Of a stretch of 64,000 bases of DNA, positions 1 to 64,000 are shown in pieces (position 1 is the stretch's first letter; the number at the start of each line of letters is the position of its first letter). The stretch covers positions 62,001 through 126,000 of the forward strand of contig CAJXNC010000004.1 in the NCBI GenBank assembly GCA_913056125.1, read 5' to 3'. The stretch is from an uncultured Altererythrobacter sp. Its GTDB lineage: Bacteria > Pseudomonadota > Alphaproteobacteria > Sphingomonadales > Sphingomonadaceae. The position numbers and the translations under genes are program-made. The notes under the pieces were generated by a model, which saw only the letters and a program-made list of their open reading frames with translations, had not been told where the DNA came from and did no database searches.

Positions 1-2
1 GG

Positions 3-1895
3 CTGACCGCGGACGAGATTCCGCAAGTGATGAAGGACGCGATGGTCTCGGTGGAAGACCGGCGCTTCTATTCGCATTTCGGCATCGACGTGCTGGGCAT
101 AGCGCGGGCGATCTTCGTATCGGTCCGAGACGATACCGGTCCGCGCGCGACATCCACCATCACCCAGCAGCTGGCGCGCAACGTATTCCTGAATTCCAAC
201 CGCACGATGGATCGCAAACTGCGCGAGGCGGTGCTGGCGATGGCGCTCGAATGGAACTTCTCCAAGGAGCAGATCCTCGAGCTATATCTCAACAAGGTCT
301 ATTTCGGGGGCGGCGCCTATGGCGTGGATTCCGCCAGTCGCAAGTTCTTCAGCCACTCCGCGCGCGAGCTCTCGCTGGAGGAAGCCGCGATCATCGCCGG
401 GCTGGTGAAGGCACCGAGCCGTTATTCCCCGACCGCCGACATCGATGCCGCGGTTGGCCGCGCCAATGTGGTGATCGGGCAGATGGTTCGCTATGGCGGG
501 CTGGACCCGGCGCGCGCCTCCACGGTCGACGTCTCCGCCGTGAACCTGCGCCAGGAACTCGGCCAAAACTCCATCCGCTATTTCACCGATTGGGTGCTGC
601 CGCAGCTCGACTTGCTCTTGCCCAACGACACGTTCGAACCGATCGAGGTGTGGACCACGATCGATGTCGGCATGCAGGCCGCGGCAACCACCGCGATCCA
701 GAGCAATGTACCTGACGGCGCACAGGGCGCTTTGGTCAGCCTCGACCGCGACGGGGCGATCCTCGCCATGGTCGGGGGCACTGATTACATTTCCAGCAAT
801 TACAACCGCGCCACCACTTCGGTGCGCCAGCCAGGATCAGCGTGGAAGCTGTTCGTCTATCTGAGCGCGCTTGAGGCCGGTTACACGCCCAGTTCGGGCG
901 TACGCGATATTCCGGTGACCATCGATGGCTGGAGTCCACGCAATTCAAATGGCAGCTTTTCGGGCGAGATAGATGTCCGCACCGCCTTCGCCTATTCGGT
1001 CAACACGGTTGCCGCGCAGCTCGGCAACGAGGTCGGCTTCTCCAATGTCGCTTCCATGGCAAGGCGTTTCGGCATCACCACGCCGATCTCTACCTATCCT
1101 GCCATGGTGCTGGGCTCCTCCGAAGTGCGCGTGATCGACATGACGCGCGCTTTCGCCGCCGTTTCCGCGCGCGGGCAGTCGGTCGAGCCCTACGGCATCC
1201 TTCGGGTGACGACACCCGATGGCGAGGAAATCTATCGTCACGAACAGTCGCGCGCCTATACGCTGGTGCCCGACTACGTCGCGGCGGGGATCACCGACCT
1301 GCTGCAGACGACGGTCAATACCGGTACGGGTCGTGCTGCGCAGATCGGCAGGCCGGTAGCCGGCAAGACCGGCACCACCAGCGACAACAAGGATGGCTGG
1401 TTCCTCGGTTTCTCCAGCGGTATCACCACCGGCGTGTGGATGGGACGAGATGACAATTCGCGTGTTCCAGGGCTCAGCGGTGGCGCTGCCCCGGCGCGCG
1501 CCTTTGCTGCCTATATGCGCTATGCCGTGCGTGACCGGCCGGTGGAGGAATTCGACACCGACCTGCAACTGCCGGACTGGCAGCTCGAACCCGATGACGA
1601 GTTCTATTACGGAGAGCCCGGCAACTACTTCTATATCGACGAGCAGGGGAATCTGATCGAACCCGGTTCGAGCCCCGGCGGCCGCGACCAGGAGTATTTC
1701 GGTATCGAAGGAGAAAGCGGGACACCCTACTACCCGCTAGAAGGTAATTCGGTCGACACGATGGGCCTGCCGCCAGACGCGCCGCAGGCTGCCAGCGACG
1801 ATTTCCTCGAACAGGCAACCGGAGGGGCGCTGCCGTCGGGAAGCCGTCGAGGCCCCAATGGCGTCACGGTGCAGCGCGGTGGCGATGCTCCGTAG
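3..1895 (+). CDS. Class A penicillin-binding protein (PBP1A type), 5'-truncated
   Basis: The gene builds and cross-links peptidoglycan at the inner membrane: a GT51 glycan polymerase followed by a DD-transpeptidase. The reading frame is open from base 3, so the N-terminus (cytoplasmic tail, membrane anchor, start of GT51) lies outside the window. Visible GT51 motifs are EDRRFYSHFGID at the very start and TITQQLARNVFL near base 160. The transpeptidase shows the SAWK nucleophile motif (serine codon at 837), SVN near base 995, and KTGT at about 1365. The C-terminal tail is Gly/Pro/Asp-rich and looks disordered. It ends 30 bases before a bidirectional terminator. Class and activity are clear; the exact PBP name is not. 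Confidence 0.93.
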   Translation: MTADEIPQVMKDAMVSVEDRRFYSHFGIDVLGIARAIFVSVRDDTGPRATSTITQQLARNVFLNSNRTMDRKLREAVLAMALEWNFSKEQILELYLNKVYFGGGAYGVDSASRKFFSHSARELSLEEAAIIAGLVKAPSRYSPTADIDAAVGRANVVIGQMVRYGGLDPARASTVDVSAVNLRQELGQNSIRYFTDWVLPQLDLLLPNDTFEPIEVWTTIDVGMQAAATTAIQSNVPDGAQGALVSLDRDGAILAMVGGTDYISSNYNRATTSVRQPGSAWKLFVYLSALEAGYTPSSGVRDIPVTIDGWSPRNSNGSFSGEIDVRTAFAYSVNTVAAQLGNEVGFSNVASMARRFGITTPISTYPAMVLGSSEVRVIDMTRAFAAVSARGQSVEPYGILRVTTPDGEEIYRHEQSRAYTLVPDYVAAGITDLLQTTVNTGTGRAAQIGRPVAGKTGTTSDNKDGWFLGFSSGITTGVWMGRDDNSRVPGLSGGAAPARAFAAYMRYAVRDRPVEEFDTDLQLPDWQLEPDDEFYYGEPGNYFYIDEQGNLIEPGSSPGGRDQEYFGIEGESGTPYYPLEGNSVDTMGLPPDAPQAASDDFLEQATGGALPSGSRRGPNGVTVQRGGDAP

Positions 1896-1924
1896 GCAGG
1901 GCTGGTATCAATTGCGGAAATAGA

Positions 1925-1961
1925 AAAGGCCGCTTCCCGGGCAGGGGAGGCGGCCTTTCTT
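1925..1961. terminator. Bidirectional rho-independent terminator
   Basis: A 14-pair stem (1925-1938 with 1945-1958, one G-T pair) with a six-base loop. It has A residues on the left side and T residues on the right, so it can terminate transcription in both directions. It lies between the convergent penicillin-binding protein gene and the degP-like gene. Confidence 0.85.
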
Positions 1962-1990
1962 CTTGGCGATCGCCCGGATGGGCGTCCGCA

Positions 1991-3553
1991 TCAGTTGCTG
2001 CGCAAGCGGACCGGGATGGAACGTTCTGGTCCGCCACGTGCGGCAACGCGCAACAAGATGGCTTCGCGGCCTTCCGCCTGCACTTCGCTCAGCTGCGCTT
2101 CAAGGTCGGATGCCTTGGCGACGTCGGCATAATTGGCCGTGAAGATCATCGTCCCGCGACCCAAGCCCTTGCGAGCAGCATCCGAGTTGGGATCGACCGC
2201 TGTAATCACGAGGCCGGTAGTATCGCTGTCCACGCCGAGCTGGCGAGCGATCTGCGGTGTGATCGGGATCACCTGCAGTCCGAGGACTTCCTCGATCATG
2301 CCATTACCCGTTTCTGGGTCGAGCGTGCTGGAGGATTCATCGTCCGGATCGAATTGCTGTGCCTGCAGCTCTTCTTCGCTCGGACGGCGGCCGACGGTCA
2401 CGTTGACGGTACGGCGATCGCCATCGCGGATGAATTCGATCGGCACGACCGTACCCGGCTGGATATTGGCGACCAGATAGGAAAGCGACTGGTCGCGGCT
2501 CACATCGTCGCCGCCGACCTTGATCACGACGTCGCCAGCCTGGAGGCCGGCTTCTGCGGCAGGTTCGCCCGGCTGCACGGCCTGAATGAATTCGCCGCTA
2601 TTGACCGGGATGCCCAGTGCATCGGCAAAGTCTTCGGAGACGGGGACGATCTGCACGCCAAGATAGCCGCGCAGGATTTCCTGGCCATTCATCAGCGCTT
2701 CGACCACGGGGGCCGCGCTTTCGGCGGGGATGGCGAGGCCGATGCCTACACTGCCGCCTGAGGGCGAAAGGATGGCGTTGTTGATGCCGATCACGTTGCC
2801 GCGCATGTCGAACAGCGGGCCGCCCGAATTGCCGCGATTGATGCTGGCATCGGTCTGGATGTAGCGGTCGAAGGCGCCGCGGCTGCCGGTCGAACGCTGC
2901 ACGGCCGAAACGATGCCGCTGGTCACCGTACCGTCGAGGCCAAAGGGATTGCCGATGGCGATGACCCATTCACCCACGCGGGTATTGGCGGAATCACCGA
3001 AACGAACGAAGGGGAATGGCTGCGCCCGCGAGACCTTGAGCACGGCAAGATCGCTCTGCACATCGGTGCCGACAACCTCCGCTTCGTATTCGGTGCCGTC
3101 GGGCAGGGTCACCGTCACTTCTTCCAGCTGGGCATTGGCGCCTGGCGGGCTAATGACGTGGTTGTTGGTGACGACATAGCCGTCCGCGCTGACGATGAAG
3201 CCCGAACCGAGCGACTGTGCCTCCCGCGTGGTCGGCGCACCGTTCCCATTGGGATTGCCGAACAGGTCACTGAAAGGCGTGCCCTGGAAGGGGTTGTTCT
3301 GCTCGACGGTGACTCGCTGGCGCGTCGAGATGTTGACCACCGCTGGCATCAGCGCCTCGGTCAGGTCGGCAAAACTCGCCGGAGCACCCGGCACCGGAAC
3401 GGCGTCGGATATCTGCAGGCGCTCATTCTGCGCTACCTGGGCCCCGGCCGGGTAACCGGTCATGAGGGAAACGGCTGCCCCGCCGGCAAGCAGGGCTGCG
3501 GTGATGCCGTATGAATATCGCACTGGCTTCACGTCCTTTTGATCCTCTTTCAT
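1991..3553 (-). CDS. degP: Periplasmic serine endoprotease, DegP/HtrA (Do) family
   Basis: Quality-control protease and chaperone of the periplasm. The predicted 520 residues begin with a signal-like hydrophobic stretch (about 16-38). The trypsin-like domain carries the triad His132 (TNNHVI), Asp168 (SDLAVLK) and Ser243 (GNSGGPLF). Two PDZ domains follow (about 285-380 and 415-515). It lies 108 bases downstream of hflC on the same strand, so hflK-hflC-degP probably form one unit. The ATG at 3553 has no good ribosome-binding site. A GTG at 3532, with GAGGA about ten bases upstream, is a credible alternative start and would give a shorter signal peptide. A perfect hairpin sits just upstream. 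Confidence 0.95.
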   Translation of the reverse strand: MKEDQKDVKPVRYSYGITAALLAGGAAVSLMTGYPAGAQVAQNERLQISDAVPVPGAPASFADLTEALMPAVVNISTRQRVTVEQNNPFQGTPFSDLFGNPNGNGAPTTREAQSLGSGFIVSADGYVVTNNHVISPPGANAQLEEVTVTLPDGTEYEAEVVGTDVQSDLAVLKVSRAQPFPFVRFGDSANTRVGEWVIAIGNPFGLDGTVTSGIVSAVQRSTGSRGAFDRYIQTDASINRGNSGGPLFDMRGNVIGINNAILSPSGGSVGIGLAIPAESAAPVVEALMNGQEILRGYLGVQIVPVSEDFADALGIPVNSGEFIQAVQPGEPAAEAGLQAGDVVIKVGGDDVSRDQSLSYLVANIQPGTVVPIEFIRDGDRRTVNVTVGRRPSEEELQAQQFDPDDESSSTLDPETGNGMIEEVLGLQVIPITPQIARQLGVDSDTTGLVITAVDPNSDAARKGLGRGTMIFTANYADVAKASDLEAQLSEVQAEGREAILLRVAARGGPERSIPVRLRSN

Positions 3554-3560
3554 CTCTGGG

Positions 3561-3582
3561 CCGGGACTTGTCTGAGTCCCGG
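3561..3582 (-). promoter_or_regulatory. Perfect hairpin in the hflC-degP gap
   Basis: An eight-base inverted repeat, CCGGGACT / AGTCCCGG with a six-base loop, ends seven bases before the degP ATG. It has no T-tract, so it is not an ordinary terminator. It could act as an mRNA-processing or translation-control structure between hflC and degP. That role is an inference from position only. Confidence 0.45.
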
Positions 3583-3661
3583 TCGTTGATTCTGTCCTAC
3601 CGAATCATTCCAGCCAAATCCGGCCTTAACGCTCATTGAACGACAGCTGTAATCGTTTGTA

Positions 3662-4507
3662 TCAGCGGCCTCCGCGGAACTGGCGCAGGTACTCATTGCT
3701 GTCATCCATGATGATCGAGCTCTGCCCATTCCCGGTCTCGAACGTCCGGCGATAGGACTGCATGGCCCGGTAGAAATCGTAGAAGTTCGGGTCCTTGTTG
3801 AAGGCATCGGCATAGATACGGGCGGCTTCGGCCTCCGCTTCGGCACGGATGATCTGTGCATCGCGACGGCCGCCGGCGCGGATCGTTTCGGCCTCTTCGA
3901 CCCTGTCGGAGCGCATACGGTTGAAGGCTGCATCGAGCGGAGTGCCCTGTGGCAGGTCGGCGCGCTTGATCCGAACGTCGATGACCTGCGCACCATATTG
4001 GCGTGCCTGCCGGTCGAGTGCCTCGCGAATATTGCTCATCGCATCGCCGCGCTCGGGCGTCAGCAAGCTGGCGAATGTCCTCCGGCCCAATTCCTGACGC
4101 AGCACCGAGGTGAGGATCGGTTCCAGCTGGTTACGCAGCAGGTCCTCCGACCCGGCACGTTCCACGAACAGCACGGGATCGAAAATCCGGAAGCGCGCAT
4201 AGGCGTTGACCTCAAGGCGCTGCTGGTCGTTGGAAAGGACGGTTTCGCCTTCCATGTCGAGATCGAGGATACGCCGATCCACATATTGAATGCGTTCCAG
4301 CAACGGAATTCGGTACCATAGGCCCGCGCCGGTCTCACCATAGGGTTGGTCGGGATTGAACTGGTTGATCACGCTCACCGGTTCACCGGTGCGGATCTTC
4401 ACCGCCTGGTGCGTCTCGGGAACGATCACGATCGAACTGGTCGCCGCAACAATCAGCAGGATCAGCGCAATCAGCGGGAGCTTGTAGGTCTGCCAGATGT
4501 TTTCCAT
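3662..4507 (-). CDS. hflC: HflC, SPFH-domain modulator of FtsH protease
   Basis: Partner of HflK in the periplasm-facing ring that surrounds and modulates the FtsH membrane protease. I chose the ATG at 4507 (protein begins MENIWQTYKLPLIAL); the open frame extends 36 bases further but into hflK. It is 281 residues with one N-terminal membrane segment (about 7-25), then the SPFH/band-7 domain starting near VPETHQAVKIRTGEP, then a charged helical region (EAEAEAARIYADAFN) typical of HflC. The hflK stop lies one base upstream of this start, so translation is probably coupled. Confidence 0.95.
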   Translation of the reverse strand: MENIWQTYKLPLIALILLIVAATSSIVIVPETHQAVKIRTGEPVSVINQFNPDQPYGETGAGLWYRIPLLERIQYVDRRILDLDMEGETVLSNDQQRLEVNAYARFRIFDPVLFVERAGSEDLLRNQLEPILTSVLRQELGRRTFASLLTPERGDAMSNIREALDRQARQYGAQVIDVRIKRADLPQGTPLDAAFNRMRSDRVEEAETIRAGGRRDAQIIRAEAEAEAARIYADAFNKDPNFYDFYRAMQSYRRTFETGNGQSSIIMDDSNEYLRQFRGGR

Positions 4508-4508
4508 C

Positions 4509-5684
4509 TCACTCACCTCCCGCCGCAGCGCTCTGCTCTGCACGGCGACGCAATTCGGGCAAAGGCAGGTACGGCGTCACGCCGTCCGCTTCGACGATGG
4601 TCTTGTCGGTATTGGCCAGCACGCTTTCCATTGTCTCGTAATAGAGCCTGCGCCGGGTCACTTCGGGCGCGAGGCGATATTGCTCGTAAATCTCGTTGAA
4701 CTCGGCCGCGCCGCCCTGTGCCTGGGCCAGCATCTGCTGCTCGTAGCGGCGGGCGTCGTTGAGGTTGCGCTCGGCGTCCTGGCGCGCAGCCAGCACGTCG
4801 TTGAAGGCCTCGATCACCTGCTGCGGGGCTTCCGTCCTCGCAATTTCGACACCCTGCACATTGATGCCGGCGCCATAGGCATCGAGCACGGCCTGCATGC
4901 GGGTGCGGACGCGCGTCTCCACCTGCTCGCGGCCGGCGCCCGAGAGCACCGTATCGAGATCGGTTTCGGCCACCGCCGCGCGCATGGCGGCCTCGGCTAC
5001 TTCGCGCAGCGTCTCCTGCGGTTCGGCCAGTTCGAACCGGAACTGCACCAGATCCTTGATGTTCCAGCGGATGAGATAGGACAGGTCGACCAGGTTCTGG
5101 TCGCCGGTCAGGATCAGGTTTTCGTTTCCGTCACCGATCGTTTCGCGGCGGATTTCGCTGACATTCTCCACTTCGACCGACTGGATCGGCCATGGCAGGG
5201 TGAAGCCGGTGCCGGGCGGCAGCGTCGTTTCGAACTTGCTACCGAACCAGGTCACGAGGCCCTGCTCGCGCGGCTGGATGAAATGCACGCTGGTTACGGC
5301 AAGCCAGAGAATGACGATCACTGCCATGGCGAGTGGGAACCAGCTCTTGCCGCCGGGACGCTGCGGGATGCGGAAATTCGAACCGCCTCCACCGCCGCCG
5401 GAACGGCGCGGTCCTTCGGGGCCGCGGTTCTTGAAGATATCTTCTATCGAGGCGGAACGTCTCGGGCGATCAGGGGAATCTCCTCCGCCGCCCGGCAGCC
5501 AGGGATTGCGTGGTCCGCGCGGATTGTCGTCGGAACCGGTCGGCCCATTGCCGTCCCCGTTTCCGCCATTGTCTCCGCCGTCACCTCCGTCGCTGCCGCC
5601 ATTGCCAGATGGCTTGCCCCAGGGGTTGCGCTTTCCGGCCATAGCCAGTGCGATCCTTTCGATTATCCCGCCCGATTTTTCCAT
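4509..5684 (-). CDS. hflK: HflK, SPFH-domain modulator of FtsH protease
   Basis: Forms the membrane HflK-HflC complex that regulates FtsH. The first 110 residues are Gly/Asp/Pro-rich and disordered (GGDGGDNGGNGDGNG), as in other HflK proteins. A single membrane segment lies at about 115-136, followed by the SPFH domain (IQPREQGLVTWFGSKFE onward) and a long helical region rich in Glu/Gln/Ala. Residue 15 (MAGKRNPWGK, start at 5642) is an alternative start with a purine-rich stretch upstream. It is first gene of the hflK-hflC-degP unit and is divergent from apbC; the 94-base gap must hold both promoters, but no clear boxes were seen. Confidence 0.95.
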   Translation of the reverse strand: MEKSGGIIERIALAMAGKRNPWGKPSGNGGSDGGDGGDNGGNGDGNGPTGSDDNPRGPRNPWLPGGGGDSPDRPRRSASIEDIFKNRGPEGPRRSGGGGGGSNFRIPQRPGGKSWFPLAMAVIVILWLAVTSVHFIQPREQGLVTWFGSKFETTLPPGTGFTLPWPIQSVEVENVSEIRRETIGDGNENLILTGDQNLVDLSYLIRWNIKDLVQFRFELAEPQETLREVAEAAMRAAVAETDLDTVLSGAGREQVETRVRTRMQAVLDAYGAGINVQGVEIARTEAPQQVIEAFNDVLAARQDAERNLNDARRYEQQMLAQAQGGAAEFNEIYEQYRLAPEVTRRRLYYETMESVLANTDKTIVEADGVTPYLPLPELRRRAEQSAAAGGE

Positions 5685-5778
5685 TGCTCACCTGTATAGG
5701 TAGCAAATCTGCAAAAAACAGGGGAAGAAACCGCGATTTTTCGCTGCACGACCTGCTGCAAGCCGCTAGCAGGGCGCC

Positions 5779-6747
5779 ATGAGCGATAGCGAAACAATCA
5801 AACAGCACATCCCCGCAGAAATCTCTGGCATGGTCCGTTCGGTGAAATTCGCCGATGGCGTGGCGACGATCATAGCCGATGCCAGCGGCCTTGGCCGGTC
5901 CGCCGCGGCACAATTACAGCGCGAGCTGGAGCAGGCAGTCGGCGCGGCCGAAGGCGTGAACGAGGTTCGCGTGGCGCTGATGGCGGACAAGGTAAAGCGC
6001 CGCATCATCGCCGTGGGTTCGGGCAAGGGCGGCGTCGGCAAATCCACGCTCGCCGCCAACCTCGCTGTGGCGCTTGCGCGCGCGGGCAAGAAGGTCGGCG
6101 TGGTCGATGCCGATATTTACGGCCCCAGCCAGATGATGCTGCTCGATCCGACGAGCCAGCGATTGAAGGCCGAGGGCAACACGCTGATCCCGGCGGAAAG
6201 CGAATTCGGCGTCAGGCTTGTCTCCATGGCGCAGCTGGTCGAAGGCGGGAAGGCGATTGCCTGGCGCGGGCCGATGGTCGGCCAGGCGCTCACGCAGATG
6301 ATGGAAGCCGATTGGGGCGATGCCGAATTGCTGCTGGTCGATTTGCCGCCGGGCACGGGCGATGTGCAGCTGACCATGCTGCAGAAGTTCAAGCCTGCCG
6401 GCGCGATCGTGGTTTCGACGCCGCAGGACCTTGCGCTGATCGATGCCACGCGCGCGATCGATCTGTTCCGCCAGGCGGAGATCCCGATCGTGGGGATGGT
6501 CGAGAACATGGCCGGCTATATCTGCCCGCATTGCGGCGAACTGTCCGATCCCTTCGGTGCAGGCGGGATGGAAGTCGCCGCGCAATCGCTGGGGCTGGAT
6601 TTCCTCGGCCGTATCCCGCTGCACATGGCCATCCGTGTGGCCAGCGATACCGGCCAGCCGCCTGCGGCCAATGATACGGAGCAGGGCAAGCCATTTGCCG
6701 AAATCGCGGACCGGCTCGTGGCATGGCTGGACGCGCAGCCCGCTTAA
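5779..6747 (+). CDS. apbC: Mrp/ApbC/NBP35-type iron-sulfur carrier ATPase
   Basis: Cytosolic P-loop ATPase that carries and transfers Fe-S clusters. The first 75 or so residues form a MIP18/DUF59-like domain. The deviant Walker A GSGKGGVGKST follows at about 81-91, then the switch region around VVDADIYGPSQ, and the cluster-binding Cys pair CPHC at about 248-251. The 322-residue length is normal for bacterial ApbC. It is followed 33 bases later by a molybdenum hydroxylase gene, which may be co-transcribed. Confidence 0.95.
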   Translation: MSDSETIKQHIPAEISGMVRSVKFADGVATIIADASGLGRSAAAQLQRELEQAVGAAEGVNEVRVALMADKVKRRIIAVGSGKGGVGKSTLAANLAVALARAGKKVGVVDADIYGPSQMMLLDPTSQRLKAEGNTLIPAESEFGVRLVSMAQLVEGGKAIAWRGPMVGQALTQMMEADWGDAELLLVDLPPGTGDVQLTMLQKFKPAGAIVVSTPQDLALIDATRAIDLFRQAEIPIVGMVENMAGYICPHCGELSDPFGAGGMEVAAQSLGLDFLGRIPLHMAIRVASDTGQPPAANDTEQGKPFAEIADRLVAWLDAQPA

Positions 6748-6780
6748 CGGCAAGACTGCGCGCGTGGAGAGCGACCTGAA

Positions 6781-9054
6781 GTGAAGCTGACGCGGCGCAC
6801 CGTCCTTGCCGGAACGGCAATCGGCGGCGGCCTGATCGTCGCCTGGTCGCTAATGCCGCGCGATTATTCCAGCCCACTCGAACCCGGGCCGGGTGAGGCG
6901 GCGTTCGATGCCTGGCTCAAGATCGGCAGTGACGGCGTCGTGGTAGTGGCGGTGCCGCAGCTCGAAATGGGACAAGGCATCACCACGCTGCTGCCGCAAA
7001 TCGTGGCGATGGAATTGGGGGCCGACTGGCGGCAAATTGCGGTCGAGCCTGCACCGATCAGCGGAGCCTATGCGAACTATGCGCTTGCCTCCCGCTGGAG
7101 GGAGTTGTGGCGCCCCTCGGTTCCCTTGTTGTCGACAGAGCCGGACGACTATTTCCTGCGCCGCTGGGCCGAGCGAGAACGCTTCACCGCTACGGCAGAG
7201 GGCCTCTCGCTCGATGCCTATGAGATACCTTGCCGTGAGGCTGCAGCTTCTGCGCGGGCCATGCTGGTTGCCGCCGCAGCGGCGCGCTGGGACGTCGCGC
7301 CCGAGGAGTGCGAGACTGCCAATGGTTTCGTAATCCACGGCGAGAACAGGCTATCCTTCGGCGAACTTGCTCAGGAAGCGGCGGAACTGGACCCACCCGA
7401 TCCGCCACCTTTGCGGATCCAGAAACCGCGCGATCCTGGCATGTCCAGCAGTATCGGCGAGGACGGCGGCGAGATCGCCTACCCCCGCCTCGACCTGCCG
7501 AGCAAGGTGGACGGGACATTCCTGTTCGCCGGCGATGTCCGCCTGCCCGACATGGTCTATGCCGCGATCCGCCACGGCCCGCGCGACCGTGCCGAGTTGG
7601 TCGGCTACGACCTCGAGAATGCCTCGGGTATTCGCGGTCTGGTGGGTGTGGTGCGCGGAAAGCGCTGGCTTGCTGCCGCGGCGGAGAACTGGTGGGCCGC
7701 CGAGCAGGCGCTTACTGCCATGAACCCACGCTTTGCCGCAGAGAACATTGTACGTAGCGAACGGATCGAAACCGCACTCGATACCGGCGTGCGGCGCGGT
7801 GCGGCGCATCTGGTGGCATCGCGCGGCGCGGGCGACGAGGGCTACGAACCCACCTTCGCCCTGCGCTATGACGTTGCACCTGCGGTTCATGCGACGCTTG
7901 AGACTGCTACCGTCACCGCGCGGATTTCCGGCGGCAAGCTCGAATTGTGGATGGCGAGCCAGGCACCCGAGGCAGCACGCGCTGCGGCGGCCAAGGCCAT
8001 TGGCATCTCGCAGGGCGACGTGGTGCTCTACCCCATGCCCGCGGGTGGCAGTTTCGACCGGCGGTTGGAACACGACCAGGCGATCGAGGCGGCGCTCATC
8101 GCGCGCGAGATCGAGCGCCCGGTGCAGCTCATCTGGTCACGTTACGAGGAACAGCTGGCCCTCCAGCCGCGCACGCCGGTCGCCGCTTTGCTGGGCGCCG
8201 AAGTGACGCCGGATGGCCGCATAACCGCCATGCGCGCGCGCATAGCCGCGCCGCCTTCGACGCTCGAATTCGGCCGACGCCTGTTCGACAATCGTACGAG
8301 CTGGTCGGCCATTGAGGAGACGGCTGGCGAGATGGACACCATGGCGGTGGAAGGCGCTTTGCCGCCCTATGCCATTCCCGATTTCTCGCTTTACCACGTG
8401 CCCGTCGAATTGCCGCTGCCGACCGGGCGCATGCGCGCCAATGCCCATGGCTATACCTGCTTCATGATGGAAAGCTTCGTGGACGAGGTGGCGCAGCGCC
8501 ATGGGCTGGAACCCATGTCCTACCGCATCTCCATGCTCGGCGGCGATCCCGGTCTGGCCGATTGCCTGCAACGCGCCGCGCGGCTCGGAGACTGGGACGG
8601 CGGCGCACCGGGCACGGGACAGGGCATTGCCTGCCACCGGATCGATCGGATGGGCCGCACGGGCCGCATCGCGCTGGTTGCTACTGCTACGGCAGGCGAG
8701 GGCGGTGTACGCGTGACGCGTCTTTCCGCCGCGGTCGATATCGGACGCATCGTCAACCGCGACATTGCCTTGCAGCAGATTGAAGGCGGGTTGCTCTTCG
8801 GTCTTGGCCTCGCCCTGGGGTGCGCCAGCGATTACGACGAAGGCCGTCCGGTGGAGAGCAGGCTCTCCGGCCTGCAAGTGCCGGGTTTGGCCGACTCACC
8901 GCGCATCTCCGTTGAATTTGTCGAGAGCGATGAGGAGCCCTTCGATCCGGGCGAGATTGGCGTTCCGCCCGTCGCGCCCGCTATCGCCAATGCCCTTTAT
9001 TCGGCGACCGGGCTGCGCTTGCGGCGCCTGCCGCTGCTATCGGGCGGGCTTTGA
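6781..9054 (+). CDS. Molybdopterin-binding subunit of a xanthine dehydrogenase-family hydroxylase (IorB-like)
   Basis: Large catalytic subunit of a molybdenum hydroxylase of the isoquinoline 1-oxidoreductase beta type. The start is GTG, with GGAGAG eight bases upstream. The N-terminus MKLTRRTVLAGTAIGGG looks like a twin-arginine export signal. Family landmarks are LEMGQGITTLLPQIVA, SKVDGTFLFAGDVRLPDM, and near the C-terminus GEIGVPPVAPAIANA, which holds the presumed catalytic Glu. At 757 residues it is full length. No small 2Fe-2S subunit or FAD subunit gene is adjacent, so partner and substrate are unknown. Confidence 0.85.
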   Translation: MKLTRRTVLAGTAIGGGLIVAWSLMPRDYSSPLEPGPGEAAFDAWLKIGSDGVVVVAVPQLEMGQGITTLLPQIVAMELGADWRQIAVEPAPISGAYANYALASRWRELWRPSVPLLSTEPDDYFLRRWAERERFTATAEGLSLDAYEIPCREAAASARAMLVAAAAARWDVAPEECETANGFVIHGENRLSFGELAQEAAELDPPDPPPLRIQKPRDPGMSSSIGEDGGEIAYPRLDLPSKVDGTFLFAGDVRLPDMVYAAIRHGPRDRAELVGYDLENASGIRGLVGVVRGKRWLAAAAENWWAAEQALTAMNPRFAAENIVRSERIETALDTGVRRGAAHLVASRGAGDEGYEPTFALRYDVAPAVHATLETATVTARISGGKLELWMASQAPEAARAAAAKAIGISQGDVVLYPMPAGGSFDRRLEHDQAIEAALIAREIERPVQLIWSRYEEQLALQPRTPVAALLGAEVTPDGRITAMRARIAAPPSTLEFGRRLFDNRTSWSAIEETAGEMDTMAVEGALPPYAIPDFSLYHVPVELPLPTGRMRANAHGYTCFMMESFVDEVAQRHGLEPMSYRISMLGGDPGLADCLQRAARLGDWDGGAPGTGQGIACHRIDRMGRTGRIALVATATAGEGGVRVTRLSAAVDIGRIVNRDIALQQIEGGLLFGLGLALGCASDYDEGRPVESRLSGLQVPGLADSPRISVEFVESDEEPFDPGEIGVPPVAPAIANALYSATGLRLRRLPLLSGGL

Positions 9055-9094
9055 GACGTAGTGCAAAGGGGCGCAATCGCGCTAAGGGCATTGC

Positions 9095-10117
9095 ATGACA
9101 TGGCAGGACCAACAGCTACCGGCAGACCATCCCCCTGTGCGAAGCGGCGGGGTGGGCGTCCTGCTGGTCAACCTCGGCACACCCGATGCGCCGACGCCCG
9201 CAGCGGTGAAGCGTTACCTGGCGGAATTCCTGTCGGACCCGCGCGTCGTGGAAATTCCGGCAATTGCCTGGCAGCCCATCCTGCGCGGCGTCATCCTCAA
9301 TACGCGACCGAAGAAGAGCGCCCATGCCTACCAGCAGGTATGGACCGAAAAGGGCTCTCCGCTCGCCGCGATCACGGCTGAGCAGGTGGAGAAGTTGCAG
9401 GCTATGCTCGGCGAGGGCGTGCAGGTCGATTGGGCGATGCGCTACGGCAATCCCTCGATCCCGGACAAGCTTGCAGCAATGAAGGATGCCGGTTGCGAGC
9501 GAATCCTGCTCGCGCCGCTCTATCCGCAATATTGCGGCGCCACGACCGCGACCGTGGTCGACAAGGCAAGCGAGACTTTGGCGGACATGCGCTGGCAACC
9601 GAGCTTGCGTGTGCTTCCACCCTATCATGACGATCCGGTGCATATCCACGCACTCGCGCGGGATCTGGACCGGCAGCTCGAAGACCTGTCCTTCGTGCCG
9701 GAAGTGCTGCTGCTGAGCTTCCATGGCATGCCCGCGCGGACGCTCGAGCTGGGCGATCCCTATCACTGCCACTGCATGAAGACCGCCCGCCTGCTCGAAC
9801 AGGCGCTGGCTCGACCTTCATTGCGGTTCGTGACGACGTTCCAGAGCCGATTCGGCCGCGCGAAATGGCTAGAGCCGGCGACCGATACGGTTCTCGCCAA
9901 AGAGGCAGCCAAAGGCACGACAAAACTCGCCATTGCCGCTCCGGGCTTTTCCGCCGATTGCCTCGAGACGCTGGAGGAACTCGCCATTCGCGGACGCGAG
10001 CAATTCCTTGAGGCCGGTGGGGAGGAGTTCGCCGCGCTCACCTGCCTCAATGCCGGGGAGGCGGGCATGGCCATGCTCGAAACCCTGATCCGCCGCGAGC
10101 TTGCGGGCTGGATCTGA
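9095..10117 (+). CDS. hemH: Ferrochelatase
   Basis: Inserts ferrous iron into protoporphyrin IX, the last step of heme synthesis. Recognised by VGVLLVNLGTPDAP at the N-terminus, the active-site region LLLSFHGMP with conserved His, the YHCHCMKT segment typical of alphaproteobacterial enzymes, and PGFSADCLETLEE near the C-terminus. The 340-residue length matches the family. It starts 40 bases after the molybdenum hydroxylase gene, with no visible terminator between them. Confidence 0.96.
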   Translation: MTWQDQQLPADHPPVRSGGVGVLLVNLGTPDAPTPAAVKRYLAEFLSDPRVVEIPAIAWQPILRGVILNTRPKKSAHAYQQVWTEKGSPLAAITAEQVEKLQAMLGEGVQVDWAMRYGNPSIPDKLAAMKDAGCERILLAPLYPQYCGATTATVVDKASETLADMRWQPSLRVLPPYHDDPVHIHALARDLDRQLEDLSFVPEVLLLSFHGMPARTLELGDPYHCHCMKTARLLEQALARPSLRFVTTFQSRFGRAKWLEPATDTVLAKEAAKGTTKLAIAAPGFSADCLETLEELAIRGREQFLEAGGEEFAALTCLNAGEAGMAMLETLIRRELAGWI

Positions 10118-10139
10118 GCCTTTTCGGGTAGGTTGGCCG

Positions 10140-10727
10140 GTGTTTGAAACCTATTTGATCCTCTTTGCGGTGGTCTTCGCCGTGAACCTGATGCCGGCAT
10201 TCGGGCCGCCGACCTGGTCGGTCATCGTGCTGTTCGGCCTTTCTACCAACCTGCCGCTGCCGGGCCTCGTGGTTACGGCGGCGCTTGCCTCATCCTCGGG
10301 AAGGTTCCTGCTGGCGCACGGTTTCCGCATCTTTGCGAGCAAGCTCTCGCAGAAGACAAGGGCCAATCTCGCTGCAGCGCGTGCCGCATTCGAGAGACAG
10401 CGTTATCACGGGCTGATGGCACTGGTCTTCTTCGCCGTTTCGCCGCTGCCTTCCGCACAGCAATTCGGCGCCGTCGGACTGGCAGGCGTGAGAATCCTGC
10501 CATTCACGCTGGCTTTCTTTGCGGGACGATTGGTTTCCTACAGTTTCTACGGCGGTTCGGCGCGTTTCGTCAGCGAGCACACTTCGCTGGGCGATATCTT
10601 CCGCGATGCGATCACCAGCCCGATCGGGATCGTCATCCAGCTGGCAATGCTGGCGGCACTGGTCGCCCTGGCGAAGGTGAACTGGGTAAAGGTTTTCGGT
10701 CCGGCCGAGAGGCCGCCCGAAGAATAA
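10140..10727 (+). CDS. Small membrane protein, VTT/SNARE-associated (DedA-like) family candidate
   Basis: Predicted 195-residue inner-membrane protein starting with GTG at 10140 (VFETYLILFAVVFAV); the longer open frame overlaps hemH and is unlikely. It has about four to five hydrophobic segments. The stretch VFFAVSPLPSAQQFGAVGLAG followed by PFTLAFFAGRLVSYSFY resembles the re-entrant loop and following helix of VTT-domain proteins (DedA/TVP38), which act in lipid scrambling. Assignment rests on this motif only. It is convergent with the SDHAF4-like gene, four bases apart. Confidence 0.6.
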   Translation: MFETYLILFAVVFAVNLMPAFGPPTWSVIVLFGLSTNLPLPGLVVTAALASSSGRFLLAHGFRIFASKLSQKTRANLAAARAAFERQRYHGLMALVFFAVSPLPSAQQFGAVGLAGVRILPFTLAFFAGRLVSYSFYGGSARFVSEHTSLGDIFRDAITSPIGIVIQLAMLAALVALAKVNWVKVFGPAERPPEE

Positions 10728-10731
10728 GGCA

Positions 10732-10890
10732 TCAGAAATCGATGGCGATGCCGTCCTTCACCCAATCGCCATAGCGGGTTGGGCTGAGCTCCTCTTCCTC
10801 CTTTGCCGCTCGGGGCTTGGGCGGGGGTTCATTGCTCCAGTGTGCCGGTTTTACAAACCCGTCAGGTCGCTTTGTGGCGCGCTTGGTCAT
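10732..10890 (-). CDS. SDHAF4-like (DUF1674) small protein
   Basis: Only 52 residues, starting ATG at 10890 (MTKRATKRPDGFVKPAHW). The C-terminal PTRYGDWVKDGIAIDF matches the signature of DUF1674, the bacterial and mitochondrial succinate dehydrogenase assembly factor 4 family. In that family the conserved tail helps protect flavinylated SdhA. The middle is Lys/Pro/Glu-rich and disordered, as usual. No sdh genes are nearby. It lies head to head with rsmB; the 56-base gap must hold both promoters. Confidence 0.8.
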   Translation of the reverse strand: MTKRATKRPDGFVKPAHWSNEPPPKPRAAKEEEELSPTRYGDWVKDGIAIDF

Positions 10891-10946
10891 GCAAGCAAGA
10901 TGGGCCGACTGGCGCGCGGATGCAATGGGGCCTAAGGGCTTGCGCC

Positions 10947-12203
10947 ATGGCACAACGACCGCAATTCCTCTCCTCCGATCCCGCAGGCGTCCCCGCCCGC
11001 CGCGCCGCCCTGAAGCTATTGGATGCGGTTTTGCGCCGGGGCGAGACGCTCGAACAGGCGGCAGGCGCCGCCATGAAGGGGGTCGCCAACACAGCCGATC
11101 GCGCGCTGGCCCGAGCAATAGCGGGTGAAGTGCTGCGCTGGATGCAGGACCTCGACGAACTGATCGATTCCGCTACGCGCAAACGATTGCCCGACGATGC
11201 CAAGCCGCGCGTCGTGCTTCGCATGATGCTGGCGCAATTGCTGCGGCTGGAAACCCCTCCGCATGCCGTAATCGCCACCTGCCTTCCGCTGCTCGATGGC
11301 GGGCCGAGGCGGCTGGCCCATGGTGTGTTCTCTACGCTTTCGAAGCGCAAGGCTGCGCTGCCCGAGGTGCCGACCCTTCCGGATGCGGTGCATATGCGCT
11401 GGGGCGAAATGGCTGGAGAAGTGGCACCAGGCCTTGCTGTGCCGCCGCCGCTCGACCTTGCCTTGCGCGATATGGCTGCCACCGGAGAATGGGTGGAGAA
11501 GCTCGGCGGCGTGTCGCTTGCTTCCGGGCATGTTCGCCTCCAGCGTGGGACTGCCGTCGAGAATCTGCCCGGCTTCGAGGAGGGTGCATGGTGGGTGCAG
11601 GACCTCGCTGCGACCCTCCCCGCGCGGCTGCTTGGTCATGGTGCGGGCGGGCACGTGCTCGACCTTTGTGCCGCGCCGGGCGGCAAGACGCTGCAATTGG
11701 CGGCTGCCGGATGGAAGGTGACCGCGGTGGACATCAGCGACAAGCGGCTCGACCGTTTGCGGGAGAACCTTGCGCGCACCGGTATTGCCGCGGAGGTTGT
11801 GGTTGCCGATGCGCTCGAATGGGAGCCGGAAGAGCAGTTCGACGCGGTGCTGCTCGATGCGCCTTGTACGGCAACAGGCACCTGCCGACGACATCCGGAC
11901 GTGCTGCACCGAATTGGAGCTGCGCAGATCGCGCAGATGGCCCCATTGCAGGCGAAATTGCTTGAGCGCGCGCAAGGCTGGTTAAAACCGGGAGGACGGC
12001 TGGTTTACGCAACCTGCTCGCTCGAACGCGAGGAAGGCGAGGACATTGCCGCTTCGGCGACGCTCACCCCCGAACCGGTTGGCAGCGAGGAATTGCCTGC
12101 CGGTTTGCAGCCATCCGCAAATGGCTGGATTCGTACGCATCCCGGCATGTTGGCAGAGCATGGCGGTCTGGACGGCTTCTTTATCGCCCGCTGGCACAAG
12201 TGA
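10947..12203 (+). CDS. rsmB: RsmB-like RNA (cytosine-5) methyltransferase
   Basis: SAM-dependent methyltransferase expected to modify a 16S rRNA cytosine. ATG at 10947, with AAGGG eight bases upstream, gives 418 residues. The N-terminal NusB-like helical domain (about 1-130) is followed by a Rossmann methyltransferase domain with LDLCAAPGGKTLQLA as the SAM site, VDISDKRLDRL, the catalytic-cysteine motif LLDAPCTATGTCRRHPD, and a second conserved cysteine in VYATCSLEREEGE. This arrangement is characteristic of the RsmB/Nol1 family. The longer upstream open frame overlaps the divergent SDHAF4-like gene and was not used. Confidence 0.93.
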   Translation: MAQRPQFLSSDPAGVPARRAALKLLDAVLRRGETLEQAAGAAMKGVANTADRALARAIAGEVLRWMQDLDELIDSATRKRLPDDAKPRVVLRMMLAQLLRLETPPHAVIATCLPLLDGGPRRLAHGVFSTLSKRKAALPEVPTLPDAVHMRWGEMAGEVAPGLAVPPPLDLALRDMAATGEWVEKLGGVSLASGHVRLQRGTAVENLPGFEEGAWWVQDLAATLPARLLGHGAGGHVLDLCAAPGGKTLQLAAAGWKVTAVDISDKRLDRLRENLARTGIAAEVVVADALEWEPEEQFDAVLLDAPCTATGTCRRHPDVLHRIGAAQIAQMAPLQAKLLERAQGWLKPGGRLVYATCSLEREEGEDIAASATLTPEPVGSEELPAGLQPSANGWIRTHPGMLAEHGGLDGFFIARWHK

Positions 12204-12290
12204 AACACATTGGCTTCCGCGAAAGGTTAAGCGCGTGGAAACCATAAATGCCAAGACCATATCGACCATCTGCGGTGTTTAAGGGCTTCC

Positions 12291-13628
12291 ATGGGATTAG
12301 AAGCCCCCTGGGATGATGACGATTTCGAGACTTCCGCACAGGAGGTCGGCGCCCTGCTGCGCGCGCAAGCCGAGGCAGAGGATGACACCGAAGAGGAAGG
12401 CGAGTTCTCCTTTTCCAGCCTGTCCTGCTTCCGTCCGCGCACCACCAAGAAGAAGCCCGTCCTGGTGGTCGACGAGGAAGAGCTCGCCAAGGAGCATGAG
12501 CAGCTGATGGCCGGCACGGTCCAGCTGATGGAGGAAGAGGAAGAGCATCCGCGTGCCGCTTCCAGCTTCCTTGGCCTCAATCCGATGGACGAAGACGGCC
12601 TGCTCGAAGAGGAAGGCGAGGAAGCGGATCAAGGCGATCTGCCCGGATTCTCCGATCCCGATTCCCTGCTGCGTCCCGAAGATAATCCGGAGCACGTCGC
12701 GAAGCCAGGCAAGAAGAAGATGGCGCTCGAACCGCTCGCGCCCGAGGACTTGGCCGAAGCGCAGGCCGCTCTCGATGCCGCCAAGGAGGCGGAGGAAGAG
12801 CAAGCACCTGTTATCGAAGAGTCGATCGAGAATTCGGACGAACCGCAAGACCTTTCCGAAGCTGAAGAAGTGCCCGTAGCTGCGGAAGAAACGCAGTCTC
12901 CCGAGGAATCGTCGGACGAGGCGGAAACCGAAGCCGGCGAGGCCGCAGACAATGCCTGGTTCAACAGGGTGCAGGACGGTTTCGTACCGCCGCCGCTTAT
13001 CGACAGCGACCTCCCCGGCCCGCAATTGCCGGGCAAGGACGAACTGGCGGAGATCGCTGCGCGCCTGTTCGGTTCGGTCAGGGAAGCTGGTGCGGAGGAA
13101 CAGGCCGAGCCGTCTGCCGTGCCGGTCCCCCCTGTGGAGCTGGTGCCTGAACCCAAGGCCGAACCCGAGCCGGAACCTGCCCCAGCAATCGCTTCGGAGC
13201 CCGAGCCGGAGGCGATGCCGGTAGATCGGCCGGGAGCTGAAAGCGAAGAGCATCCCGATGCCATTCCGCCCGCTGAGCCGGAGCCGATTCTCGATGCGGA
13301 ACCAGAGGGCTTGCCCACCCCAATCGAAGACGTCGCCACTCCGGGCTTTTCCGCCTTTGATGAAGGGGATGAGTGGTCGCAGCCAGCGGAGGCCGCGCCC
13401 GAATTCTCATCCGAGGAAGACGACGCTGGTCACTCTCATGTCATGCGCGAATATGACTATGAGGAAGAAGAAGCGGCCAATATGCCCGATTACGACTATG
13501 CTCCGGCCGTGACTGAGCAAAGCAAGCTGCGTGCACGCCTGCTCAAGTCGCAAGAAGCGCTCGAAGAGCCGCGCGGCGAAAGCCTGTTTGCCAAGTTCTG
13601 GAACTGGTTGAGCGGCCTGTTTGGATAA
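12291..13628 (+). CDS. Highly acidic, mostly disordered protein of unknown function
   Basis: 445 residues with AAGGG just upstream of the ATG. No known domain is recognised. Roughly a third of residues are Asp or Glu. It has long Glu-rich and Pro-Glu alternating tracts (EPEPEPAPAIASEPEPE) and a lone basic patch RPRTTKKKP near residue 50. The only compact-looking elements are short segments such as DELAEIAARLFGSVREAG and an aromatic C-terminal helix SLFAKFWNWLSGLFG that looks amphipathic and membrane- or protein-binding. There is no signal peptide, so it is presumably cytosolic. It is convergent with msrA, seven bases away. It could be a scaffold or adaptor, but that is a guess. Confidence 0.8.
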   Translation: MGLEAPWDDDDFETSAQEVGALLRAQAEAEDDTEEEGEFSFSSLSCFRPRTTKKKPVLVVDEEELAKEHEQLMAGTVQLMEEEEEHPRAASSFLGLNPMDEDGLLEEEGEEADQGDLPGFSDPDSLLRPEDNPEHVAKPGKKKMALEPLAPEDLAEAQAALDAAKEAEEEQAPVIEESIENSDEPQDLSEAEEVPVAAEETQSPEESSDEAETEAGEAADNAWFNRVQDGFVPPPLIDSDLPGPQLPGKDELAEIAARLFGSVREAGAEEQAEPSAVPVPPVELVPEPKAEPEPEPAPAIASEPEPEAMPVDRPGAESEEHPDAIPPAEPEPILDAEPEGLPTPIEDVATPGFSAFDEGDEWSQPAEAAPEFSSEEDDAGHSHVMREYDYEEEEAANMPDYDYAPAVTEQSKLRARLLKSQEALEEPRGESLFAKFWNWLSGLFG

Positions 13629-13634
13629 GCCTGC

Positions 13635-14171
13635 TTAGGCCTTCACTCTTGAGGCAAAGCTCTTGCGCAATTTCATGAGCTTGGGCGGGATTACCGCCAG
13701 GCAATAGGGATTGCGCTGTCCTTCGCCCTGCCAATACTCCTGATGGTAGTCCTCCGCAGGATACCAGGTTGCCGGGCCTTCGATAGTGGTGACTGCTGCG
13801 CTTCCCTTATGGCTCTCGTTCCATCGGGCAATCGCCGCTTCGGCCTCCGCGCGCTGTCTATCGTCGAGCGGGAAGATCGCGCTGCGATATTGCGAGCCGA
13901 CATCATTGCCCTGGCGGTTCAATTGCGTCGGGTCATGCGTTCCCATGAACATGTCGTATATCTCGGCGAGGCTGACCACTTCAGGGTCGAATGTCACGCG
14001 GATCGCCTCGGCATGGCCGGTGCTGCCCGAACAGACCTGCTTGTAGGTCGGATTATCAACCTGCCCGCCGATATAGCCGCTTTCCACTTCGGTCACGCCG
14101 ATCACGTCGCGGAATACCGCTTCGGTACACCAGAAGCATCCGCCAGCGATGATCGCCTCTTCCATTGCCAT
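13635..14171 (-). CDS. msrA: Peptide-methionine (S)-S-oxide reductase
   Basis: Repairs methionine-S-sulfoxide in proteins. ATG at 14171 is preceded by AAGGAG. Catalytic Cys12 lies in GGCFWCTEAVF. Further family motifs are ESGYIGG, VCSGSTGHAEAIRVTFDP and QYRSAIF. At 178 residues it is a single MsrA domain without a fused MsrB and without a signal peptide, so cytosolic. It is divergent from the secreted methyltransferase-like gene. Confidence 0.95.
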   Translation of the reverse strand: MAMEEAIIAGGCFWCTEAVFRDVIGVTEVESGYIGGQVDNPTYKQVCSGSTGHAEAIRVTFDPEVVSLAEIYDMFMGTHDPTQLNRQGNDVGSQYRSAIFPLDDRQRAEAEAAIARWNESHKGSAAVTTIEGPATWYPAEDYHQEYWQGEGQRNPYCLAVIPPKLMKLRKSFASRVKA

Positions 14172-14271
14172 TGCTGTTCTCCTTGTCGGGCGAGATGGGG
14201 ACAAAAGACTGCCTTGTCATCCTTCCCCGTCACTCTACCGTGCTATTCGGGAATCGAAGGGAGAGAGTTTC

Positions 14272-15216
14272 ATGCGTTTCGCAACCATCTGTTCAGTCAT
14301 CCTGGCACTGGGCCTTGCGACACCGGCAGCGGCGCAGGAATCCACGGGTGAACGCGTCTTGCGCGGTGTGCTGCAGGGACTGCTCGGCCCGACACCGGAG
14401 GAAGAGCAACAGCCGCAACAGCAAGTCGAGCAGCCACAGCAGCAGGTTCTGACCGATGCGCAGCGCATGGCGCAGGTGCTTGCCGGCCCCCGGCGCGACG
14501 AGGATCGCCCACGCGACCAATATCGTCATCCGGCCGAAACGCTCGATTTCTTTCGTGTCCGGCCAGGTATGGTTGTCGCCGACTACATGCCGGCGACCGG
14601 CTGGTATTCGCGTGTGCTGATTCCCTACCTCGGCGAACAGGGTACTTATATCGGCGTCGATCCCCGTCTCGACGATCGCTTTGGCAGCTATTGGGATATG
14701 TATCGCAATACTTCGACACGACTGCCGCGCGAGGCGCGCCAATGGGTCGGACTATCGGGTGCGCGAGTGATTGGCCTCAACACGGACGAAGTGCCCGAAG
14801 ACCTGCATGGCACGGTCGATCGCTTCCTGATCTTCCGCGAAGTGCACAATATGCGTCGCTATGGGTGGCTGCACGAATCGCTGATGGCAGCGCGTGCCCT
14901 GCTCAAGGATGACGGCCTTCTCGGTGTGGTGCAGCATCGCGCCCGCGCCGATGCACCGCTGGAGGATACGTTCGGCGACAAGGGCTACCAGCATGAGGCC
15001 GACGTTATCGCCCTGTTCGAACTGCACGGTTTCGAACTGGTCGCGCGTAGCCCGATCAACGACAATCCGCGCGATCCGTCGGACTTTCCCATCGGTGTCT
15101 GGACGCTTCCGCCCAATTTCGTCGGCGTGGATGCGGACGATGCGCAGCGCCATGCCGAATTGCAGGCGATCGGCGAGAGCGATCGCATGACACTGCTGTT
15201 CCGCAAGCGGAGCTGA
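14272..15216 (+). CDS. Exported methyltransferase-like protein (COG4798 type)
   Basis: ATG at 14272 with GGGAGAG upstream gives 314 residues: a Sec signal peptide (MRFATICSVILALGLATPAAAQ), a Gln-rich linker (EEQQPQQQVEQPQQQ, about 40-60), and a class I methyltransferase-like fold. The fold opens HPAETLDFFRVRPGMVVADY, with IGVDPRL as the second motif. Proteins of this type are annotated as predicted methyltransferases, yet the signal peptide places the domain outside the cytoplasm, where SAM is not expected. The glycine-rich SAM loop appears degenerate (YMPATGWYS). The true activity is therefore uncertain. Confidence 0.75.
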   Translation: MRFATICSVILALGLATPAAAQESTGERVLRGVLQGLLGPTPEEEQQPQQQVEQPQQQVLTDAQRMAQVLAGPRRDEDRPRDQYRHPAETLDFFRVRPGMVVADYMPATGWYSRVLIPYLGEQGTYIGVDPRLDDRFGSYWDMYRNTSTRLPREARQWVGLSGARVIGLNTDEVPEDLHGTVDRFLIFREVHNMRRYGWLHESLMAARALLKDDGLLGVVQHRARADAPLEDTFGDKGYQHEADVIALFELHGFELVARSPINDNPRDPSDFPIGVWTLPPNFVGVDADDAQRHAELQAIGESDRMTLLFRKRS

Positions 15217-15252
15217 TTTACAGCGGGGCCCCGGCACAATAGAGGCGCTGGC

Positions 15253-16128
15253 ATGACCACGCTCACTGTCGCCGCATTGCAATTGCCCCTCGGTTCCGAG
15301 GACGAAGGCGAGAATATCGCTGCCGTTTCCTCCCTGGTGGAAGAGGCGGCGGGCAAGGGAGCGCAGGTGATCCTGCCGCCCGAGCTGTTTTCCGGCCCCT
15401 ATTTCTGCCGCGAGGAGAAGGATGCCTTCTTTACACTGGCTCGGCCGACGCTTGAGCATCCCTCCGTCATCGCCATGAGCGCGCTGGCCAAGGGCCTTGG
15501 CGTGGCGATCCCGACCAGCTTCTTCGAGCGCGACGGGCATCACTATTACAACACGCTCGCCATGATCGGGGTGGATGGCGAGATCATGGGGACCTATCGC
15601 AAGAGCCATATCCCCGACGGGCCGGGATATGAGGAGAAGTTCTATTTTCGCCCGGGCAATGACGGGTTCAAGACCTGGGATGTCCAAGCGACGGGGGGCA
15701 CTGCACGCATCGGGATCGGCATCTGCTGGGACCAGTGGTATCCGGAAACCGCCCGCTGCCTTGCCCTGCAGGGCGCGCAGGTGCTGTTCTTCCCCACCGC
15801 CATCGGTTCCGAGCCCAAGGATGCCGAAATGGACACCAGCCGCATGTGGCGCCGCGCCATGATCGGTCATGCGGTGTCGAACTGCATGCCGGTGGTCGCG
15901 GCCAACCGTATCGGTCATGAGGGCTCGAAGGAAACGGGTACCAGCTTCTACGGCCATTCCTTCATTTGCGACGAATGGGGCGATTACCTTGCCGAGTTCA
16001 GGGCGGAGGAGACGGGCGTACTGGTTTCGACCCTCGATCTCGACGCCACCCGCGAGCATCGCGCCAGCTGGGGTTTCTTCCGCGATCGCCGTCCGCAACT
16101 CTACGGCCGGATTGCCGAGGACATTTGA
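15253..16128 (+). CDS. aguB: N-carbamoylputrescine amidase (nitrilase superfamily)
   Basis: Hydrolyses N-carbamoylputrescine to putrescine, CO2 and ammonia in polyamine synthesis from arginine. The Glu-Lys-Cys triad is visible: Glu44 (LPPELFSGPYFC), Lys117 (TYRKSHIPDGPGY) and Cys158 (GIGICWDQWYPE). The 291-residue length and the SPYFC-like and HIPDGPGYEEKFYF segments fit AguB better than other nitrilases. No agmatine deiminase gene is in the window. Its last four bases overlap the presumed folK start. Confidence 0.9.
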   Translation: MTTLTVAALQLPLGSEDEGENIAAVSSLVEEAAGKGAQVILPPELFSGPYFCREEKDAFFTLARPTLEHPSVIAMSALAKGLGVAIPTSFFERDGHHYYNTLAMIGVDGEIMGTYRKSHIPDGPGYEEKFYFRPGNDGFKTWDVQATGGTARIGIGICWDQWYPETARCLALQGAQVLFFPTAIGSEPKDAEMDTSRMWRRAMIGHAVSNCMPVVAANRIGHEGSKETGTSFYGHSFICDEWGDYLAEFRAEETGVLVSTLDLDATREHRASWGFFRDRRPQLYGRIAEDI

Positions 16129-16622
16129 GCACATCGCTCTACCTCGTCGCGCTCGGCTCCAACCAGCGCCATCCGGTGCTGGGGCGGCCGCGTGACGTGT
16201 TGCTCGAAGTGGCGGAGATTCTCGACGAGACGCTGGGCAAGGTGCTAGCCTTTTCGCCGATCATCGACACTGCCCCGATTGGGCCATCCTTGCGCCGCTA
16301 TGCCAATGCGGCGCTGGTACTGGAGAGCGAGCTCGATCCCCTCGGCCTGCTCGATTGCCTGCAGGAAGCCGAAGCTGCGCTCGGGCGGGTACGGCGCGGC
16401 CAGCGCTGGCGTTCTCGGGTGATCGACCTCGATATCGTTTTATGGTCCGGCGGAGTGGTGGCAGAGCCGCAGCTTGCCATCCCCCATCCACTGTTTCGTG
16501 GGCGCGACTTTGTGCTTGGTCCGGCCACGGCGATTGCGCCCGATTGGCGCGACCCTCTTATTGGCCTGACGCTGCGCCAGCTATATGCGCGCTTGACCCA
16601 CCATCGGCCCGTCCCTAGGTGA
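16125..16622 (+). CDS. folK: 6-hydroxymethyl-dihydropterin pyrophosphokinase
   Basis: Transfers pyrophosphate from ATP to 6-hydroxymethyl-7,8-dihydropterin in folate synthesis. Recognised by YLVALGSNQRHP, RYANAALVLES, GRVRRGQRWRSRVIDLDIVLW and IPHPLFRGRDFVLGP, all HPPK signatures. I chose the TTG at 16125 because it overlaps the aguB stop (TTGA) and places the conserved ALGSN eight residues in; no ATG is available nearby. This gives 165 residues. It lies 20 bases before tRNA-Lys. Confidence 0.92.
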   Translation: MSTSLYLVALGSNQRHPVLGRPRDVLLEVAEILDETLGKVLAFSPIIDTAPIGPSLRRYANAALVLESELDPLGLLDCLQEAEAALGRVRRGQRWRSRVIDLDIVLWSGGVVAEPQLAIPHPLFRGRDFVLGPATAIAPDWRDPLIGLTLRQLYARLTHHRPVPR

Positions 16623-16641
16623 GCGCCCTCACTGCAGATGT

Positions 16642-16717
16642 GGGCCCGTAGCTCAGTAGGTAGAGCAGCTGACTTTTAATCAGCGGGTCACAGGTTCGAA
16701 TCCTGTCGGGCTCACCA
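16642..16717 (+). tRNA. tRNA-Lys (anticodon UUU)
   Basis: Complete cloverleaf of 76 bases. Acceptor stem GGGCCCG pairs with CGGGCTC, discriminator A, encoded CCA end. The anticodon stem GCTGA/TCAGC encloses loop CTTTTAA, giving anticodon TTT. The T-arm GGTTCGAATCC is standard. Confidence 0.97.
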
Positions 16718-17045
16718 CTCCTTTACCCTTGCAGATCAGCCAATATCCATCTGCCTGACGACATTCGAATGTCGGCGGGCGAGGAATTCCGGCCGTCAGG
16801 ATATGGCCAGAAGCCGGCTGCCCGAACGAATGCCGGCCGGCAGAAGCGATCTTTGCGGCTCTTGCGAGCGCTCGCGGCAACACATTGCAAATGTTACGAC
16901 TTTGCCCGGCCTGGCGACATTTGTGACTGAATTTACACAAGCCTAACGGCCACTGTCATCTCCCGAACACGGCTTGTCAGCGGCGACCGGCGGCACTCCC
17001 GACTACACCCTTGCGCAGGTTCCAGCGCAGAAGGGTTCTGATTAA
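16718..17045. other. Intergenic region between tRNA-Lys and the Slam-like gene
   Basis: About 330 bases with no convincing gene. It must hold the promoter of the Slam/FecR-type pair. An AT-richer patch at about 16905-16950 is the likeliest promoter zone, but I could not fix -35 and -10 boxes. No repeat of the tRNA 3' end or integrase remnant was seen, so there is no sign of an island inserted here. GAAGGG about ten bases before the next ATG is a usable ribosome-binding site. Confidence 0.5.
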
Positions 17046-18347
17046 ATGATGCTTGGGGAATGGCGACGTCGACTGGTGTTGGCGCTGGGTGCAACCGCTT
17101 TGATGCAGGCCCCCGCGCCTGTCCTCGCACAGCAGGGAGATAGCGCGACGGCAGAAGCCGAATACCAGGCGCTTGCCCCACTGGAAGGTGATCGTGCGGG
17201 CGATCCGGAATACGATTATGCGTTGGCCATCGCAGCGATCGATAGCGGTCGCTATGGCGAGGCGATCATCGCCTTGCAGCGTGTGCTGGCCGTGCAGCCG
17301 GCCAATTCGGCGGCGCGTGCCGAGCTGGCTCGGGCCTATGCCATGGCAGGCGATATCGACACTGCGCGGGACCAGTTCGCCACCGTGGTCGACGATCCCA
17401 CGCTACCCGATCCGGTGCGCCAGCGCTTCACTGGTTTCGTTCGCCAGTTCGACCGCCAGATCTCGGGCGGCGGCAGCGACTTTTCCGGCTTTGTCGATGC
17501 CAGGGTCGGCCATGACAGCAATGTAAACGCCGCGACCGACCTGACACAGGTCACCATCCCGCTCTTTGCCTTCCTGGGTCCGGGCAATCTCGGTCCCGGC
17601 GCGCGTGCGCAGGACGACGAGTTCTGGGAAATCACCGGCGGCTTTTCGGGCGTCACGGCCGTCGGTCGCCAGGATCGGCTGTTCGCCTCGCTGCTGGCCA
17701 ATCACCGCGACAATTTCGACGTATCTGGTTTCGATCAGTCGGGCATTACCGGTACGGTCGGCTATGCCCACAGTTTTGCCAATCGCGACACGCTGTCCTT
17801 TTCGCTGCAGGCCAACCACTTCCTGCTCGATGGCGATGGATATCGCACCAGCCTGGGTGCGGTCGGGCAGTACACCAAGCTGCTTTCCGATGGCCGCGCA
17901 CTGACCTTTTCCGGCCAGTACAGCCGCCTCGACTATGACGGGCAGCCGCTGCTCGATGCCGATCGCTACGCGGTGGCGGTTGGCTTTGTGACGAGCAATC
18001 TTTCTGCCACGCTGCAGGGTGGCAAGGAAGAGACCCGGCGGACTGCGGGAGATGCCTATTCGCACTGGTTTGCCGGGGCCAATATCGGTGCCGAAGTGCC
18101 AATTGCCCAGCGTGTTGCGCTGGTTGGCGGCGTGGCCTTCGACATGCGCCGCTACGATGCCGCCGATGCGCTGTTCCTGACGAAACGGTCGGACGAAAGG
18201 ATCGATGCCCAGATCGGCATCAAGGTCGCCCTGACTGATAATCTCTTCTTCCAGCCACGCGCCACCTACACGCGCAACTGGAGCAATATCCCCCTCTATG
18301 ACTACGACCGCTACACCGTTTCTGCCGGTGTTCGGTTCGAGTTCTGA
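17046..18347 (+). CDS. Slam-like outer-membrane protein: TPR domain plus DUF560-type beta-barrel
   Basis: 433 residues with a signal peptide ending near PAPVLAQQ (about 29). Residues about 45-135 are TPR-like helices (YDYALAIAAIDSGRYGEAI; PANSAARAELARAYAMAGD). From about 145 to the end there are alternating amphipathic strands (FVDARVGHDSNVN, then barrel strands), closing with VSAGVRFEF and a terminal Phe, the classic outer-membrane barrel end. TPR followed by a barrel that opens with a GHDSNVN-like segment is the layout of surface lipoprotein assembly modifiers (Slam, DUF560). These move client proteins to or across the outer membrane. Its stop overlaps the start of the giant FecR-domain gene by one base (TGATG), pointing to that protein as client. 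Assignment is by architecture, not by search. Confidence 0.75.
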   Translation: MMLGEWRRRLVLALGATALMQAPAPVLAQQGDSATAEAEYQALAPLEGDRAGDPEYDYALAIAAIDSGRYGEAIIALQRVLAVQPANSAARAELARAYAMAGDIDTARDQFATVVDDPTLPDPVRQRFTGFVRQFDRQISGGGSDFSGFVDARVGHDSNVNAATDLTQVTIPLFAFLGPGNLGPGARAQDDEFWEITGGFSGVTAVGRQDRLFASLLANHRDNFDVSGFDQSGITGTVGYAHSFANRDTLSFSLQANHFLLDGDGYRTSLGAVGQYTKLLSDGRALTFSGQYSRLDYDGQPLLDADRYAVAVGFVTSNLSATLQGGKEETRRTAGDAYSHWFAGANIGAEVPIAQRVALVGGVAFDMRRYDAADALFLTKRSDERIDAQIGIKVALTDNLFFQPRATYTRNWSNIPLYDYDRYTVSAGVRFEF

Positions 18348-21300
18348 TGCTGTTTGCGAATTCGGGAGCCCATGCCATGACGCGTCAAGCCAATCGCCGC
18401 CCCGCCGCCATCCGTTCCGCAGCGGCCTTGCTCATCTCAGCCTCGACTCTCGCGCTTGCGAGCGTACCGACGCAGGCTGCTGAAGTCCTGTTTGCTGCCA
18501 ATGGGCAGACGCAGATCGCATCCGGCGCGACGGTGACCGCAACGGGCGGCATCATGCAGGTCAAGACCGACGACGGTGCCACCCTGTCCTTCTCCGAAGG
18601 ATCGCAGTTCCGCCTGAACGCGGACGGTTCGGTGGAATTGCTGAGCGGTGAGATAACGGTTGCCGGTTCGGGATCGAGCGACACGCGTGTCATCATGCCC
18701 GATGGCACCAGCGCACGCGTTGTCGGGGGCGGTAGTTCGGCAAGCTTCGCTATCGACGAGCGCGGTCAGGCAAACGGACATACCCTGACCGGTTCGGCAT
18801 GGGTCAGCCGCGGTGGACGCGAACGTGAATTCAGTGCTGGCGAGATGTGGGCATCGTCAGGTCGCAATGCCTTCCGCCAGGTCATGGCGCGTGGATCGCG
18901 CCAAGCTCCGCCGAGCACGGCACGAATTGCCCGCACGCGGGATGAAGGCCCTGTCGGCGCCGCGCAAAATGGCCAGCCCGTATCGCTGGGCGATGCCCTG
19001 GCAGGTGCCGGTGCGTCCTCGGATATCGTGGGCGCCGCGCGCCGCGTTGAGGCCGCCGCGACCAATCCTCAACTCGAAGCCTTTCCCACTGGCGACCTCG
19101 CGCAGCTGGTCGCATTGGCGGCACGGCTGGAGAATCTCTACGGGGGGACGCCGTTCCCCCAAGCGCAAGCGGATATCATCCGCGCCTATCTTGGACACTT
19201 GGCCGATGGCGGTGCAGGGAACAACTTTCTCGCAGCCTATTCGGGTTTCCTGTCCCAATATCTGGACCTGATCCGCGCAGGTGGTCTTCCGGCTGGTTTC
19301 GACGCGGCCAGCCTGGCCGACATCAACGCCTTCCTTGCGTATCAGGGCCGGGTCGGGGCGCTGAGCAATCTCGGCGCACAGGATGCGGCACTGGCGCAGG
19401 CCTATCTCGATTTCCTTCTCGGCGGCGGGAACGGGGCCGATTTCTCGGGTCAGTTTACCGATTTGATCGAAGCCTATTTCTCTTTCGTGCAGGGCGGCGG
19501 CGACCCGGCACAGTTCACCGGCGCGTCGCAGGATGTGCTCGATGCCTACATTGCATTCCTCAACGATAGCGGCTTGATCGAGCAGCTTTCCTCACAATAC
19601 CAGCAGATCCTGCTGGCCTATCTGGCGGGCGGCGGTTTCGACTTTGCCAACCAGTATGGCGCAGCGCTCCAAGCCTATCTGGACTTCCTGCAGCAGGGCA
19701 ATTTGCCGAGCCAGTACGATGGGCTCGATCCCGAGGTCGTCCGGGCCTATCTCGAAACGCTGCAGGCATCCGGCCTGTTTGACCAAATCCTGGGAGCGCA
19801 GGCGCAATTCTTCGCCGATTACCTCGCCTATTTGCAGGGCGGCGGAAATCCCGACGACTATACCGGCCTGCCGACGGTCGACCTGCCGGCCTATGCCGAT
19901 GCGCTCAATGCCTATGCGCAGTTCCTTGCTGCGGGTGGCCTGCCCAGCGATTTCACCGGCGCGGACCTCACCTTATTGGCCAATTATCTGAGGGCGATCT
20001 CCAATAACGGCCAGCTCGACGCGCTGTTAGGCGCCAATGCGGGCCTGTTGCAGGCCTATTTCGACTTCCTTGCCAGCGGCGGCAATGCTGACCTGTTCAC
20101 CGGTTTGCCGGTTTATTCTGACTATCTGGCTGCGATTGCCGACTTCTATGCCTTCATCGCGGCTGGCGGGTTGCCGAGTGCCTATACGCTCTACACGCAG
20201 GAACAGATCGAGGCCTATCTCGCCTCGCTGGCCAATCTCGGACTGCTGAGCGGCAGCTTCGGGGGCGACGAGCTCGACTTCTACGTCAACTACCTCGCCT
20301 ATTTGGGCGGGGGCGGTATTCCCGATCAGTTCGGCGACCTGCCGGTCAATAGCGGGACATTCAACGGTTTCGCGCTTGCGCAAGATGCCAAGGGCTATGT
20401 CATTTCCCAAGGCCTGCAGGGCAGCGTCAATACTGCGGGCGGCAGCATCAATGCCCAGGGCCAGCCTACGGGCTTCAGCTTCCAGCCTGTCGGAGAAATG
20501 GCGCTCGATGTCGGTGGAAATGACGATGGCGTGCTCGGCCGTTTTGCCAGCAACAATTTGCATTACGTGATCATCAACCCGATCATCGGCAGCCTGCCGG
20601 CATCGGGTGCGATCGATTACGAGGTCGTGGCAGCAACGGCTCCCACCTATTCTGACGGAGCCACGGCACCGGGTACATTCGATGCAAACCTGACCATCGG
20701 CTTTGGCACGTCGCTGACCTATGGCATCGATGGCACGATCACTATGCCCGATGCGACCTACACCTTTGCATCGCCAGGCCGCGCAAATGGGGACCTCGTT
20801 GCGCCGCAAGTGGCCGATCCGGGCTTTTTCGTGATCCGGCCGGACTTGTCGCAGACGGGATCCGCCTGCCAGTCGAGCGATTGCTACCTCAACATGTTCG
20901 GTGCCATTGGCGGCAATGCCGGCGAAACGGCCGGCTTCTCCTACCATTCGCGCGACCTGTTCAACCTCGGCCAGCCCTTCGTTCAGGGTTCGGTGATCTT
21001 CGGTGCGACCGGGCCTGTTGCAGGCCCCGATGTCACCAAGCAGAACCAGAGCTTTGCCTTCGCCAATCCGCTGATCGGCGATGACATCCACACCGATATC
21101 GAGGTGACCTACAATTCGGCAGGCATCCCCGTGGGCTACGTCTCGGATGACGTGAATGAAGCCCTGACGTTCGGTGACATGACACTGGCCGATACGGGCA
21201 CGGCCGATGGCGTGCTCGGCTGGGCGCGATGGAATGACGGGACACCCGGCGGAACCTGGTATGGCACGCCCGATCGTTCGGTGGGCGTCGATGGCGGTTA

Positions 21301-22759
21301 TCATGTCATCGCTGGTGACGATCTGAGCAACATGCCTGCGAGCGGCGCTGTGGAATATGACATTGTCGGTTTCACCACCCCCACGCGGCATGACGAGAGC
21401 ACCTCGACCGGTTCGGTCGCTGGCGGCGCGGCCGTGGTCTTCGGGGTAAACCCGGTGGTCGCGCTCGATCTCGAGATTACCAGCGGTATCGATGTCTTCG
21501 ACCTGTTCACCGCAGGCCGGCTGACCGATCCGGCGCAAAGCGGACTGGCAATCAATCAGGATGGCATGTTCCACACGCTTGGTTTCGACCAGTACGGCGT
21601 ATCTTCGAGCAAGAACGCGATCTTCGTGGAATCCGCATCCAGCTTCTGCGATCCCGATTGCACGGGCTTCGTCGAAGGTTTCCTCGCCGGTGACGGTGCC
21701 AGCCACATGGGCTTAGCCTACTCAATTCGCGATAATGCGCCGGGCCAGACCTTTATCGATGGCTCGGTCGCATTTGCGAAGGGCGATCCCATTTCGCTTG
21801 GTGGCGGCAGCATTTCGCTGGGGACGGTCTATTACATCGCCCAGACCCCCAACTCGCTGGGCTTTGGCCTGGGCGGACCGGCCGAGGTCTCGACGCAAGG
21901 CGTGATCTCCAGCTTCAAGTCGACCGGAACATTCGTCTACACGCCGGGCAATGATGCCACGGTCGATGTGGCGGGGCGTTTTGGCGATGATGTGGCCTTC
22001 ACGCGCTACAACCAGACAATCGAGCCTTCGAATTTCTACACCAACGGCACCAATGACTACCTGGTCGGATTGCCGGCCAGCGGCCTTCCCGCAAGCGGGA
22101 CCGTGAATTACCTGCTGCTAGACGGTGCCGCGCCCGCCAATGCGCTCGCCGCCAATGGAGAGCGAGGAAGGTTCGAAGGGTCACTGGCCGTCAGTTTCGG
22201 TGCAAATCCCATGGTCGGGATAAGCATGGATGTCTGGTCCGGCACGCGCGGCTACCATGCGCAGACTGCTGGAGGTTCTGCCGATCCAACAAGTGGCGGC
22301 CTGGCCGTCAATGCCGGAATGGACTTCAATGGCAGTCTGCAGGTTACAGGAACTGCTGGCATTGCCTGCGCAAGCAGTTGTTCCTCGCAGGTCTTCGGTA
22401 GCTTGTATGGCAGTGGTGCGGCCTATGCCGGCTTCACCTACTATGTGAACGACGCCCAGACCAACCAAGCCTATATCACCGGAACGGCAATCTTTGGCAC
22501 GAATGGCACGCAGGTTGACGGGCTGGGCACAATGCCGGGCGGCAATAGCTCGTCGTCCCAAGGCGACGGTTCTGCTGTCTCGCTGGCACGCCAGCCCGAT
22601 TGGGATCGCTGGCAGGTGCCGAGCGAAGGAATAACTGCCGATAACGGCATTGCTGCAATCGCCCCGGGACTCGAGGCCGCGGCAGCGATGGGCATCGAAT
22701 TCTCGCCCGAACAGTTGCAGATGCTCGAAACATATCACGCCTCCCGGTCGGTCCAATAG
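18347..22759 (+). CDS. Giant exported FecR-domain protein with helical repeats and three TbpB-like beta modules
   Basis: 1470 residues. A signal peptide is centred on AALLISASTLALASVPTQA; a second in-frame ATG at 18377 may be the true start. There is no lipobox. Layout: FecR-like domain about 60-175 (TDDGATLSFSEGSQFRLN; IMPDGTSARV); linker; five tandem units of about 68-80 residues at 271-646, built around AYLDFLxxGG and LPSxFTG; then three beta-rich modules at about 680-900, 902-1167 and 1168-1390. Each module has LPASG-type VxY, a GxFxxxLxVxFG strand, a close cysteine pair (CQSSDC, CDPDC, CASSC) and a GxLxGxGAxxxGxxY motif like the TbpB barrel. It is translationally coupled to the Slam-like gene and ended by a strong terminator. 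It is probably a surface or secreted client of that protein; its ligand is unknown. Confidence 0.85.
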   Translation: MLFANSGAHAMTRQANRRPAAIRSAAALLISASTLALASVPTQAAEVLFAANGQTQIASGATVTATGGIMQVKTDDGATLSFSEGSQFRLNADGSVELLSGEITVAGSGSSDTRVIMPDGTSARVVGGGSSASFAIDERGQANGHTLTGSAWVSRGGREREFSAGEMWASSGRNAFRQVMARGSRQAPPSTARIARTRDEGPVGAAQNGQPVSLGDALAGAGASSDIVGAARRVEAAATNPQLEAFPTGDLAQLVALAARLENLYGGTPFPQAQADIIRAYLGHLADGGAGNNFLAAYSGFLSQYLDLIRAGGLPAGFDAASLADINAFLAYQGRVGALSNLGAQDAALAQAYLDFLLGGGNGADFSGQFTDLIEAYFSFVQGGGDPAQFTGASQDVLDAYIAFLNDSGLIEQLSSQYQQILLAYLAGGGFDFANQYGAALQAYLDFLQQGNLPSQYDGLDPEVVRAYLETLQASGLFDQILGAQAQFFADYLAYLQGGGNPDDYTGLPTVDLPAYADALNAYAQFLAAGGLPSDFTGADLTLLANYLRAISNNGQLDALLGANAGLLQAYFDFLASGGNADLFTGLPVYSDYLAAIADFYAFIAAGGLPSAYTLYTQEQIEAYLASLANLGLLSGSFGGDELDFYVNYLAYLGGGGIPDQFGDLPVNSGTFNGFALAQDAKGYVISQGLQGSVNTAGGSINAQGQPTGFSFQPVGEMALDVGGNDDGVLGRFASNNLHYVIINPIIGSLPASGAIDYEVVAATAPTYSDGATAPGTFDANLTIGFGTSLTYGIDGTITMPDATYTFASPGRANGDLVAPQVADPGFFVIRPDLSQTGSACQSSDCYLNMFGAIGGNAGETAGFSYHSRDLFNLGQPFVQGSVIFGATGPVAGPDVTKQNQSFAFANPLIGDDIHTDIEVTYNSAGIPVGYVSDDVNEALTFGDMTLADTGTADGVLGWARWNDGTPGGTWYGTPDRSVGVDGGYHVIAGDDLSNMPASGAVEYDIVGFTTPTRHDESTSTGSVAGGAAVVFGVNPVVALDLEITSGIDVFDLFTAGRLTDPAQSGLAINQDGMFHTLGFDQYGVSSSKNAIFVESASSFCDPDCTGFVEGFLAGDGASHMGLAYSIRDNAPGQTFIDGSVAFAKGDPISLGGGSISLGTVYYIAQTPNSLGFGLGGPAEVSTQGVISSFKSTGTFVYTPGNDATVDVAGRFGDDVAFTRYNQTIEPSNFYTNGTNDYLVGLPASGLPASGTVNYLLLDGAAPANALAANGERGRFEGSLAVSFGANPMVGISMDVWSGTRGYHAQTAGGSADPTSGGLAVNAGMDFNGSLQVTGTAGIACASSCSSQVFGSLYGSGAAYAGFTYYVNDAQTNQAYITGTAIFGTNGTQVDGLGTMPGGNSSSSQGDGSAVSLARQPDWDRWQVPSEGITADNGIAAIAPGLEAAAAMGIEFSPEQLQMLETYHASRSVQ
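19157..20340 (+). repeat. Five tandem coding repeats (about 68-80 residues) inside the giant FecR-domain protein
   Basis: Units begin near residues 271, 351, 423, 491 and 569, with a partial sixth at about 647. Each opens with AYL/YLAYL plus a Gly-Gly-Gly turn, then a helix, an AGGLPSxFTG-like turn, another helix and an LxxSGLxxxL segment. Conservation is at protein level and degenerate at DNA level, so these are old duplications rather than unstable satellite repeats. Confidence 0.75.
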
Positions 22760-22810
22760 GGCCGTCCGGGAGCGCTCCGGGCCTCACTTGGGGAACGCGA
22801 CCCGGAAGAG

Positions 22811-22843
22811 AGCCGGTCCGGCATTGATGCCGGGCCGGCTTTT
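22811..22843 (+). terminator. Rho-independent terminator after the giant surface protein gene
   Basis: A 13-pair stem (22811-22823 with 22828-22840, one G-T pair) with a TTGA loop, followed by a TTTT run. It ends the Slam/FecR unit 50 bases after the stop codon. Confidence 0.88.
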
Positions 22844-22873
22844 CCTCGCCTGCAATACTGGTTGACTGCCGCC

Positions 22874-23443
22874 TCAGCGGAAGACGAGATAGACGCTCGC
22901 TTGGTCGCTGCTTCGGTTTTCCAGCTCGATCGAGAAACGCTCGGTGAAGATGGGCAGCCAGCGGCAATCGGCGCGCGGGGCAAGCTGTTTGTCGCAGACC
23001 GCTTCGGCGCGAGGATTGGCGACTTTCAGTGCTACCTCGCCGCCATTCGTCTGGGCGACCAGTTCGGCACGCTCTCCGGCATAGAAGATCTGTTCGATGC
23101 GCATGCTCTCGCCAGGAGGCAGCTGGGCGCGGCGATAGGCGGGGCCGAGCGTGCGTCCGCGATAGACCTGTGTCGAGCCCTTTGGCAGCGCACTGCGCCA
23201 TTCGGCCAGCGGATCGTCATCGCTGTCTTCGAACACGGCAACCTGCATGGCATCGAGCCGTTCGACCAGCGGCATGCGCGCCTCGTCGCTATCGGCCTGT
23301 TCGGCAGCGACCAGCAAGGCCGCTGCATCTGCCAGCAGGTCTCCGCTCGGCTCGGGCATGGCGATGCTTGCAGGTCCGGCAGTGGTGCAGGCGGCAAGGC
23401 TTGCCAGCAGCGAGGGCACAAGGGTGGTGCGCGTGTTTTTCAT
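22874..23443 (-). CDS. Lipoprotein of unknown function, linked to a two-component system
   Basis: ATG at 23443 gives 189 residues with a lipoprotein signal: MKNTRTTLVPSLLASLAACTT, lipobox LAAC. The mature part has a helical segment (LLADAAALLVAAEQADSDEA) and a beta-rich C-terminal part (GEVALKVANPRAEAVCDKQL; WLPIFTERFSIELENRS). It contains two more cysteines (VCDKQLAPRADC) that could form a disulfide. No family recognised. Its start overlaps the histidine kinase stop by four bases (ATGA), so the three genes form an operon and the lipoprotein may be an accessory envelope component of that system. Confidence 0.75.
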   Translation of the reverse strand: MKNTRTTLVPSLLASLAACTTAGPASIAMPEPSGDLLADAAALLVAAEQADSDEARMPLVERLDAMQVAVFEDSDDDPLAEWRSALPKGSTQVYRGRTLGPAYRRAQLPPGESMRIEQIFYAGERAELVAQTNGGEVALKVANPRAEAVCDKQLAPRADCRWLPIFTERFSIELENRSSDQASVYLVFR

Positions 23444-24864
23444 GATGCTGCCTCCGTCGTGCCCCACATGGCATGCGGCTTGATCACGAAGCGTGCCCCC
23501 TTGTCCGTATCGGCCAGGCCGATGCGCAATCCGTGTCGTAGCGCTATGGCGCGAGCAAGTGCCAGGCCGAGACCATGGCTGGTCTTTCCCTTGACGGCGC
23601 GCCCTGTCCGGAAACGATCAAAAACGAGAGGCCGCAGGGCAGGTTCGATGCCGGGTCCATTGTCGCTGACCTGGATCACCGGCCCTTTGGCGACCGAGAG
23701 CTTGATGGTGCCGCCCTCGGGCACGTATTTCAGCGCATTGTCGAGCAGGTTGGAGATGAGCCGCACCAATTGCATGCGCTCACCCATAATATGCACATCG
23801 GGGGTAATGAAACTTTCCAGTGCAATTCCTGCTTCCTCGGCACTGCCCGAGTAGAGTTCCACGAGATCTGCGGCGAGATCGGAAAGGTCGACATCCTCAA
23901 GCCCGGTCAGGTCGCCGACGCGGCCCTCGCTGGCGGCGATATCGAGCAGCGAATCGAGCATGGCGACTACCGAGCGGATCTCCTGCCGGCCCTTGTCGAT
24001 CGCGCTCATGTCCGCATCGGGCGGCAGGCTGCGAAGGGCATCGACCAGGCGATGATCGAGATGGGTCAAAGGCGTACGGATTTCATGCGCGATGTGATCG
24101 GACATGTGGCGGTGCGTGCGCGCAAGGCTGGCGGCGCGTCCGATTGCCCTTGTGCTGAGTTCTGACAATTCGCCGATTTCGTCGTCATGAGTGTCGACCA
24201 ACGGCGATACGTCTTTACCGCTTTCAGCTGCGCGAAAACCCTCGGCAATCACTTCGATCCGGTCGCGCAGGCGATGTGCCGCAGTCCTGCCGATCAGCCA
24301 CAGTGCCACGACGATGGCGATGGCGGCGCCCAGGAAAGTCAGGACCAGCCGGTAATAGGCCTGGATGTCGCGTTCGTAGGTGCGGGCCACCAGCAGGTCG
24401 AGATCGGGTGAAATGCGCGTCGCGCGGGCAAAGACCGGCGTGCCGTCCGCCAGTTGCAGGAAACCCTCTTCGGACAGGCTGGCTCCCAGTTCCGGCCAGG
24501 CGTCGATATTTCCGGCGACGAATTCGCCACCGGGTCGCACAAGCATGTAGCGCGACTGGCGTCCTTCCAGGCTGACCAGGATCGATCGATCCTCGAGCCG
24601 TTCGAGCAGTTCTTCTTCGCCGCCGCTGGCATATATGTCGACGAGACCGGCAATGTCCGTGTCGACAGTTGCCGAAAGCGAGCGCTCGGCCGAGCGCCAG
24701 TTCTCCCACAGCAGCACCGAAGCAAGCACGGCCAATGCGACAAGGGCGAAGACGATCGCACCGCGCACCAGCTTGTTGAAGATCGAGCTTCCAGCACGCG
24801 CCACTTCACTGCCCGGTGCATAAGCGCCGTGCTCCGGGTCAACATAGGTTTCTGGTTCACTCAC
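23440..24864 (-). CDS. Membrane sensor histidine kinase
   Basis: 474 residues from a GTG start. Two membrane segments (about 36-52 and 171-191) flank a periplasmic sensor domain of about 115 residues. A HAMP-like linker follows (DRIEVIAEGFRAAESGKDV), then HisKA with the phospho-acceptor motif HIAHEIRTPL, then HATPase with N box LISNLLDNALKY, G1 VSDNGPGIEP and G2 SHGLGLALARAI. It overlaps the response regulator upstream by eight bases and the lipoprotein downstream by four. The stimulus is unknown. Confidence 0.93.
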   Translation of the reverse strand: MSEPETYVDPEHGAYAPGSEVARAGSSIFNKLVRGAIVFALVALAVLASVLLWENWRSAERSLSATVDTDIAGLVDIYASGGEEELLERLEDRSILVSLEGRQSRYMLVRPGGEFVAGNIDAWPELGASLSEEGFLQLADGTPVFARATRISPDLDLLVARTYERDIQAYYRLVLTFLGAAIAIVVALWLIGRTAAHRLRDRIEVIAEGFRAAESGKDVSPLVDTHDDEIGELSELSTRAIGRAASLARTHRHMSDHIAHEIRTPLTHLDHRLVDALRSLPPDADMSAIDKGRQEIRSVVAMLDSLLDIAASEGRVGDLTGLEDVDLSDLAADLVELYSGSAEEAGIALESFITPDVHIMGERMQLVRLISNLLDNALKYVPEGGTIKLSVAKGPVIQVSDNGPGIEPALRPLVFDRFRTGRAVKGKTSHGLGLALARAIALRHGLRIGLADTDKGARFVIKPHAMWGTTEAAS

Positions 24865-25534
24865 CGCGCGTCAGCCGGTAGCCGGACCCCCAGATCGTCT
24901 CTAGCGCGGGCCTGTCGAAACCGTTCTCGAGCTTACGCCGCAGGCGGCCGATATTGACGTCCACGACATTGGTCTGGGGATCGAAGTTCATCTTCCACAC
25001 GTCGCGCAGAAGCATATCGCGCGTCACCACTTCGCCGGCATTTTCCATGAAGTAGCGAAAAAGCTCGAACTCCTTGGGGCTGAGCGGGATGTGGACGTTG
25101 CGGCGGAAGGCGGTACGCGCCTTCACATGGCATTCGAACTGGCCATAGATGATAATCGCGGAATGGGTTCGCCCTTCTGCGCGGCGCACCAGCGCTTTCA
25201 AGCGGGCGAGCAGTTCGTCGGGCTCGTATGGCTTGCCGAGATAGTCGTCGACCCCGGCCTCCAGTCCCTCCACCCGGTTGGAGGACCGGCCCAGCGCGGA
25301 GAGCATAAGCACGGGGGCATCGACCCCGCTCTCGCGCAGGCGCTCGACGATCTGCAAACCGTCCATGTCGGGCAGCATGCGATCGAGGATGATGGTGTCG
25401 AAAGGTTCGAGCGCAGCGCGGCGCAGTCCGTCGGCGCCCTGTATCTCCCACACGACCTGATGCCCCTCGCGCGCAAGCAGCGAAGTCAGGTCGGCCGCAG
25501 CATCGGCATTGTCCTCGATATAGAGCAGCTTCAA
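24857..25534 (-). CDS. OmpR-family response regulator
   Basis: TTG at 25534 is the chosen start because the receiver domain begins immediately (KLLYIEDNADAAADL); upstream in-frame sequence is not receiver-like. Phospho-acceptor Asp51 lies in IILDRMLPDMDG, switch Ser79 in VLMLSALG and Lys101 in GKPYEPDELLARL. The C-terminal winged helix (LSPKEFELFRYFMENAGEVV; VVDVNIGRLRRKLE) places it in the OmpR/PhoB class. It is first gene of the RR-HK-lipoprotein operon. The 164-base gap to the divergent TonB-like gene holds the promoter. Confidence 0.92.
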   Translation of the reverse strand: MKLLYIEDNADAAADLTSLLAREGHQVVWEIQGADGLRRAALEPFDTIILDRMLPDMDGLQIVERLRESGVDAPVLMLSALGRSSNRVEGLEAGVDDYLGKPYEPDELLARLKALVRRAEGRTHSAIIIYGQFECHVKARTAFRRNVHIPLSPKEFELFRYFMENAGEVVTRDMLLRDVWKMNFDPQTNVVDVNIGRLRRKLENGFDRPALETIWGSGYRLTRGE

Positions 25535-25698
25535 GACTGGTCCCCCGAACGCGTCACCGGACGAACCTATATCTCGCAGCGCCTGTCGCCAAAAGCGCCG
25601 CAAACGGAATGCCCGAGAATCTCATAGGGGATGGGGACAATGGGTTGCAGGAAACCGTCCGTTGGACTCATGACGAATGCTGTTAGAACTGGCTGAAG

Positions 25699-26457
25699 AT
25701 GGTGCGGTTTCGCTCTGAAACACCCGCGATGACGCGTGGATATAACCCCCGGCGCAGGCCGCGCTGGTGGCTCGTGCTGCTGATCGTGGTCGGACATCTC
25801 CTGGCAGGAGCCCTGCTGGTTCGGTTGCTTGCTCCCGATTTCACGGCTGACATGATCGACAAGGCGACCTCACAGCTCACGGTGATCGTGACGACCTATG
25901 AAGAACCCGAAAACGAGCCCGAGCCGGTTATTAACGAGGAACCGGAGGAAGGCGCGGCGGCGGCAGCGGGGCGCGAGGCCGAGGCGCGCGAACAGGCCGC
26001 ACCGGAAAACCCGCTGCCCAGCCCCACGCCCATCCCCGAAGCGGCCTCCACGGGCGAATCCAACGCGGCAGGGGCGAGCGATTCAGGAGACGGCACCGGT
26101 GCTGCCGGCGAAGGGCTTGGCACGGGCAGTGGCAGGGCGGGCCGGGGGCAGGGCGGGGTTCCGGTCACTGGGCCTTCTGTTCGGTCGGGGGTGATCGATT
26201 CCGCGCGCGACTTCCCGATCCCCGAAGGTGGCCGACAAATCCGCGACGGTACGTCAGTGACGGTGGTATTCACCGTGGGCGTGGATGGCCGGGCATCCGA
26301 TTGCAGCATTCGCGATCCCGGCCCCGATCCGGCGACCAATGCGCTGGTTTGCCCGCTGGTCATCGAGCGCATCAGGTTCAATCCGGCACGCGACGCCTTG
26401 GGCAATGCGGTGCCGGCGCGCTATGGCTGGCGACAGGACTTCTTTCGCCGGCAATAA
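25699..26457 (+). CDS. TonB-family energy transducer-like protein
   Basis: 252 residues: basic N-terminus (RRRPRW), a single membrane anchor (WLVLLIVVGHLLAGALLVRLL), a low-complexity periplasmic spacer rich in Glu, Pro, Ala and Gly (about 65-165), and a C-terminal TonB-type domain (VTVVFTVGVDGRASDCSI; VIERIRFNPARDALGNAVP). It would couple inner-membrane proton-motive force to outer-membrane receptors if ExbB/ExbD are supplied elsewhere; neither is adjacent. An alternative ATG lies at 25729. The spacer is Gly/Ser/Glu-rich rather than the usual Pro-Lys repeat. Confidence 0.8.
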   Translation: MVRFRSETPAMTRGYNPRRRPRWWLVLLIVVGHLLAGALLVRLLAPDFTADMIDKATSQLTVIVTTYEEPENEPEPVINEEPEEGAAAAAGREAEAREQAAPENPLPSPTPIPEAASTGESNAAGASDSGDGTGAAGEGLGTGSGRAGRGQGGVPVTGPSVRSGVIDSARDFPIPEGGRQIRDGTSVTVVFTVGVDGRASDCSIRDPGPDPATNALVCPLVIERIRFNPARDALGNAVPARYGWRQDFFRRQ

Positions 26458-26505
26458 TGCGCGATAGGAGGCGCAAATGAGCATGCCTGCGGGAGAATTT
26501 CTTTC

Positions 26506-27540
26506 ATGAGCTTAATCCATCCGGTCGTGCTCTGCGGCGGAAGCGGAACCCGGCTCTGGCCGCGAAGCAGGAAGGCGCAACCCAAGCCCTTCCTGCCGCT
26601 GGTCGGTGAGAGAACATTGTTCGAGGCGACGCTGGAACGGTGCTCCGATGCGCGTCATTTTGCCGCGCCAATCGTAGTAGCCGGGACCGCGCATTTGCTG
26701 CTGGTAAAGGAGCAGGCTGCCGGTTCGCCCGGTGCCCGGATCGTGGTTGAACCTGAAGCCAAGAATACTGCTGCCGCGATTGCCCTTGCAGCTGCACTGC
26801 TGCCGAAAGATGCGGTAATGCTCGTCTGTCCGAGCGATCACCATATCGCGGATGTCTCTTCCTTCCGTACAGCAGCAAAGCAGGCTGCTGCGCTTGCGGC
26901 CGATGACTGGATGGTTTCCTTCGGCATCGCCCCGACAGGGCCGGAAACGGGGTTCGGCTATATCAAGCGGGGCGCGAGTTTGGGCGAGGGTTATCGGGTC
27001 GAGCAATTCGTGGAGAAGCCCGATCTTGAGCGGGCCGAGCAGTTCCTTGCCGATGGTAACTATAGCTGGAACGGTGGCATCTTCGCCTTTCGCGCCGGGG
27101 CATTTCTCGACGAGCTGAAGATCCATCGCCCCGACATCGCCGAGAAGGTCCTGGCATCGGTTGCTGCGGGAAGGGAAGATGGTGCGCTATTCCATCCCGA
27201 TGCCGCGTCCTTTGCCGCAGTCGACGCGGAATCGGTCGATTATGCAATAATGGAAAAGACTGCGCGCGCGGCGATGGTGCCCGTGGCGATGGGCTGGTCG
27301 GATATCGGCAATTGGCAGGCGCTACGCGATGCGCGGGTGGGCGACGAGGACGGCAACCGCGCGCGCGGCAATGTCGAACTGGTCGATTGCAGCAATGTGC
27401 TGGCGGAAACCGACGGTCCGCGTATTTCGGTGATCGGGCTCTCGGACGTGGCGATCGTCGTCGACGGGGACGAGGTGCTGGTCACCACGATGGAAGGGGC
27501 GCAAAAGGTCGGCAAGCTGACTGGCGCCGCAAAGCAATAG
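26506..27540 (+). CDS. manC: Mannose-1-phosphate guanylyltransferase
   Basis: Makes GDP-mannose from GTP and mannose-1-phosphate for surface polysaccharide. The nucleotide-binding signature is CGGSGTRLWPRSRKAQPKPF near the N-terminus; IVVEPEAKNTAAAIALAA, GYIKRG, QFVEKPD and YSWNGGIFAF follow, with MGWSDIGNWQAL near 270. At 344 residues it lacks the fused phosphomannose isomerase domain found in many ManC/AlgA proteins. No polysaccharide genes adjoin it. Confidence 0.88.
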   Translation: MSLIHPVVLCGGSGTRLWPRSRKAQPKPFLPLVGERTLFEATLERCSDARHFAAPIVVAGTAHLLLVKEQAAGSPGARIVVEPEAKNTAAAIALAAALLPKDAVMLVCPSDHHIADVSSFRTAAKQAAALAADDWMVSFGIAPTGPETGFGYIKRGASLGEGYRVEQFVEKPDLERAEQFLADGNYSWNGGIFAFRAGAFLDELKIHRPDIAEKVLASVAAGREDGALFHPDAASFAAVDAESVDYAIMEKTARAAMVPVAMGWSDIGNWQALRDARVGDEDGNRARGNVELVDCSNVLAETDGPRISVIGLSDVAIVVDGDEVLVTTMEGAQKVGKLTGAAKQ

Positions 27541-27559
27541 GAACCAACGGGAACTTCGC

Positions 27560-28000
27560 ATGATCGCCCAGACCATCCAGCTCGCGCTCGCGCCGGTCTT
27601 CGTGCTGGTGGCGATCGGCAATATCATGAACCTGCTGTCGACGCGGCTTGGCCGCGTGGTCGATCGCTCGCGCCGCCTGCAGGAACTGCATGGCGGGACC
27701 GAGGGCATGGAGCATGACGATATCGTACGCGAAATCCGCATGGTCGACAGGCGTATCCTGCTCATCAACCGGGCGATCCTCCTGCTGGTGCTGTCGGGCC
27801 TTTGCGTGGGGCTGACCGTGGTCCTGCTGTTCGTCACCGAGTTTTCGGGCGCCGATCTCCAGCCTTATGCGGCCACGATCTTCATCTTTGCCGTTGCCCT
27901 GTTAATGGGGGCGCTGATGCTCTTCCTTCAGGAAACGCGCGAAGCGACTGCCGCCTTGCGGATTCCCGACATGTACCTGGAAAAGGACCGCAAGCTTTAG
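27560..28000 (+). CDS. DUF2721 family membrane protein
   Basis: 146 residues with an N-terminal hydrophobic segment (LALAPVFVLVAIGNIMNLL), a conserved basic stretch (TRLGRVVDRSRRLQ), then two more membrane helices (about 72-95 and 105-122). The order and the RxxRVVDRxR motif fit DUF2721, a family with no established function. It starts 19 bases after manC and is probably co-transcribed. It is convergent with the PHA-type gene, one base apart. Confidence 0.8.
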   Translation: MIAQTIQLALAPVFVLVAIGNIMNLLSTRLGRVVDRSRRLQELHGGTEGMEHDDIVREIRMVDRRILLINRAILLLVLSGLCVGLTVVLLFVTEFSGADLQPYAATIFIFAVALLMGALMLFLQETREATAALRIPDMYLEKDRKL

Positions 28001-28001
28001 C

Positions 28002-28313
28002 CTACTCTGCGGTTGGCGGTGCCAGCAGCTTTTGCCCCTGCTGCTGGATCGCGCTTTCGACGATCGGCTGGATGAAGCCCAGCGCAGGCGGCAGGTCCAT
28101 GAAAAACACGACCTGATCGTCCATGATATCGATGCGTCCATTGAGGCTTTGCCCAAGGGCAAGAATCGCCATGTGCATGCTGTCCTCGCTCGGCCAGTTG
28201 GTCTGCACATCGGCCATGCCGCCGGGAATGGCATCGGCAATCTGGTGGCTCGAACCCTTGAGGCGGCGGCGCACTTCTTCGCGCCCGAGCTGGTGGGGGA
28301 TAGCAACTTGCAT
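28002..28313 (-). CDS. Polyhydroxyalkanoic acid system family protein
   Basis: 103 residues from ATG at 28313, which overlaps the upstream stop (TGATG). The sequence (VAIPHQLGREEVRRRL; MHMAILALGQSLNGRIDIMDD; FFMDLPPALGFIQPIVESAI) fits the small family named for polyhydroxyalkanoate granules. Its molecular role is not established, and the fold resembles START-like small proteins with a repetitive beta pattern. No PHA synthase or phasin gene is in the window. It is third in an operon after the telA-like gene. Confidence 0.75.
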   Translation of the reverse strand: MQVAIPHQLGREEVRRRLKGSSHQIADAIPGGMADVQTNWPSEDSMHMAILALGQSLNGRIDIMDDQVVFFMDLPPALGFIQPIVESAIQQQGQKLLAPPTAE

Positions 28314-29080
28314 CAATTCTTCTCCGGAGTGACATCCGGCGAGGGCAGTCCCTCCGCATCGCCGTAGCGGTAATCGAGGTAGCGGTTCTTGATTGCGAGA
28401 TCGTCGAGCGAGCCCTCGGCCATCTGCCTCGTAACGTGGTCGATTTCCTTGCTGATCTTGCCCAGGCTTTCGACCAGCTGCCGGTCCGGCGTTGAGCCCG
28501 CGCGCTCCTCGCGCCTGAGATTCGCGGGGATCTTGCGATAGGAATCGATCATTTCGGGCAGCACTTCGCCCACCAGCTTGCGCGTTTCCTGCGCCGCCGG
28601 ATGCGCCGAATCGACATGTTCGAGCTGCAGGCCCAGCGCATCGAGCTGTACGCCAATATCCTCGACCAGCTTGACGGCCGGCGGTGGCAGGGCCGGGCGC
28701 TGGTGCTCAAGCCACAATTCGGTGCGCGCGACCATCTGCTTCACATCGCCGCGATTGAGGTCTGCCCGCTGGGGTATCTTCACCTTGGGGAAATTGGCGA
28801 AGATCACGCCCGCAGCCACCATTGCGAGGAAGGTGATGACAATTCCGACAAAGCCGATGCCGTCGAGTATCAGGCCCGCGATGGATGCCGCGACCATGAT
28901 GGCGAAAAGGGCGGCTCCGAAGAAACTGGCGCGCTTTGCCCAGGTCTTGAGCTTGATATTGGCCGAACCCTTGCCGATCGAGGAAACCTGACGGTGCCGC
29001 CCGCCGGCGCGATTGTCGCGCACCAGCGATCGGCCTTCCTCGATCAGGCGGTCGCTCTGGTCGGTCAGGTCTTGCCCCAT
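28313..29080 (-). CDS. Membrane-anchored protein of unknown function, in telA operon
   Basis: 255 residues from ATG at 29080; the longer open frame upstream is antisense noise inside the telA gene. A basic N-terminus (RDNRAGGRHRQ) precedes two membrane helices (about 52-72 and 75-95), followed by a long charged helical cytoplasmic part (VKQMVARTELWLEHQ; EEVLPEMIDSYRKIPANLR) that resembles coiled-coil 5-bromo-4-chloroindolyl phosphate hydrolysis-type/XpaC partners of TelA. It has TGATG couplings at both ends. Name by context only; function unknown. Confidence 0.75.
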   Translation of the reverse strand: MGQDLTDQSDRLIEEGRSLVRDNRAGGRHRQVSSIGKGSANIKLKTWAKRASFFGAALFAIMVAASIAGLILDGIGFVGIVITFLAMVAAGVIFANFPKVKIPQRADLNRGDVKQMVARTELWLEHQRPALPPPAVKLVEDIGVQLDALGLQLEHVDSAHPAAQETRKLVGEVLPEMIDSYRKIPANLRREERAGSTPDRQLVESLGKISKEIDHVTRQMAEGSLDDLAIKNRYLDYRYGDAEGLPSPDVTPEKN

Positions 29081-30288
29081 CAGCTGTCGAGACTCAGCAG
29101 ACTGGTTTCGCTTACGGTGGCGGCGGCCTGCGCCTGCCCTTCGGCGCGGGCAATATAGCCCTTGGACTTCTCGACCTCGTCCGAGAGCACCTCGACCGTC
29201 TGTTTCATGCTGGACAGAGCCTTGACCTTGAAGTTGTCCACCTCGTCCATCGTGTCGTAGATGTTCTGGAAGGCGCGTTGCAGCGTTTCCAGCGGGATAG
29301 TGGACGAAGCAGCCTGCTCGTGAATCTTGCCGGTATTTTCGCGCAGCAGCGCACTGGTGGAATCGATGATGTCGCTGGTGGTCTGGTTGAGCGCGGTGAT
29401 CTGGCCCAATACCAGGCGCTGGTTGGTCATGGCCTGCGCCACCGTCACGGCAGTGCGCAATGCGCCGACAGTGGTGGTACTGGCGCGGTCCACGCCCTTG
29501 ACCAGCTCGACATTGTTCTTCTTGACCAGGTCGAGCGCAAGATAGCCCTGTACGGATACGGCCATCTGCGTGAGCAGGTCCTGCGTGCGCTGGCGGACAT
29601 AGAACAACGCGGTCTCGCGGATCGCCTTGGCCTTTTCCGGATCGGTTGCATCGAGGTCGGCCGCTTCCTGCTCGAGGCGTTCGTCGAGCGTGCGGGCGAT
29701 ATGGATCATCTGTTCGAGATTGCCCATCGCTTCCCACAGCTTCTGGCGTTCGACATCGATCGCGGCATTGTCCATCAGCAGCTCGTCCTTGCCGCTGGAT
29801 AGGCGGGCAAGGATCGCCTGGATATGGCCCTGTGCGGAGGTGTAGCTGTCGAAATAGTTCTTCAGCTTGTTGCCGAAGGGGATGATGCCGAACAGCTTGC
29901 GACCGGTCAGCTTGCCTTTGCGGCCCGGATCGAGGTCTTCGACCGTGCGGCGCAGTTCGGAGAGGTCGGCACCTACGCCGGTTTCCTGGTCCATGGCGCG
30001 CACCGGGCGATCGAGGAAACGGTTGGACATGCCCGCCGCGGACATGATTTCCTTGCGGCCCATATTGGTGATCTGGTCAACCTTCTTGCCGAATTCGGGC
30101 GACTTGGCATCGAGCGTAACCAGCTCTTCGACGAAGCCGTCCACCTTCTTGGCTAGCGCGCTCTTCTTCTCCTCGTCCACGGGGACAAGACCGCTTGCCT
30201 TTTCGGCCGAAACAGCGGGCACCGGATCGGGCGGCGTGAGATCGAGATCGGTTTCGACTTTGGTCGCAGTTTCGTTGCTGGTCGCCAT
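29080..30288 (-). CDS. TelA family (toxic anion resistance) protein
   Basis: 402 residues from ATG at 30288. The N-terminal 80 residues are Thr/Pro/Glu-rich; the rest is almost all helix, with family stretches such as FGIIPFGNKLKNYFDSY, AQGHIQAILARLSSGKDEL and GALRTAVTVAQAMTNQRLVLGQ. TelA proteins were named for tellurite resistance but their mechanism is unknown. Here TelA is first of a three-gene unit with a two-helix membrane protein and a PHA-type protein, a context suggesting envelope stress rather than metal chemistry. Confidence 0.9.
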   Translation of the reverse strand: MATSNETATKVETDLDLTPPDPVPAVSAEKASGLVPVDEEKKSALAKKVDGFVEELVTLDAKSPEFGKKVDQITNMGRKEIMSAAGMSNRFLDRPVRAMDQETGVGADLSELRRTVEDLDPGRKGKLTGRKLFGIIPFGNKLKNYFDSYTSAQGHIQAILARLSSGKDELLMDNAAIDVERQKLWEAMGNLEQMIHIARTLDERLEQEAADLDATDPEKAKAIRETALFYVRQRTQDLLTQMAVSVQGYLALDLVKKNNVELVKGVDRASTTTVGALRTAVTVAQAMTNQRLVLGQITALNQTTSDIIDSTSALLRENTGKIHEQAASSTIPLETLQRAFQNIYDTMDEVDNFKVKALSSMKQTVEVLSDEVEKSKGYIARAEGQAQAAATVSETSLLSLDS

Positions 30289-30406
30289 GGCGTGAATATC
30301 CCTCCGAATTCCTGCTACTGTATTAGGGAGGCAAGACACGCTTTTCAAGCGTTCCCCTTCGCCCTGTTGCCTCGTATACCTCCCTTTCCCAGGGGAGGCG
30401 ATGATA

Positions 30407-31921
30407 ATGGCCAGCGAAGTGCCATCTGCAAGTTCGGACGGATTTGGACACGTATTGGAGTCCTGGCGGCGCTGGTGGCGCATATCGGTGCGCGGAACCG
30501 TCAACCAGGCGGAAGTGATCGCCAAGCGTCGTACCGAAGGTGAAATAAGCTCTCGTTACCTGCTGATGCTGTGCATGTCGGCGGGCATCGCCATCCTCGG
30601 CCTGCTGCTGTCCTCGCCCGCCGTGGTCATCGGCGCGATGCTGCTTTCGCCCCTGATGGATCCGATCATGGGCCTCGGCTTTGCGCTCGCCATTGGCGAT
30701 TTTCACTGGATCAAGAAATCGGCCAAGTCGCTGGCTATCGGCACGTTGATCGCAATCATATTTTGCGCGTTGATCGTTTTTTTCTCGCCTTTGCAGACTG
30801 TCACTTCGGAGATTGCCGCGCGAACCAAGCCCAATCTGTTCGACCTGGGCGTAGCGGTGTTTTCGGCCATTGCCGGCGCCTATGCGGTGATCCGCGGGCG
30901 CGAAGGCACGATTGTCGGCGTGGCTATCGCCACCGCCTTGATGCCGCCGCTGGCGGTCGTCGGCTTTGGCCTCGCCACCTTCAACTGGACGGTGTTTTCG
31001 GGTGCGGTCGGCCTGTTCTTCACCAACCTCATGACCATCGCGCTGACCGCCACGATAATGGCGCGGCTCTACGGCTTCCGCACCGATCTTTCCGAGAAAC
31101 AGACGTGGTTCCAGAGCGTGGTCATCGCCGGCACCTTCGTTGCAATTGGTATTCCTCTGCTGCTTTCGCTGCTCGACATTGCCGATGAGGCGAATGATGC
31201 GCGCCAGATCAACTCTCTGGTAATGGAGCCTTTCGACAGCCGTGCGCGTCTCTCGCAGGTCGAAACCGATTTCGAGGCGGAGCCGATCCGCATCAACGCG
31301 ACTGTCCTCACACCCGAACTGAAGGACGATGCCGAGCAAATCGCCAAGCGGGCGATGGAGCGTGCCCTGAACGAACCGGTCGAACTGGTCATCACGCAAT
31401 ATCGCGTCGGTACAAACGCGCAGGCAGCAGAGGAAGCGCAACTGTCTGCCGCCTTGGCAGCGGAGCGTGCCGATGCAGCCGAAGCCGAAAGGCTGGCCGA
31501 GCGGTTGGCGCTCGTGGCCGGCGTGGGAACCGACGACGTCACGGTCGATCGCGAGCGTCATCGGGCTACGGTCAATGCGCGTCCGCTCGAAGGAGCGACA
31601 CTCAGGGCCTATGCAGACCTCGAACGGCGTATCGTCGCGCTTGAAGAAGAGGAGTGGGATATCCGCCTTGTTCCCCCGATCCTGTCACTGCCCGACATCG
31701 GTTTCGAGGGGGAAGGGGTTTCATCCTCGGGGCAGGAGGCCATCGGCCTCATTGAGTGGACCGTCAAACGCGTGAACCTGCCGATCGTGCTCGAAGGTCG
31801 GGCCAATGCCGTGGCTCTGGCCCGTATCGCCTTGCAGGAACGGGGCATCCAGGCGCAGACGGCGCCGGGACGCGAGGGTTTCAGCGATGTCTCGGTGAGC
31901 TGGGCGATGCCCGACGAATAG
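30407..31921 (+). CDS. DUF389 family membrane protein
   Basis: ATG at 30407 has GGGGAGG eight bases upstream, better placed than the ATG at 30401. 504 residues. About six membrane helices in the first 260 residues include the DUF389 signature PAVVIGAMLLSPLMDPIMG and GREGTIVGVAIATALMPPL. The C-terminal 240 residues are soluble, with a Glu/Ala-rich coiled coil (EEAQLSAALAAERADAAEAE) and two BON/OmpA-like alpha-beta segments. Function of DUF389 is unknown. It is divergent from telA. Confidence 0.88.
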   Translation: MASEVPSASSDGFGHVLESWRRWWRISVRGTVNQAEVIAKRRTEGEISSRYLLMLCMSAGIAILGLLLSSPAVVIGAMLLSPLMDPIMGLGFALAIGDFHWIKKSAKSLAIGTLIAIIFCALIVFFSPLQTVTSEIAARTKPNLFDLGVAVFSAIAGAYAVIRGREGTIVGVAIATALMPPLAVVGFGLATFNWTVFSGAVGLFFTNLMTIALTATIMARLYGFRTDLSEKQTWFQSVVIAGTFVAIGIPLLLSLLDIADEANDARQINSLVMEPFDSRARLSQVETDFEAEPIRINATVLTPELKDDAEQIAKRAMERALNEPVELVITQYRVGTNAQAAEEAQLSAALAAERADAAEAERLAERLALVAGVGTDDVTVDRERHRATVNARPLEGATLRAYADLERRIVALEEEEWDIRLVPPILSLPDIGFEGEGVSSSGQEAIGLIEWTVKRVNLPIVLEGRANAVALARIALQERGIQAQTAPGREGFSDVSVSWAMPDE

Positions 31922-31924
31922 CTA

Positions 31925-33652
31925 TCAGGCCGCCAGTTCCAGCGGCTCGATCTCGCCCGACAGGTAGAGCTTCTTGGCCTTGGCGCGGCTGAGCTTGCCC
32001 GAACTCGTGCGCGGCAGGGTGCGTGGCGGGACAAGCTCTACGACGCAGTTCATGCCGGTAATGGCCCGTACGCGGTCGCGGATTTCGTCACGCAGCTTGA
32101 GCCGTTCCTCGGGATCCGACACGCGGCAGTGAACAAGCACGGCCGGCGCTTCCTCGCCATTCTCGGTTTCGACCGCAAAGGCAGCAATGTCGCCATGGTT
32201 GAATCCCGGCAATTGCTCCACGGCCCATTCGATATCCTGCGGCCAATGGTTCTTGCCGTTGATGATGATCATGTCCTTGGCGCGGCCGACGATGAACAGA
32301 TATCCATCGCCGAGATAGCCCATGTCGCCGGTATCGAGCCAACCATCGACCAGGCATTCGTCAGTCGCTTCATGGTTGCGGAAATAGGAATGCATGACAC
32401 TTGGGCCACGGCACCAGACCTTGCCGATCTGGTGGTCGCCCTTGGCTTCGCCATCTTCGCCACGGATTTCGACATCCATGTCGGGCAGCGGCTTGCCGCA
32501 ATTGACGATCGCGCGATAGCGGGCGGGGCGGCTGAGATCACGCTTGGTGCCGCTCAGGCGCTCTTCTTCCACCAGTTCCACGCGGATGCCTTCGCCCGGC
32601 GGCATGACGGTGACGGCCAGCGTCGCCTCGGCCAGGCCATAGCTCGGTGTGAAGGCGGAGGCCTTGAAGCCGGCGGGTGCAAAGGCGTTGACGAAGTTCT
32701 GCATCACGTCAGGGCGAATCATGTCCGCGCCATTGCCGGCGAGGCGCCAGCGCGACAGGTCGAAACGTTCGGCGACGTTGGACTGGCTGGAGATGCGGCG
32801 CGCGCAGATATCGTAGCCGAAAGTCGGCGAATAGCTGAGCGTGGTGCCCTTGTTGCGGCTGATCAGGTCGAGCCAGGCCAGGGGCCGCCTCGCGAAATGC
32901 TCGGTCTTGAGATAGTCGACGCTGACCTGGTTGGCGACGAGCGAGAGGAAACAGCCGACCAGACCCATGTCGTGATACCAGGGCAGCCAGCTGGCGACCC
33001 GGTCGTTGTAGCCGATATCCATGCTGTCGGCATGGCCGAAAAGGTTGTGCAACAAGGCCTTGTGCGTCACTGCCACGCCCTGCGGGAAGCGCGTCGAACC
33101 CGAGGAATATTGCAAATAGCAAATGTCTTCCGGGTCGGCTTCGGGCAGTTCCACCTCGGGCGCCGGGCGCTGGGCGAAAACGTCCCAGCTAATGCCTTCA
33201 CAACCCTGTCGTTCTGCCGCTGCGCTGGCCATGTCGGCAATCTCGGGCGGATAGAGCAGGATCTTGGGGTCAGAACTCTGCAACTGGACGGAATGCTGGT
33301 CGATATAGCTCTCCTTGCCGCCGAAGGTCGTCGGTAGCGGCAGCGGTACCGGCCATGCCCCGGCATAGATGCAGGCGCAGAACAGCGCGGCGAATTCGGG
33401 ACCGGTCTCGGCGATCAGGGCTACGCGGTCGGCCTTGCCGATCCCCGCATCGATGAGCCGGTGGGCCATGGCGATCGCGTCTTCGCGCATTTCCGCATAG
33501 GGATAAACGCGTTCGAGCTCGCCACGCATGTCGTGGAAATTGAGGCCCTTTTCGCTGCGCGCGGCATAATCCACCGCCTCGTTGAAAGTGGCGAAGTCCG
33601 CGCGTACGCGGGGCAGGGCGCAATCGTTTGGCGTGGGTGTCAGTTCGGTCAT
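31925..33652 (-). CDS. Fatty-acyl-AMP ligase (FAAL, FadD32-like)
   Basis: Activates a fatty acid to acyl-AMP, usually for hand-over to an acyl carrier protein of a lipopeptide or polyketide pathway. ATG at 33652 gives 575 residues. The AMP-binding P-loop is YLQYSSGSTRFPQGV; further motifs are LPWYHDMGLVG, PSYGLAEATLAV and GWLDTGDMGYL. The C-terminal lysine region is LPRTSSGKLSRAKAK. The insertion after about residue 350 and the DMGL motif favour FAAL over fatty acyl-CoA ligase. No carrier protein, PKS or NRPS gene is nearby, so its product is unknown. Confidence 0.88.
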   Translation of the reverse strand: MTELTPTPNDCALPRVRADFATFNEAVDYAARSEKGLNFHDMRGELERVYPYAEMREDAIAMAHRLIDAGIGKADRVALIAETGPEFAALFCACIYAGAWPVPLPLPTTFGGKESYIDQHSVQLQSSDPKILLYPPEIADMASAAAERQGCEGISWDVFAQRPAPEVELPEADPEDICYLQYSSGSTRFPQGVAVTHKALLHNLFGHADSMDIGYNDRVASWLPWYHDMGLVGCFLSLVANQVSVDYLKTEHFARRPLAWLDLISRNKGTTLSYSPTFGYDICARRISSQSNVAERFDLSRWRLAGNGADMIRPDVMQNFVNAFAPAGFKASAFTPSYGLAEATLAVTVMPPGEGIRVELVEEERLSGTKRDLSRPARYRAIVNCGKPLPDMDVEIRGEDGEAKGDHQIGKVWCRGPSVMHSYFRNHEATDECLVDGWLDTGDMGYLGDGYLFIVGRAKDMIIINGKNHWPQDIEWAVEQLPGFNHGDIAAFAVETENGEEAPAVLVHCRVSDPEERLKLRDEIRDRVRAITGMNCVVELVPPRTLPRTSSGKLSRAKAKKLYLSGEIEPLELAA

Positions 33653-33782
33653 TGGTAGTAGAGGCAACCTCGTCTAACGCGCTCTCCCGGCGCTTCCCAA
33701 ATCCAAAAACAGGCGCCGATTGGTTAACCGACGCCACTGCAAACTTTCCCATTTGATAGGAACTGTGGCACGAATAAGGCCA

Positions 33783-34367
33783 ATGGCGCACTATAAACAA
33801 GCCTGTAAGCGTAAATCGAAGGGGAAAATGCCTCTCGACAATGCCTTATTGCGCGATTTGGCGCTGTCCTACATGGCCCGATACGCCACTTCCACCGCCA
33901 AGCTGGAGCGCTATCTGCGCCGCAAGATCGATGAACGCGGCTGGGCAGAGAACGAACCCGCAGCAGATTTGGAAGGTCTCGTGGCGCGCTATGCCGAGCT
34001 CGGCTATGTCGATGACGAGACCTATGCCCGGACCAAGAGTGGCAGCCTGTTGCGGCGCGGCTATGGGGCCAGACGGGTCAGTCAGGCACTGGGCAAGGAC
34101 GGTATTTCCTCAGACATTCGCGAAGAAATTGCCGCCAGCGAGGCCGAGCTGCGCCATGCTGTGCTGGCCATGGCGCAAAAGCGCCGCTTCGGCCCTTTTG
34201 GCGCGGATTTGCCTGATCGGGATCGACGGGAGAAACAGCTCGCCGCAATGATGCGGGCGGGACATGATCTCGACAGCGCCCGGCAAATGGTCGATGCACC
34301 GAGCGTAGATGCTGCACTCGATTGGGCGCATGAACTGGATGAGGATTTTCTCGATGAAGCTGGCTGA
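33783..34367 (+). CDS. recX: Regulatory protein RecX
   Basis: Modulator of RecA filaments. The body fits RecX helical repeats: LALSYMARYATSTAKLERYL, LVARYAELGYVDDETYARTK, LLRRGYGARRVSQAL and MRAGHDLDSARQMVD. ATG at 33783 gives 194 residues with a basic N-terminus (YKQACKRKSKGK); ATG at 33828 with GAAGGGG upstream is an alternative. recA is not adjacent. Its 3' end overlaps the next gene by 14 bases. Confidence 0.88.
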   Translation: MAHYKQACKRKSKGKMPLDNALLRDLALSYMARYATSTAKLERYLRRKIDERGWAENEPAADLEGLVARYAELGYVDDETYARTKSGSLLRRGYGARRVSQALGKDGISSDIREEIAASEAELRHAVLAMAQKRRFGPFGADLPDRDRREKQLAAMMRAGHDLDSARQMVDAPSVDAALDWAHELDEDFLDEAG

Positions 34368-34857
34368 AAAGCTGCGACTGCTCCTGGCAAGCGGCGCAAT
34401 TGCCCTTGCTGCCTGTTCCACTCAGGCCGCCACCGATGCTCCGCCGCCGCCCGCAGCAGCGGAGGTTTCGGTTCATCCCGAATCCGGGCTGGAGATCATC
34501 CCCGTCACCGTGATTTCCGACACGGGACGGCACCTGTTTCGATCCGAAGTTGCCGCTACCGCCGCACAGCAGCAGCGCGGATTGATGTTCCGTACCGAGA
34601 TGGCAGACGATGAGGGCATGATCTTCCCCTACGAACACGATCCGCGCCAGGTGAGCTTCTGGATGCGCAATACGCTGATCTCGCTCGACATCATCTATAT
34701 CGGCACCGACAGGAAAATCCTCAATATTGCCGAAAATGCAGTGCCTTATTCGGAACAGAGCCTGCCTTCGGCCGGTCCCGTCTCCGCCGTGCTCGAAATC
34801 AATGGCGGGCTATCAGCGGAATTGGGGATCGGCCCCGGCGATGCGGTGGAGTGGTAG
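34354..34857 (+). CDS. DUF192 family lipoprotein
   Basis: ATG at 34354 lies inside the recX end and gives 167 residues. The lipoprotein signal ends in lipobox LAAC (SGAIALAACSTQ). The DUF192 domain (about 50-167) shows FRSEVAATAAQQQRGLMFR, MIFPYEHDPRQVSFWMRNT, SLDIIYIGTDRKI and AVLEINGG. Members are small secreted beta-rich proteins of unknown activity. It is co-transcribed with recX by overlap. Confidence 0.9.
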   Translation: MKLAEKLRLLLASGAIALAACSTQAATDAPPPPAAAEVSVHPESGLEIIPVTVISDTGRHLFRSEVAATAAQQQRGLMFRTEMADDEGMIFPYEHDPRQVSFWMRNTLISLDIIYIGTDRKILNIAENAVPYSEQSLPSAGPVSAVLEINGGLSAELGIGPGDAVEW

Positions 34858-34908
34858 AGATGCACATCTGCTTGCACGCCACCCCCGAAAGAGGCTAACC
34901 GCGCCTCC

Positions 34909-35307
34909 ATGGGAATCCTCATGAAGATCTTCACCTGGTGGGAAGGCGCCACCATCGGCACCTCGTTGTGGACGGCGCGCAAGGGCGAGCATGTCGGCAT
35001 CGATGCGCAGGGCAACAAGTATTACCGCAGCAAGAGCGCCAGGGATGGCGCGCCCGAGCGGCGCTGGGTCATCTATAATGGTGCCAACGATGCAAGTCGC
35101 GTTCCTGCAGAGTGGCATGGCTGGCTGCATCATTCTTATGACGAGCTGCCCGAGAGCCATCTGCAGCCTGCCAAGATCTGGGAAGTGGATTACACGCCCA
35201 ACGCCACAGGAACTGCAGCGGCCTATCGTCCTGCCGGTGCGCTGGAGCGTGGCGGGCACCGTGCCCGCGCTACCGGCGACTACGAAGCCTGGACGCCCGA
35301 CGCGTGA
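34909..35307 (+). CDS. NDUFA12-type NADH:ubiquinone oxidoreductase subunit
   Basis: Accessory subunit of respiratory complex I (N7BM/B17.2 family) typical of alphaproteobacteria and mitochondria. It starts MGILMKIFTWWEGATIGT, with the diagnostic RRWVIYNGANDASRVPAEWHGWLHH. 132 residues. The core nuo genes are elsewhere, as is usual for this gene. It overlaps the following DUF2155 gene by four bases (GTGA). Confidence 0.94.
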   Translation: MGILMKIFTWWEGATIGTSLWTARKGEHVGIDAQGNKYYRSKSARDGAPERRWVIYNGANDASRVPAEWHGWLHHSYDELPESHLQPAKIWEVDYTPNATGTAAAYRPAGALERGGHRARATGDYEAWTPDA

Positions 35308-35804
35308 AGTCGCTGCGGTTCGCCGCTGCCTGCCCTTTGCTGCTGGTCGTGGCGGCTTGCGATAGCGATGCGCCGCCGCCTGCTGCCGAAGCTACCGAGA
35401 TTCCTGACGAGCTGGCCGGCGATGTGCTGCCTGCAATCGAGGTCGAGGAAGGGCTTGGTACGCCGTTGGAAGAGCGCGTGGCCACGCTCGGCCTGATGAA
35501 CAAGCGCAACAACTCTTCACGCGATATCGAGCTCAAGCCCGGCGAATCCCAACGTATCGACGATGTCATTGTCCGCCTAGCGAGCTGCGAGCGGACCGCG
35601 CCGTGGGAGGACCCACCGCAAACAGGCGCATTCGTCCAGGTGCTGGTACAGGAACGCGAATCCGCCGGGTCTGATCCGGAATGGAATCAGGTCTTCTCCG
35701 GCTGGCTGTTCAAGGAAACGCCCAGCATCAATGTGGTCGAACATCCGGTCTACGATGTCTGGGTCAAGGATTGCGCGATGAGCTTTCCGGGCGAAGAAGG
35801 CTGA
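35304..35804 (+). CDS. DUF2155 family exported protein
   Basis: 166 residues from a GTG overlapping the NDUFA12 stop. A signal peptide with a cysteine (LLVVAACDSDAPP; lipobox VAAC) suggests a lipoprotein. The DUF2155 core is LKPGESQRIDDVIVRLASCE, APWEDPPQTGAFVQVLV, VFSGWLFKETPSINVVEHPVYDVWV and KDCAM. NDUFA12-DUF2155-aat is a common alphaproteobacterial neighbourhood. Its last 55 bases overlap the convergent aat gene. Confidence 0.88.
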   Translation: MKSLRFAAACPLLLVVAACDSDAPPPAAEATEIPDELAGDVLPAIEVEEGLGTPLEERVATLGLMNKRNNSSRDIELKPGESQRIDDVIVRLASCERTAPWEDPPQTGAFVQVLVQERESAGSDPEWNQVFSGWLFKETPSINVVEHPVYDVWVKDCAMSFPGEEG

Positions 35805-36484
35805 TCGGAACGGGCTTCCTCCAACAGGGCCTGGTTCGCATCCACTTCTGCCAATAGGGCCTGATAGGCGCCGGGCAGGTCGGCTTCACCGCCTTCCCGC
35901 GCAGCTGCTGCCAGCAATTGCAGATATTCATCCCTGCTGACGGTCCTCGCGCCCATCGACGAGAGATGCCCTGTAAGGAACTGGCAATCGAGCAGGCGAA
36001 ATCCCGCCCTGCGCATCAGCGCGACAAGCCAGGCCAAAGCCACTTTCGAGGCATTGTCCGCGCGGCTGAACATGCTCTCTCCGCAGAAGGCGCGATCGAA
36101 GCTGACGCCGTAGAGTCCACCGACCAGTTCCCCATCGAGCCAGCATTCCACCGAATGGGCGTGGCCCGTCTCATGCAGCGCGATGTAGCTCTTTTCGATT
36201 CGATCGCTGATCCAGGTGTCGGGGTGGTCGGGCCGCGGGGCGGCACAAGCCCGGATGACGGCTGCGAAATCCCGGTTCACCGTCATGGCGAAGCGGTCCT
36301 GCTTGATCACCTTGGCCAGCGAGCGCGAGACATGTAGGCCGTCCAGCGGAATGATTGCGCGTTCGCGCGGCTCGACCCAGAATAACTCCTCGTCGTCGCG
36401 CGCATCAGCCATCGGAAACACACCGCTGCGATAGGCCAGCAGCAGCATCTCGACCGGCAGGACATAGGGCAGTGGCGCGTGCAT
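35750..36484 (-). CDS. aat: Leucyl/phenylalanyl-tRNA-protein transferase
   Basis: Adds Leu or Phe from charged tRNA to N-terminal Arg/Lys of proteins, marking them for ClpS/ClpAP degradation (N-degron pathway). Recognised from the start LLLAYRSGVFPMADARDDEELFWVEPRERAIIPLD, read here in pieces: YRSGVFPMAD, WVEPRERAIIP, then HAHSVECWLDGELVGGLYG and GESMFSRADNASKVAL. 244 residues. It overlaps DUF2155 tail to tail by 55 bases. The next gene upstream is tRNA-Trp. Confidence 0.93.
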   Translation of the reverse strand: MHAPLPYVLPVEMLLLAYRSGVFPMADARDDEELFWVEPRERAIIPLDGLHVSRSLAKVIKQDRFAMTVNRDFAAVIRACAAPRPDHPDTWISDRIEKSYIALHETGHAHSVECWLDGELVGGLYGVSFDRAFCGESMFSRADNASKVALAWLVALMRRAGFRLLDCQFLTGHLSSMGARTVSRDEYLQLLAAAAREGGEADLPGAYQALLAEVDANQALLEEARSDQPSSPGKLIAQSLTQTS

Positions 36485-36563
36485 TGCGGGAGCTTTATCA
36501 GAGGCAAGCTTTCTCGTCGCTTGCCATTCTTCTCCACCCGCTATAGAGGCGCACTCCGCCTGC

Positions 36564-36639
36564 AGGGGTGTAGCTCAGTTGGTAGAGCATCGGTCTCCAA
36601 AACCGAGGGCCACGGGTTCGAATCCTGTCACCCCTGCCA
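36564..36639 (+). tRNA. tRNA-Trp (anticodon CCA)
   Basis: Complete 76-base cloverleaf: acceptor AGGGGTG with CACCCCT, discriminator G, encoded CCA. Anticodon stem TCGGT/ACCGA with loop CTCCAAA gives CCA. T-arm GGTTCGAATCC. In many alphaproteobacteria tRNA-Trp precedes secE-nusG; here secE lies 2.9 kb downstream with three genes in between. Confidence 0.97.
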
Positions 36640-36671
36640 TTTCCTTCCCGCTCTGAACGAATGGGTCGCGC

Positions 36672-37334
36672 TTAGTCCGCGATCTTGCTCAGCGAGAAGG
36701 AGACATATCCATTGCTGTCGAGTGTCAGATAGTCGAACTTCCAGTTCCGCTTGATGCAGAACTCGTTGACCGCTGCGATCACGCCGAAGACGACCGGCGT
36801 GTAGATATTGCCGAGGCAATAGTCGTCGCCGAGAATGCGACCGCCCGATTTGACCTTGCGTTCGGCCAGAAGCAATTCGTCGCGCGTGGTCTCGTAGGAA
36901 TGGTTGGTGTCGATATAGACCCAGTCGAAATGTTCGTCCGGGAAGGTGGCGAGGACATCGGTCGAATAGCCGAGGTTTATCTCGACCAGCCCTTCCTCGA
37001 TCTGACTTGCAAAGCGACTTTCGACCCTTTTTCGCGAAGCGATATATTGCTCCTGCTCCCAGGCATCGACCAGGTGCAGTTTCTTCGGCTTTACGATGTC
37101 GAGGATCTTCTGCGAATAATCGCCTTGCGCCACGCCAATTTCCGCCGCGACCGAGTTCTTGGGAAGCGTTTCCAGCAGTGCTTCGCGATGCGGGAGCAGT
37201 TTGCTGCCGGCGGTATGCTTGGCTTCGAGGTTTGCTTGCGGCATGGCGGCCCGCATCGCGCGGCGCTTGTTGCGCATCGGCGCGGCAGCAAGATTATACC
37301 CCGTTTTCAGAATTTTACGTGCCGTACCCAGCAT
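36672..37334 (-). CDS. Class I SAM-dependent methyltransferase
   Basis: 220 residues. A basic N-terminus precedes a methyltransferase fold of the Methyltransf_24 type: VAAEIGVAQGDYSQKILD as SAM loop (EIGVAQGDYS), HLVDAWE as second motif, FDWVYIDTNHSYETTRDEL as acidic motif, GGRILGDDY as later strand. The substrate cannot be told; such enzymes often act on sugars or small surface metabolites. It is monocistronic, convergent with tRNA-Trp. Confidence 0.82.
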   Translation of the reverse strand: MLGTARKILKTGYNLAAAPMRNKRRAMRAAMPQANLEAKHTAGSKLLPHREALLETLPKNSVAAEIGVAQGDYSQKILDIVKPKKLHLVDAWEQEQYIASRKRVESRFASQIEEGLVEINLGYSTDVLATFPDEHFDWVYIDTNHSYETTRDELLLAERKVKSGGRILGDDYCLGNIYTPVVFGVIAAVNEFCIKRNWKFDYLTLDSNGYVSFSLSKIAD

Positions 37335-37548
37335 CTATGTCTTTCCTGATCTGATCGGAGCGCCGCTCTTAGCATGCTTGGCCGCGCTGTGAACGGCAAA
37401 CTGCGCCCGACGGCATTTGCGCAGATTCTTGTGGAACATGCGCTTCGCCTGCTTTGAGAATCAGCGGGAGGCGGAATAGCCGAATAGCGTCGGAGCTTGT
37501 TTCGGCTGGGAACCGCAAAGCGCGGTGAAGGGCAAAAGGAGCAGTCAG

Positions 37549-37695
37549 ATGGCAAATCTCTTGGGTTCGGTCCGGTCGGGACCTTCACGGCGCACCAAGC
37601 CGCAGGTCGACATGGCATTTCCGCACAATTCGCATGGCCGCATCCTGCCGATGGAGGAACCGGGTTTCCTTGCGCGGCTTTTCCGCCGCAACTGA
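37549..37695 (+). CDS. 48-residue basic small protein
   Basis: A short ORF (ATG at 37549) with a strong ribosome-binding site AAAGGAG about eight bases upstream. The product begins MANLLGSVRSGPSRRTKPQ and ends with a basic amphipathic tail GFLARLFRRN. It lies in a 416-base gap between two genes facing away, so its own promoter must be in 37335-37548. No family is recognised. Support is the ribosome-binding site, the ATG and codon pattern typical of the region. Confidence 0.6.
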   Translation: MANLLGSVRSGPSRRTKPQVDMAFPHNSHGRILPMEEPGFLARLFRRN

Positions 37696-37750
37696 GCGGA
37701 GCCTGGCGCCACCCCAAAGGATCACAGCGATCGTCGAAGGGGCCGGAGTA

Positions 37751-39325
37751 TCAGTATTCCTCCGGTTCTTCCGGCGTCTCGGCATGATGGTCAGGCCCGG
37801 CCTTCCGGTCGCCCTTTGCCAGCTTGAATACCACGCCCGAGAGCAGGGCCAGCGCCAGCAAATTGGGCAGCGCCATAGCGGCGTTAGAAATATCGCCCAG
37901 CCGCCAGACCTCTTCCGACGGACGTGAGGCACCAATGAATATCCCCAGGCACCAGATTATGCGCCAGCCGAAGTGAAGCTTCTTTTCACCGCCACGAGTT
38001 GATCCCGGTACGCGGTCGTAGAGAAAGGTGATCGCCCTCTCTCCGTAATAGGACCAGGTCAGCAGCGTGGTGAAGACGAACAGGATCAGCGCCAGCGAGG
38101 CGATCAGCGTGCCGATCGGGATGGTGCCGACGTCGAACGGGAAGGCCGCGGCAAAGGCGCCGCTGGTCATGGCGAATCCGGTCAGGTCCGATTGCCAGGC
38201 ATGAAGCACCGGTTCGCCAGCGCCTGTGAAATCGCCTTCCACGGTCAGGATCACCAGCGCGGTCATGGTGCAGATCACGATGGTATCGATGAAGGTGCCG
38301 AGCATGGCCATACGGCCCTGCTGTTCGGGATCGTCGGTCTGCGCCACGGCATGGGCGATCGGAGTCGAACCCTGCCCCGCCTCGTTCGAGAACAGGCCGC
38401 GCGCCACGCCCGCACGGATTGCGATGATGATCGCAGCGCCTACGAATCCGCCGGTCGCGGCTTGGGGGTTGAAGGCACCGTGGAAGATGCGCGCGAAGGT
38501 TTCCGGGATATCCTGGATGTCGAGCAGGATCGCGATCACCGCCATGACGATATAGGCGCCGGCCATGAAGGGGACGACCTTCTCGGCCACATTGCCGATC
38601 GACTTGATGCCGCCAATAATGACGACGAACACGGCGACGGCGACGACAATCCCGCCGATCCATTCCTCGATGCCGAACAATTCGTTGAGGCCGTCAGCCA
38701 CGGCGTTGGACTGGATCGCATTGCCGGTAACGAGGGCGGAGAATAGCGTGCCGATGCAGAAAACGATGGCCAGCCAGGTCCATTTCGGGCCGAGGCCGAT
38801 CATGATGTAGCTCATCGGGCCGCCGCGATAGACGCCGTCACTGGTCTTTTCGCGATAGCGGATCGCCAGCGAGCCTTCGGCAAAAGCCAGCGCCATGCCG
38901 ATCAGCGCGGTGATCCACATCCAGAAGATCGCGCCAGGCCCGCCCAGCGCGATGGCGGTGGCGACACCTGCCAGGTTGCCTGTGCCGACCTGGCCGGAAA
39001 GCGCGGTCGAAAGGGCGGCAAAGGGGCTGATCTCGCCAGCGCCGGTGCCCTTGCGGCTCTTGAACAGGCCGGCAAAGGCGCTGCCCAGCTTGACGATGGG
39101 GTAGAAGCGCAGGCCCACCATGGTCCAGATGCCGATGCCGAACAGGATGATCACCATTGGCGGGAAGGGCAGAACTTCCTGTCCGTTCCACAAACCCGCC
39201 CAGATGAAGTCCGAGACATTGGTGACGTGGTCGAGGAATGTGAGCGACTGCTGCGTTTGTGCCAAGGTGGCGACCCCCTCTACTGATCCCTTGAAGCACC
39301 GGAGGCTATCGGCAAGGCGCGCCAC
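37751..39325 (-). CDS. Sodium:alanine/glycine symporter (AGCS family)
   Basis: Sodium-coupled uptake of alanine or glycine. About eleven membrane helices. AGCS landmarks are FAALSTALSGQVGTGNLAGV with the GTGNLAGVATAI signature, MWITALIGMALAFAEG, GGPMSYIM, and RGLFSNEAGQGSTPIAHA. 524 residues from GTG at 39325. Start choice is uncertain: a TTG near 39259 has a purine-rich stretch upstream, and the first membrane helix begins only after residue 50. Confidence 0.92.
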   Translation of the reverse strand: MARLADSLRCFKGSVEGVATLAQTQQSLTFLDHVTNVSDFIWAGLWNGQEVLPFPPMVIILFGIGIWTMVGLRFYPIVKLGSAFAGLFKSRKGTGAGEISPFAALSTALSGQVGTGNLAGVATAIALGGPGAIFWMWITALIGMALAFAEGSLAIRYREKTSDGVYRGGPMSYIMIGLGPKWTWLAIVFCIGTLFSALVTGNAIQSNAVADGLNELFGIEEWIGGIVVAVAVFVVIIGGIKSIGNVAEKVVPFMAGAYIVMAVIAILLDIQDIPETFARIFHGAFNPQAATGGFVGAAIIIAIRAGVARGLFSNEAGQGSTPIAHAVAQTDDPEQQGRMAMLGTFIDTIVICTMTALVILTVEGDFTGAGEPVLHAWQSDLTGFAMTSGAFAAAFPFDVGTIPIGTLIASLALILFVFTTLLTWSYYGERAITFLYDRVPGSTRGGEKKLHFGWRIIWCLGIFIGASRPSEEVWRLGDISNAAMALPNLLALALLSGVVFKLAKGDRKAGPDHHAETPEEPEEY

Positions 39326-39527
39326 GCGCCAGCCCTAATGTTGCAGAAGTAACCGGTATTCTTGCTCGAAAGAGGCAGTCTTGCCAACCGCGCGGGACGC
39401 TCCTAAATACGGTCGGACTTCCGACATCGGAGCATCGCAGCCCCTCCCGATAACTAGATCGGGGCGGCGATGGGCCTATGGCGAAAGGCAAATGCGATTT
39501 TTTGCGAAACGGAACTGAGGCAAAACA

Positions 39528-39731
39528 ATGGCCAAGGACGGCAAGACAAGCCCGGGTGAGTTCATCCGCCAGGTGCGTTCGGAAACCTCGAAAGTGGTTT
39601 GGCCGACGCGCGAGGAGACGATCCGCACGGCGATCTTCGTCTTCATCATGATGCTGATCCTTTCGCTGTTCTTCCTCGGCGTCGATTCGCTGTTCGGCGC
39701 TGCAGTGCGCTGGCTGCTTTCGCTGGCCTGA
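39528..39731 (+). CDS. secE: Preprotein translocase subunit SecE
   Basis: 67-residue single-helix form. The conserved amphipathic region FIRQVRSETSKVVWPTREET precedes one membrane helix (about 35-60). Essential SecYEG clamp component. Start is supported by GAGGC upstream and by family length. secE-nusG order is conserved. Confidence 0.96.
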   Translation: MAKDGKTSPGEFIRQVRSETSKVVWPTREETIRTAIFVFIMMLILSLFFLGVDSLFGAAVRWLLSLA

Positions 39732-39769
39732 TCTTCGCCCAACCGATTTGATACGAAAGAGATTCTGAG

Positions 39770-40306
39770 ATGGCCCGCTGGTACATCATTCACGCTTATT
39801 CCGGCTTCGAGAACAAGGTGCGCGATTCGATCCTCGCCGAGGCGGAGCGTCTTGGCCTGTCCGAAGGCGTCGAAGAGGTCGAGGTTCCGACCGAGACGGT
39901 GACCGAAGTGAAGCGCGGCAAGAAGGTCCAGGTCGAACGCAAGTTCATGCCCGGCTACGTGCTGGCCAAGCTGAACATGACCGACGATATCTACCACCTG
40001 GTCAAGAACACGCCCAAGGTGACCGGCTTCCTCGGCGCCAACAACAAGCCGCAGCCGATCTCCGAGAAGGAAGCGGCGCGCTATTTCGGCGGCGTGGAAG
40101 AGGCCAAGTCCGCTCCCAAGAAGCAGATCAGCGTCGATTACGAGATCGGCGACCAGGTCAAGGTGCTCGAAGGCCCCTTCGCCAGCTTCAACGGCGTTGT
40201 CGAGGAACTCGATTTCGACAAGCAGAAGGTCAAGGTTTCGGTCTCGATCTTCGGTCGCGCAACCCCGGTCGAGCTCGAATTCGAACAGGTCGAACTGGTC
40301 AAGTAA
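39770..40306 (+). CDS. nusG: Transcription termination/antitermination factor NusG
   Basis: 178 residues. NGN domain WYIIHAYSGFENKVRDSI with conserved FMPGYVLAKLNM and KVTGFLG; C-terminal KOW domain DQVKVLEGPFASFNGVVEE. Binds RNA polymerase, Rho or NusE. 38 bases after secE. A mismatched hairpin (40306-40333) follows without a T-tract and overlaps the end of the convergent CPBP gene. Confidence 0.97.
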   Translation: MARWYIIHAYSGFENKVRDSILAEAERLGLSEGVEEVEVPTETVTEVKRGKKVQVERKFMPGYVLAKLNMTDDIYHLVKNTPKVTGFLGANNKPQPISEKEAARYFGGVEEAKSAPKKQISVDYEIGDQVKVLEGPFASFNGVVEELDFDKQKVKVSVSIFGRATPVELEFEQVELVK

Positions 40307-40331
40307 GGTCCGGGAGCACTGCCTCCCGAAC

Positions 40332-41096
40332 CTATCCCGAATACCAGCCCAACACCTCGGCATAGCCAAGGCTCAGCATAATCGTATCGACCAGGCCGTG
40401 GGCAATGATCGCTGCCCATAGCCTGCCGCCCATATGCATGCGCAACCAACCCAGGAACAGGCCAACGCTACCCGTTATGAGCACACCGCCCCAGCCCTGA
40501 TAGGCATGGGGCAGGCCGAAGACGAATGCCTGTACGAACAGGATGAGCAATGTCCTTCCGCGTAGGCCCGAAAGGCGTGACAGGCGATCCATCAGGAAGC
40601 CGCGCCAGAGCATTTCTTCGCCGAAAGCGGCGCTGCACCAGGCGACCAGCACGATCCACATGGCAAAAGCGGCGGGGCTTTCGGTGGCGTATTGGATTAC
40701 GCTTTCAACTTCCGGGCTTGGGAGGCCCAGAAATTCGACTACCTGCGCCCCGCCAGCGAAGATCAGAAGGATAATGGCGGTCCCGGCCACGCCCCAAGTG
40801 AATGTGCGAGCCCAGCTTTCGGGGCGCGCGAAATTGAACGCTTGCGCTACGGCGCGATCTCGTCGCAGCCATAGCCATGCGACGAACAGCGCGCCGACCA
40901 TGCTGAAAAGGGCGGAAAGCGCCAGTGAAACGGAGGTTTGCCGGACACCGGGCAAGTTGCCGTCCATGTTGCCAAAATCGAGGATCGGGATGACAGAAGC
41001 GCCCAGGAAGACCAGCAGGACGGTGAAGGACTGCAGCAGGAAACGCCACCAAGTCAGGGGTCTTGCGGGGGATGGTTGATCGATCTCTTCGGTCAT
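40332..41096 (-). CDS. CPBP-family intramembrane glutamic protease
   Basis: ATG at 41096 gives 254 residues with about seven membrane helices. CPBP/Abi active-site motifs are GEEMLWRGFLMDRLS (EExxxR), FGLPHAYQG (FxxxH) and AAIIAHGLVDTIML (HxxxD). Relatives process prenylated proteins or serve in bacteriocin immunity; the substrate here is unknown. It lies in reverse orientation between nusG and rplK, which normally adjoin. Confidence 0.88.
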   Translation of the reverse strand: MTEEIDQPSPARPLTWWRFLLQSFTVLLVFLGASVIPILDFGNMDGNLPGVRQTSVSLALSALFSMVGALFVAWLWLRRDRAVAQAFNFARPESWARTFTWGVAGTAIILLIFAGGAQVVEFLGLPSPEVESVIQYATESPAAFAMWIVLVAWCSAAFGEEMLWRGFLMDRLSRLSGLRGRTLLILFVQAFVFGLPHAYQGWGGVLITGSVGLFLGWLRMHMGGRLWAAIIAHGLVDTIMLSLGYAEVLGWYSG

Positions 41097-41292
41097 GAGA
41101 TCCAGCTTAGGGACTGCATCACTGTTTTGGCCAGTCGCCTCCCCGTGAATTGCTTGCCTTTTACACGCCATTCGACTAGGCGCGTGCCTTCGCGAATGCG
41201 AATCCATGCGGGAGGCCCATCGAAAGGCCGTTTGTACCGCTTACCATGAGCTGGCTCGGAAGAGGCAGCGACAGTGAGAAAGGAGTGGCCTC

Positions 41293-41724
41293 ATGGCCAA
41301 GAAGATCGACGGCTATATCAACCTGCAGGTTCCTGCCGGTGCCGCAAACCCGTCGCCGCCCATCGGCCCCGCACTGGGCCAGCGCGGTGTCAACATCATG
41401 GAATTCTGCAAGGCCTTCAATGCTGCGACCGACAGCATGGAGAAGGGTGCGCCGATCCCGACCAAGATCACGGTCTATGCCGACCGTTCGTTCACCTTCG
41501 TCACCAAGACGCCGCCTGCCAGCTTCCTGCTGAAGAAGGCCGCCAAGCTGAAGTCCGCTTCCAAGGAACCGGGCAAGGTCGTGGCCGGCAAGGTGACCAA
41601 GTCTCAGGTGAAGGAAATCGCCGAAACCAAGATGGCGGACCTGAACGCGAACGATATCGACCAGGCCATGAAGATCATCGAAGGCTCCGCGCGTTCGATG
41701 GGCCTCGAAGTGGTGGAGGGCTAA
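41293..41724 (+). CDS. rplK: Ribosomal protein L11
   Basis: 143 residues. [33 protein letters not shown] and [14 protein letters not shown] are diagnostic. Part of the GTPase-associated centre of the 50S subunit. AAAGGAG seven bases upstream. Followed four bases later by rplA. Confidence 0.98.
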
Positions 41725-41728
41725 GCAC

Positions 41729-42421
41729 ATGGCAAAGCTGACCAAGAAGCAGAAGACCGTCGCCGCTCTCGATGCAGAGAAGCTGTACACGGTGGATGAA
41801 GCCATCGCCCTGCTGCGCGAGCACAAGGCGAAGTTCGACGAGACCGTCGAAGTCGCCATGAACCTGGGTGTCGACCCGCGCCATGCTGACCAGATGGTTC
41901 GCGGCATGGTGTCGCTGCCTTCGGGTACGGGCAAGGACGTCAAGGTCGCCGTTTTCGCCAAGGGGGACAATGCCGAGAAGGCTATCGCTGCTGGCGCCGA
42001 CAAGGTCGGCGCGGAAGACCTGATGGAAGACATGCAGGCCGGCAATCTCGATTATGACCGCGTGATCGCCACGCCGGACATGATGGGCGTCGTCGGCCGC
42101 CTCGGCAAGGTGCTGGGCCCCAAGGGCCTGATGCCGAACCCGAAGCTGGGCACCGTTACCCCGAACGTGGAACAGGCCGTGAAGGACGCCAAGGGCGGCC
42201 AGGTCGAATTCCGCGTCGAGAAGATGGGCATCATCCACTCGGGTATCGGCAAGCTGTCCTTCAAGGACGAAGACCTGAAGAAGAACTTCGAGGCACTGAC
42301 CCAGGCAGTGGTCAAGGCCAAGCCGTCGGGCGCCAAGGGCAAGTTCGTCAAAAAGGTCTCGCTGACCTCGACCATGGGTCCGGGTCTCAAGCTCGACCTG
42401 GCGGAAGTCGAAGGCGCGTAA
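41729..42421 (+). CDS. rplA: Ribosomal protein L1
   Basis: 230 residues. The family core is [42 protein letters not shown] and [15 protein letters not shown]. Binds 23S rRNA at the E-site stalk and represses its own operon. Unlike the usual order, rplJ-rplL do not follow; a terminator lies 34 bases downstream. Confidence 0.98.
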
Positions 42422-42454
42422 GCCTTCCTAATCCAGGCAAACCGAAAAACGCAG

Positions 42455-42480
42455 ACGGGGCTCCATTCGGGGCCCCGTTT
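42455..42480 (+). terminator. Rho-independent terminator of rplKA
   Basis: A 9-pair stem (42455-42463 with 42470-42478, one G-T pair) with a six-base loop and a short T run. It closes the rplK-rplA transcript. Confidence 0.75.
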
Positions 42481-42775
42481 CGTATCCAGGCGCCGATTCA
42501 TCGGCGTATTGCTGGCACGATTGCTCGAAAAAGCGGGGATAACGCTGCGCGCACCGTGTGCTTTCAGTCAAACACTCTATTTTAGTACCTTGCCTCTAGA
42601 GTTGTGCGCTCGCCGCGCCCGGCATGCGGGATTGCGTCAGGTGGCGGCAGGTGTAAGCGGCGTCGCGCTGATCGACGGTTGGCCGAATAGAACCAGTCAT
42701 CCATCCTTGCTTGGTCTGGATGAACGTAGGGCCGGGGGAGCGATCCTCCGGCCCTTTTGCTGCCCGCAATGTGAT
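42481..42775 (+). ncRNA. Candidate structured RNA between rplA and cinA
   Basis: About 295 bases without a credible gene. Near its end are two hairpins in tandem: a perfect 7-pair stem TCATCCA/TGGATGA (42697-42703 with 42717-42723), then a 10-pair GC-rich stem at 42729-42754 followed by TTTT. The second is a plus-strand terminator, but rplKA already has its own terminator at 42455. This suggests a separate plus-strand RNA. An AT-rich patch near 42570-42590 (TATTTT at 42578) could be its promoter. It could also be a relict ribosomal-protein leader. 5' end unknown. Confidence 0.35.
42729..42758 (+). terminator. Plus-strand rho-independent terminator without an obvious gene
   Basis: A 10-pair stem (one G-T pair) with six-base loop AGCGAT and TTTT tail. 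On the opposite strand there is no T-tract, so it does not serve cinA, which ends at 42776. Confidence 0.7.
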
Positions 42776-43540
42776 TCAAATCCCGCCGGGCGTGAAGTCC
42801 AGCCCGAGCTCGCCCAGCGCCTCGCACAGCGTGTCGACGCAGCTGTCCAGCGTTTCGCGGTCGGTCGAGCGGATCACGAAATTGGCGCCGGTCTTGCCTT
42901 CGCGGAAGAAAGGATAGGAGCCGATCTGCGCGCCTTCGTGGGCCTTCTCCACTTCGCGCAGCACATCGGCGACTTCGCTCTCCTTGATCCACCCGCCAAT
43001 CGTTTCGGATAGAAGCGGGGCGCCGCCTTCAAGCGTGCCGGTCAGTGCATCGAGCATTTGCGCTGTAATGCTCGGTACGCCCGCCATCAAATGGACATTG
43101 CCGGCCTTGATGCCAGGCGCCGCGGACATGCGATTGGGGATCAGGTCGGCGCCTTCTGGAACACGCGCCATGCGCAGCCGCGCCTCAGTCAGCCCGCCAT
43201 CCCGGTCCTTGTAATAGTCCTCCAGGATCGCGCGTGCTTCGGGATGGATGACGACCGGCACGCCCAGCGCCTGCGCCACCGCATCGACGGTGATGTCGTC
43301 ATGCGTCGGGCCGATCCCGCCGGTTGTGAAGAGATAGTCATGCTTCACCCGCAGCGCGTTCACTGCCTCGACGATGGCGTCCATATCGTCCGAGACGACG
43401 CGCACTTCATGCAGGCGAATGCCCTGCACCTGGAGCCAGCTGGCAACCTGCGCGATATTTTTGTCATGCGTCCGGCCCGAGAGGATCTCGTCACCGATCA
43501 CGACCATAGCGGCTGTCCAGATGCGGTCGGGCGTCGTCAT
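42776..43540 (-). CDS. CinA-like molybdopterin-binding domain protein
   Basis: 254 residues from ATG at 43540, matching the N-terminal (MoCF/MoaB-like) domain of CinA only. AAMVVIGDEILSGRTHDKN is the start signature, and LFTTGGIGPTHDDITVDAV the conserved loop. The nicotinamide-nucleotide deamidase domain of full CinA is absent, as in many alphaproteobacterial stand-alone versions. The role is probably nucleotide pyrophosphatase/repair. It is last of a metF-folD-monooxygenase-cinA series on the minus strand. Confidence 0.85.
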   Translation of the reverse strand: MTTPDRIWTAAMVVIGDEILSGRTHDKNIAQVASWLQVQGIRLHEVRVVSDDMDAIVEAVNALRVKHDYLFTTGGIGPTHDDITVDAVAQALGVPVVIHPEARAILEDYYKDRDGGLTEARLRMARVPEGADLIPNRMSAAPGIKAGNVHLMAGVPSITAQMLDALTGTLEGGAPLLSETIGGWIKESEVADVLREVEKAHEGAQIGSYPFFREGKTGANFVIRSTDRETLDSCVDTLCEALGELGLDFTPGGI

Positions 43541-43550
43541 GCTAACTCGA

Positions 43551-45038
43551 CTAGGCCAATTCGCTTGCTGCGGCCACCGCGCATTCGACCGGGTCCTCGA
43601 AAGAGAGCACGCCGTCATTGACGGGGCGCACGCGCATGTCCTCCACATCCTCGAGATAGTCCATGTTGAGTTTCCATGGCAGCTTGACCTCGCTCTTGGG
43701 CATTAGAGGGAGGGCGCGCTGGATATAGCCGGAGGAGAAGGCGAAGGGTGGCCCTTCCACCAGCTCGCGATCCCCCGGAGGGCGCGGCACGACCACAAGT
43801 TTGTCGCGCTGCTTCATCTCCGCCAGCACGCGGCAGACATGTTTCGCGGTCATGTCCGCGCGCAGCGTCCAGGCGGCATTGAGATAGCCGAAGACCACGG
43901 CGAAATTGGGCACGTCGGAGAACATGCAGTTGCGGTAGAACCAGCGCTGCGGCCAATCGACCTTCTCGCCATCCACGCTGACGTCAATCTTGCCGCCCAG
44001 GGTCATGCGCAATCCGGTTGCGGTGACGATAATGTCGGCGGGGATTGTCGTGCCGTCCTTGAGCACAATCCCGTCCGCCTCGATCCGCTCGATATGGCCG
44101 GTGGCGACCGAAGCCTTTCCTTCGCGAATGGCAGCGAACAGATCGCCATCGGGCACGAGGCAGAGGCGCTGCTCCCACGGATTGTAGGGCGGCTTGAAAT
44201 GCCGCTCCTCATATTTGTCGCCCAGCTGTTCCTGCATGGCCGCGGTCAGGAAAGCGCCGACCTTTTCCGGCTTGGCACGCGCGCGCTTGAACACAAACGA
44301 ATGCAGCCGGGTATTGATGCGGCGGGTGATGGCGTAGGCCCATTTCTCGGGCAGGATGCGGCGCAGGCGCCTGGCCCATTTGTCCTTGGAGGGGCGTGCC
44401 GCCATCCAGGTCGGCGTGCGCTGGAGCATGGTCACATGCGCTGCGCTCTCCGCCATGGCGGGAACGATGGTGACCGCCGTCGCGCCCGAGCCGACGACCA
44501 CAACGCGCTTGCCGCTCCAGTCCAGATCTTCCGGCCAGAATTGCGGATGGACGACCGTGCCGGCGAAGTCGGAGAGTCCGGGCAGCTGCGCATCGTGCGG
44601 ATTCTCGTAATCGTAATAGCCCGAGCCGAGATAGAGGAAGCGCGCAGTGACGGTGCGCCAGCCCTGCTCATCCTCCAGCGTGACGTGCCAGAGCGCCTCC
44701 TTGCCCCTCCAGTCTGCGGATGCGACCCGGCAACCAAAGCGGATGTGCCTGTCGATCCCGCGGCTGCTTACCACGCGATTGAGGTAAGCCAGGATGTCCT
44801 CGCCCGGTGCAATCGACTTCTCGTCGCGCCAGGGTTCGAAGGAAAAGCCGAAGCTGTGCATGTCCGAATCCGAGCGGATGCCCGGATAGCGGAACAGGTC
44901 CCAGGTCCCGCCCAGCTGTTCGCGTCGTTCGACAATGCAATAGCTGCGCCCGGGGCACATCATCTGCAGATGCGCCGCCATGGAGATACCGGAAATGCCG
45001 GCCCCGACGATCAATATGTCATGGTCGGGCCCGGTCAT
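43551..45038 (-). CDS. Flavin-dependent monooxygenase, Baeyer-Villiger type
   Basis: 495 residues, FAD- and NADPH-binding. The first Rossmann motif is ILIVGAGISGISMAAHL (residues about 8-24); REQLGGTWDLFRYPGIRSDSD is typical of this class. The Baeyer-Villiger fingerprint FxGxxxHxxxWP appears as FAGTVVHPQFWPE at 158-170. The second nucleotide motif is VVVGSGATAVTI and later VTATGLRM. It may oxidise ketones to esters or S/N atoms. It lies between folD and cinA with 10-13 base gaps, so it is co-transcribed with one-carbon genes, an unusual partnership. Confidence 0.9.
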   Translation of the reverse strand: MTGPDHDILIVGAGISGISMAAHLQMMCPGRSYCIVERREQLGGTWDLFRYPGIRSDSDMHSFGFSFEPWRDEKSIAPGEDILAYLNRVVSSRGIDRHIRFGCRVASADWRGKEALWHVTLEDEQGWRTVTARFLYLGSGYYDYENPHDAQLPGLSDFAGTVVHPQFWPEDLDWSGKRVVVVGSGATAVTIVPAMAESAAHVTMLQRTPTWMAARPSKDKWARRLRRILPEKWAYAITRRINTRLHSFVFKRARAKPEKVGAFLTAAMQEQLGDKYEERHFKPPYNPWEQRLCLVPDGDLFAAIREGKASVATGHIERIEADGIVLKDGTTIPADIIVTATGLRMTLGGKIDVSVDGEKVDWPQRWFYRNCMFSDVPNFAVVFGYLNAAWTLRADMTAKHVCRVLAEMKQRDKLVVVPRPPGDRELVEGPPFAFSSGYIQRALPLMPKSEVKLPWKLNMDYLEDVEDMRVRPVNDGVLSFEDPVECAVAAASELA

Positions 45039-45051
45039 GTTCCTCTAGCTG

Positions 45052-45984
45052 TTATCCGTTGGTCGCCTCGGTGAACATGCTGCGCGAAGGCGCATCGGCA
45101 TAGTCACTCGAGGCTGCTCCGTTTCCCTGGAGCGCCTTTGCGGCCTGTACCGTATTGGCCATGAGGCAGGCAATCGTCATCGGACCCACGCCGCCGGGGA
45201 CGGGGGTGATCGCCTTGGCGTGCTGGCATTCGTCGAAGGCGACGTCGCCAACCAGCTTCTCCTTGCCGGTGGCTTCATCCTTGATGCGGGTGATGCCGAC
45301 ATCGATGATGACCGCGCCGTCCTTGACCCAACTGCCCTTGACCAGCTCGGGCGCACCGGCAGCGGCGACGATGATGTCGGCCTTCTTGGCGATCTGCGGC
45401 AGGTTATGCGTGTAGATGTGGGTCACCGTCACCGTACATTCCGCATCGAGCAACAGGTTCGCCACCGGCTTGCCAACGATGTTGGACTTGCCGATCACCA
45501 CTGCATCCTTGCCGACGAAATCGTCGACCACACTTTGCAGCAGGATCATCACGCCCAGCGGTGTGCAGGGCACGATGCCGCCAGTGCCGGTCGACAGGCG
45601 ACCGACATTGACTGGGTGGAAGCCGTCCACATCCTTGTCCGGCGAGATCGAGCGCAGGACGAGCCGCGTATCGATATGCTCGGGCAGCGGCACCTGGCAC
45701 AATATGCCGTGAACTTCCGGATCCTTGTTGAGCCGGTCGATCAGGGCCAGCAGATCGTCCTGGCTGGTATCGGCCGGAAGGCGGTGCTCGGTGCTCTTGA
45801 TGCCGACCTTTTCGCAAGCCTTGATCTTGCGGCGGACATAGACTTCGCTTGCGCCGTCGTCGCCCACCAGGATCACGGTCAGGCCAGGGCGGGTCATGCC
45901 CGCCGCCAGCATCTCGTCGACCTGTGCTTTGCTCTTTTCGTCCAGCTCGCGCGCGATTGCGCGGCCATCGATAATCTCAGCCAT
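45052..45984 (-). CDS. folD: Methylene-THF dehydrogenase/methenyl-THF cyclohydrolase
   Basis: Bifunctional one-carbon enzyme converting 5,10-methylene-THF to 10-formyl-THF. Motifs: SEVYVRRKIKACEKVGI (catalytic Lys), LPEHIDTRLVLRSISPDKDVDGFH, CTPLGVMILL, GKSNIVGKPVANLLL (NADP loop), TPVPGGVGPMTIACLMANT. 310 residues, near the usual length with a short C-terminal tail. 32 bases after metF on the same strand. Confidence 0.97.
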   Translation of the reverse strand: MAEIIDGRAIARELDEKSKAQVDEMLAAGMTRPGLTVILVGDDGASEVYVRRKIKACEKVGIKSTEHRLPADTSQDDLLALIDRLNKDPEVHGILCQVPLPEHIDTRLVLRSISPDKDVDGFHPVNVGRLSTGTGGIVPCTPLGVMILLQSVVDDFVGKDAVVIGKSNIVGKPVANLLLDAECTVTVTHIYTHNLPQIAKKADIIVAAAGAPELVKGSWVKDGAVIIDVGITRIKDEATGKEKLVGDVAFDECQHAKAITPVPGGVGPMTIACLMANTVQAAKALQGNGAASSDYADAPSRSMFTEATNG

Positions 45985-46016
45985 GATTACTCCCTGCGAG
46001 CGGCGCCGAAGCGCGC

Positions 46017-46889
46017 TCAGCTATGCTTGGCGTTGTATGCGTTGATCCATTCGGCCGAAGCGGTCAGCGCGCCGAAGGGATAGAAGTGCAGGCGGACGCG
46101 GCCGTGGCTCTCGTTCAGCTTCTCGTCGAGGCTGTTGACCAGGCGGTCAGGACCAGCGCTGCCGATAAGGTTGGTCAGCGAAATGCCATACTTCTTCATG
46201 ACCGAGGCAGATGCACCTACGCCGCAACGCTTGGCAAAGCCGAGCAGGCGCTTGATGCCGGCCGGTCCGGGGACGCCGAGGCGCACGGGCACATCGATGT
46301 TGCGCTTGCGCATTTCGGCCAGCCATTCGACGATCGCATCGTCATCGAAGGCGAACTGGGTGACCACCAGCGGAGTCATGCCGTGGGCGCGAACGGCAGC
46401 GATCTTGCGCTCCATCCAGTCCCACAGTTCTTCGGCGGTGTTGTTGGGGTGCCCTTCCGGGTGGCCGCCGACGCCGACAATCTCGATGCCGTGCTTTTCG
46501 AGCAGGCCGGTTTCGATGATTTGCAGCGAGTCGGAATAGGGGCCTTCGGCTTCGGGCGGGTCACCGGCGATGATGAAGACGCGCTTCACGCCGGCCTTCT
46601 GGGTGATCTCGCCAAGGTACCAGTCGAGCTGCTCCTCGCTCTCGATGCGGCGTGCAGAAAGGTGGACGATAGGCTCGAAGCCGAGCTCGCGCACCAGCAC
46701 GGCGGCGGCAACGCGCTGGTCCAGTTCCTCGCCGGGAAGGAAGGTGACGGCGACCTGCGTACCCGGGCGGATATGCGGCGCGGCTTCCTTGATACCTTCG
46801 ATTTCCTTGGCAGTCATCTCCAGCGAATAGCCGTCGACCATGTTTTCGCGCGACTTTTCCCAATTGGGGTGGATAGCGGCGTAGGACAT
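46017..46889 (-). CDS. metF: Methylenetetrahydrofolate reductase (MetF-type)
   Basis: FAD-dependent TIM barrel that interconverts 5,10-methylene-THF and 5-methyl-THF. 290 residues, no regulatory C-terminal domain. Stretches such as HLSARRIESEEQLDWYL, RVFIIAGDPPEAEGPYSDSL and PLVVTQFAFDDDAIVEWL fit the short MetF branch found near one-carbon catabolic demethylases. GGAG lies about six bases before the ATG. It starts 167 bases from the divergent hydrolase-demethylase operon, so its job here may be to oxidise the methyl-THF made by the demethylase. Confidence 0.9.
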   Translation of the reverse strand: MSYAAIHPNWEKSRENMVDGYSLEMTAKEIEGIKEAAPHIRPGTQVAVTFLPGEELDQRVAAAVLVRELGFEPIVHLSARRIESEEQLDWYLGEITQKAGVKRVFIIAGDPPEAEGPYSDSLQIIETGLLEKHGIEIVGVGGHPEGHPNNTAEELWDWMERKIAAVRAHGMTPLVVTQFAFDDDAIVEWLAEMRKRNIDVPVRLGVPGPAGIKRLLGFAKRCGVGASASVMKKYGISLTNLIGSAGPDRLVNSLDEKLNESHGRVRLHFYPFGALTASAEWINAYNAKHS

Positions 46890-46996
46890 CGATTCTTCTC
46901 CTCTCAGGACCTTGCGTAGCGGTCGTTAACCGCCTCAATTGCCAAGCGCCATAGCGCCGTTGAAATGCAGTCACAAAGCCCCTAGCGCAAGGCGAT

Positions 46997-47033
46997 TTAT
47001 TCGTATAGATGAAAATTTCATAAGAGCGAATAA
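46997..47033. promoter_or_regulatory. Nested palindrome, candidate operator in metF/demethylase divergent region
   Basis: Two dyads share one centre at 47015: outer arms TTATTCG/CGAATAA (46997-47003, 47027-47033) and inner arms ATGAAA/TTTCAT (47009-47021), separated by five unpaired bases on each side. Odd-length AT-rich symmetry in an otherwise GC-rich gap is what a dimeric repressor or activator site looks like. It is 23 bases upstream of the hydrolase ATG, inside its expected promoter. The adjacent IclR gene is a candidate binder. Confidence 0.55.
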
Positions 47034-47055
47034 CGGCGAGAGTCTCTCCACTTCC

Positions 47056-47757
47056 ATGCTGATTTTTCTGCCAGGGCTGATCTGCGATGCGCGCATCTAT
47101 GCGCCGCAAACCGCGGCTTTTGCGGATTCGCATGCGGTGGATTCCTACGGACTTGCCGATTCGCTCGTTGAAATGGCGCGAATCGCTTTGGCGGATGCCG
47201 ACCGGATTGGCGCCGAACGGTTCGACCTGTTCGGCCATTCCATGGGCGGCCGCGTGGCGCTCGAAGTTGTGCGCCAGGCGCCCGAGCGCGTGCGCCGCCT
47301 GGCGCTAGTATCGACCGGTATCCACCCGCTCGGCGCAAACGAGCCCGAGAAGCGCGAGGCGCTAAAGGCAGTGGGCCATGACAACGGTTTCGAGGCGTTG
47401 GTCGACCAGTGGTTGCCGCCCATGGTTGCCGAGGCGAATCGTGCGATTCCCGAGATTTACGGGCCCATGCGCGAGATGAGCCTGTCCATGGGACAACAGG
47501 TCTTCGATGCGCAGATCAATGCGCTGGTCAATCGTCCCGAAGTCGGATCGCTCCTGCCGCAGATTGCCTGTCCGACACTCGTCATGACGGGCGAACTCGA
47601 TGCATGGGCGCCGCCTGAGCAGCATGAGGATATCGCCTCTCGCATTCCGAATTCGCATCTCGTTGTCGTTCCCGGTGCTGGACATATGATCCAGATGGAG
47701 GCACCGCACGCCGTCAACGAGGCAATAACCCGCTGGCTCGAAACGCCGGCATCTTGA
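47056..47757 (+). CDS. Alpha/beta-fold hydrolase
   Basis: ATG at 47056 gives 233 residues; the longer open frame runs across the palindrome and is unlikely. Nucleophile elbow DLFGHSMGGRVAL with Ser in GHSMG; Asp in MTGELDAWAPPEQ; His in VPGAGHMIQMEAPH. LIFLPGLICDARIYAPQ is the first strand with oxyanion loop. Likely esterase/lactonase-type; substrate unknown. It is 34 bases upstream of the demethylase gene and surely co-transcribed, so it could release the methoxylated substrate or open a ring product. Confidence 0.85.
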   Translation: MLIFLPGLICDARIYAPQTAAFADSHAVDSYGLADSLVEMARIALADADRIGAERFDLFGHSMGGRVALEVVRQAPERVRRLALVSTGIHPLGANEPEKREALKAVGHDNGFEALVDQWLPPMVAEANRAIPEIYGPMREMSLSMGQQVFDAQINALVNRPEVGSLLPQIACPTLVMTGELDAWAPPEQHEDIASRIPNSHLVVVPGAGHMIQMEAPHAVNEAITRWLETPAS

Positions 47758-47791
47758 TCAACCCTAAGAGCCTCTAAGGAGGGGACGAAGC

Positions 47792-49216
47792 ATGAGTGAA
47801 AATCTGCAGCAGAAGCTGGACGCACAGGCCGACGTAGTCGATTTCCTGCGCAACCAGCAGGTTGGCCCGAACGTTTATCCGGGTGTGCCGGCCGAATATT
47901 CCAACTGGCGCAATGAGCAGAAGGCATGGGCTGACGCCGCCGTGCTGTTCAACCAGAGCTACCACATGGTCGAACTTTACGTTCGCGGCCCGGAAGCCAT
48001 GGCGCTGCTCGAATACACCGCCATCAACTCCTTCAAGAACTTCAAGGTCAACAAGGCCAAGCAGTACGTCCCGGTTACCCCGGACGGCTACGTCATCGGC
48101 GACGTGATCCTGTTCTACCTCGACGAGAACGAATTCTCGCTGGTCGGCCGTGCGCCCGCCATCGAATGGGTCGAATTCCACGCCCAGTATCCGAAGCCGG
48201 ACGGCAGCAAGTGGGACGTGACCGTCGAGCGTGACGAGCGTACCGCCATGCGTAGCGACGGCGTTCGCAAGAACTACCGCTTCCAGCTGCAGGGCCCGAA
48301 CGCGATGGCCGTGCTCGAGAAGGCCATGGGCCAGACTCCGCCGGACCTGAAGTTCTTCAACATGGCTCACGTGGACATCAGCGGTTACGATGTCATCGCT
48401 CTGCGTCACGGCATGGCCGGCCAGCCCGGCTACGAACTGTTCGGCCCGTGGGAAGACTATGCCGGTGTGCACGCCGCGCTGGTCGAAGCCGGCAAGGATT
48501 TCGGCCTGACGCTGGTCGGTGGCCGTGCCTATTCGTCGAACACGCTGGAATCGGGCTGGCTGCCTTCGCCGCTGCCCGCATTCTACACCGGCGATTCGCA
48601 GATGATGAAGGACTTCCGCGCCTGGGCCGACGGCAAGAGCTATGCCGGCATGTGCTCGATCGGCGGTTCCTACGTTCCCGACAGCATCGAGGGCTACTAC
48701 CTCACGCCGTGGGACATCGGTTATGGCCACATCGTGAAGTTCGACCACGACTTCGTCGGTCGCGAAGCCCTTGAGAAGATGGCTGGCGAAACCCACAAGC
48801 AGAAGGTCACGCTGGCTCTCGACAATGAAGACATGATGCGCGTCCTGTCCTCGCTTTATGCCGAGGGCGACCGTGCCAAGTACTTCGAATTCCCGAGCGC
48901 CGTGTACGCGATGCACCCGTTCGACGAAGTGAAGACGACCGACGGCAAGTCGATCGGCGTGTCGACCTGGGTTGGCTACAGCTCGAACGAAGGCAAGATG
49001 CTGACCCTCGCCATGCTCGACCCGGCAGAGGTTGAGATGGGCAAGGAAGTCCTGCTGGTCTGGGGTGAGCCGAATGGCGGCACCACCAAGCCGACGGTCG
49101 AACCGCACGTGCAGACGGAAATCAAGGCTGTCATCAGCCCGGTTCCGTATTCGAACGTCGCTCGTACAGCCTATGCGGACAGCTGGCGTCAGTCGGGCGT
49201 TGGCGCCAACGCCTGA
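47792..49216 (+). CDS. Tetrahydrofolate-dependent aromatic O-demethylase, LigM/DesA type (GcvT family)
   Basis: 474 residues, AAGGAGGGG eight bases upstream. It moves a methyl group from a methoxy compound to THF, giving 5-methyl-THF and a phenol. From memory of LigM of Sphingobium SYK-6 it aligns end to end: KAKQYVPVTP, VGRAPA, SNTLESGW, VKFDHDF and VEPH are shared. Residues reported as functional in LigM (Tyr31, His60, Arg122, Tyr247) correspond to Tyr29, His58, Arg120 and Tyr247 here. The conserved Arg suggests an acidic aromatic such as vanillate or syringate. Codons look like those of ribosomal genes (CGT/CGC, AAG, CTG), suggesting strong expression. No ring-cleavage genes are in the window. 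Other GcvT-family demethylases (e.g. DmdA) are less likely. Confidence 0.85.
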   Translation: MSENLQQKLDAQADVVDFLRNQQVGPNVYPGVPAEYSNWRNEQKAWADAAVLFNQSYHMVELYVRGPEAMALLEYTAINSFKNFKVNKAKQYVPVTPDGYVIGDVILFYLDENEFSLVGRAPAIEWVEFHAQYPKPDGSKWDVTVERDERTAMRSDGVRKNYRFQLQGPNAMAVLEKAMGQTPPDLKFFNMAHVDISGYDVIALRHGMAGQPGYELFGPWEDYAGVHAALVEAGKDFGLTLVGGRAYSSNTLESGWLPSPLPAFYTGDSQMMKDFRAWADGKSYAGMCSIGGSYVPDSIEGYYLTPWDIGYGHIVKFDHDFVGREALEKMAGETHKQKVTLALDNEDMMRVLSSLYAEGDRAKYFEFPSAVYAMHPFDEVKTTDGKSIGVSTWVGYSSNEGKMLTLAMLDPAEVEMGKEVLLVWGEPNGGTTKPTVEPHVQTEIKAVISPVPYSNVARTAYADSWRQSGVGANA

Positions 49217-49240
49217 TCGGACCAGCGATCGCAAGACAAG

Positions 49241-49270
49241 GGGGCGGTAGCGCGAGCTGCCGCCCCTTTT
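49241..49270 (+). terminator. Rho-independent terminator after the O-demethylase
   Basis: An 11-pair stem (49241-49251 with 49256-49266, one G-T pair) with a GCGA tetraloop, then TTTT. It is 24 bases after the stop and separates the demethylase transcript from the next gene. Confidence 0.9.
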
Positions 49271-49332
49271 CTTTGTCCGCGCTCCGGTCCTTTTGCTTGC
49301 ATTCAGGTGATTTGCCGCAAACAATCGCTGTC

Positions 49333-50034
49333 ATGGTGAAGCGTTTCCTGATCGTCGTCCTTGCCTTCCTCATCCCTGCTAGCGCTGCGGCGCAGGACCT
49401 GGAGGGAACGTGGGATTTCCGCGTTGCGGACACCACCATCTTCCGTTTCGAGATCGTCGAGGACGATGACGGTGCATGGGAAGGGACATGGTCGCGCCCG
49501 GACAGCTTCGCCAGCGACGGCAACCTCTTTGCTCGCCTCAAGGGGCCGGTCGAGCGCGTGGATTCAATGGCCGGCTACGAGTTCCTTGGCGATGTCGAGC
49601 TGAGCTTTGCGGACAATCGCCCCGGTGCCGTGCCCGACATCTTCCGTTTCAGGATGGTGGATGCCGACAATGTCAGCATGACCTATGTCGGAACCGAGTT
49701 GGAGCCTTACGACCTCGTTCGCGCGGGGGAGGATGACCCCATTGGCGACTGGGACGAGGCAGCAATCTACCGCCGTGCCCTGCCCGAAGCCGCCGCCGAT
49801 GGCGATATTCGGGTACGGATTGCCCCGCCCGCTGCGGAGGAAGTGGAAGAGCCCGCGGCATTGCGGATAATCCCCCAGGACCTCGATCTCGAAGATAGTG
49901 TCGACGAAACAGCGACGGTTCCGGAAGGAGATGCCGGTCCCGAATCTGGGTCAGATGCAGGGGATATGCCCGAATTGTCTGTAGAGGAAGAGCCCGCTCC
50001 GCTGATCGGCGACGATTTCCTTGAAGGGCTGTAG
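49333..50034 (+). CDS. Exported protein of unknown function with acidic tail
   Basis: ATG at 49333 gives 233 residues with a Sec signal (FLIVVLAFLIPASAAAQDL). The first half of the mature part is a beta-rich domain (LEGTWDFRVADTTIFRFEIVE; GAWEGTWSRPDSF; YVGTELEPYDL) that resembles lipocalin-like or calycin strands, with GTWDF and GTWSR as repeated turns. The last 70 residues are acidic and disordered. No family is recognised. It follows the demethylase terminator and ends before a large palindrome. Confidence 0.75.
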   Translation: MVKRFLIVVLAFLIPASAAAQDLEGTWDFRVADTTIFRFEIVEDDDGAWEGTWSRPDSFASDGNLFARLKGPVERVDSMAGYEFLGDVELSFADNRPGAVPDIFRFRMVDADNVSMTYVGTELEPYDLVRAGEDDPIGDWDEAAIYRRALPEAAADGDIRVRIAPPAAEEVEEPAALRIIPQDLDLEDSVDETATVPEGDAGPESGSDAGDMPELSVEEEPAPLIGDDFLEGL

Positions 50035-50071
50035 GGATTGACTCAGCTGCGCTGAACCGATTGCGGCGCCA

Positions 50072-50135
50072 GCCCACGCCCCACCCGACCTCCCAATCAG
50101 CATCATGTCTTGGGAGGCCGGGTGGGGGCGTGGGC
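50072..50135. repeat. Long GC-rich imperfect palindrome (possible dispersed REP-like element)
   Basis: Arms of about 25 bases (50072-50096 and 50110-50135) pair with one bulged G and one mismatch around a 13-base loop. Left arm starts GCCCACGCCCCACCCGACC; right arm ends GGTGGGGGCGTGGGC. There is no T-tract on either side, so it is not a simple terminator. It sits between convergent genes, where such elements are often found. Confidence 0.7.
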
Positions 50136-50166
50136 CGGTGCCGATTCCACGTTAGTGGATCAGGCC

Positions 50167-50919
50167 CTAATTGTCCTCAAGCAGCGAGGCGGTCCGTTCC
50201 AGCAGGTCTGCCACCCTGGCATGCAAATCGTCGTCGAAGCGTACCTTGGGCACGGCAACGGATAGCGATCCCACCGGAGCGCCGGCCATCGTCACCAGCC
50301 TGCCGATACCGACAATGCCGAGCGAATATTCCTCATCGGTCATGGCAAAGCCGGTCTTGCGGGCTTCATCGAGCTGGGAACGCAGCACTTCCTCGTCGGT
50401 CACAGTTGCATTGGTGAAGCGTTGCCGCTCCGCCTGCGCGAAGTATAGGTCGAGATCTTCCTCGGGCAGGGCGGCAAGCATGACCTTGCCAGCCGCCAGC
50501 GCATGCATGGGAAGTCGCCTGCCCTGTGGCACCGAATAGCGCAGCGCCTGTTCACTGCTTTCGGTCACGATCGCTTCAATCTCCCAATCGTGGCGAACGA
50601 AGAAGCTGGAGGTCTCGTCCAGCTGGACGCGCAAGGTGCGGACCAGCGGCGCAGCGCGGTCGGCCAGGCTGAAGCTGGAACTGTGCGCCTGCAGCCGGGC
50701 AAGGCCCGGGCCTGCAGAATAGCGTCGCCCGTCGCGTGCGAGATATTGCCGGTCGACCAGCGTCGAGAGCAGGTAAGACAGGCTCGAGACCGGAATGCCC
50801 AGCGCCGTGGCGATCTCCTGCGCCACCAGCGGCCGGTTATGGGCGACCACATACTCGATGATATCGAGCGTCCGCGTGGCAGACTTTACCTGGCTGGACT
50901 GGGCGGGGATCTCTGCCAT
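50167..50919 (-). CDS. IclR-family transcriptional regulator
   Basis: 250 residues. N-terminal winged helix: TRTLDIIEYVVAHNRPLVAQEIA, LGIPVSSLSYLLSTLVDR; C-terminal effector domain with LRVQLDETSSFFVRHDWEIE, LPMHALAAGKVMLA, YSLGIVGIGRLV and VGSLSVAVPKVRF. IclR proteins respond to small acids and control aromatic or carbon catabolism. It lies one base after the MetE-like gene, same strand. It is the only specific regulator between 42 and 64 kb and so a candidate for the operators here. Confidence 0.93.
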   Translation of the reverse strand: MAEIPAQSSQVKSATRTLDIIEYVVAHNRPLVAQEIATALGIPVSSLSYLLSTLVDRQYLARDGRRYSAGPGLARLQAHSSSFSLADRAAPLVRTLRVQLDETSSFFVRHDWEIEAIVTESSEQALRYSVPQGRRLPMHALAAGKVMLAALPEEDLDLYFAQAERQRFTNATVTDEEVLRSQLDEARKTGFAMTDEEYSLGIVGIGRLVTMAGAPVGSLSVAVPKVRFDDDLHARVADLLERTASLLEDN

Positions 50920-50920
50920 G

Positions 50921-52045
50921 TCAGCCTATCCGCTCATCGGCAATGTCCGCGCCGGCGCGCAAATTCGCCAGCTTCTTCCACGCCACGGCAGGATCGATCT
51001 TGCCGTATCCGGCGAAGGTGCCGAAACCGCAATCACTGCTGGCGATAACGCGGTGCTTGCCCACGAAATCGGCAAAGCGCTCTATCCGCTGGGCGATCAG
51101 CTCGGGCGTTTCGATATAGTTGGAACAGCTGTCGATGAAGCCGGGCGCGAGGATCTTGCCGGTCAGGTCGGCATCGCGCCAGACTTTCCATTCATGCTCG
51201 TGCCGCGGATTCGCATGCTCGAAAAGGATCGTTGCCGGGCGCGCCGAGAGCACCACGTCGATGATCGTTTCGAGCGGAATGTCGTAATCATGCGGACCTT
51301 CGTAATTGCCCCAGCAGACATGCATGCGCATCTGTTCTGGCGCGATATTGGCAGTCGCCTCGTTCAGCGCATCGACATTGGCCTGGATGGTCGCGAGAAA
51401 CTCGGCCTCGTCCATGTCCTGGTAGCCCGTATGGCGGCTCATGGCGAGATCGGGGCAGTCGAACTGGACTTGGAAGCCGGCCGCGGCAATTGCTTCGTAC
51501 TCGGGGCGCATCGCGGTGACGAGATCGGCCAGGTAGGCCTCGTGGCTCGGGTAATACTGGTTCGGCTGAAAGGCGGTGATAAGACCGGGCGATGCCGTGT
51601 TCATGAAGGCCTTCACGCCGCCTCCATGCTTGTCGAGCGCTGCCTGGAAGCGGCGCAGATCGTCATGCAATGGCTGGAGATTTACCAGCTCGACCTTGTC
51701 GATCGCACTGGCACGGGTGAATTCCTGGCTGCCCATGATCGCGGACAGCTTCTTGGCCAGTTCCGGCACCTGGGCGAGGTCGAGTGCAGGCTTGCGCGGC
51801 GTGTGTCCGCCAAAGCCTGAGAGACGTTCGATGATGTAAGTGGAGTAGCCGACCTTGCCGAGTTCGCCATCGCTGACGATCGAAACCCCGGCTTCGACCT
51901 GCTTCTTCACGGCTTCGTCGATGGCGGCTTGTACGACGCGGTCGAACTCGGCCTCGTCATAGGGCTCACCCTTGTCTCGTGCGAGCAGCAGGGGCACCAG
52001 TTCCGGGCCGCGCGGCAGGCTGCCGACATGGGTGGTTTCGATCAC
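50921..52045 (-). CDS. MetE-like (cobalamin-independent methionine synthase II family) methyltransferase
   Basis: 374 residues from GTG at 52045, with GGAGG about nine bases upstream. Single C-terminal-type MetE barrel. Opens TTHVGSLPRGPELVPLL; Zn ligand candidates His242 and Cys244 (MHVCWGNYEG), Glu276 (FEHANPRHEH) and Cys339 (SSDCGFGTF). Members include methyl- and alkyl-transferases to thiols whose acceptors are often unknown. Being stand-alone (no N-terminal MetE half) and next to LigM-type, MetF and IclR genes, it may pass methyl groups from methyl-THF or another donor to a thiol. It is not necessarily methionine synthase. Confidence 0.85.
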   Translation of the reverse strand: MIETTHVGSLPRGPELVPLLLARDKGEPYDEAEFDRVVQAAIDEAVKKQVEAGVSIVSDGELGKVGYSTYIIERLSGFGGHTPRKPALDLAQVPELAKKLSAIMGSQEFTRASAIDKVELVNLQPLHDDLRRFQAALDKHGGGVKAFMNTASPGLITAFQPNQYYPSHEAYLADLVTAMRPEYEAIAAAGFQVQFDCPDLAMSRHTGYQDMDEAEFLATIQANVDALNEATANIAPEQMRMHVCWGNYEGPHDYDIPLETIIDVVLSARPATILFEHANPRHEHEWKVWRDADLTGKILAPGFIDSCSNYIETPELIAQRIERFADFVGKHRVIASSDCGFGTFAGYGKIDPAVAWKKLANLRAGADIADERIG

Positions 52046-52076
52046 TATGAAATCCCTCCTCTTGGAGGAGGAGTAG

Positions 52077-52092
52077 TTTCATATATGCGAAA
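52077..52092. promoter_or_regulatory. Palindromic site upstream of the MetE-like/iclR operon
   Basis: TTTC-AT-ATAT-GC-GAAA, a 16-base dyad (TTTC/GAAA arms around ATAT) 31 bases upstream of the GTG start. Its TTTCA/GAAA elements recall the inner dyad of the operator at 47009-47021, so one regulator could bind both. Short and therefore uncertain. Confidence 0.35.
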
Positions 52093-52105
52093 TCGACGCA
52101 AGTAT

Positions 52106-52143
52106 GAAAAATGCCGGGTGCCCCATTTGGAAAGCACCCGGCA
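52106..52143 (-). terminator. Rho-independent terminator of the double-NTF2 gene pair
   Basis: Perfect 10-pair stem TGCCGGGTGC/GCACCCGGCA (52112-52121 with 52134-52143), 12-base loop, and on the minus strand a run of T residues after it. It lies 48 bases after the stop at 52192. Confidence 0.88.
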
Positions 52144-52191
52144 CATTCATGTCACGCGGCCCCGGCAAGGAGCCGTCAGATCGGCTGTGAC

Positions 52192-53196
52192 TTACTCTTC
52201 CCAGCCGGTCGGCGCGTTATAATCGGTGGTGAAGCCCATGGCCTCGATCTCGTGGACGAGGCCGTCCGCGCCGACCTTGAAGATATGGGCCGCAGGCAGG
52301 TCGAACGGGCCGAGGTCGCCGAACATGCCTTCGTCTGCCGAACGCATGGTCACGGTGCCGTCGATAGCGGTCACCGGATAGGGCTCGAAATCCATCGGGT
52401 GACGGAAATGCGAGAGGCCCATGACCAGGCCTGTAACCGGGTCGGCGGCGAAGACGCGGCGATTTTCTATGGTGGTGATGTAGGCCATCGTGTTCGAGGT
52501 CAGCTGGCCGGCACAGTCGCGCGCAACCGGGTGTTCGGCATTGGCGAATGTGCCCGAGGCTTCGCCCGGTCCGGCGGTCTCGATGCCATTTTCGTGGCGC
52601 TGACAGTCGGGAGCAAAGGGCATCAGTGATCCGTCATTGTCGTCGAGCGCATCGTAATAGGTCGCGCCGATGGCGATCAGCTCTTCCTCGGTCTTGCGGT
52701 CGGCTTCGGGCACTTCGCTGACGAGGCCTTCGCGCGGCGTCTGGAGGTTCGCGAGCTGCGAGGTGCCGAACTGCGATTCCTCGCTCACGCCGGCATAGAG
52801 GTGCTCGGCTTCGGAAATATTGCCGTCACCATCAAGCTGCAGGCGAAGCGCGACCACCGTGTTTTCGCCCTGGCGTTCGACCATGCCGATCCAGCCGATC
52901 GACTGGCGGACTTCGTCGGGCACGACGACGGAGAAGTCGGTTCCCGGACCGGTGATGTCGGTCCACAAGCCTTCGCCAACCGCAATCGGGGTGATGTTCT
53001 CGACCACCTTCGCGCCTTCGGCAAAGGGCACGCCCTCGGCAGAATTGCTTTCAAGGCCGGCGACATAGGCTCCGGCCAGGTCGATCAGGCAGGCACGATC
53101 ACAAGCCGGCCCTTCGGCTTCGGTTGCGGCATCGCCACAAGCGGCCAGGGCCGTGGTCAGCAGCAAGGCGCTGCCCAGTTTCGCAACATTCTTCAT
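52192..53196 (-). CDS. Lipoprotein, double NTF2-like four-cysteine family (copy 1)
   Basis: ATG at 53196 (GAGGGAGAGA upstream) gives 334 residues; the longer open frame is not used. The lipoprotein signal ends in LAAC (LLLTTALAACGD). Two similar halves: the first has CDRACLIDLAGAYVAGL, then VVENITPIAVGEGLWTDITG; the second has YYDALDDNDG, DCQRHENG, DCAGQL and IENRRVFAADPVTGLVMGLSHF. The four cysteines (CDxxC, DCxRxEN, DCAxQ) are shared with two paralogs in this window. The N half resembles DUF8021-type and NTF2-like sequences; function is unknown. It follows its paralog by 44 bases. Confidence 0.8.
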   Translation of the reverse strand: MKNVAKLGSALLLTTALAACGDAATEAEGPACDRACLIDLAGAYVAGLESNSAEGVPFAEGAKVVENITPIAVGEGLWTDITGPGTDFSVVVPDEVRQSIGWIGMVERQGENTVVALRLQLDGDGNISEAEHLYAGVSEESQFGTSQLANLQTPREGLVSEVPEADRKTEEELIAIGATYYDALDDNDGSLMPFAPDCQRHENGIETAGPGEASGTFANAEHPVARDCAGQLTSNTMAYITTIENRRVFAADPVTGLVMGLSHFRHPMDFEPYPVTAIDGTVTMRSADEGMFGDLGPFDLPAAHIFKVGADGLVHEIEAMGFTTDYNAPTGWEE

Positions 53197-53240
53197 TTCT
53201 CTCTCCCTCTCATTCCTTGAAATCGTATTCCTGCCGGGCC

Positions 53241-54200
53241 TTACCAGCCGCTCGGCATGCCATAGGGCACGGTCGTCAGCACCGCCTCGACCTGGCGGAT
53301 CTGCCCGTCTTCGAGCTTGAAGACTTCGGCGATGATGAAGCTGAAAGGCTGGGCGAAGGCGCCATTGGCTACCTGCTGTTCGCCGCTCGGCTCGGCATAG
53401 GCGGGGACGGTGCCCGAGTGGTCGAAAAAGCCCATCGCAAAGACCAGCTGGCGTTCCTCGTCGATCACCGGAAAGCGGCGTGCGCGGATATTGGTGACAA
53501 TGGTCTGGAAGCCGGTGTCGAACTGCGCGGCGCAATCGAGCTTGGCCATTTCATTCGATCCGCCATCGGGCGAATTGGAGGTCCAGCTATTGTTTTCCAT
53601 GCGCTGGCAATCCGGATGGAAAGGCGTGGCATCGGCTGTCACTTCGGATTCGATGCCGCGGAAATAGCGATCGGCCGCTTCCTGCAGTTCGTGGCGCGGC
53701 ACGCGGCTTGCTTCCGGCTCCGTGCGCAGGAAGATCGGCAAAACCTGGGTGCGTTCTTCGCTGACAAAGGCCCCGCTATCGCCGCCTCCGCCCATGGAGA
53801 TATTGCGTACGACGAGATTCTCGATCTCGGTGATGCGGCGGTTCTCCACGCGCAGGCGCACCGCAATATTGTTCTGGTTGCCGTTCTCGTCGATGATTGC
53901 CAGTGCGGCCACTTCACCGTTCACAGGATCGGCAATGTCGAAGCGATATGTAGGCTGGGCGCGGACCGTGTTCCACAAACCGTCGGTGAGGGCCAAGCGT
54001 ACACCGTTCTCCATATATTTGATGTCATGGCTGAGCGTGAGCGGGCCTGAATCATGCGCCACCAGCGCATCGAAATAAGCATCCATCATGCCGGTGAGGC
54101 AGGCTTCGTCGCACTCTGCCCCGATCTGTGCGTTCGCGGCTTGCGGTGCGAGCATTGCGGCGCCTGCGCAAAGCGCTGCCGCGACGAAACGTGACGTCAT
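53241..54200 (-). CDS. Exported double NTF2-like four-cysteine protein (copy 2)
   Basis: 319 residues, Sec signal (ALCAGAAMLAPQAANAQ). Same family as the gene at 52192: CDEACLTGMMDAYFDALVAHD and ALTDGLWNTVRAQ in the first half; AADRYFRGIESE, DCQRMENN, DCAAQF and VIDEERQLVFAMGFFDHSG in the second. It is the most divergent copy, with a Gly-rich insert (MGGGGDSGAF). GGGAGGG six bases before the ATG. It lies 78 bases after the small SnoaL-like gene and before copy 1, so the three may form one transcript. Confidence 0.78.
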   Translation of the reverse strand: MTSRFVAAALCAGAAMLAPQAANAQIGAECDEACLTGMMDAYFDALVAHDSGPLTLSHDIKYMENGVRLALTDGLWNTVRAQPTYRFDIADPVNGEVAALAIIDENGNQNNIAVRLRVENRRITEIENLVVRNISMGGGGDSGAFVSEERTQVLPIFLRTEPEASRVPRHELQEAADRYFRGIESEVTADATPFHPDCQRMENNSWTSNSPDGGSNEMAKLDCAAQFDTGFQTIVTNIRARRFPVIDEERQLVFAMGFFDHSGTVPAYAEPSGEQQVANGAFAQPFSFIIAEVFKLEDGQIRQVEAVLTTVPYGMPSGW

Positions 54201-54278
54201 CGAATCCCTCCCTTTTCCCGGGCAGGAATGTGACGAGGGGCAGGGCGCTTGGCAAGCGGCGCCTTGTAAGCGCTTGTA

Positions 54279-54674
54279 TCAGGGGACGATGGCGCAACCT
54301 ACGCTCGCGAACTTCCCGTTTTCGAGGTGGTAATGCAGATATTGCCGCATCTCCTGCACCTCGCCTTTGGCGATGGGGAAGAACTGCTCCATCCCGTTTT
54401 CGTCGAGGATCTCGCGGGTCAAATCCTTGAACGCCTCGATGCGGACGATCCCTTCGACAGCAACAAGCTCATCGCTGCAGGCGACCCGTTCCACCTCGAT
54501 CGTCTCGCGCACGAAGGAATGGAGGAAGCTGTAGAATGCGCGCAATTCCTCGCGCGTGCGGATCTCGATCCCGAAAAAGGCGAGGCGCGGATTGTCGGCA
54601 TAGAAATCGAACACGGCGTCATAGTCGCGCGCATTGAAAGCGGCCGCATAGCGTTCATAGTCCTCGAGGGTCAT
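54279..54674 (-). CDS. SnoaL/NTF2-like small protein
   Basis: 131 residues from ATG at 54674. MTLEDYERYAAAFNARDYDAVFDFYADNPRLAF (read in pieces: YERYAAAFNARDYDAVF; FYADNPRLAF) is a typical NTF2-like helix followed by the first strand. The rest is a beta-sheet cone (ELVAVEGIVRIEAF). Such proteins bind or isomerise small hydrophobic molecules. No signal peptide, so cytosolic. It is divergent from the GMC oxidoreductase operon across a 96-base gap holding a palindrome. Confidence 0.8.
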   Translation of the reverse strand: MTLEDYERYAAAFNARDYDAVFDFYADNPRLAFFGIEIRTREELRAFYSFLHSFVRETIEVERVACSDELVAVEGIVRIEAFKDLTREILDENGMEQFFPIAKGEVQEMRQYLHYHLENGKFASVGCAIVP

Positions 54675-54704
54675 TGGCCTGCTTCCTCTCCTTGCGCACA
54701 ATAG

Positions 54705-54716
54705 TAACGCTCGTTA
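54705..54716. promoter_or_regulatory. Palindrome TAACG-CT-CGTTA, candidate operator
   Basis: Five-base perfect arms with a two-base spacer, in the divergent gap between the SnoaL-like and GMC genes. The TAACG/CGTTA form recalls operators of TetR-family repressors. No TetR gene is in the window. Confidence 0.4.
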
Positions 54717-54770
54717 GCAAGGCGGCAAGCCTGTGAAGGCGGAGGCCTGCAGGCATCGGGAAGAGGAAGC

Positions 54771-56420
54771 ATGAGCGAAGCGCAATTCGATTACATCGTC
54801 GTGGGCGGCGGCAGTGCGGGCTGCGTGATGGCCGCGCGGCTGAGCGAGGATGGCAAGGACAACGTCCTGCTGCTCGAGGCCGGTGGCAGCGACGACCATC
54901 CCTATATCCAGATGCCGCTCGGTTTCCTGCGCGCGATGGTGCAGCCGCAGTTCAACTGGAACTATATGACCGAGCCGGAGCCGCATCTCGACGGGCGGCA
55001 AATGCCCATGCCGCGCGGACGCGTGATGGGTGGTTCGGGTTCCATCAATGGCATGTTCGCCATGCGCGGCCACCCGGCCGATTACGATCAGTGGGCGCAG
55101 ATGGGTGCGCGCGGCTGGTCCTATGCCGATTGCCTGCCCTATTTCCGCAAGATGGAGGATAGCTGGCGCGGCGAAGGGCCCTATCACGGCGCTGGCGGAC
55201 CGGTGCGCATCCAGCCGATCGATTCCCCGCATGTCCTGCATGAAGAGATGATGGCGAGCGCCGAAAATGCCGGCTTTGCCACCACGGACGACCTGGGCGG
55301 CGCGGTGCCGGAAGGTTTCGCCCGCGGCGAGCAGACGGTGGATGAGAGCGGCCGCCGGGTCAGTGCGGCGAGCGCTTATATCAAGCCGGCGCTCGGGCGG
55401 CGGAACCTCGATGTGCGCTCGGGCTGCCAGGTCAACCGCGTGGTGTTCGAGGGCAAACGCGCCGTCGGCGTCGAAGTCCACACGCCCGATGGTCCGCAAG
55501 TGGTTCGTGCTGGCAAGGAGGTCATCCTCTCTGGCGGTACCTACAACTCACCCCACCTTCTTATGCTGAGCGGGATCGGCCCGGCCGAGCACCTCAAGTC
55601 GCACGGGATCGACGTGCTGCATGACAGCGCCGGCGTCGGCCGGAACCTGCAGGAGCACCCGACTGCCAGCCTCGAATGGTTTGCCAAGAAGCCCGTTACC
55701 TTCCTGCGCCAGTTGCGCTGGGACCGGCTGGCCTTCAACGCCATTCGCTGGGCGCTGACGGGCACGGGCACGATGGCGAGCCAGCTCAACAGCTGCAATG
55801 TCGTGGTGCGCACCGCCGACCATCTCGACCGGCCCGACATGCAGATCATGGTCAACCCGATCCGCTTCGATGCGCAGACCTGGTTCCCGCTGATCAAGCC
55901 CGAGCAGGATCACGTCTTTTGGGCCGGCGTGGTGCAGCTGCATCCCGAAAGTCGCGGCTGGGTGGAGTTGAAAAGCGCCGATCCGCTGGAGAATGCCGCG
56001 ATCACTCTCAACCTGATGAGCGAGGATGCGGATATGGAGCAGATGCGCCGCGCCATTCGCACCGCGCGCCGGATCTATGCCAGCGAACCGATGTCGCAGC
56101 TGGTCGGGGCGGAACGTCCGCCCTTCGCCGGGGCCGAAAGCGATGACGAGCTCAACGCGATGATCCGCGCCACCTGCTACACCGCGCAGCACCCCACCAG
56201 CACCTGCGCCATGGGCATGGGCGAGCGTTCGGTAGTCGATGAGGAATGCCGGGTGATCGGCGTCGAGGGCTTGCGCGTCGTCGATGCCAGCGTCATGCCC
56301 ACCGTGCCCGGCGGCAATACCAATTTGCCCGTCATCATGGTGGCGGAAAAGGCTGCCGATGCCATGCGGGGCGTCAAGCTGCCGGCGGATGAAATCCCGG
56401 CAAGGTTCGCTGCAGCATGA
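54771..56420 (+). CDS. GMC-family FAD-dependent oxidoreductase (choline dehydrogenase-like)
   Basis: 549 residues. FAD motif YIVVGGGSAGCVMAARLSED and LLLEAGG; GMC signature 1 GRVMGGSGSINGMFAMRGHP; signature 2 SGGTYNSPHLLMLSGIGP; C-terminal catalytic region TAQHPTSTCAMGMG with His, and MPTVPGGNTNLPVIMVAE with Asn. Oxidises an alcohol to aldehyde or ketone; substrate unknown. It is first of a tightly packed operon (ATGA overlap to the next gene). Confidence 0.93.
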   Translation: MSEAQFDYIVVGGGSAGCVMAARLSEDGKDNVLLLEAGGSDDHPYIQMPLGFLRAMVQPQFNWNYMTEPEPHLDGRQMPMPRGRVMGGSGSINGMFAMRGHPADYDQWAQMGARGWSYADCLPYFRKMEDSWRGEGPYHGAGGPVRIQPIDSPHVLHEEMMASAENAGFATTDDLGGAVPEGFARGEQTVDESGRRVSAASAYIKPALGRRNLDVRSGCQVNRVVFEGKRAVGVEVHTPDGPQVVRAGKEVILSGGTYNSPHLLMLSGIGPAEHLKSHGIDVLHDSAGVGRNLQEHPTASLEWFAKKPVTFLRQLRWDRLAFNAIRWALTGTGTMASQLNSCNVVVRTADHLDRPDMQIMVNPIRFDAQTWFPLIKPEQDHVFWAGVVQLHPESRGWVELKSADPLENAAITLNLMSEDADMEQMRRAIRTARRIYASEPMSQLVGAERPPFAGAESDDELNAMIRATCYTAQHPTSTCAMGMGERSVVDEECRVIGVEGLRVVDASVMPTVPGGNTNLPVIMVAEKAADAMRGVKLPADEIPARFAAA

Positions 56421-56806
56421 GCCGGACCGAGCAGGAAGAGGCCAATCTCCGCCTGGTGCTCGACATGTTCGAGCATGTGCTAAATCCGATGGATTCATCG
56501 GCCGTCGATCGCTTCATTGCGCCCGGCTACATCCAGCACAGCCAGCTCGCCCCGCCGGGACGCGATGCGCTCAAGCAGTTCCTCGACATGATCAAGGCCG
56601 ATACGCCCGAGGCGGTGCACGATGTGAAGCGCGCTTTCGTCGATGGCGACCATGTCACCGTGCATTACCATGTGCGCCGTTGGCCGGACGATCTGGGATG
56701 GGCGGTGATCGACATCTTCCGTATCGAGGACGGGATGATCGCCGAGCATTGGGACGTGATGCAGGATCTGGTCGAGGGCGGCCCCAACCCCAATTCGCCT
56801 TTCTGA
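56417..56806 (+). CDS. SnoaL-like protein in GMC operon
   Basis: 129 residues, ATGA overlap with the GMC gene. NTF2-like: LVLDMFEHVLNPMDSSAVDRFIAPGYIQHS, read as a helix (LRLVLDMFEHVLNP) and first strand (YIQHSQLAPPGRDAL), with DGDHVTVHYHV and VIDIFRIEDGMIAEHWDVMQ as cone strands. SnoaL-type proteins include polyketide cyclases, hydratases and isomerases. The HYHV and HWDV histidines may be catalytic. Confidence 0.85.
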   Translation: MSRTEQEEANLRLVLDMFEHVLNPMDSSAVDRFIAPGYIQHSQLAPPGRDALKQFLDMIKADTPEAVHDVKRAFVDGDHVTVHYHVRRWPDDLGWAVIDIFRIEDGMIAEHWDVMQDLVEGGPNPNSPF

Positions 56807-56819
56807 GGGAGAGAATAGC

Positions 56820-57569
56820 ATGCGTTTCAAGGACAAGGTGGTCCTCGTGCTGGGTGGCAATAGCGGCATCGGGCTAGCTGCCGCCCAGGCTTTTGCTGCG
56901 GAAGGCGCGAAGGTTCACCTGACGGGCCGCAACCAGCAGACCATCGACGAGGCCGTGGCGAGTGTGCCCGGCGCTGTCGGCTATTCCTCGGACATCGCGG
57001 AGCCTAAAGCGACTGAAGAGGTGGTGAAGGCGGTTGAGGAGGCACACGGAAGCATCGATGTGCTGTTCATCAATGCCGGGGTGGGCGGTTTCGCCCCGCT
57101 CGAAGGTATCACCGAGGAAGACTGGGATTTCGTCCACGGCGTCAATCTGAAAGGCTGCGTCTTCGCGCTGCAAAAGGCCGTACGGATCATGGGTGAGGGC
57201 GGCTCGATCGTTGTCACCGGATCGATCGGTGCACATGGCCCGATCGAGGGCAATGGCACCTATGCCGCAGCCAAGGCCGGTCTTGCCATGGCGATGAAGG
57301 TCTTCGCCCGCGAGCTGCTGCCGCGCAAGATCCGCCTCAACATGGTCAGCCCCGGCCCGATCGACACGCCGCTGCTCTATCGCAATCCCGGTATGACGGA
57401 TGAGCAGGTGGCGGGCCTGAAGGAAATGATGATCAACAATATCCCGATGCATCGCATGGGCGAGAGTGACGAGGTCGCTCGCGCCGTCCTGTTCCTTGCT
57501 AGCGAGGAGGCAAGTTTCATTACCGGCACCGACCTGCTCGTCGATGGCGGCCTGATAGAGCTGAGCTGA
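56820..57569 (+). CDS. Short-chain dehydrogenase/reductase
   Basis: 249 residues. Cofactor loop LGGNSGIGLAAAQAFA (variant of TGxxxGIG), NAGVGG, catalytic Ser in VVTGSIGAHG, Tyr-Lys as YAAAKAGLAM. C-terminal SFITGTDLLVDGG. The residue after the loop (TGRN) suggests NADP preference. 14 bases after the SnoaL gene; overlaps the next gene by one base (TGATG). It would act on the same hydroxyl/keto chemistry as the GMC enzyme. Confidence 0.93.
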   Translation: MRFKDKVVLVLGGNSGIGLAAAQAFAAEGAKVHLTGRNQQTIDEAVASVPGAVGYSSDIAEPKATEEVVKAVEEAHGSIDVLFINAGVGGFAPLEGITEEDWDFVHGVNLKGCVFALQKAVRIMGEGGSIVVTGSIGAHGPIEGNGTYAAAKAGLAMAMKVFARELLPRKIRLNMVSPGPIDTPLLYRNPGMTDEQVAGLKEMMINNIPMHRMGESDEVARAVLFLASEEASFITGTDLLVDGGLIELS

Positions 57570-58105
57570 TGAGCACACCCGATTTTTCCGACACCACGCC
57601 GTTTACCGCGCCCTTCTCCGCGCTCGACAATCCGCGCCTCGAACTGGTGATGGAAGTGCGGCTGAGCTTTCCCGAAGCCTATTCCATGGCGCCGTTGCCC
57701 GGCGGTGGCATGCGCACGGCGGTGCTGGTGCAGGGCGGGACTTTCGAGGGGCCGCTGCTCAAGGGCCGTGCCGTGCCTGGATCGGGCGGCGACTATGCCT
57801 ATTGGCGCGGTGACGAGGTTGCCTGCCTCGATGCGCGTTACCTGCTGGAAGAGGAGGACGGCACGGCGATCATGCTGCAAAACCGTGGTTTTCTCTGGGG
57901 GCGCAAGCCCGACACGATGCAGCGCCTGCGCGACTGGGCCTTCAAGAATGGCGATCCGGTGCCGCACGAGGATTACTATCTGCGCAGCCAGACCAGCTTC
58001 GAATGCGCAGCAGGCAAGCATGACTGGCTGACCAAGCATGTCTTCATCGGCGTGGGCGAGCGCAAGAGCGACGGCAACCGCCTGCGCTATTACGCGCTGG
58101 TTTGA
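57569..58105 (+). CDS. DUF3237 family protein
   Basis: 178 residues, beta-rich. LELVMEVRLSFPEA, GAVLVQGGTFEGPLLKGRAVPG (in the form AVLVQGGTFEGPLLKGR), GGDYAYWRGDEVACLDARYLLE and the tail LTKHVFIGVGERKSD match DUF3237, a small family found near oxidoreductases of aromatic and terpenoid metabolism. Function unproven. Translation is coupled to the SDR (TGATG). Confidence 0.85.
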   Translation: MSTPDFSDTTPFTAPFSALDNPRLELVMEVRLSFPEAYSMAPLPGGGMRTAVLVQGGTFEGPLLKGRAVPGSGGDYAYWRGDEVACLDARYLLEEEDGTAIMLQNRGFLWGRKPDTMQRLRDWAFKNGDPVPHEDYYLRSQTSFECAAGKHDWLTKHVFIGVGERKSDGNRLRYYALV

Positions 58106-58106
58106 C

Positions 58107-58727
58107 ATGGCGGACAAGCTCGACCTCAAACGCGAGCTGCAAAGCTACTTCTCCGCCTCGAAGGCAGAGTGGGAGGAAGTCACCCATCCTGCCTACACCT
58201 ATTTGATGGTGGACGGGCAGGGCGCGCCGGGTGGCGACGAATATGTCTCCGCGCTGGAAGTGCTTTACCCCGCAGCCTACGGCCTCAAATTCTATTCCAA
58301 GCTCGAGCTCGGCCGCGACTATGGTGTGCCGTCGCTGGAAGGACTGTGGTGGGCGGATGATTTCAGCGCCTATGTCGAGGACGGCCGGCGCGAGGAGTGG
58401 CGCTGGACGCTGATGACCATGGTTCCCGCATGGATCACGCAAGCGCACTTTGCTGCCGCGATCGCGGCACAGGCAAAGAAGAAGCCCGATCTCGATTTCA
58501 CCCGCGTGCGGCTCGATACGCTCGAGGAAGGGCTGAGCATGCAGCACCTGCATATCGGACCCTTCTCCGAAGAAGGGCCCAAGCTCGCCCAATTGCATGA
58601 CGAGATCATGCCCGCGCGCGGCCTGACCTTTAACGGCCAGCACCACGAGATTTACCTGTCCGATCCGCGCCGTACCGCGCCGGAGAAATTGCGTACCGTG
58701 CTGAGGCAGCCGGTGAAGCCGGCCTGA
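58107..58727 (+). CDS. GyrI-like small-molecule-binding domain protein
   Basis: 206 residues, ATG one base after the previous stop. LDLKRELQSYFSASKAEWEEV precedes a GyrI/SOUL-like fold: YTYLMVDGQGAPGGDEYVSA, YPAAYGLKFYSK, LEGLWWADD, SMQHLHIGPFSEEGPKLAQL, HHEIYLSDPRRTAPEKLRTVL. The last part is the classic GyrI-like end. Such domains bind drugs or hydrophobic ligands; there is no DNA-binding domain here. Last gene of the GMC operon, three bases from the convergent lipoprotein. Confidence 0.85.
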   Translation: MADKLDLKRELQSYFSASKAEWEEVTHPAYTYLMVDGQGAPGGDEYVSALEVLYPAAYGLKFYSKLELGRDYGVPSLEGLWWADDFSAYVEDGRREEWRWTLMTMVPAWITQAHFAAAIAAQAKKKPDLDFTRVRLDTLEEGLSMQHLHIGPFSEEGPKLAQLHDEIMPARGLTFNGQHHEIYLSDPRRTAPEKLRTVLRQPVKPA

Positions 58728-58730
58728 CGA

Positions 58731-59306
58731 TCAGTCCTCGAAGCTGAAATCCTGGCGCGGTTCCCAGGTGGCGCGGAACATTTCGGGCATGGCCGAATCC
58801 GCTACGACGACGCGGTGGCTGATCAGCCAGCTGCCATCTTCCTGCTTTTCGAGCTTGTCATATTCGCGGCCATGCTCCTGCAAAGTGGGCGGGCCGAAGG
58901 GATCGGTGTTGAGTACGCCGGTCCAGTACATGGTGGCGGTGGCATCATCCCCGTCCACCTCGACCTGGACGTTGGTGATGAGCATGTGGAACACGCCCTG
59001 CGCGGCGAGGTTTTCGTCCTCTGGCGCGTCCTCGTCTCCCATACCGTCATACAGCGCGACGATTTCCTCGTGCCCGGTGGAGACGATGCCATTGACATCG
59101 AACACCGCGTCCTCGGTGTAATAGGATGCGAAGTCCTCGTTCTCGCTCCCGCCGAAATGCGAGTAATAGCCGACCAGCAAATCTTCGATGGCGATCCGGT
59201 CGGCCAGTTCCTGCATGTCGCCATCGACCTCGGCCGTTACCTCGACATTGCCGCAGCCAGCCAGGCTCAGGGCCGCACCGGCGGCCAGGATCAATTTTGC
59301 ATTCAT
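58731..59306 (-). CDS. Lipoprotein with SnoaL-like (NTF2) domain
   Basis: ATG at 59306 gives 191 residues. Lipobox LAGC (ALSLAGCGN). The mature domain DRIAIEDLLVGYYSHFGG, FASYYTEDAVFDVNG, HMLITNVQVEVDGDDATATMYW and RVVVADSAM fits the SnoaL_4-type NTF2 family. Export is unusual for this fold. Divergent from the DUF1097 gene. Confidence 0.85.
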   Translation of the reverse strand: MNAKLILAAGAALSLAGCGNVEVTAEVDGDMQELADRIAIEDLLVGYYSHFGGSENEDFASYYTEDAVFDVNGIVSTGHEEIVALYDGMGDEDAPEDENLAAQGVFHMLITNVQVEVDGDDATATMYWTGVLNTDPFGPPTLQEHGREYDKLEKQEDGSWLISHRVVVADSAMPEMFRATWEPRQDFSFED

Positions 59307-59511
59307 GACATTGTCCTCCCCAATATGTGCATGATCATCGCATCTCGTGAGCCATTGGCAAGGGGGATTGAACGTGCCGTTTTGTGCCATCTCCACAGGC
59401 CGCTTTACGGTTACCGAAGCTTGAAGTAGTCTCCGCGCCTCGCTCCGGATTGGGATCGGAGCGCGACAAAAAAAGATCGCAAAGATCGCGTTTACGGAGG
59501 GGAATTTCTAC

Positions 59512-60030
59512 ATGTCAGCATATCTTGCACTTGCGGTTTCGGTCGGCCTGCTTGCCGTCCTCGATACCTGGCTCTTCGTCGTACCACTGGCAGCCATGCT
59601 GCCCGGGCTGGTATGGATTTCGTTCGTTGCCTGGGGGTGCCATTTCCATTCGGGTGCCGGGGTGAAGGGAATGACCACCGCCATTGTCGGCATGAGCTTC
59701 GGTGCTGTCGTAGGCATGGTGGCCGTGATACTTGCTGGCGGCGTTCTTGCAGGTCTCGGTGATTTCGCCGCACCTGTCGCAGTTGGCCTCGGTGCTTTCG
59801 TGATTTGCCTTGCCAGCGCAGTTCCGTTTCTGGCGACCATTCCGGCGAGCGTCTACGGTTTCGCATCCGTAGCCGGCCCGATCCTGCTCGCCGGGATGAG
59901 CGCGACCGAGGCAATCCTTCCGACCATCGCCTCGATCATTATCGGTGCGGTCTTTGGCATCGTTTCGGAGAAGCTTGCGGGCGTGCTGACCAAGCAGGAA
60001 ACTGCAGCAGCAGCAGAGCCTGCTGAATAA
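59512..60030 (+). CDS. DUF1097 family membrane protein
   Basis: 172 residues with about five membrane helices: LALAVSVGLLAVLDTWLF, PGLVWISFVAWGCHFHSGAG, a Gly-rich central helix pair (AVVGMVAVILAGGVLAGL) and IIIGAVFGIVSEKLAG. The WGCHFHSG motif after the second helix is typical of DUF1097. Function unknown. GGAGGGG nine bases upstream. Ends with a clear terminator. Confidence 0.82.
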   Translation: MSAYLALAVSVGLLAVLDTWLFVVPLAAMLPGLVWISFVAWGCHFHSGAGVKGMTTAIVGMSFGAVVGMVAVILAGGVLAGLGDFAAPVAVGLGAFVICLASAVPFLATIPASVYGFASVAGPILLAGMSATEAILPTIASIIIGAVFGIVSEKLAGVLTKQETAAAAEPAE

Positions 60031-60050
60031 TCACGGCGGTCTGTCGCCAA

Positions 60051-60088
60051 GAGAGGGGCGGACGGCACTGGCCTTCCGCCCCTTATTT
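60051..60088 (+). terminator. Rho-independent terminator after DUF1097 gene
   Basis: Nine-pair stem (60051-60059 with 60072-60080) with a 12-base loop and a run of six T residues at 60083-60088. Confidence 0.88.
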
Positions 60089-60108
60089 TTTGCGGCAGTG
60101 AAGTAGCC

Positions 60109-61077
60109 TCAATCCTCGAAGCTGTGCGGGGACTGGTAAGGCATGACGACGCCAAGTGCCTCGATCTCGTGGATCGCACCACCCCAAACCTTGTAGACAT
60201 GGATCGACGGCATATCGAAGGCATCGTAGCGGCTGAGATCGCGTTCGGTGAACCATGGCACGCCGATCAGCTGAACGGAGTCTTCCGCCATGTCGTTATG
60301 GAAATGGCTCATCCCCCAGACCAGTCCGGTAACCGGATCGGCGATCTCCACCCTGCGGTTCTCGATCGTATCGATATATTCCCACATATTGGTGTCCATC
60401 TGCGCTGCGCAGCCGAGCCCACCCAGATAGGCAAAGATGTCCGAAGCGAAGTCCATGCCCGGACGGTTGAAGCTGTTGCGGGCGGTCTGGTTGCCGTTCT
60501 CATGGCGCACGCAATCGTCGGCCATGTTCGTCTGGTTGGAATTGTTGTTGTCGAGCGCATCGTAATAGGACTCGCCCAGCCGCAACATGGTAGCGCGCAG
60601 GTCGGTATAGGATTCCGGAACCGGCAGGGCGAGTTGGGGACGTGCTTCCTGCAATTTGGAAAGTTGCCGCTCATTGAGGTTGCGGACAATCAGGTGTTCG
60701 GCTTCCTCGATCTCTCCGGCTGAATTCAGCTGGAGGCGTATGCCGACAAACACCGGGGAATCGCCCTCCACCAGCATCTTGAGCATGCCGACCTGCTGGC
60801 TGATCGCGTCAGGCACATGCACAGTATAATTGTCATCGCCATCACCCGTGATCGTATCGAATGCCCCTTCTCCGGGAGCAATCGGTGAAAGGTTTTCCAT
60901 CACCGCAGCGCCGGCCGCCCATTGCAGTGCTGCCGGTTCGTCGTCGATCAGCGCCTGGGCATATGCGTCCGAAAGTGCGATCAGGCAGTCCCGATCGCAT
61001 GTTGAACCCTGCGCCAGCACCGGTGTCGCGACAGTCATGGCAGCCCCGGCCATGAGCCCTGATATGGTCCACTTCAT
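60109..61077 (-). CDS. Exported double NTF2-like four-cysteine protein (copy 3)
   Basis: ATG at 61077 (GGGAGG upstream) gives 322 residues, Sec signal ending VLAQ. Closest to the copy at 52192: CDRDCLIALSDAYAQALIDD, VMENLSPIAPGEGAFDTITG, YYDALDNNN, DCVRHENG, GCAAQMDTN, IENRRVEIADPVTGLVWGMSHF. All four family cysteines are kept. It is third of an operon after the 344-residue exported protein and the DoxX-like gene, with a 35-base gap. Confidence 0.82.
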   Translation of the reverse strand: MKWTISGLMAGAAMTVATPVLAQGSTCDRDCLIALSDAYAQALIDDEPAALQWAAGAAVMENLSPIAPGEGAFDTITGDGDDNYTVHVPDAISQQVGMLKMLVEGDSPVFVGIRLQLNSAGEIEEAEHLIVRNLNERQLSKLQEARPQLALPVPESYTDLRATMLRLGESYYDALDNNNSNQTNMADDCVRHENGNQTARNSFNRPGMDFASDIFAYLGGLGCAAQMDTNMWEYIDTIENRRVEIADPVTGLVWGMSHFHNDMAEDSVQLIGVPWFTERDLSRYDAFDMPSIHVYKVWGGAIHEIEALGVVMPYQSPHSFED

Positions 61078-61112
61078 CGAACTTATACCTCCCAGTTCAA
61101 AGTTCAGACTGG

Positions 61113-61598
61113 CTAGTCCTGTATGCCCGGACTCGTCGAGAAGTCCGGTCGGCCCTGCCAAACGAAGAGTGGCCAGAAGTAACGCCTCCATGGCCAGATC
61201 AGGATGATGTTGAACAAGATCGTCAACGCCCCGAACGTGTATTCGACGGTGCCGATCTCGAGCACGAAATTCCAGTACAGGATGACTATGTTGATTGGCA
61301 CGACAGCGAGCACCGCCAACGGCATGGCCCGGTTGGACAGGATCAGAAGTCCGAGGACGATCTCTGCCACCTTGATCCAGCTCATCAGTCCGCTGGCGAT
61401 GAGGGCCTGAGTGAAGTCGATCGCGGCCTGTTCCTGACCTAGTGGTTGCCAGCCTGGATCGATGAAGGGCATGACGCCGGAATAGACCCACCATCCGCCG
61501 AAAATGATCCGGCTGAGATGGTAGATCCACTTGAGCGTCGGCCCCGGCAGGGCCTCGGGCAATTCGCCTTCGGCCCCGTTTATTGCACCCTCACTCAC
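61113..61598 (-). CDS. DoxX-like four-helix membrane protein
   Basis: 161 residues from a GTG that overlaps the upstream stop by four bases. Four membrane helices: IIFGGWWVYSGVMPFI, AEIVLGLLILSNRAM, AVLAVVPINIVILYWNF and LTILFNIILIWPW. Helix order and the N-terminal GWWxxSG pattern resemble the DoxX family (quinol-linked or terminal-oxidase-like). The specific activity is unknown. Confidence 0.75.
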   Translation of the reverse strand: MSEGAINGAEGELPEALPGPTLKWIYHLSRIIFGGWWVYSGVMPFIDPGWQPLGQEQAAIDFTQALIASGLMSWIKVAEIVLGLLILSNRAMPLAVLAVVPINIVILYWNFVLEIGTVEYTFGALTILFNIILIWPWRRYFWPLFVWQGRPDFSTSPGIQD

Positions 61599-62629
61599 TC
61601 GGCAGAGGTTCCTTCACGCGCGGCCCAGGCCGCCTGGCGTTCGGCTTCGAAGCGTGGGCTGGTCGACATGATGTAGCCGCGCACCTGCACGTTCCCCTCG
61701 TGGCAGGCATATTCATACATGCCGTAATCCTCGTTTCGGACCCAGGGGAAGTCGAGCTTGTAGGCACCTTCCATGATTACCGGGTCCTCGACCCACGCCT
61801 CGTAATGGATCTGGTCGGGGTTCTTCAGCGTGATCCGTTCGGTAATGTGCAGCTGGTCGCTATTGGGTGCCGGGCTTTCGGACATGAATGGACGGAAATT
61901 GGTGGTCTCGATCACCAGCGTATCGCCTTCCCAGTGGCCGATCGAATAGCCGAGGTCGAACTGCATGTTGGCCGGCGGCGGATCGCGCCCGTCCAGATAG
62001 ACGATGCGTGTTTCGTGGACCATTTCGATGGTGATCGCCACCTGGTCGGGCGCCTGGAAAATCTCGATACCCATGTTGTAGGCGCCGGGCAGCATCACGC
62101 CGGGCATGCCGCGCGTCAGGCAACGATCCCAGATACCGAAATCGTCCATCGAATCGAAAACCTCGGTGTTCCACGAGTTCTTGACGCCTGCAGCGCGACG
62201 GCGGCCTTCCTCGGTCAGTGGCGGCATCTGGCCATTGGCCGGCTCCAAGGTCAGCGAGGTCTGGCGCAGTGGAAGGCCGCGTTCGTTCCAGTGGCCCATC
62301 GCCATCATGTTGGCGTCTTCCTCTTCCTCGTAGCGGGCCATCGCATCTTCGGCGTCGTAGAAGATCTCTTGATATTCGCGATCGGTGTAGAATCTGCGAT
62401 TGCCATATCGGCTGGAGCGCGTGCGTGGTGTGCCGGCGAGATAGTCGATCGGCCACTTGCCGCGAATGTCGGGATCGCCCCAATCGGTGCGCGGCACTTC
62501 CCAGCCTGGCGGAGGCGCATCGAAACGCGCTTCCAGCATGGCTTCTTCTTCTTCCTCGGTGAATTGCGCCGCTGCCGGGCCGGTTGCCAGCGCCAGGCAC
62601 AATGCGGATGCAACAATTGCGTATTTCAT
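61595..62629 (-). CDS. Exported protein of unknown function (GHWEGDTLV-type)
   Basis: 344 residues with a Sec signal (VASALCLALATGPAAAQ) then an acidic stretch (FTEEEEEAMLEARF). The conserved block GYSIGHWEGDTLVIETTNF, with LPGAYNMGIEIFQAPDQV and DQLHITERITLKNPDQIHYEA (shown as LHITERITLKNPDQIHYE), recurs in many exported proteins of soil and marine Proteobacteria and Acidobacteria that have no assigned function. It looks like a beta-rich lipocalin-type domain. First gene of an operon with the DoxX-like gene and NTF2 copy 3. Confidence 0.75.
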   Translation of the reverse strand: MKYAIVASALCLALATGPAAAQFTEEEEEAMLEARFDAPPPGWEVPRTDWGDPDIRGKWPIDYLAGTPRTRSSRYGNRRFYTDREYQEIFYDAEDAMARYEEEEDANMMAMGHWNERGLPLRQTSLTLEPANGQMPPLTEEGRRRAAGVKNSWNTEVFDSMDDFGIWDRCLTRGMPGVMLPGAYNMGIEIFQAPDQVAITIEMVHETRIVYLDGRDPPPANMQFDLGYSIGHWEGDTLVIETTNFRPFMSESPAPNSDQLHITERITLKNPDQIHYEAWVEDPVIMEGAYKLDFPWVRNEDYGMYEYACHEGNVQVRGYIMSTSPRFEAERQAAWAAREGTSAE

Positions 62630-62729
62630 CAGACTCTCCCCTATGCAGACGAGTATGCCCGAGACGCGGCGCGTTGCAAGATGCAGCTTTGTCGCAGCCC
62701 GTGCTATCCTTCCCCAACCGAAGCTTGTC

Positions 62730-62759
62730 TTGACCTTATCACCTTTGTCACAGAATATT
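62730..62759 (+). promoter_or_regulatory. Candidate promoter of the TbpB-like lipoprotein gene
   Basis: -35 TTGACC at 62730-62735, 17-base spacer, -10 GAATAT at 62753-62758 (AATATT one base later is an alternative). It lies 25 bases before the ATG, inside the divergent gap. Confidence 0.55.
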
Positions 62760-62783
62760 TGATGGGTGGATCAGGGGGATAGT

Positions 62784-64000
62784 ATGCCGGAAATTGGGAA
62801 AACCTGGCTCTTGGCCAGTTGCGCGGCATTGTCGGCGTGCGGCGGTGGTGGTGGTGGTGGAGGTGTCGCGAGCACGCCCACACCGGCTCCGTCAGCCACA
62901 CCGGCGCCTACTCCCGCCCCGACACCGACACCCTCGTCGCCGACATTCACCGAAGTTGCGTTCGACCGCAATGTTCTCGATGCGAACGCGAATTTCGAAA
63001 GTAGCGCAGTTCGGGCGAATATCGAATTGGCTTCTTCGACCCAGACCGTGCGCGATGCAGCTGGCGAGCGCGATACACTCGCCATCGGTTACGATGCCGC
63101 AACGGGGACCTACACGATCGATTTCGGGGCTTCCCGGGAGAGCTTTGCCGCGGGTGACCGGGTGGAAGAGCGTTTTCCGGGCGAGGCTGCCTATTTCAAG
63201 GTCGGTAATGTGGGAGAGGCGCAGTTCCTCACGATCCTTTCGCTCCCCTTCATTTCGGCGAGTTTCGCGAATGACCTGACCTACAACCAATATGTCGCGC
63301 AGGGCTATTGGCAGACCAACCAGGTCGACAATCTCAACAACCAGTACACGCGCTTTACCAGCTTTGTCTTCGGCCAGCGTACCTCGCCAGCAGATGTCCC
63401 GATGACCGGCGCGGCACATTGGCTGGTCGATATCTTCGGGGCACTTGCGATCAAGGGCCAGGAGATTCTGACCGTATCGGGATCAGGCGATTTCGAAGTG
63501 GATTTTGCGGCGGGAACCTTCCAGCTCAATTCCTTCGTCGATGAGAGCGAGTTCCTCTCGCTGGGCGGCACGACCGGTTCGCTATATTTCGTCTCGGGTG
63601 GTGAATTGCGCGCGGATGGCAGTTTTGGCGGGGTGTTCGCATATAACGGGACGGTATCGCTCGCGGGCGATCTGGAAGGTGCTTTCTTTGGGCCGGGAGC
63701 GGCCGAGATCGGGGCAACCTTCGCTGCCGAGAATAGCGATGCATATTTGTCCGGCGCCTTTACCGGACAGCGCAGTAGCTTTGCCTCCACCAGTGCGGGA
63801 ATTTCCAACATCTCGCTCACCAACCTGCTTGCCGATGACCAGCGCCTGTTTGGCGAAGGCGCCAGCATCACGGTGAGAGGCACTTCGGACGATCCCGGAT
63901 TCTTCAATATCTATACGAGCAACAGGAGCGGCGGCGATGTTCTGCTCGACCAAGATGGCATCGTCAGAGTTAGCGATGGCCATTACCAATATCTGCCCGA
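62784..64000 (+). CDS. TbpB-like surface lipoprotein (runs off the window end)
   Basis: Open from ATG at 62784 to the window end (at least 405 codons). GGGGGA lies upstream. The signal MPEIGKTWLLASCAALSAC has lipobox LSAC (Cys19), then eight Gly and a Thr/Pro-rich tether (TPAPTPAPTPTPSSPT), the flexible anchor typical of Slam-dependent surface lipoproteins. The rest is beta-rich. DLEGAFFGPGAAEIGATF matches the TbpB barrel signature (GxFxGPxAxExGxxF) and is followed by YLSGAFTGQRSS. NCBI names such proteins transferrin-binding protein-like solute-binding proteins. Ligand unknown. A Slam partner may be downstream or be the one at 17046. Confidence 0.85.
   Translation, partial: MPEIGKTWLLASCAALSACGGGGGGGGVASTPTPAPSATPAPTPAPTPTPSSPTFTEVAFDRNVLDANANFESSAVRANIELASSTQTVRDAAGERDTLAIGYDAATGTYTIDFGASRESFAAGDRVEERFPGEAAYFKVGNVGEAQFLTILSLPFISASFANDLTYNQYVAQGYWQTNQVDNLNNQYTRFTSFVFGQRTSPADVPMTGAAHWLVDIFGALAIKGQEILTVSGSGDFEVDFAAGTFQLNSFVDESEFLSLGGTTGSLYFVSGGELRADGSFGGVFAYNGTVSLAGDLEGAFFGPGAAEIGATFAAENSDAYLSGAFTGQRSSFASTSAGISNISLTNLLADDQRLFGEGASITVRGTSDDPGFFNIYTSNRSGGDVLLDQDGIVRVSDGHYQYLP

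Follow-up and report, generated by a model that had tools for sequence, protein, structure and literature searches.

Whether Slam-type (type XI) secretion has a lineage of its own in sphingomonads, in which the outer-membrane channel serves a very large cargo without a lipid anchor, is a question raised by two neighbouring genes of an uncultured Altererythrobacter sp. (Sphingomonadaceae; assembly GCA_913056125.1, contig CAJXNC010000004.1, positions 62,001 to 126,000, the 64,000-nucleotide stretch analysed here as the window). The original prediction took their products for a TPR-and-barrel translocon, here P0001, and a giant FecR/TbpB-like client, here P0002. Both open reading frames exist where it had placed them (Table 1), and its interpretation as a Slam with its client is supported: the barrel did not turn out to be that of an unrelated porin, the genes co-occur in other genomes, and the FecR and TbpB-like folds are borne out by structure. 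We are fairly confident that P0001 and P0002 constitute a type XI secretion pair, translocon and cargo, of a separate lineage.

Table 1. Features of the P0001/P0002 locus (positions in the window; residues refer to the respective protein)
Feature	Position	Strand	Size or residues	Basis or remark
P0001, channel gene; predicted divergent Slam/DUF560 (type XI secretion) outer-membrane protein	17046..18347	+	433 aa	
P0001 signal peptide		+	about residues 1-28	by eye
P0001 TPR region	17214..17393	+	residues 57-116	Pfam TPR_19 9.3e-9; TPR_Slam 8.2e-5, under cut-off
GGGAG, likely ribosome-binding site of the cargo gene P0002	18364..18368	+		sequence; fits 1460-aa database copy P0123
P0002, giant non-lipidated cargo	18377..22759	+	about 1460 aa	original prediction: start 18347, 1470 aa
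P0002 FecR/PupR-fold domain	18518..18913	+	residues about 58-189	
P0002 six helical repeats, presumed stalk	19079..20344	+	residues 245-666	profile of 69 positions
P0002 lobe 1	20384..21037	+	residues 680-897; Cys pair 841/846	fold via homology to lobe 3
P0002 lobe 2	21047..21811	+	residues 901-1155; Cys pair 1101/1105	fold via homology to lobe 3
P0002 lobe 3, TbpB/hemophilin fold	21824..22534	+	residues 1160-1396; Cys pair 1341/1345	
P0002 C-terminal tail	22535..22756	+	74 aa beyond last lobe	only some relatives have one
Terminator-like hairpin between convergent gene groups	22810..22841	.		folding and shuffles
X, putative lipoprotein (SLAACTT), conserved neighbour	22874..23467	-	197 aa	motif by eye; without Pfam match
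Histidine kinase, conserved neighbour	23440..24864	-		HATPase_c 2.3e-21
OmpR-type response regulator, conserved neighbour	24857..25603	-		Response_reg 2.6e-22, Trans_reg_C 8.7e-26

The one-base overlap originally proposed between the two genes is probably not real. The giant frame of P0002 is present, but its translation more likely starts at an in-frame ATG at 18377, 8 nt downstream of GGGAG, than at 18347, which would leave a 29-nt gap after P0001 and a protein of about 1460 rather than 1470 residues; the database copy P0123 has 1460. Many cargo relatives start 9-32 nt past the stop of the channel gene, and some rows show overlaps because the script picks the earliest start near that stop. 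The proposal that one terminator closes both genes holds in part: a strong hairpin followed by U residues lies between the two converging groups of genes, and the 66-nt stretch that contains it folds with dG -37.2 (z -5.5; 0/200 shuffles as good), but it is missing from the output of a consensus terminator scan.

P0001 has the expected outline, with a signal peptide recognised by eye, Pfam-detected TPRs (TPR_19 at 35.9 bits, over the cut-off of 25) and a C-terminus ending in RFEF. Its assignment to the Slam/DUF560 family is upheld by the family as a whole, although P0001 itself stays under the Pfam SlipAM (PF04575) cut-off (18.9 bits vs 22), as it does for TPR_Slam (23.4 bits vs 35.2). SlipAM matches 23/30 family members (E <= 0.1, window included; best 2.3e-11) and TPR_Slam 29/30 under the same limit, also counting the window; several members carry DUF560 names at NCBI or UniRef. 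When compared by hhalign with eight other sphingomonad proteins, all of which match SlipAM (best 5.1e-34), the family profile reached probability 100 and E 1.3e-45 over 393 columns. A PF04575 scan of its own genome (E <= 0.1) returned two genes: P0001, at 17.8 bits with the cut-off at 22, and a gene on contig C9, at 41.4 bits. Counting against this assignment, the DUF2860 barrel model matches P0001 over its last ~100 residues at 26.2 bits, where 22.9 are required, and OMP_b-brl scores 25.0 bits, below its cut-off of 28.7. Despite the DUF2860 match, the family matches, the hhalign result and the own-genome scan identify P0001, at the level of sequence, as a divergent Slam/DUF560 protein.

In a tree of 87 sequences, the 79 P0001 relatives (window included) were split from the eight other DUF560 proteins with 100/100 support, at a point where, according to a warning of the tree tool, long branches meet. 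The P0001 side holds Sphingomonadales together with Beta- and Gammaproteobacteria. The other DUF560 gene in this genome (L050, G000:C9) lies above the Slam cut-off, and the gene after it encodes a 625-aa protein that combines a lipobox with Pro-Thr repeats and TbpB_B_D domains (8e-14). Judged by these matches, the genome appears to carry one system of known type in addition to the P0001/P0002 pair.

Channel and cargo are tightly linked across genomes, and the outcome in which they would fail to co-occur was not encountered. Among 196 genomes of the order, the cargo was detected in seven, and the same seven have a match to the channel with E under 1e-50; in a further 24 genomes there is a distant channel match only. 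Among 397 genomes of the family, 23 contain the cargo, and the channel lies immediately upstream in 22; the remaining one (G427), with an assembly completeness of 78%, shows no more than an open frame of 291 aa. A 163-residue channel match, 72% identical and with no cargo adjoining, was observed in another genome (L046, G288:C1:1798829-1799308) and looks like a remnant. At the level of individual loci, 80 were taken from named genomes (the best 80 of 168 relatives), and six of them end at a contig edge. A FecR-type ORF (E < 1e-3) comes next downstream of the channel at 74/74 non-edge loci, "next" meaning the longest ORF on the same strand whose start lies close to the channel stop; the count is partly circular, as many of these loci also contributed to the FecR profile. 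Lobes were found in that ORF at 64/74 loci. The pair belongs to a lineage that these searches met mostly in sphingomonads.

The client had been described as an exported protein without a lipobox, with a FecR-like N-terminal domain, helical repeats and three TbpB-like barrels. A signal peptide was recognised by eye, and a lipobox is absent both by eye and by motif search. The N-terminal domain has the FecR fold by structure, while its Pfam FecR (PF04773) score of 15.9 bits stays under the cut-off of 24; the same model is over the cut-off in 10/10 non-sphingomonad relatives scanned. In FecR/PupR regulators, the FecR domain is preceded by a cytoplasmic anti-sigma domain and a membrane helix. In P0002, about 13 residues (by eye) separate this domain from the signal peptide, which leaves no room for either. 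A profile confirmed the helical repeats, six in number, and no Pro/Thr run of 14 or more occurs in the protein. As for the barrels, three homologous lobes are present (E 1.1e-49, 4.3e-58 and 1.5e-61 for lobes 1, 2 and 3 with a profile seeded from the third), and structure comparison gave for lobe 3 a handle plus 8-stranded barrel whose best matches are HphA and TbpB, but the expected sequence match to TbpBBD is missing. None of 51 lobes matches Pfam TbpB_B_D, and neither TbpB_B_D nor FHBP_C was matched in the whole of P0002; NCBIfam slam_lipo touches 7/51 lobes (best E 3.2e-4) and scores 20.2 bits on the whole cargo against a cut-off of 80. A sequence profile search of solved structures with the lobes returned no TbpB relative, and hhalign against other sphingomonad cargo barrels gave probability 2 with a three-sequence profile. 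The tie to TbpB thus holds at the level of fold and is not proven descent.

The cargo is modular. In 55 lobe-bearing sphingomonad cargos, the number of lobes ranges from 1 to 5, that of helical repeats from 0 to 12, and the length from 803 to 2228 aa, whereas nine non-sphingomonad cargos all lack helical repeats and eight of them have a single lobe. A Pro/Thr run of at least 14 is present in 11/13 cargos with under three helical repeats and in 1/42 with three or more, so that repeats and run look like interchangeable spacers. Cysteine pairs with 2-5 residues between them occur in the later part of 148/180 lobes. A lipobox-like motif is absent from 22/22 whole-genome cargos and from 63/64 of the other cargo set. 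Tails of 40 aa or more were found in 29/65 lobe-bearing cargos, window included; those past the last lobe measure 40-122 aa in some cargos (e.g., L089, L092, L100), often with a WxRW stretch and with endings such as LGGMITF. Two cargo ORFs, L110 and L139, have 297 and 289 aa vs about 800 and 980-1240 aa in close relatives and are likely frameshifted or broken copies.

The two folds, the absence of a lipobox, the modularity, the linkage and the clade are computed features of the pair; a mechanism by analogy with known Slams would run as follows. P0002 would leave the cytoplasm by Sec, without lipidation, be kept unfolded and cross the outer membrane through P0001, into which the TbpB/hemophilin-like lobes may guide it. 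Export through P0001 is very probable. Outside the cell, the lobes would make up a multivalent head, for ligand binding or adhesion, that is carried by a long spacer made of helical repeats in P0002 and of a Pro/Thr-rich run in other members, and display on the surface rather than release is moderately likely. The FecR-fold N-terminus might replace the missing lipid anchor and retain P0002, either on the cell surface or as a plug in the periplasm; this role as a retention domain is put forward tentatively.

It is somewhat unlikely that P0002, FecR domain included, is instead exported completely and released as a soluble multivalent binder: the FecR fold is presumably periplasmic in PupR, and a long spacer would make more sense for a head that is tethered than for one that is free. 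The absence of a lipobox would nevertheless agree with release, as would the large group of haemophilin-like soluble proteins among predicted cargos and the haemophores among verified ones in the available text of PMC12282271.

An unlikely role for P0002 is that of a scavenger of the hemophilin/TbpB type, with lobes that bind haem or a metal carrier and pass their load to a TonB-dependent receptor. The lobe fold indeed matches HphA and TbpB best, and FecR folds occur in iron signalling, as in PupR. At position 79 of their alignment, 72% of 123 lobes have His, whereas the third lobe of the window has Asp. The lobe fold also serves fHbp, which is not known to bind iron. Among ten flanking ORFs scanned, the five with a Pfam match (RsmB, MsrA and HPPK upstream; histidine kinase and response regulator downstream) include neither a TonB receptor nor a haem-enzyme, and one of the 14 largest neighbour clusters, with four loci, is TonB-receptor-like by eye. 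Iron scavenging is treated as a rival, not as the default, because no TonB receptor was found beside the pair in the window.

The neighbours allow a further possibility. X, the histidine kinase and the response regulator run convergently toward the cargo gene, and in the kinase, as judged by eye, a presumed extracytoplasmic segment is flanked by two hydrophobic stretches. Of 51 sphingomonad loci that extend 3 kb past the cargo, 40 contain, at any position, a close regulator (at least 55% identity) together with a close kinase (E under 1e-70), and 11 do not; X occurs in 35/51 and S3 in 27/51, the latter being absent beside the pair of the window. S3 is an exported protein of ~296 aa with a weak SH3_3 end that follows the cargo in many relatives (e.g., L094 16204-17091, L120 15136-16032); a relative lies on another contig of the same genome (G000:C11:85264-86100). 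Eight loci of other DUF560 genes gave no hit, and close kinase and regulator were found in 0/16 non-sphingomonad loci. Of 397 genomes, 52 have a kinase match below 1e-60, including 14/22 system-bearing genomes vs 38/375 others (p 1.2e-8, kinship ignored); in 13/14 it lies within 5.3 kb of the pair and in one 224 kb away. The kinase is therefore linked to the pair, but not exclusive to it. The FecR fold and this enrichment would suit an arrangement in which the FecR N-terminus is periplasmic, the lobes are outside, and the neighbouring kinase and lipoprotein X read outside binding or stalled Slam export. Such a sensor, in which a secreted cargo would take the place of a TonB-dependent receptor, is decidedly unlikely in view of the 38 kinase-bearing genomes without the pair, the 11 loci without close kinase and regulator, and the lack of close ones in the non-sphingomonad loci.

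Finally, that P0001 is an ordinary TPR-porin, P0002 periplasmic or otherwise secreted and their pairing incidental is highly improbable, since against the DUF2860 and OMP_b-brl scores stand the linkage at 74/74 loci (best 80 of 168 relatives) and in 22/23 genomes, the alignment to SlipAM-matching proteins, the SlipAM matches within the family and a lobe fold shared with Slam clients.

A Slam lineage with its own cargo would be of interest in several respects. The seven type XI secretion proteins verified before PMC12282271 all belong to animal-associated cluster 1, according to the available text of that study. The P0001 lineage comes with clearly predicted cargo. P0002-type cargo resembles a kit consisting of one FecR cap, a variable spacer and one to five lobes, unlipidated and very large, and raises the questions of how a Slam handles large multi-lobed cargo, how an unlipidated client is retained, and what role the FecR fold has beyond anti-sigma signalling. 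Sequence-based cargo surveys could miss this class, because its lobes keep the fold without detectable TbpB sequence similarity.

The composition had been thought undescribed, and this stands in part: a FecR head, stalk and three lobes were not met in open-access text, in which no report joining FecR to DUF560 or TbpBBD was found, and "FecR" is absent from the main texts of PMC8406197 and PMC12282271, but multi-lobed Sphingomonas T11SS cargo has already been predicted (PMC12282271). DUF560 subcluster 1C is described as largely environmental Sphingomonadaceae (PMC8406197, available text), and clusters 1 and 3 are those treated in the cargo study of 2025 (PMC12282271, likewise).

Among known systems, the pair shares its plan with Slam1/TbpB. 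Slam1 translocates unfolded TbpB in proteoliposomes with the help of Skp, as given in the available text of PMC9090332, and P0001 likewise combines TPRs with a C-terminal barrel and adjoins a cargo with TbpB/hemophilin-fold lobes; unlike TbpB in that account, P0002 is FecR-headed and not lipidated, and P0001 differs in its clade, separate from eight other sphingomonad DUF560 proteins, and in its sub-threshold score for the Slam model. The lobes share with hemophilin HphA (7re4, 8gm3) and the TbpB C-lobe (5kkx) a handle plus barrel of ~240 aa, but differ in their arrangement in 1 to 5 tandem copies across the P0002 family, their Cys pair and the lack of detected sequence similarity. In contrast to FecR/PupR anti-sigma regulators (6ovk, 4m0n), P0002 has a signal peptide ahead of its FecR domain, followed by stalk and lobes. 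Close counterparts among cargos are the Sphingomonas surface proteins, which in the available text of PMC12282271 are predicted T11SS cargo (18 lipoproteins, 12 soluble) with Pro-Thr repeats and two to three handle-barrel pairs. Sphingomonad hosts and multiple TbpB-like lobes are common to both, as are Pro/Thr spacers in part of the P0002 family; as far as that text describes them, P0002 is set apart by its helical repeats, its FecR fold and the absence of a long Pro/Thr run and of TbpB_B_D. By the same description, the 625-aa C9 cargo fits that class better than P0002.
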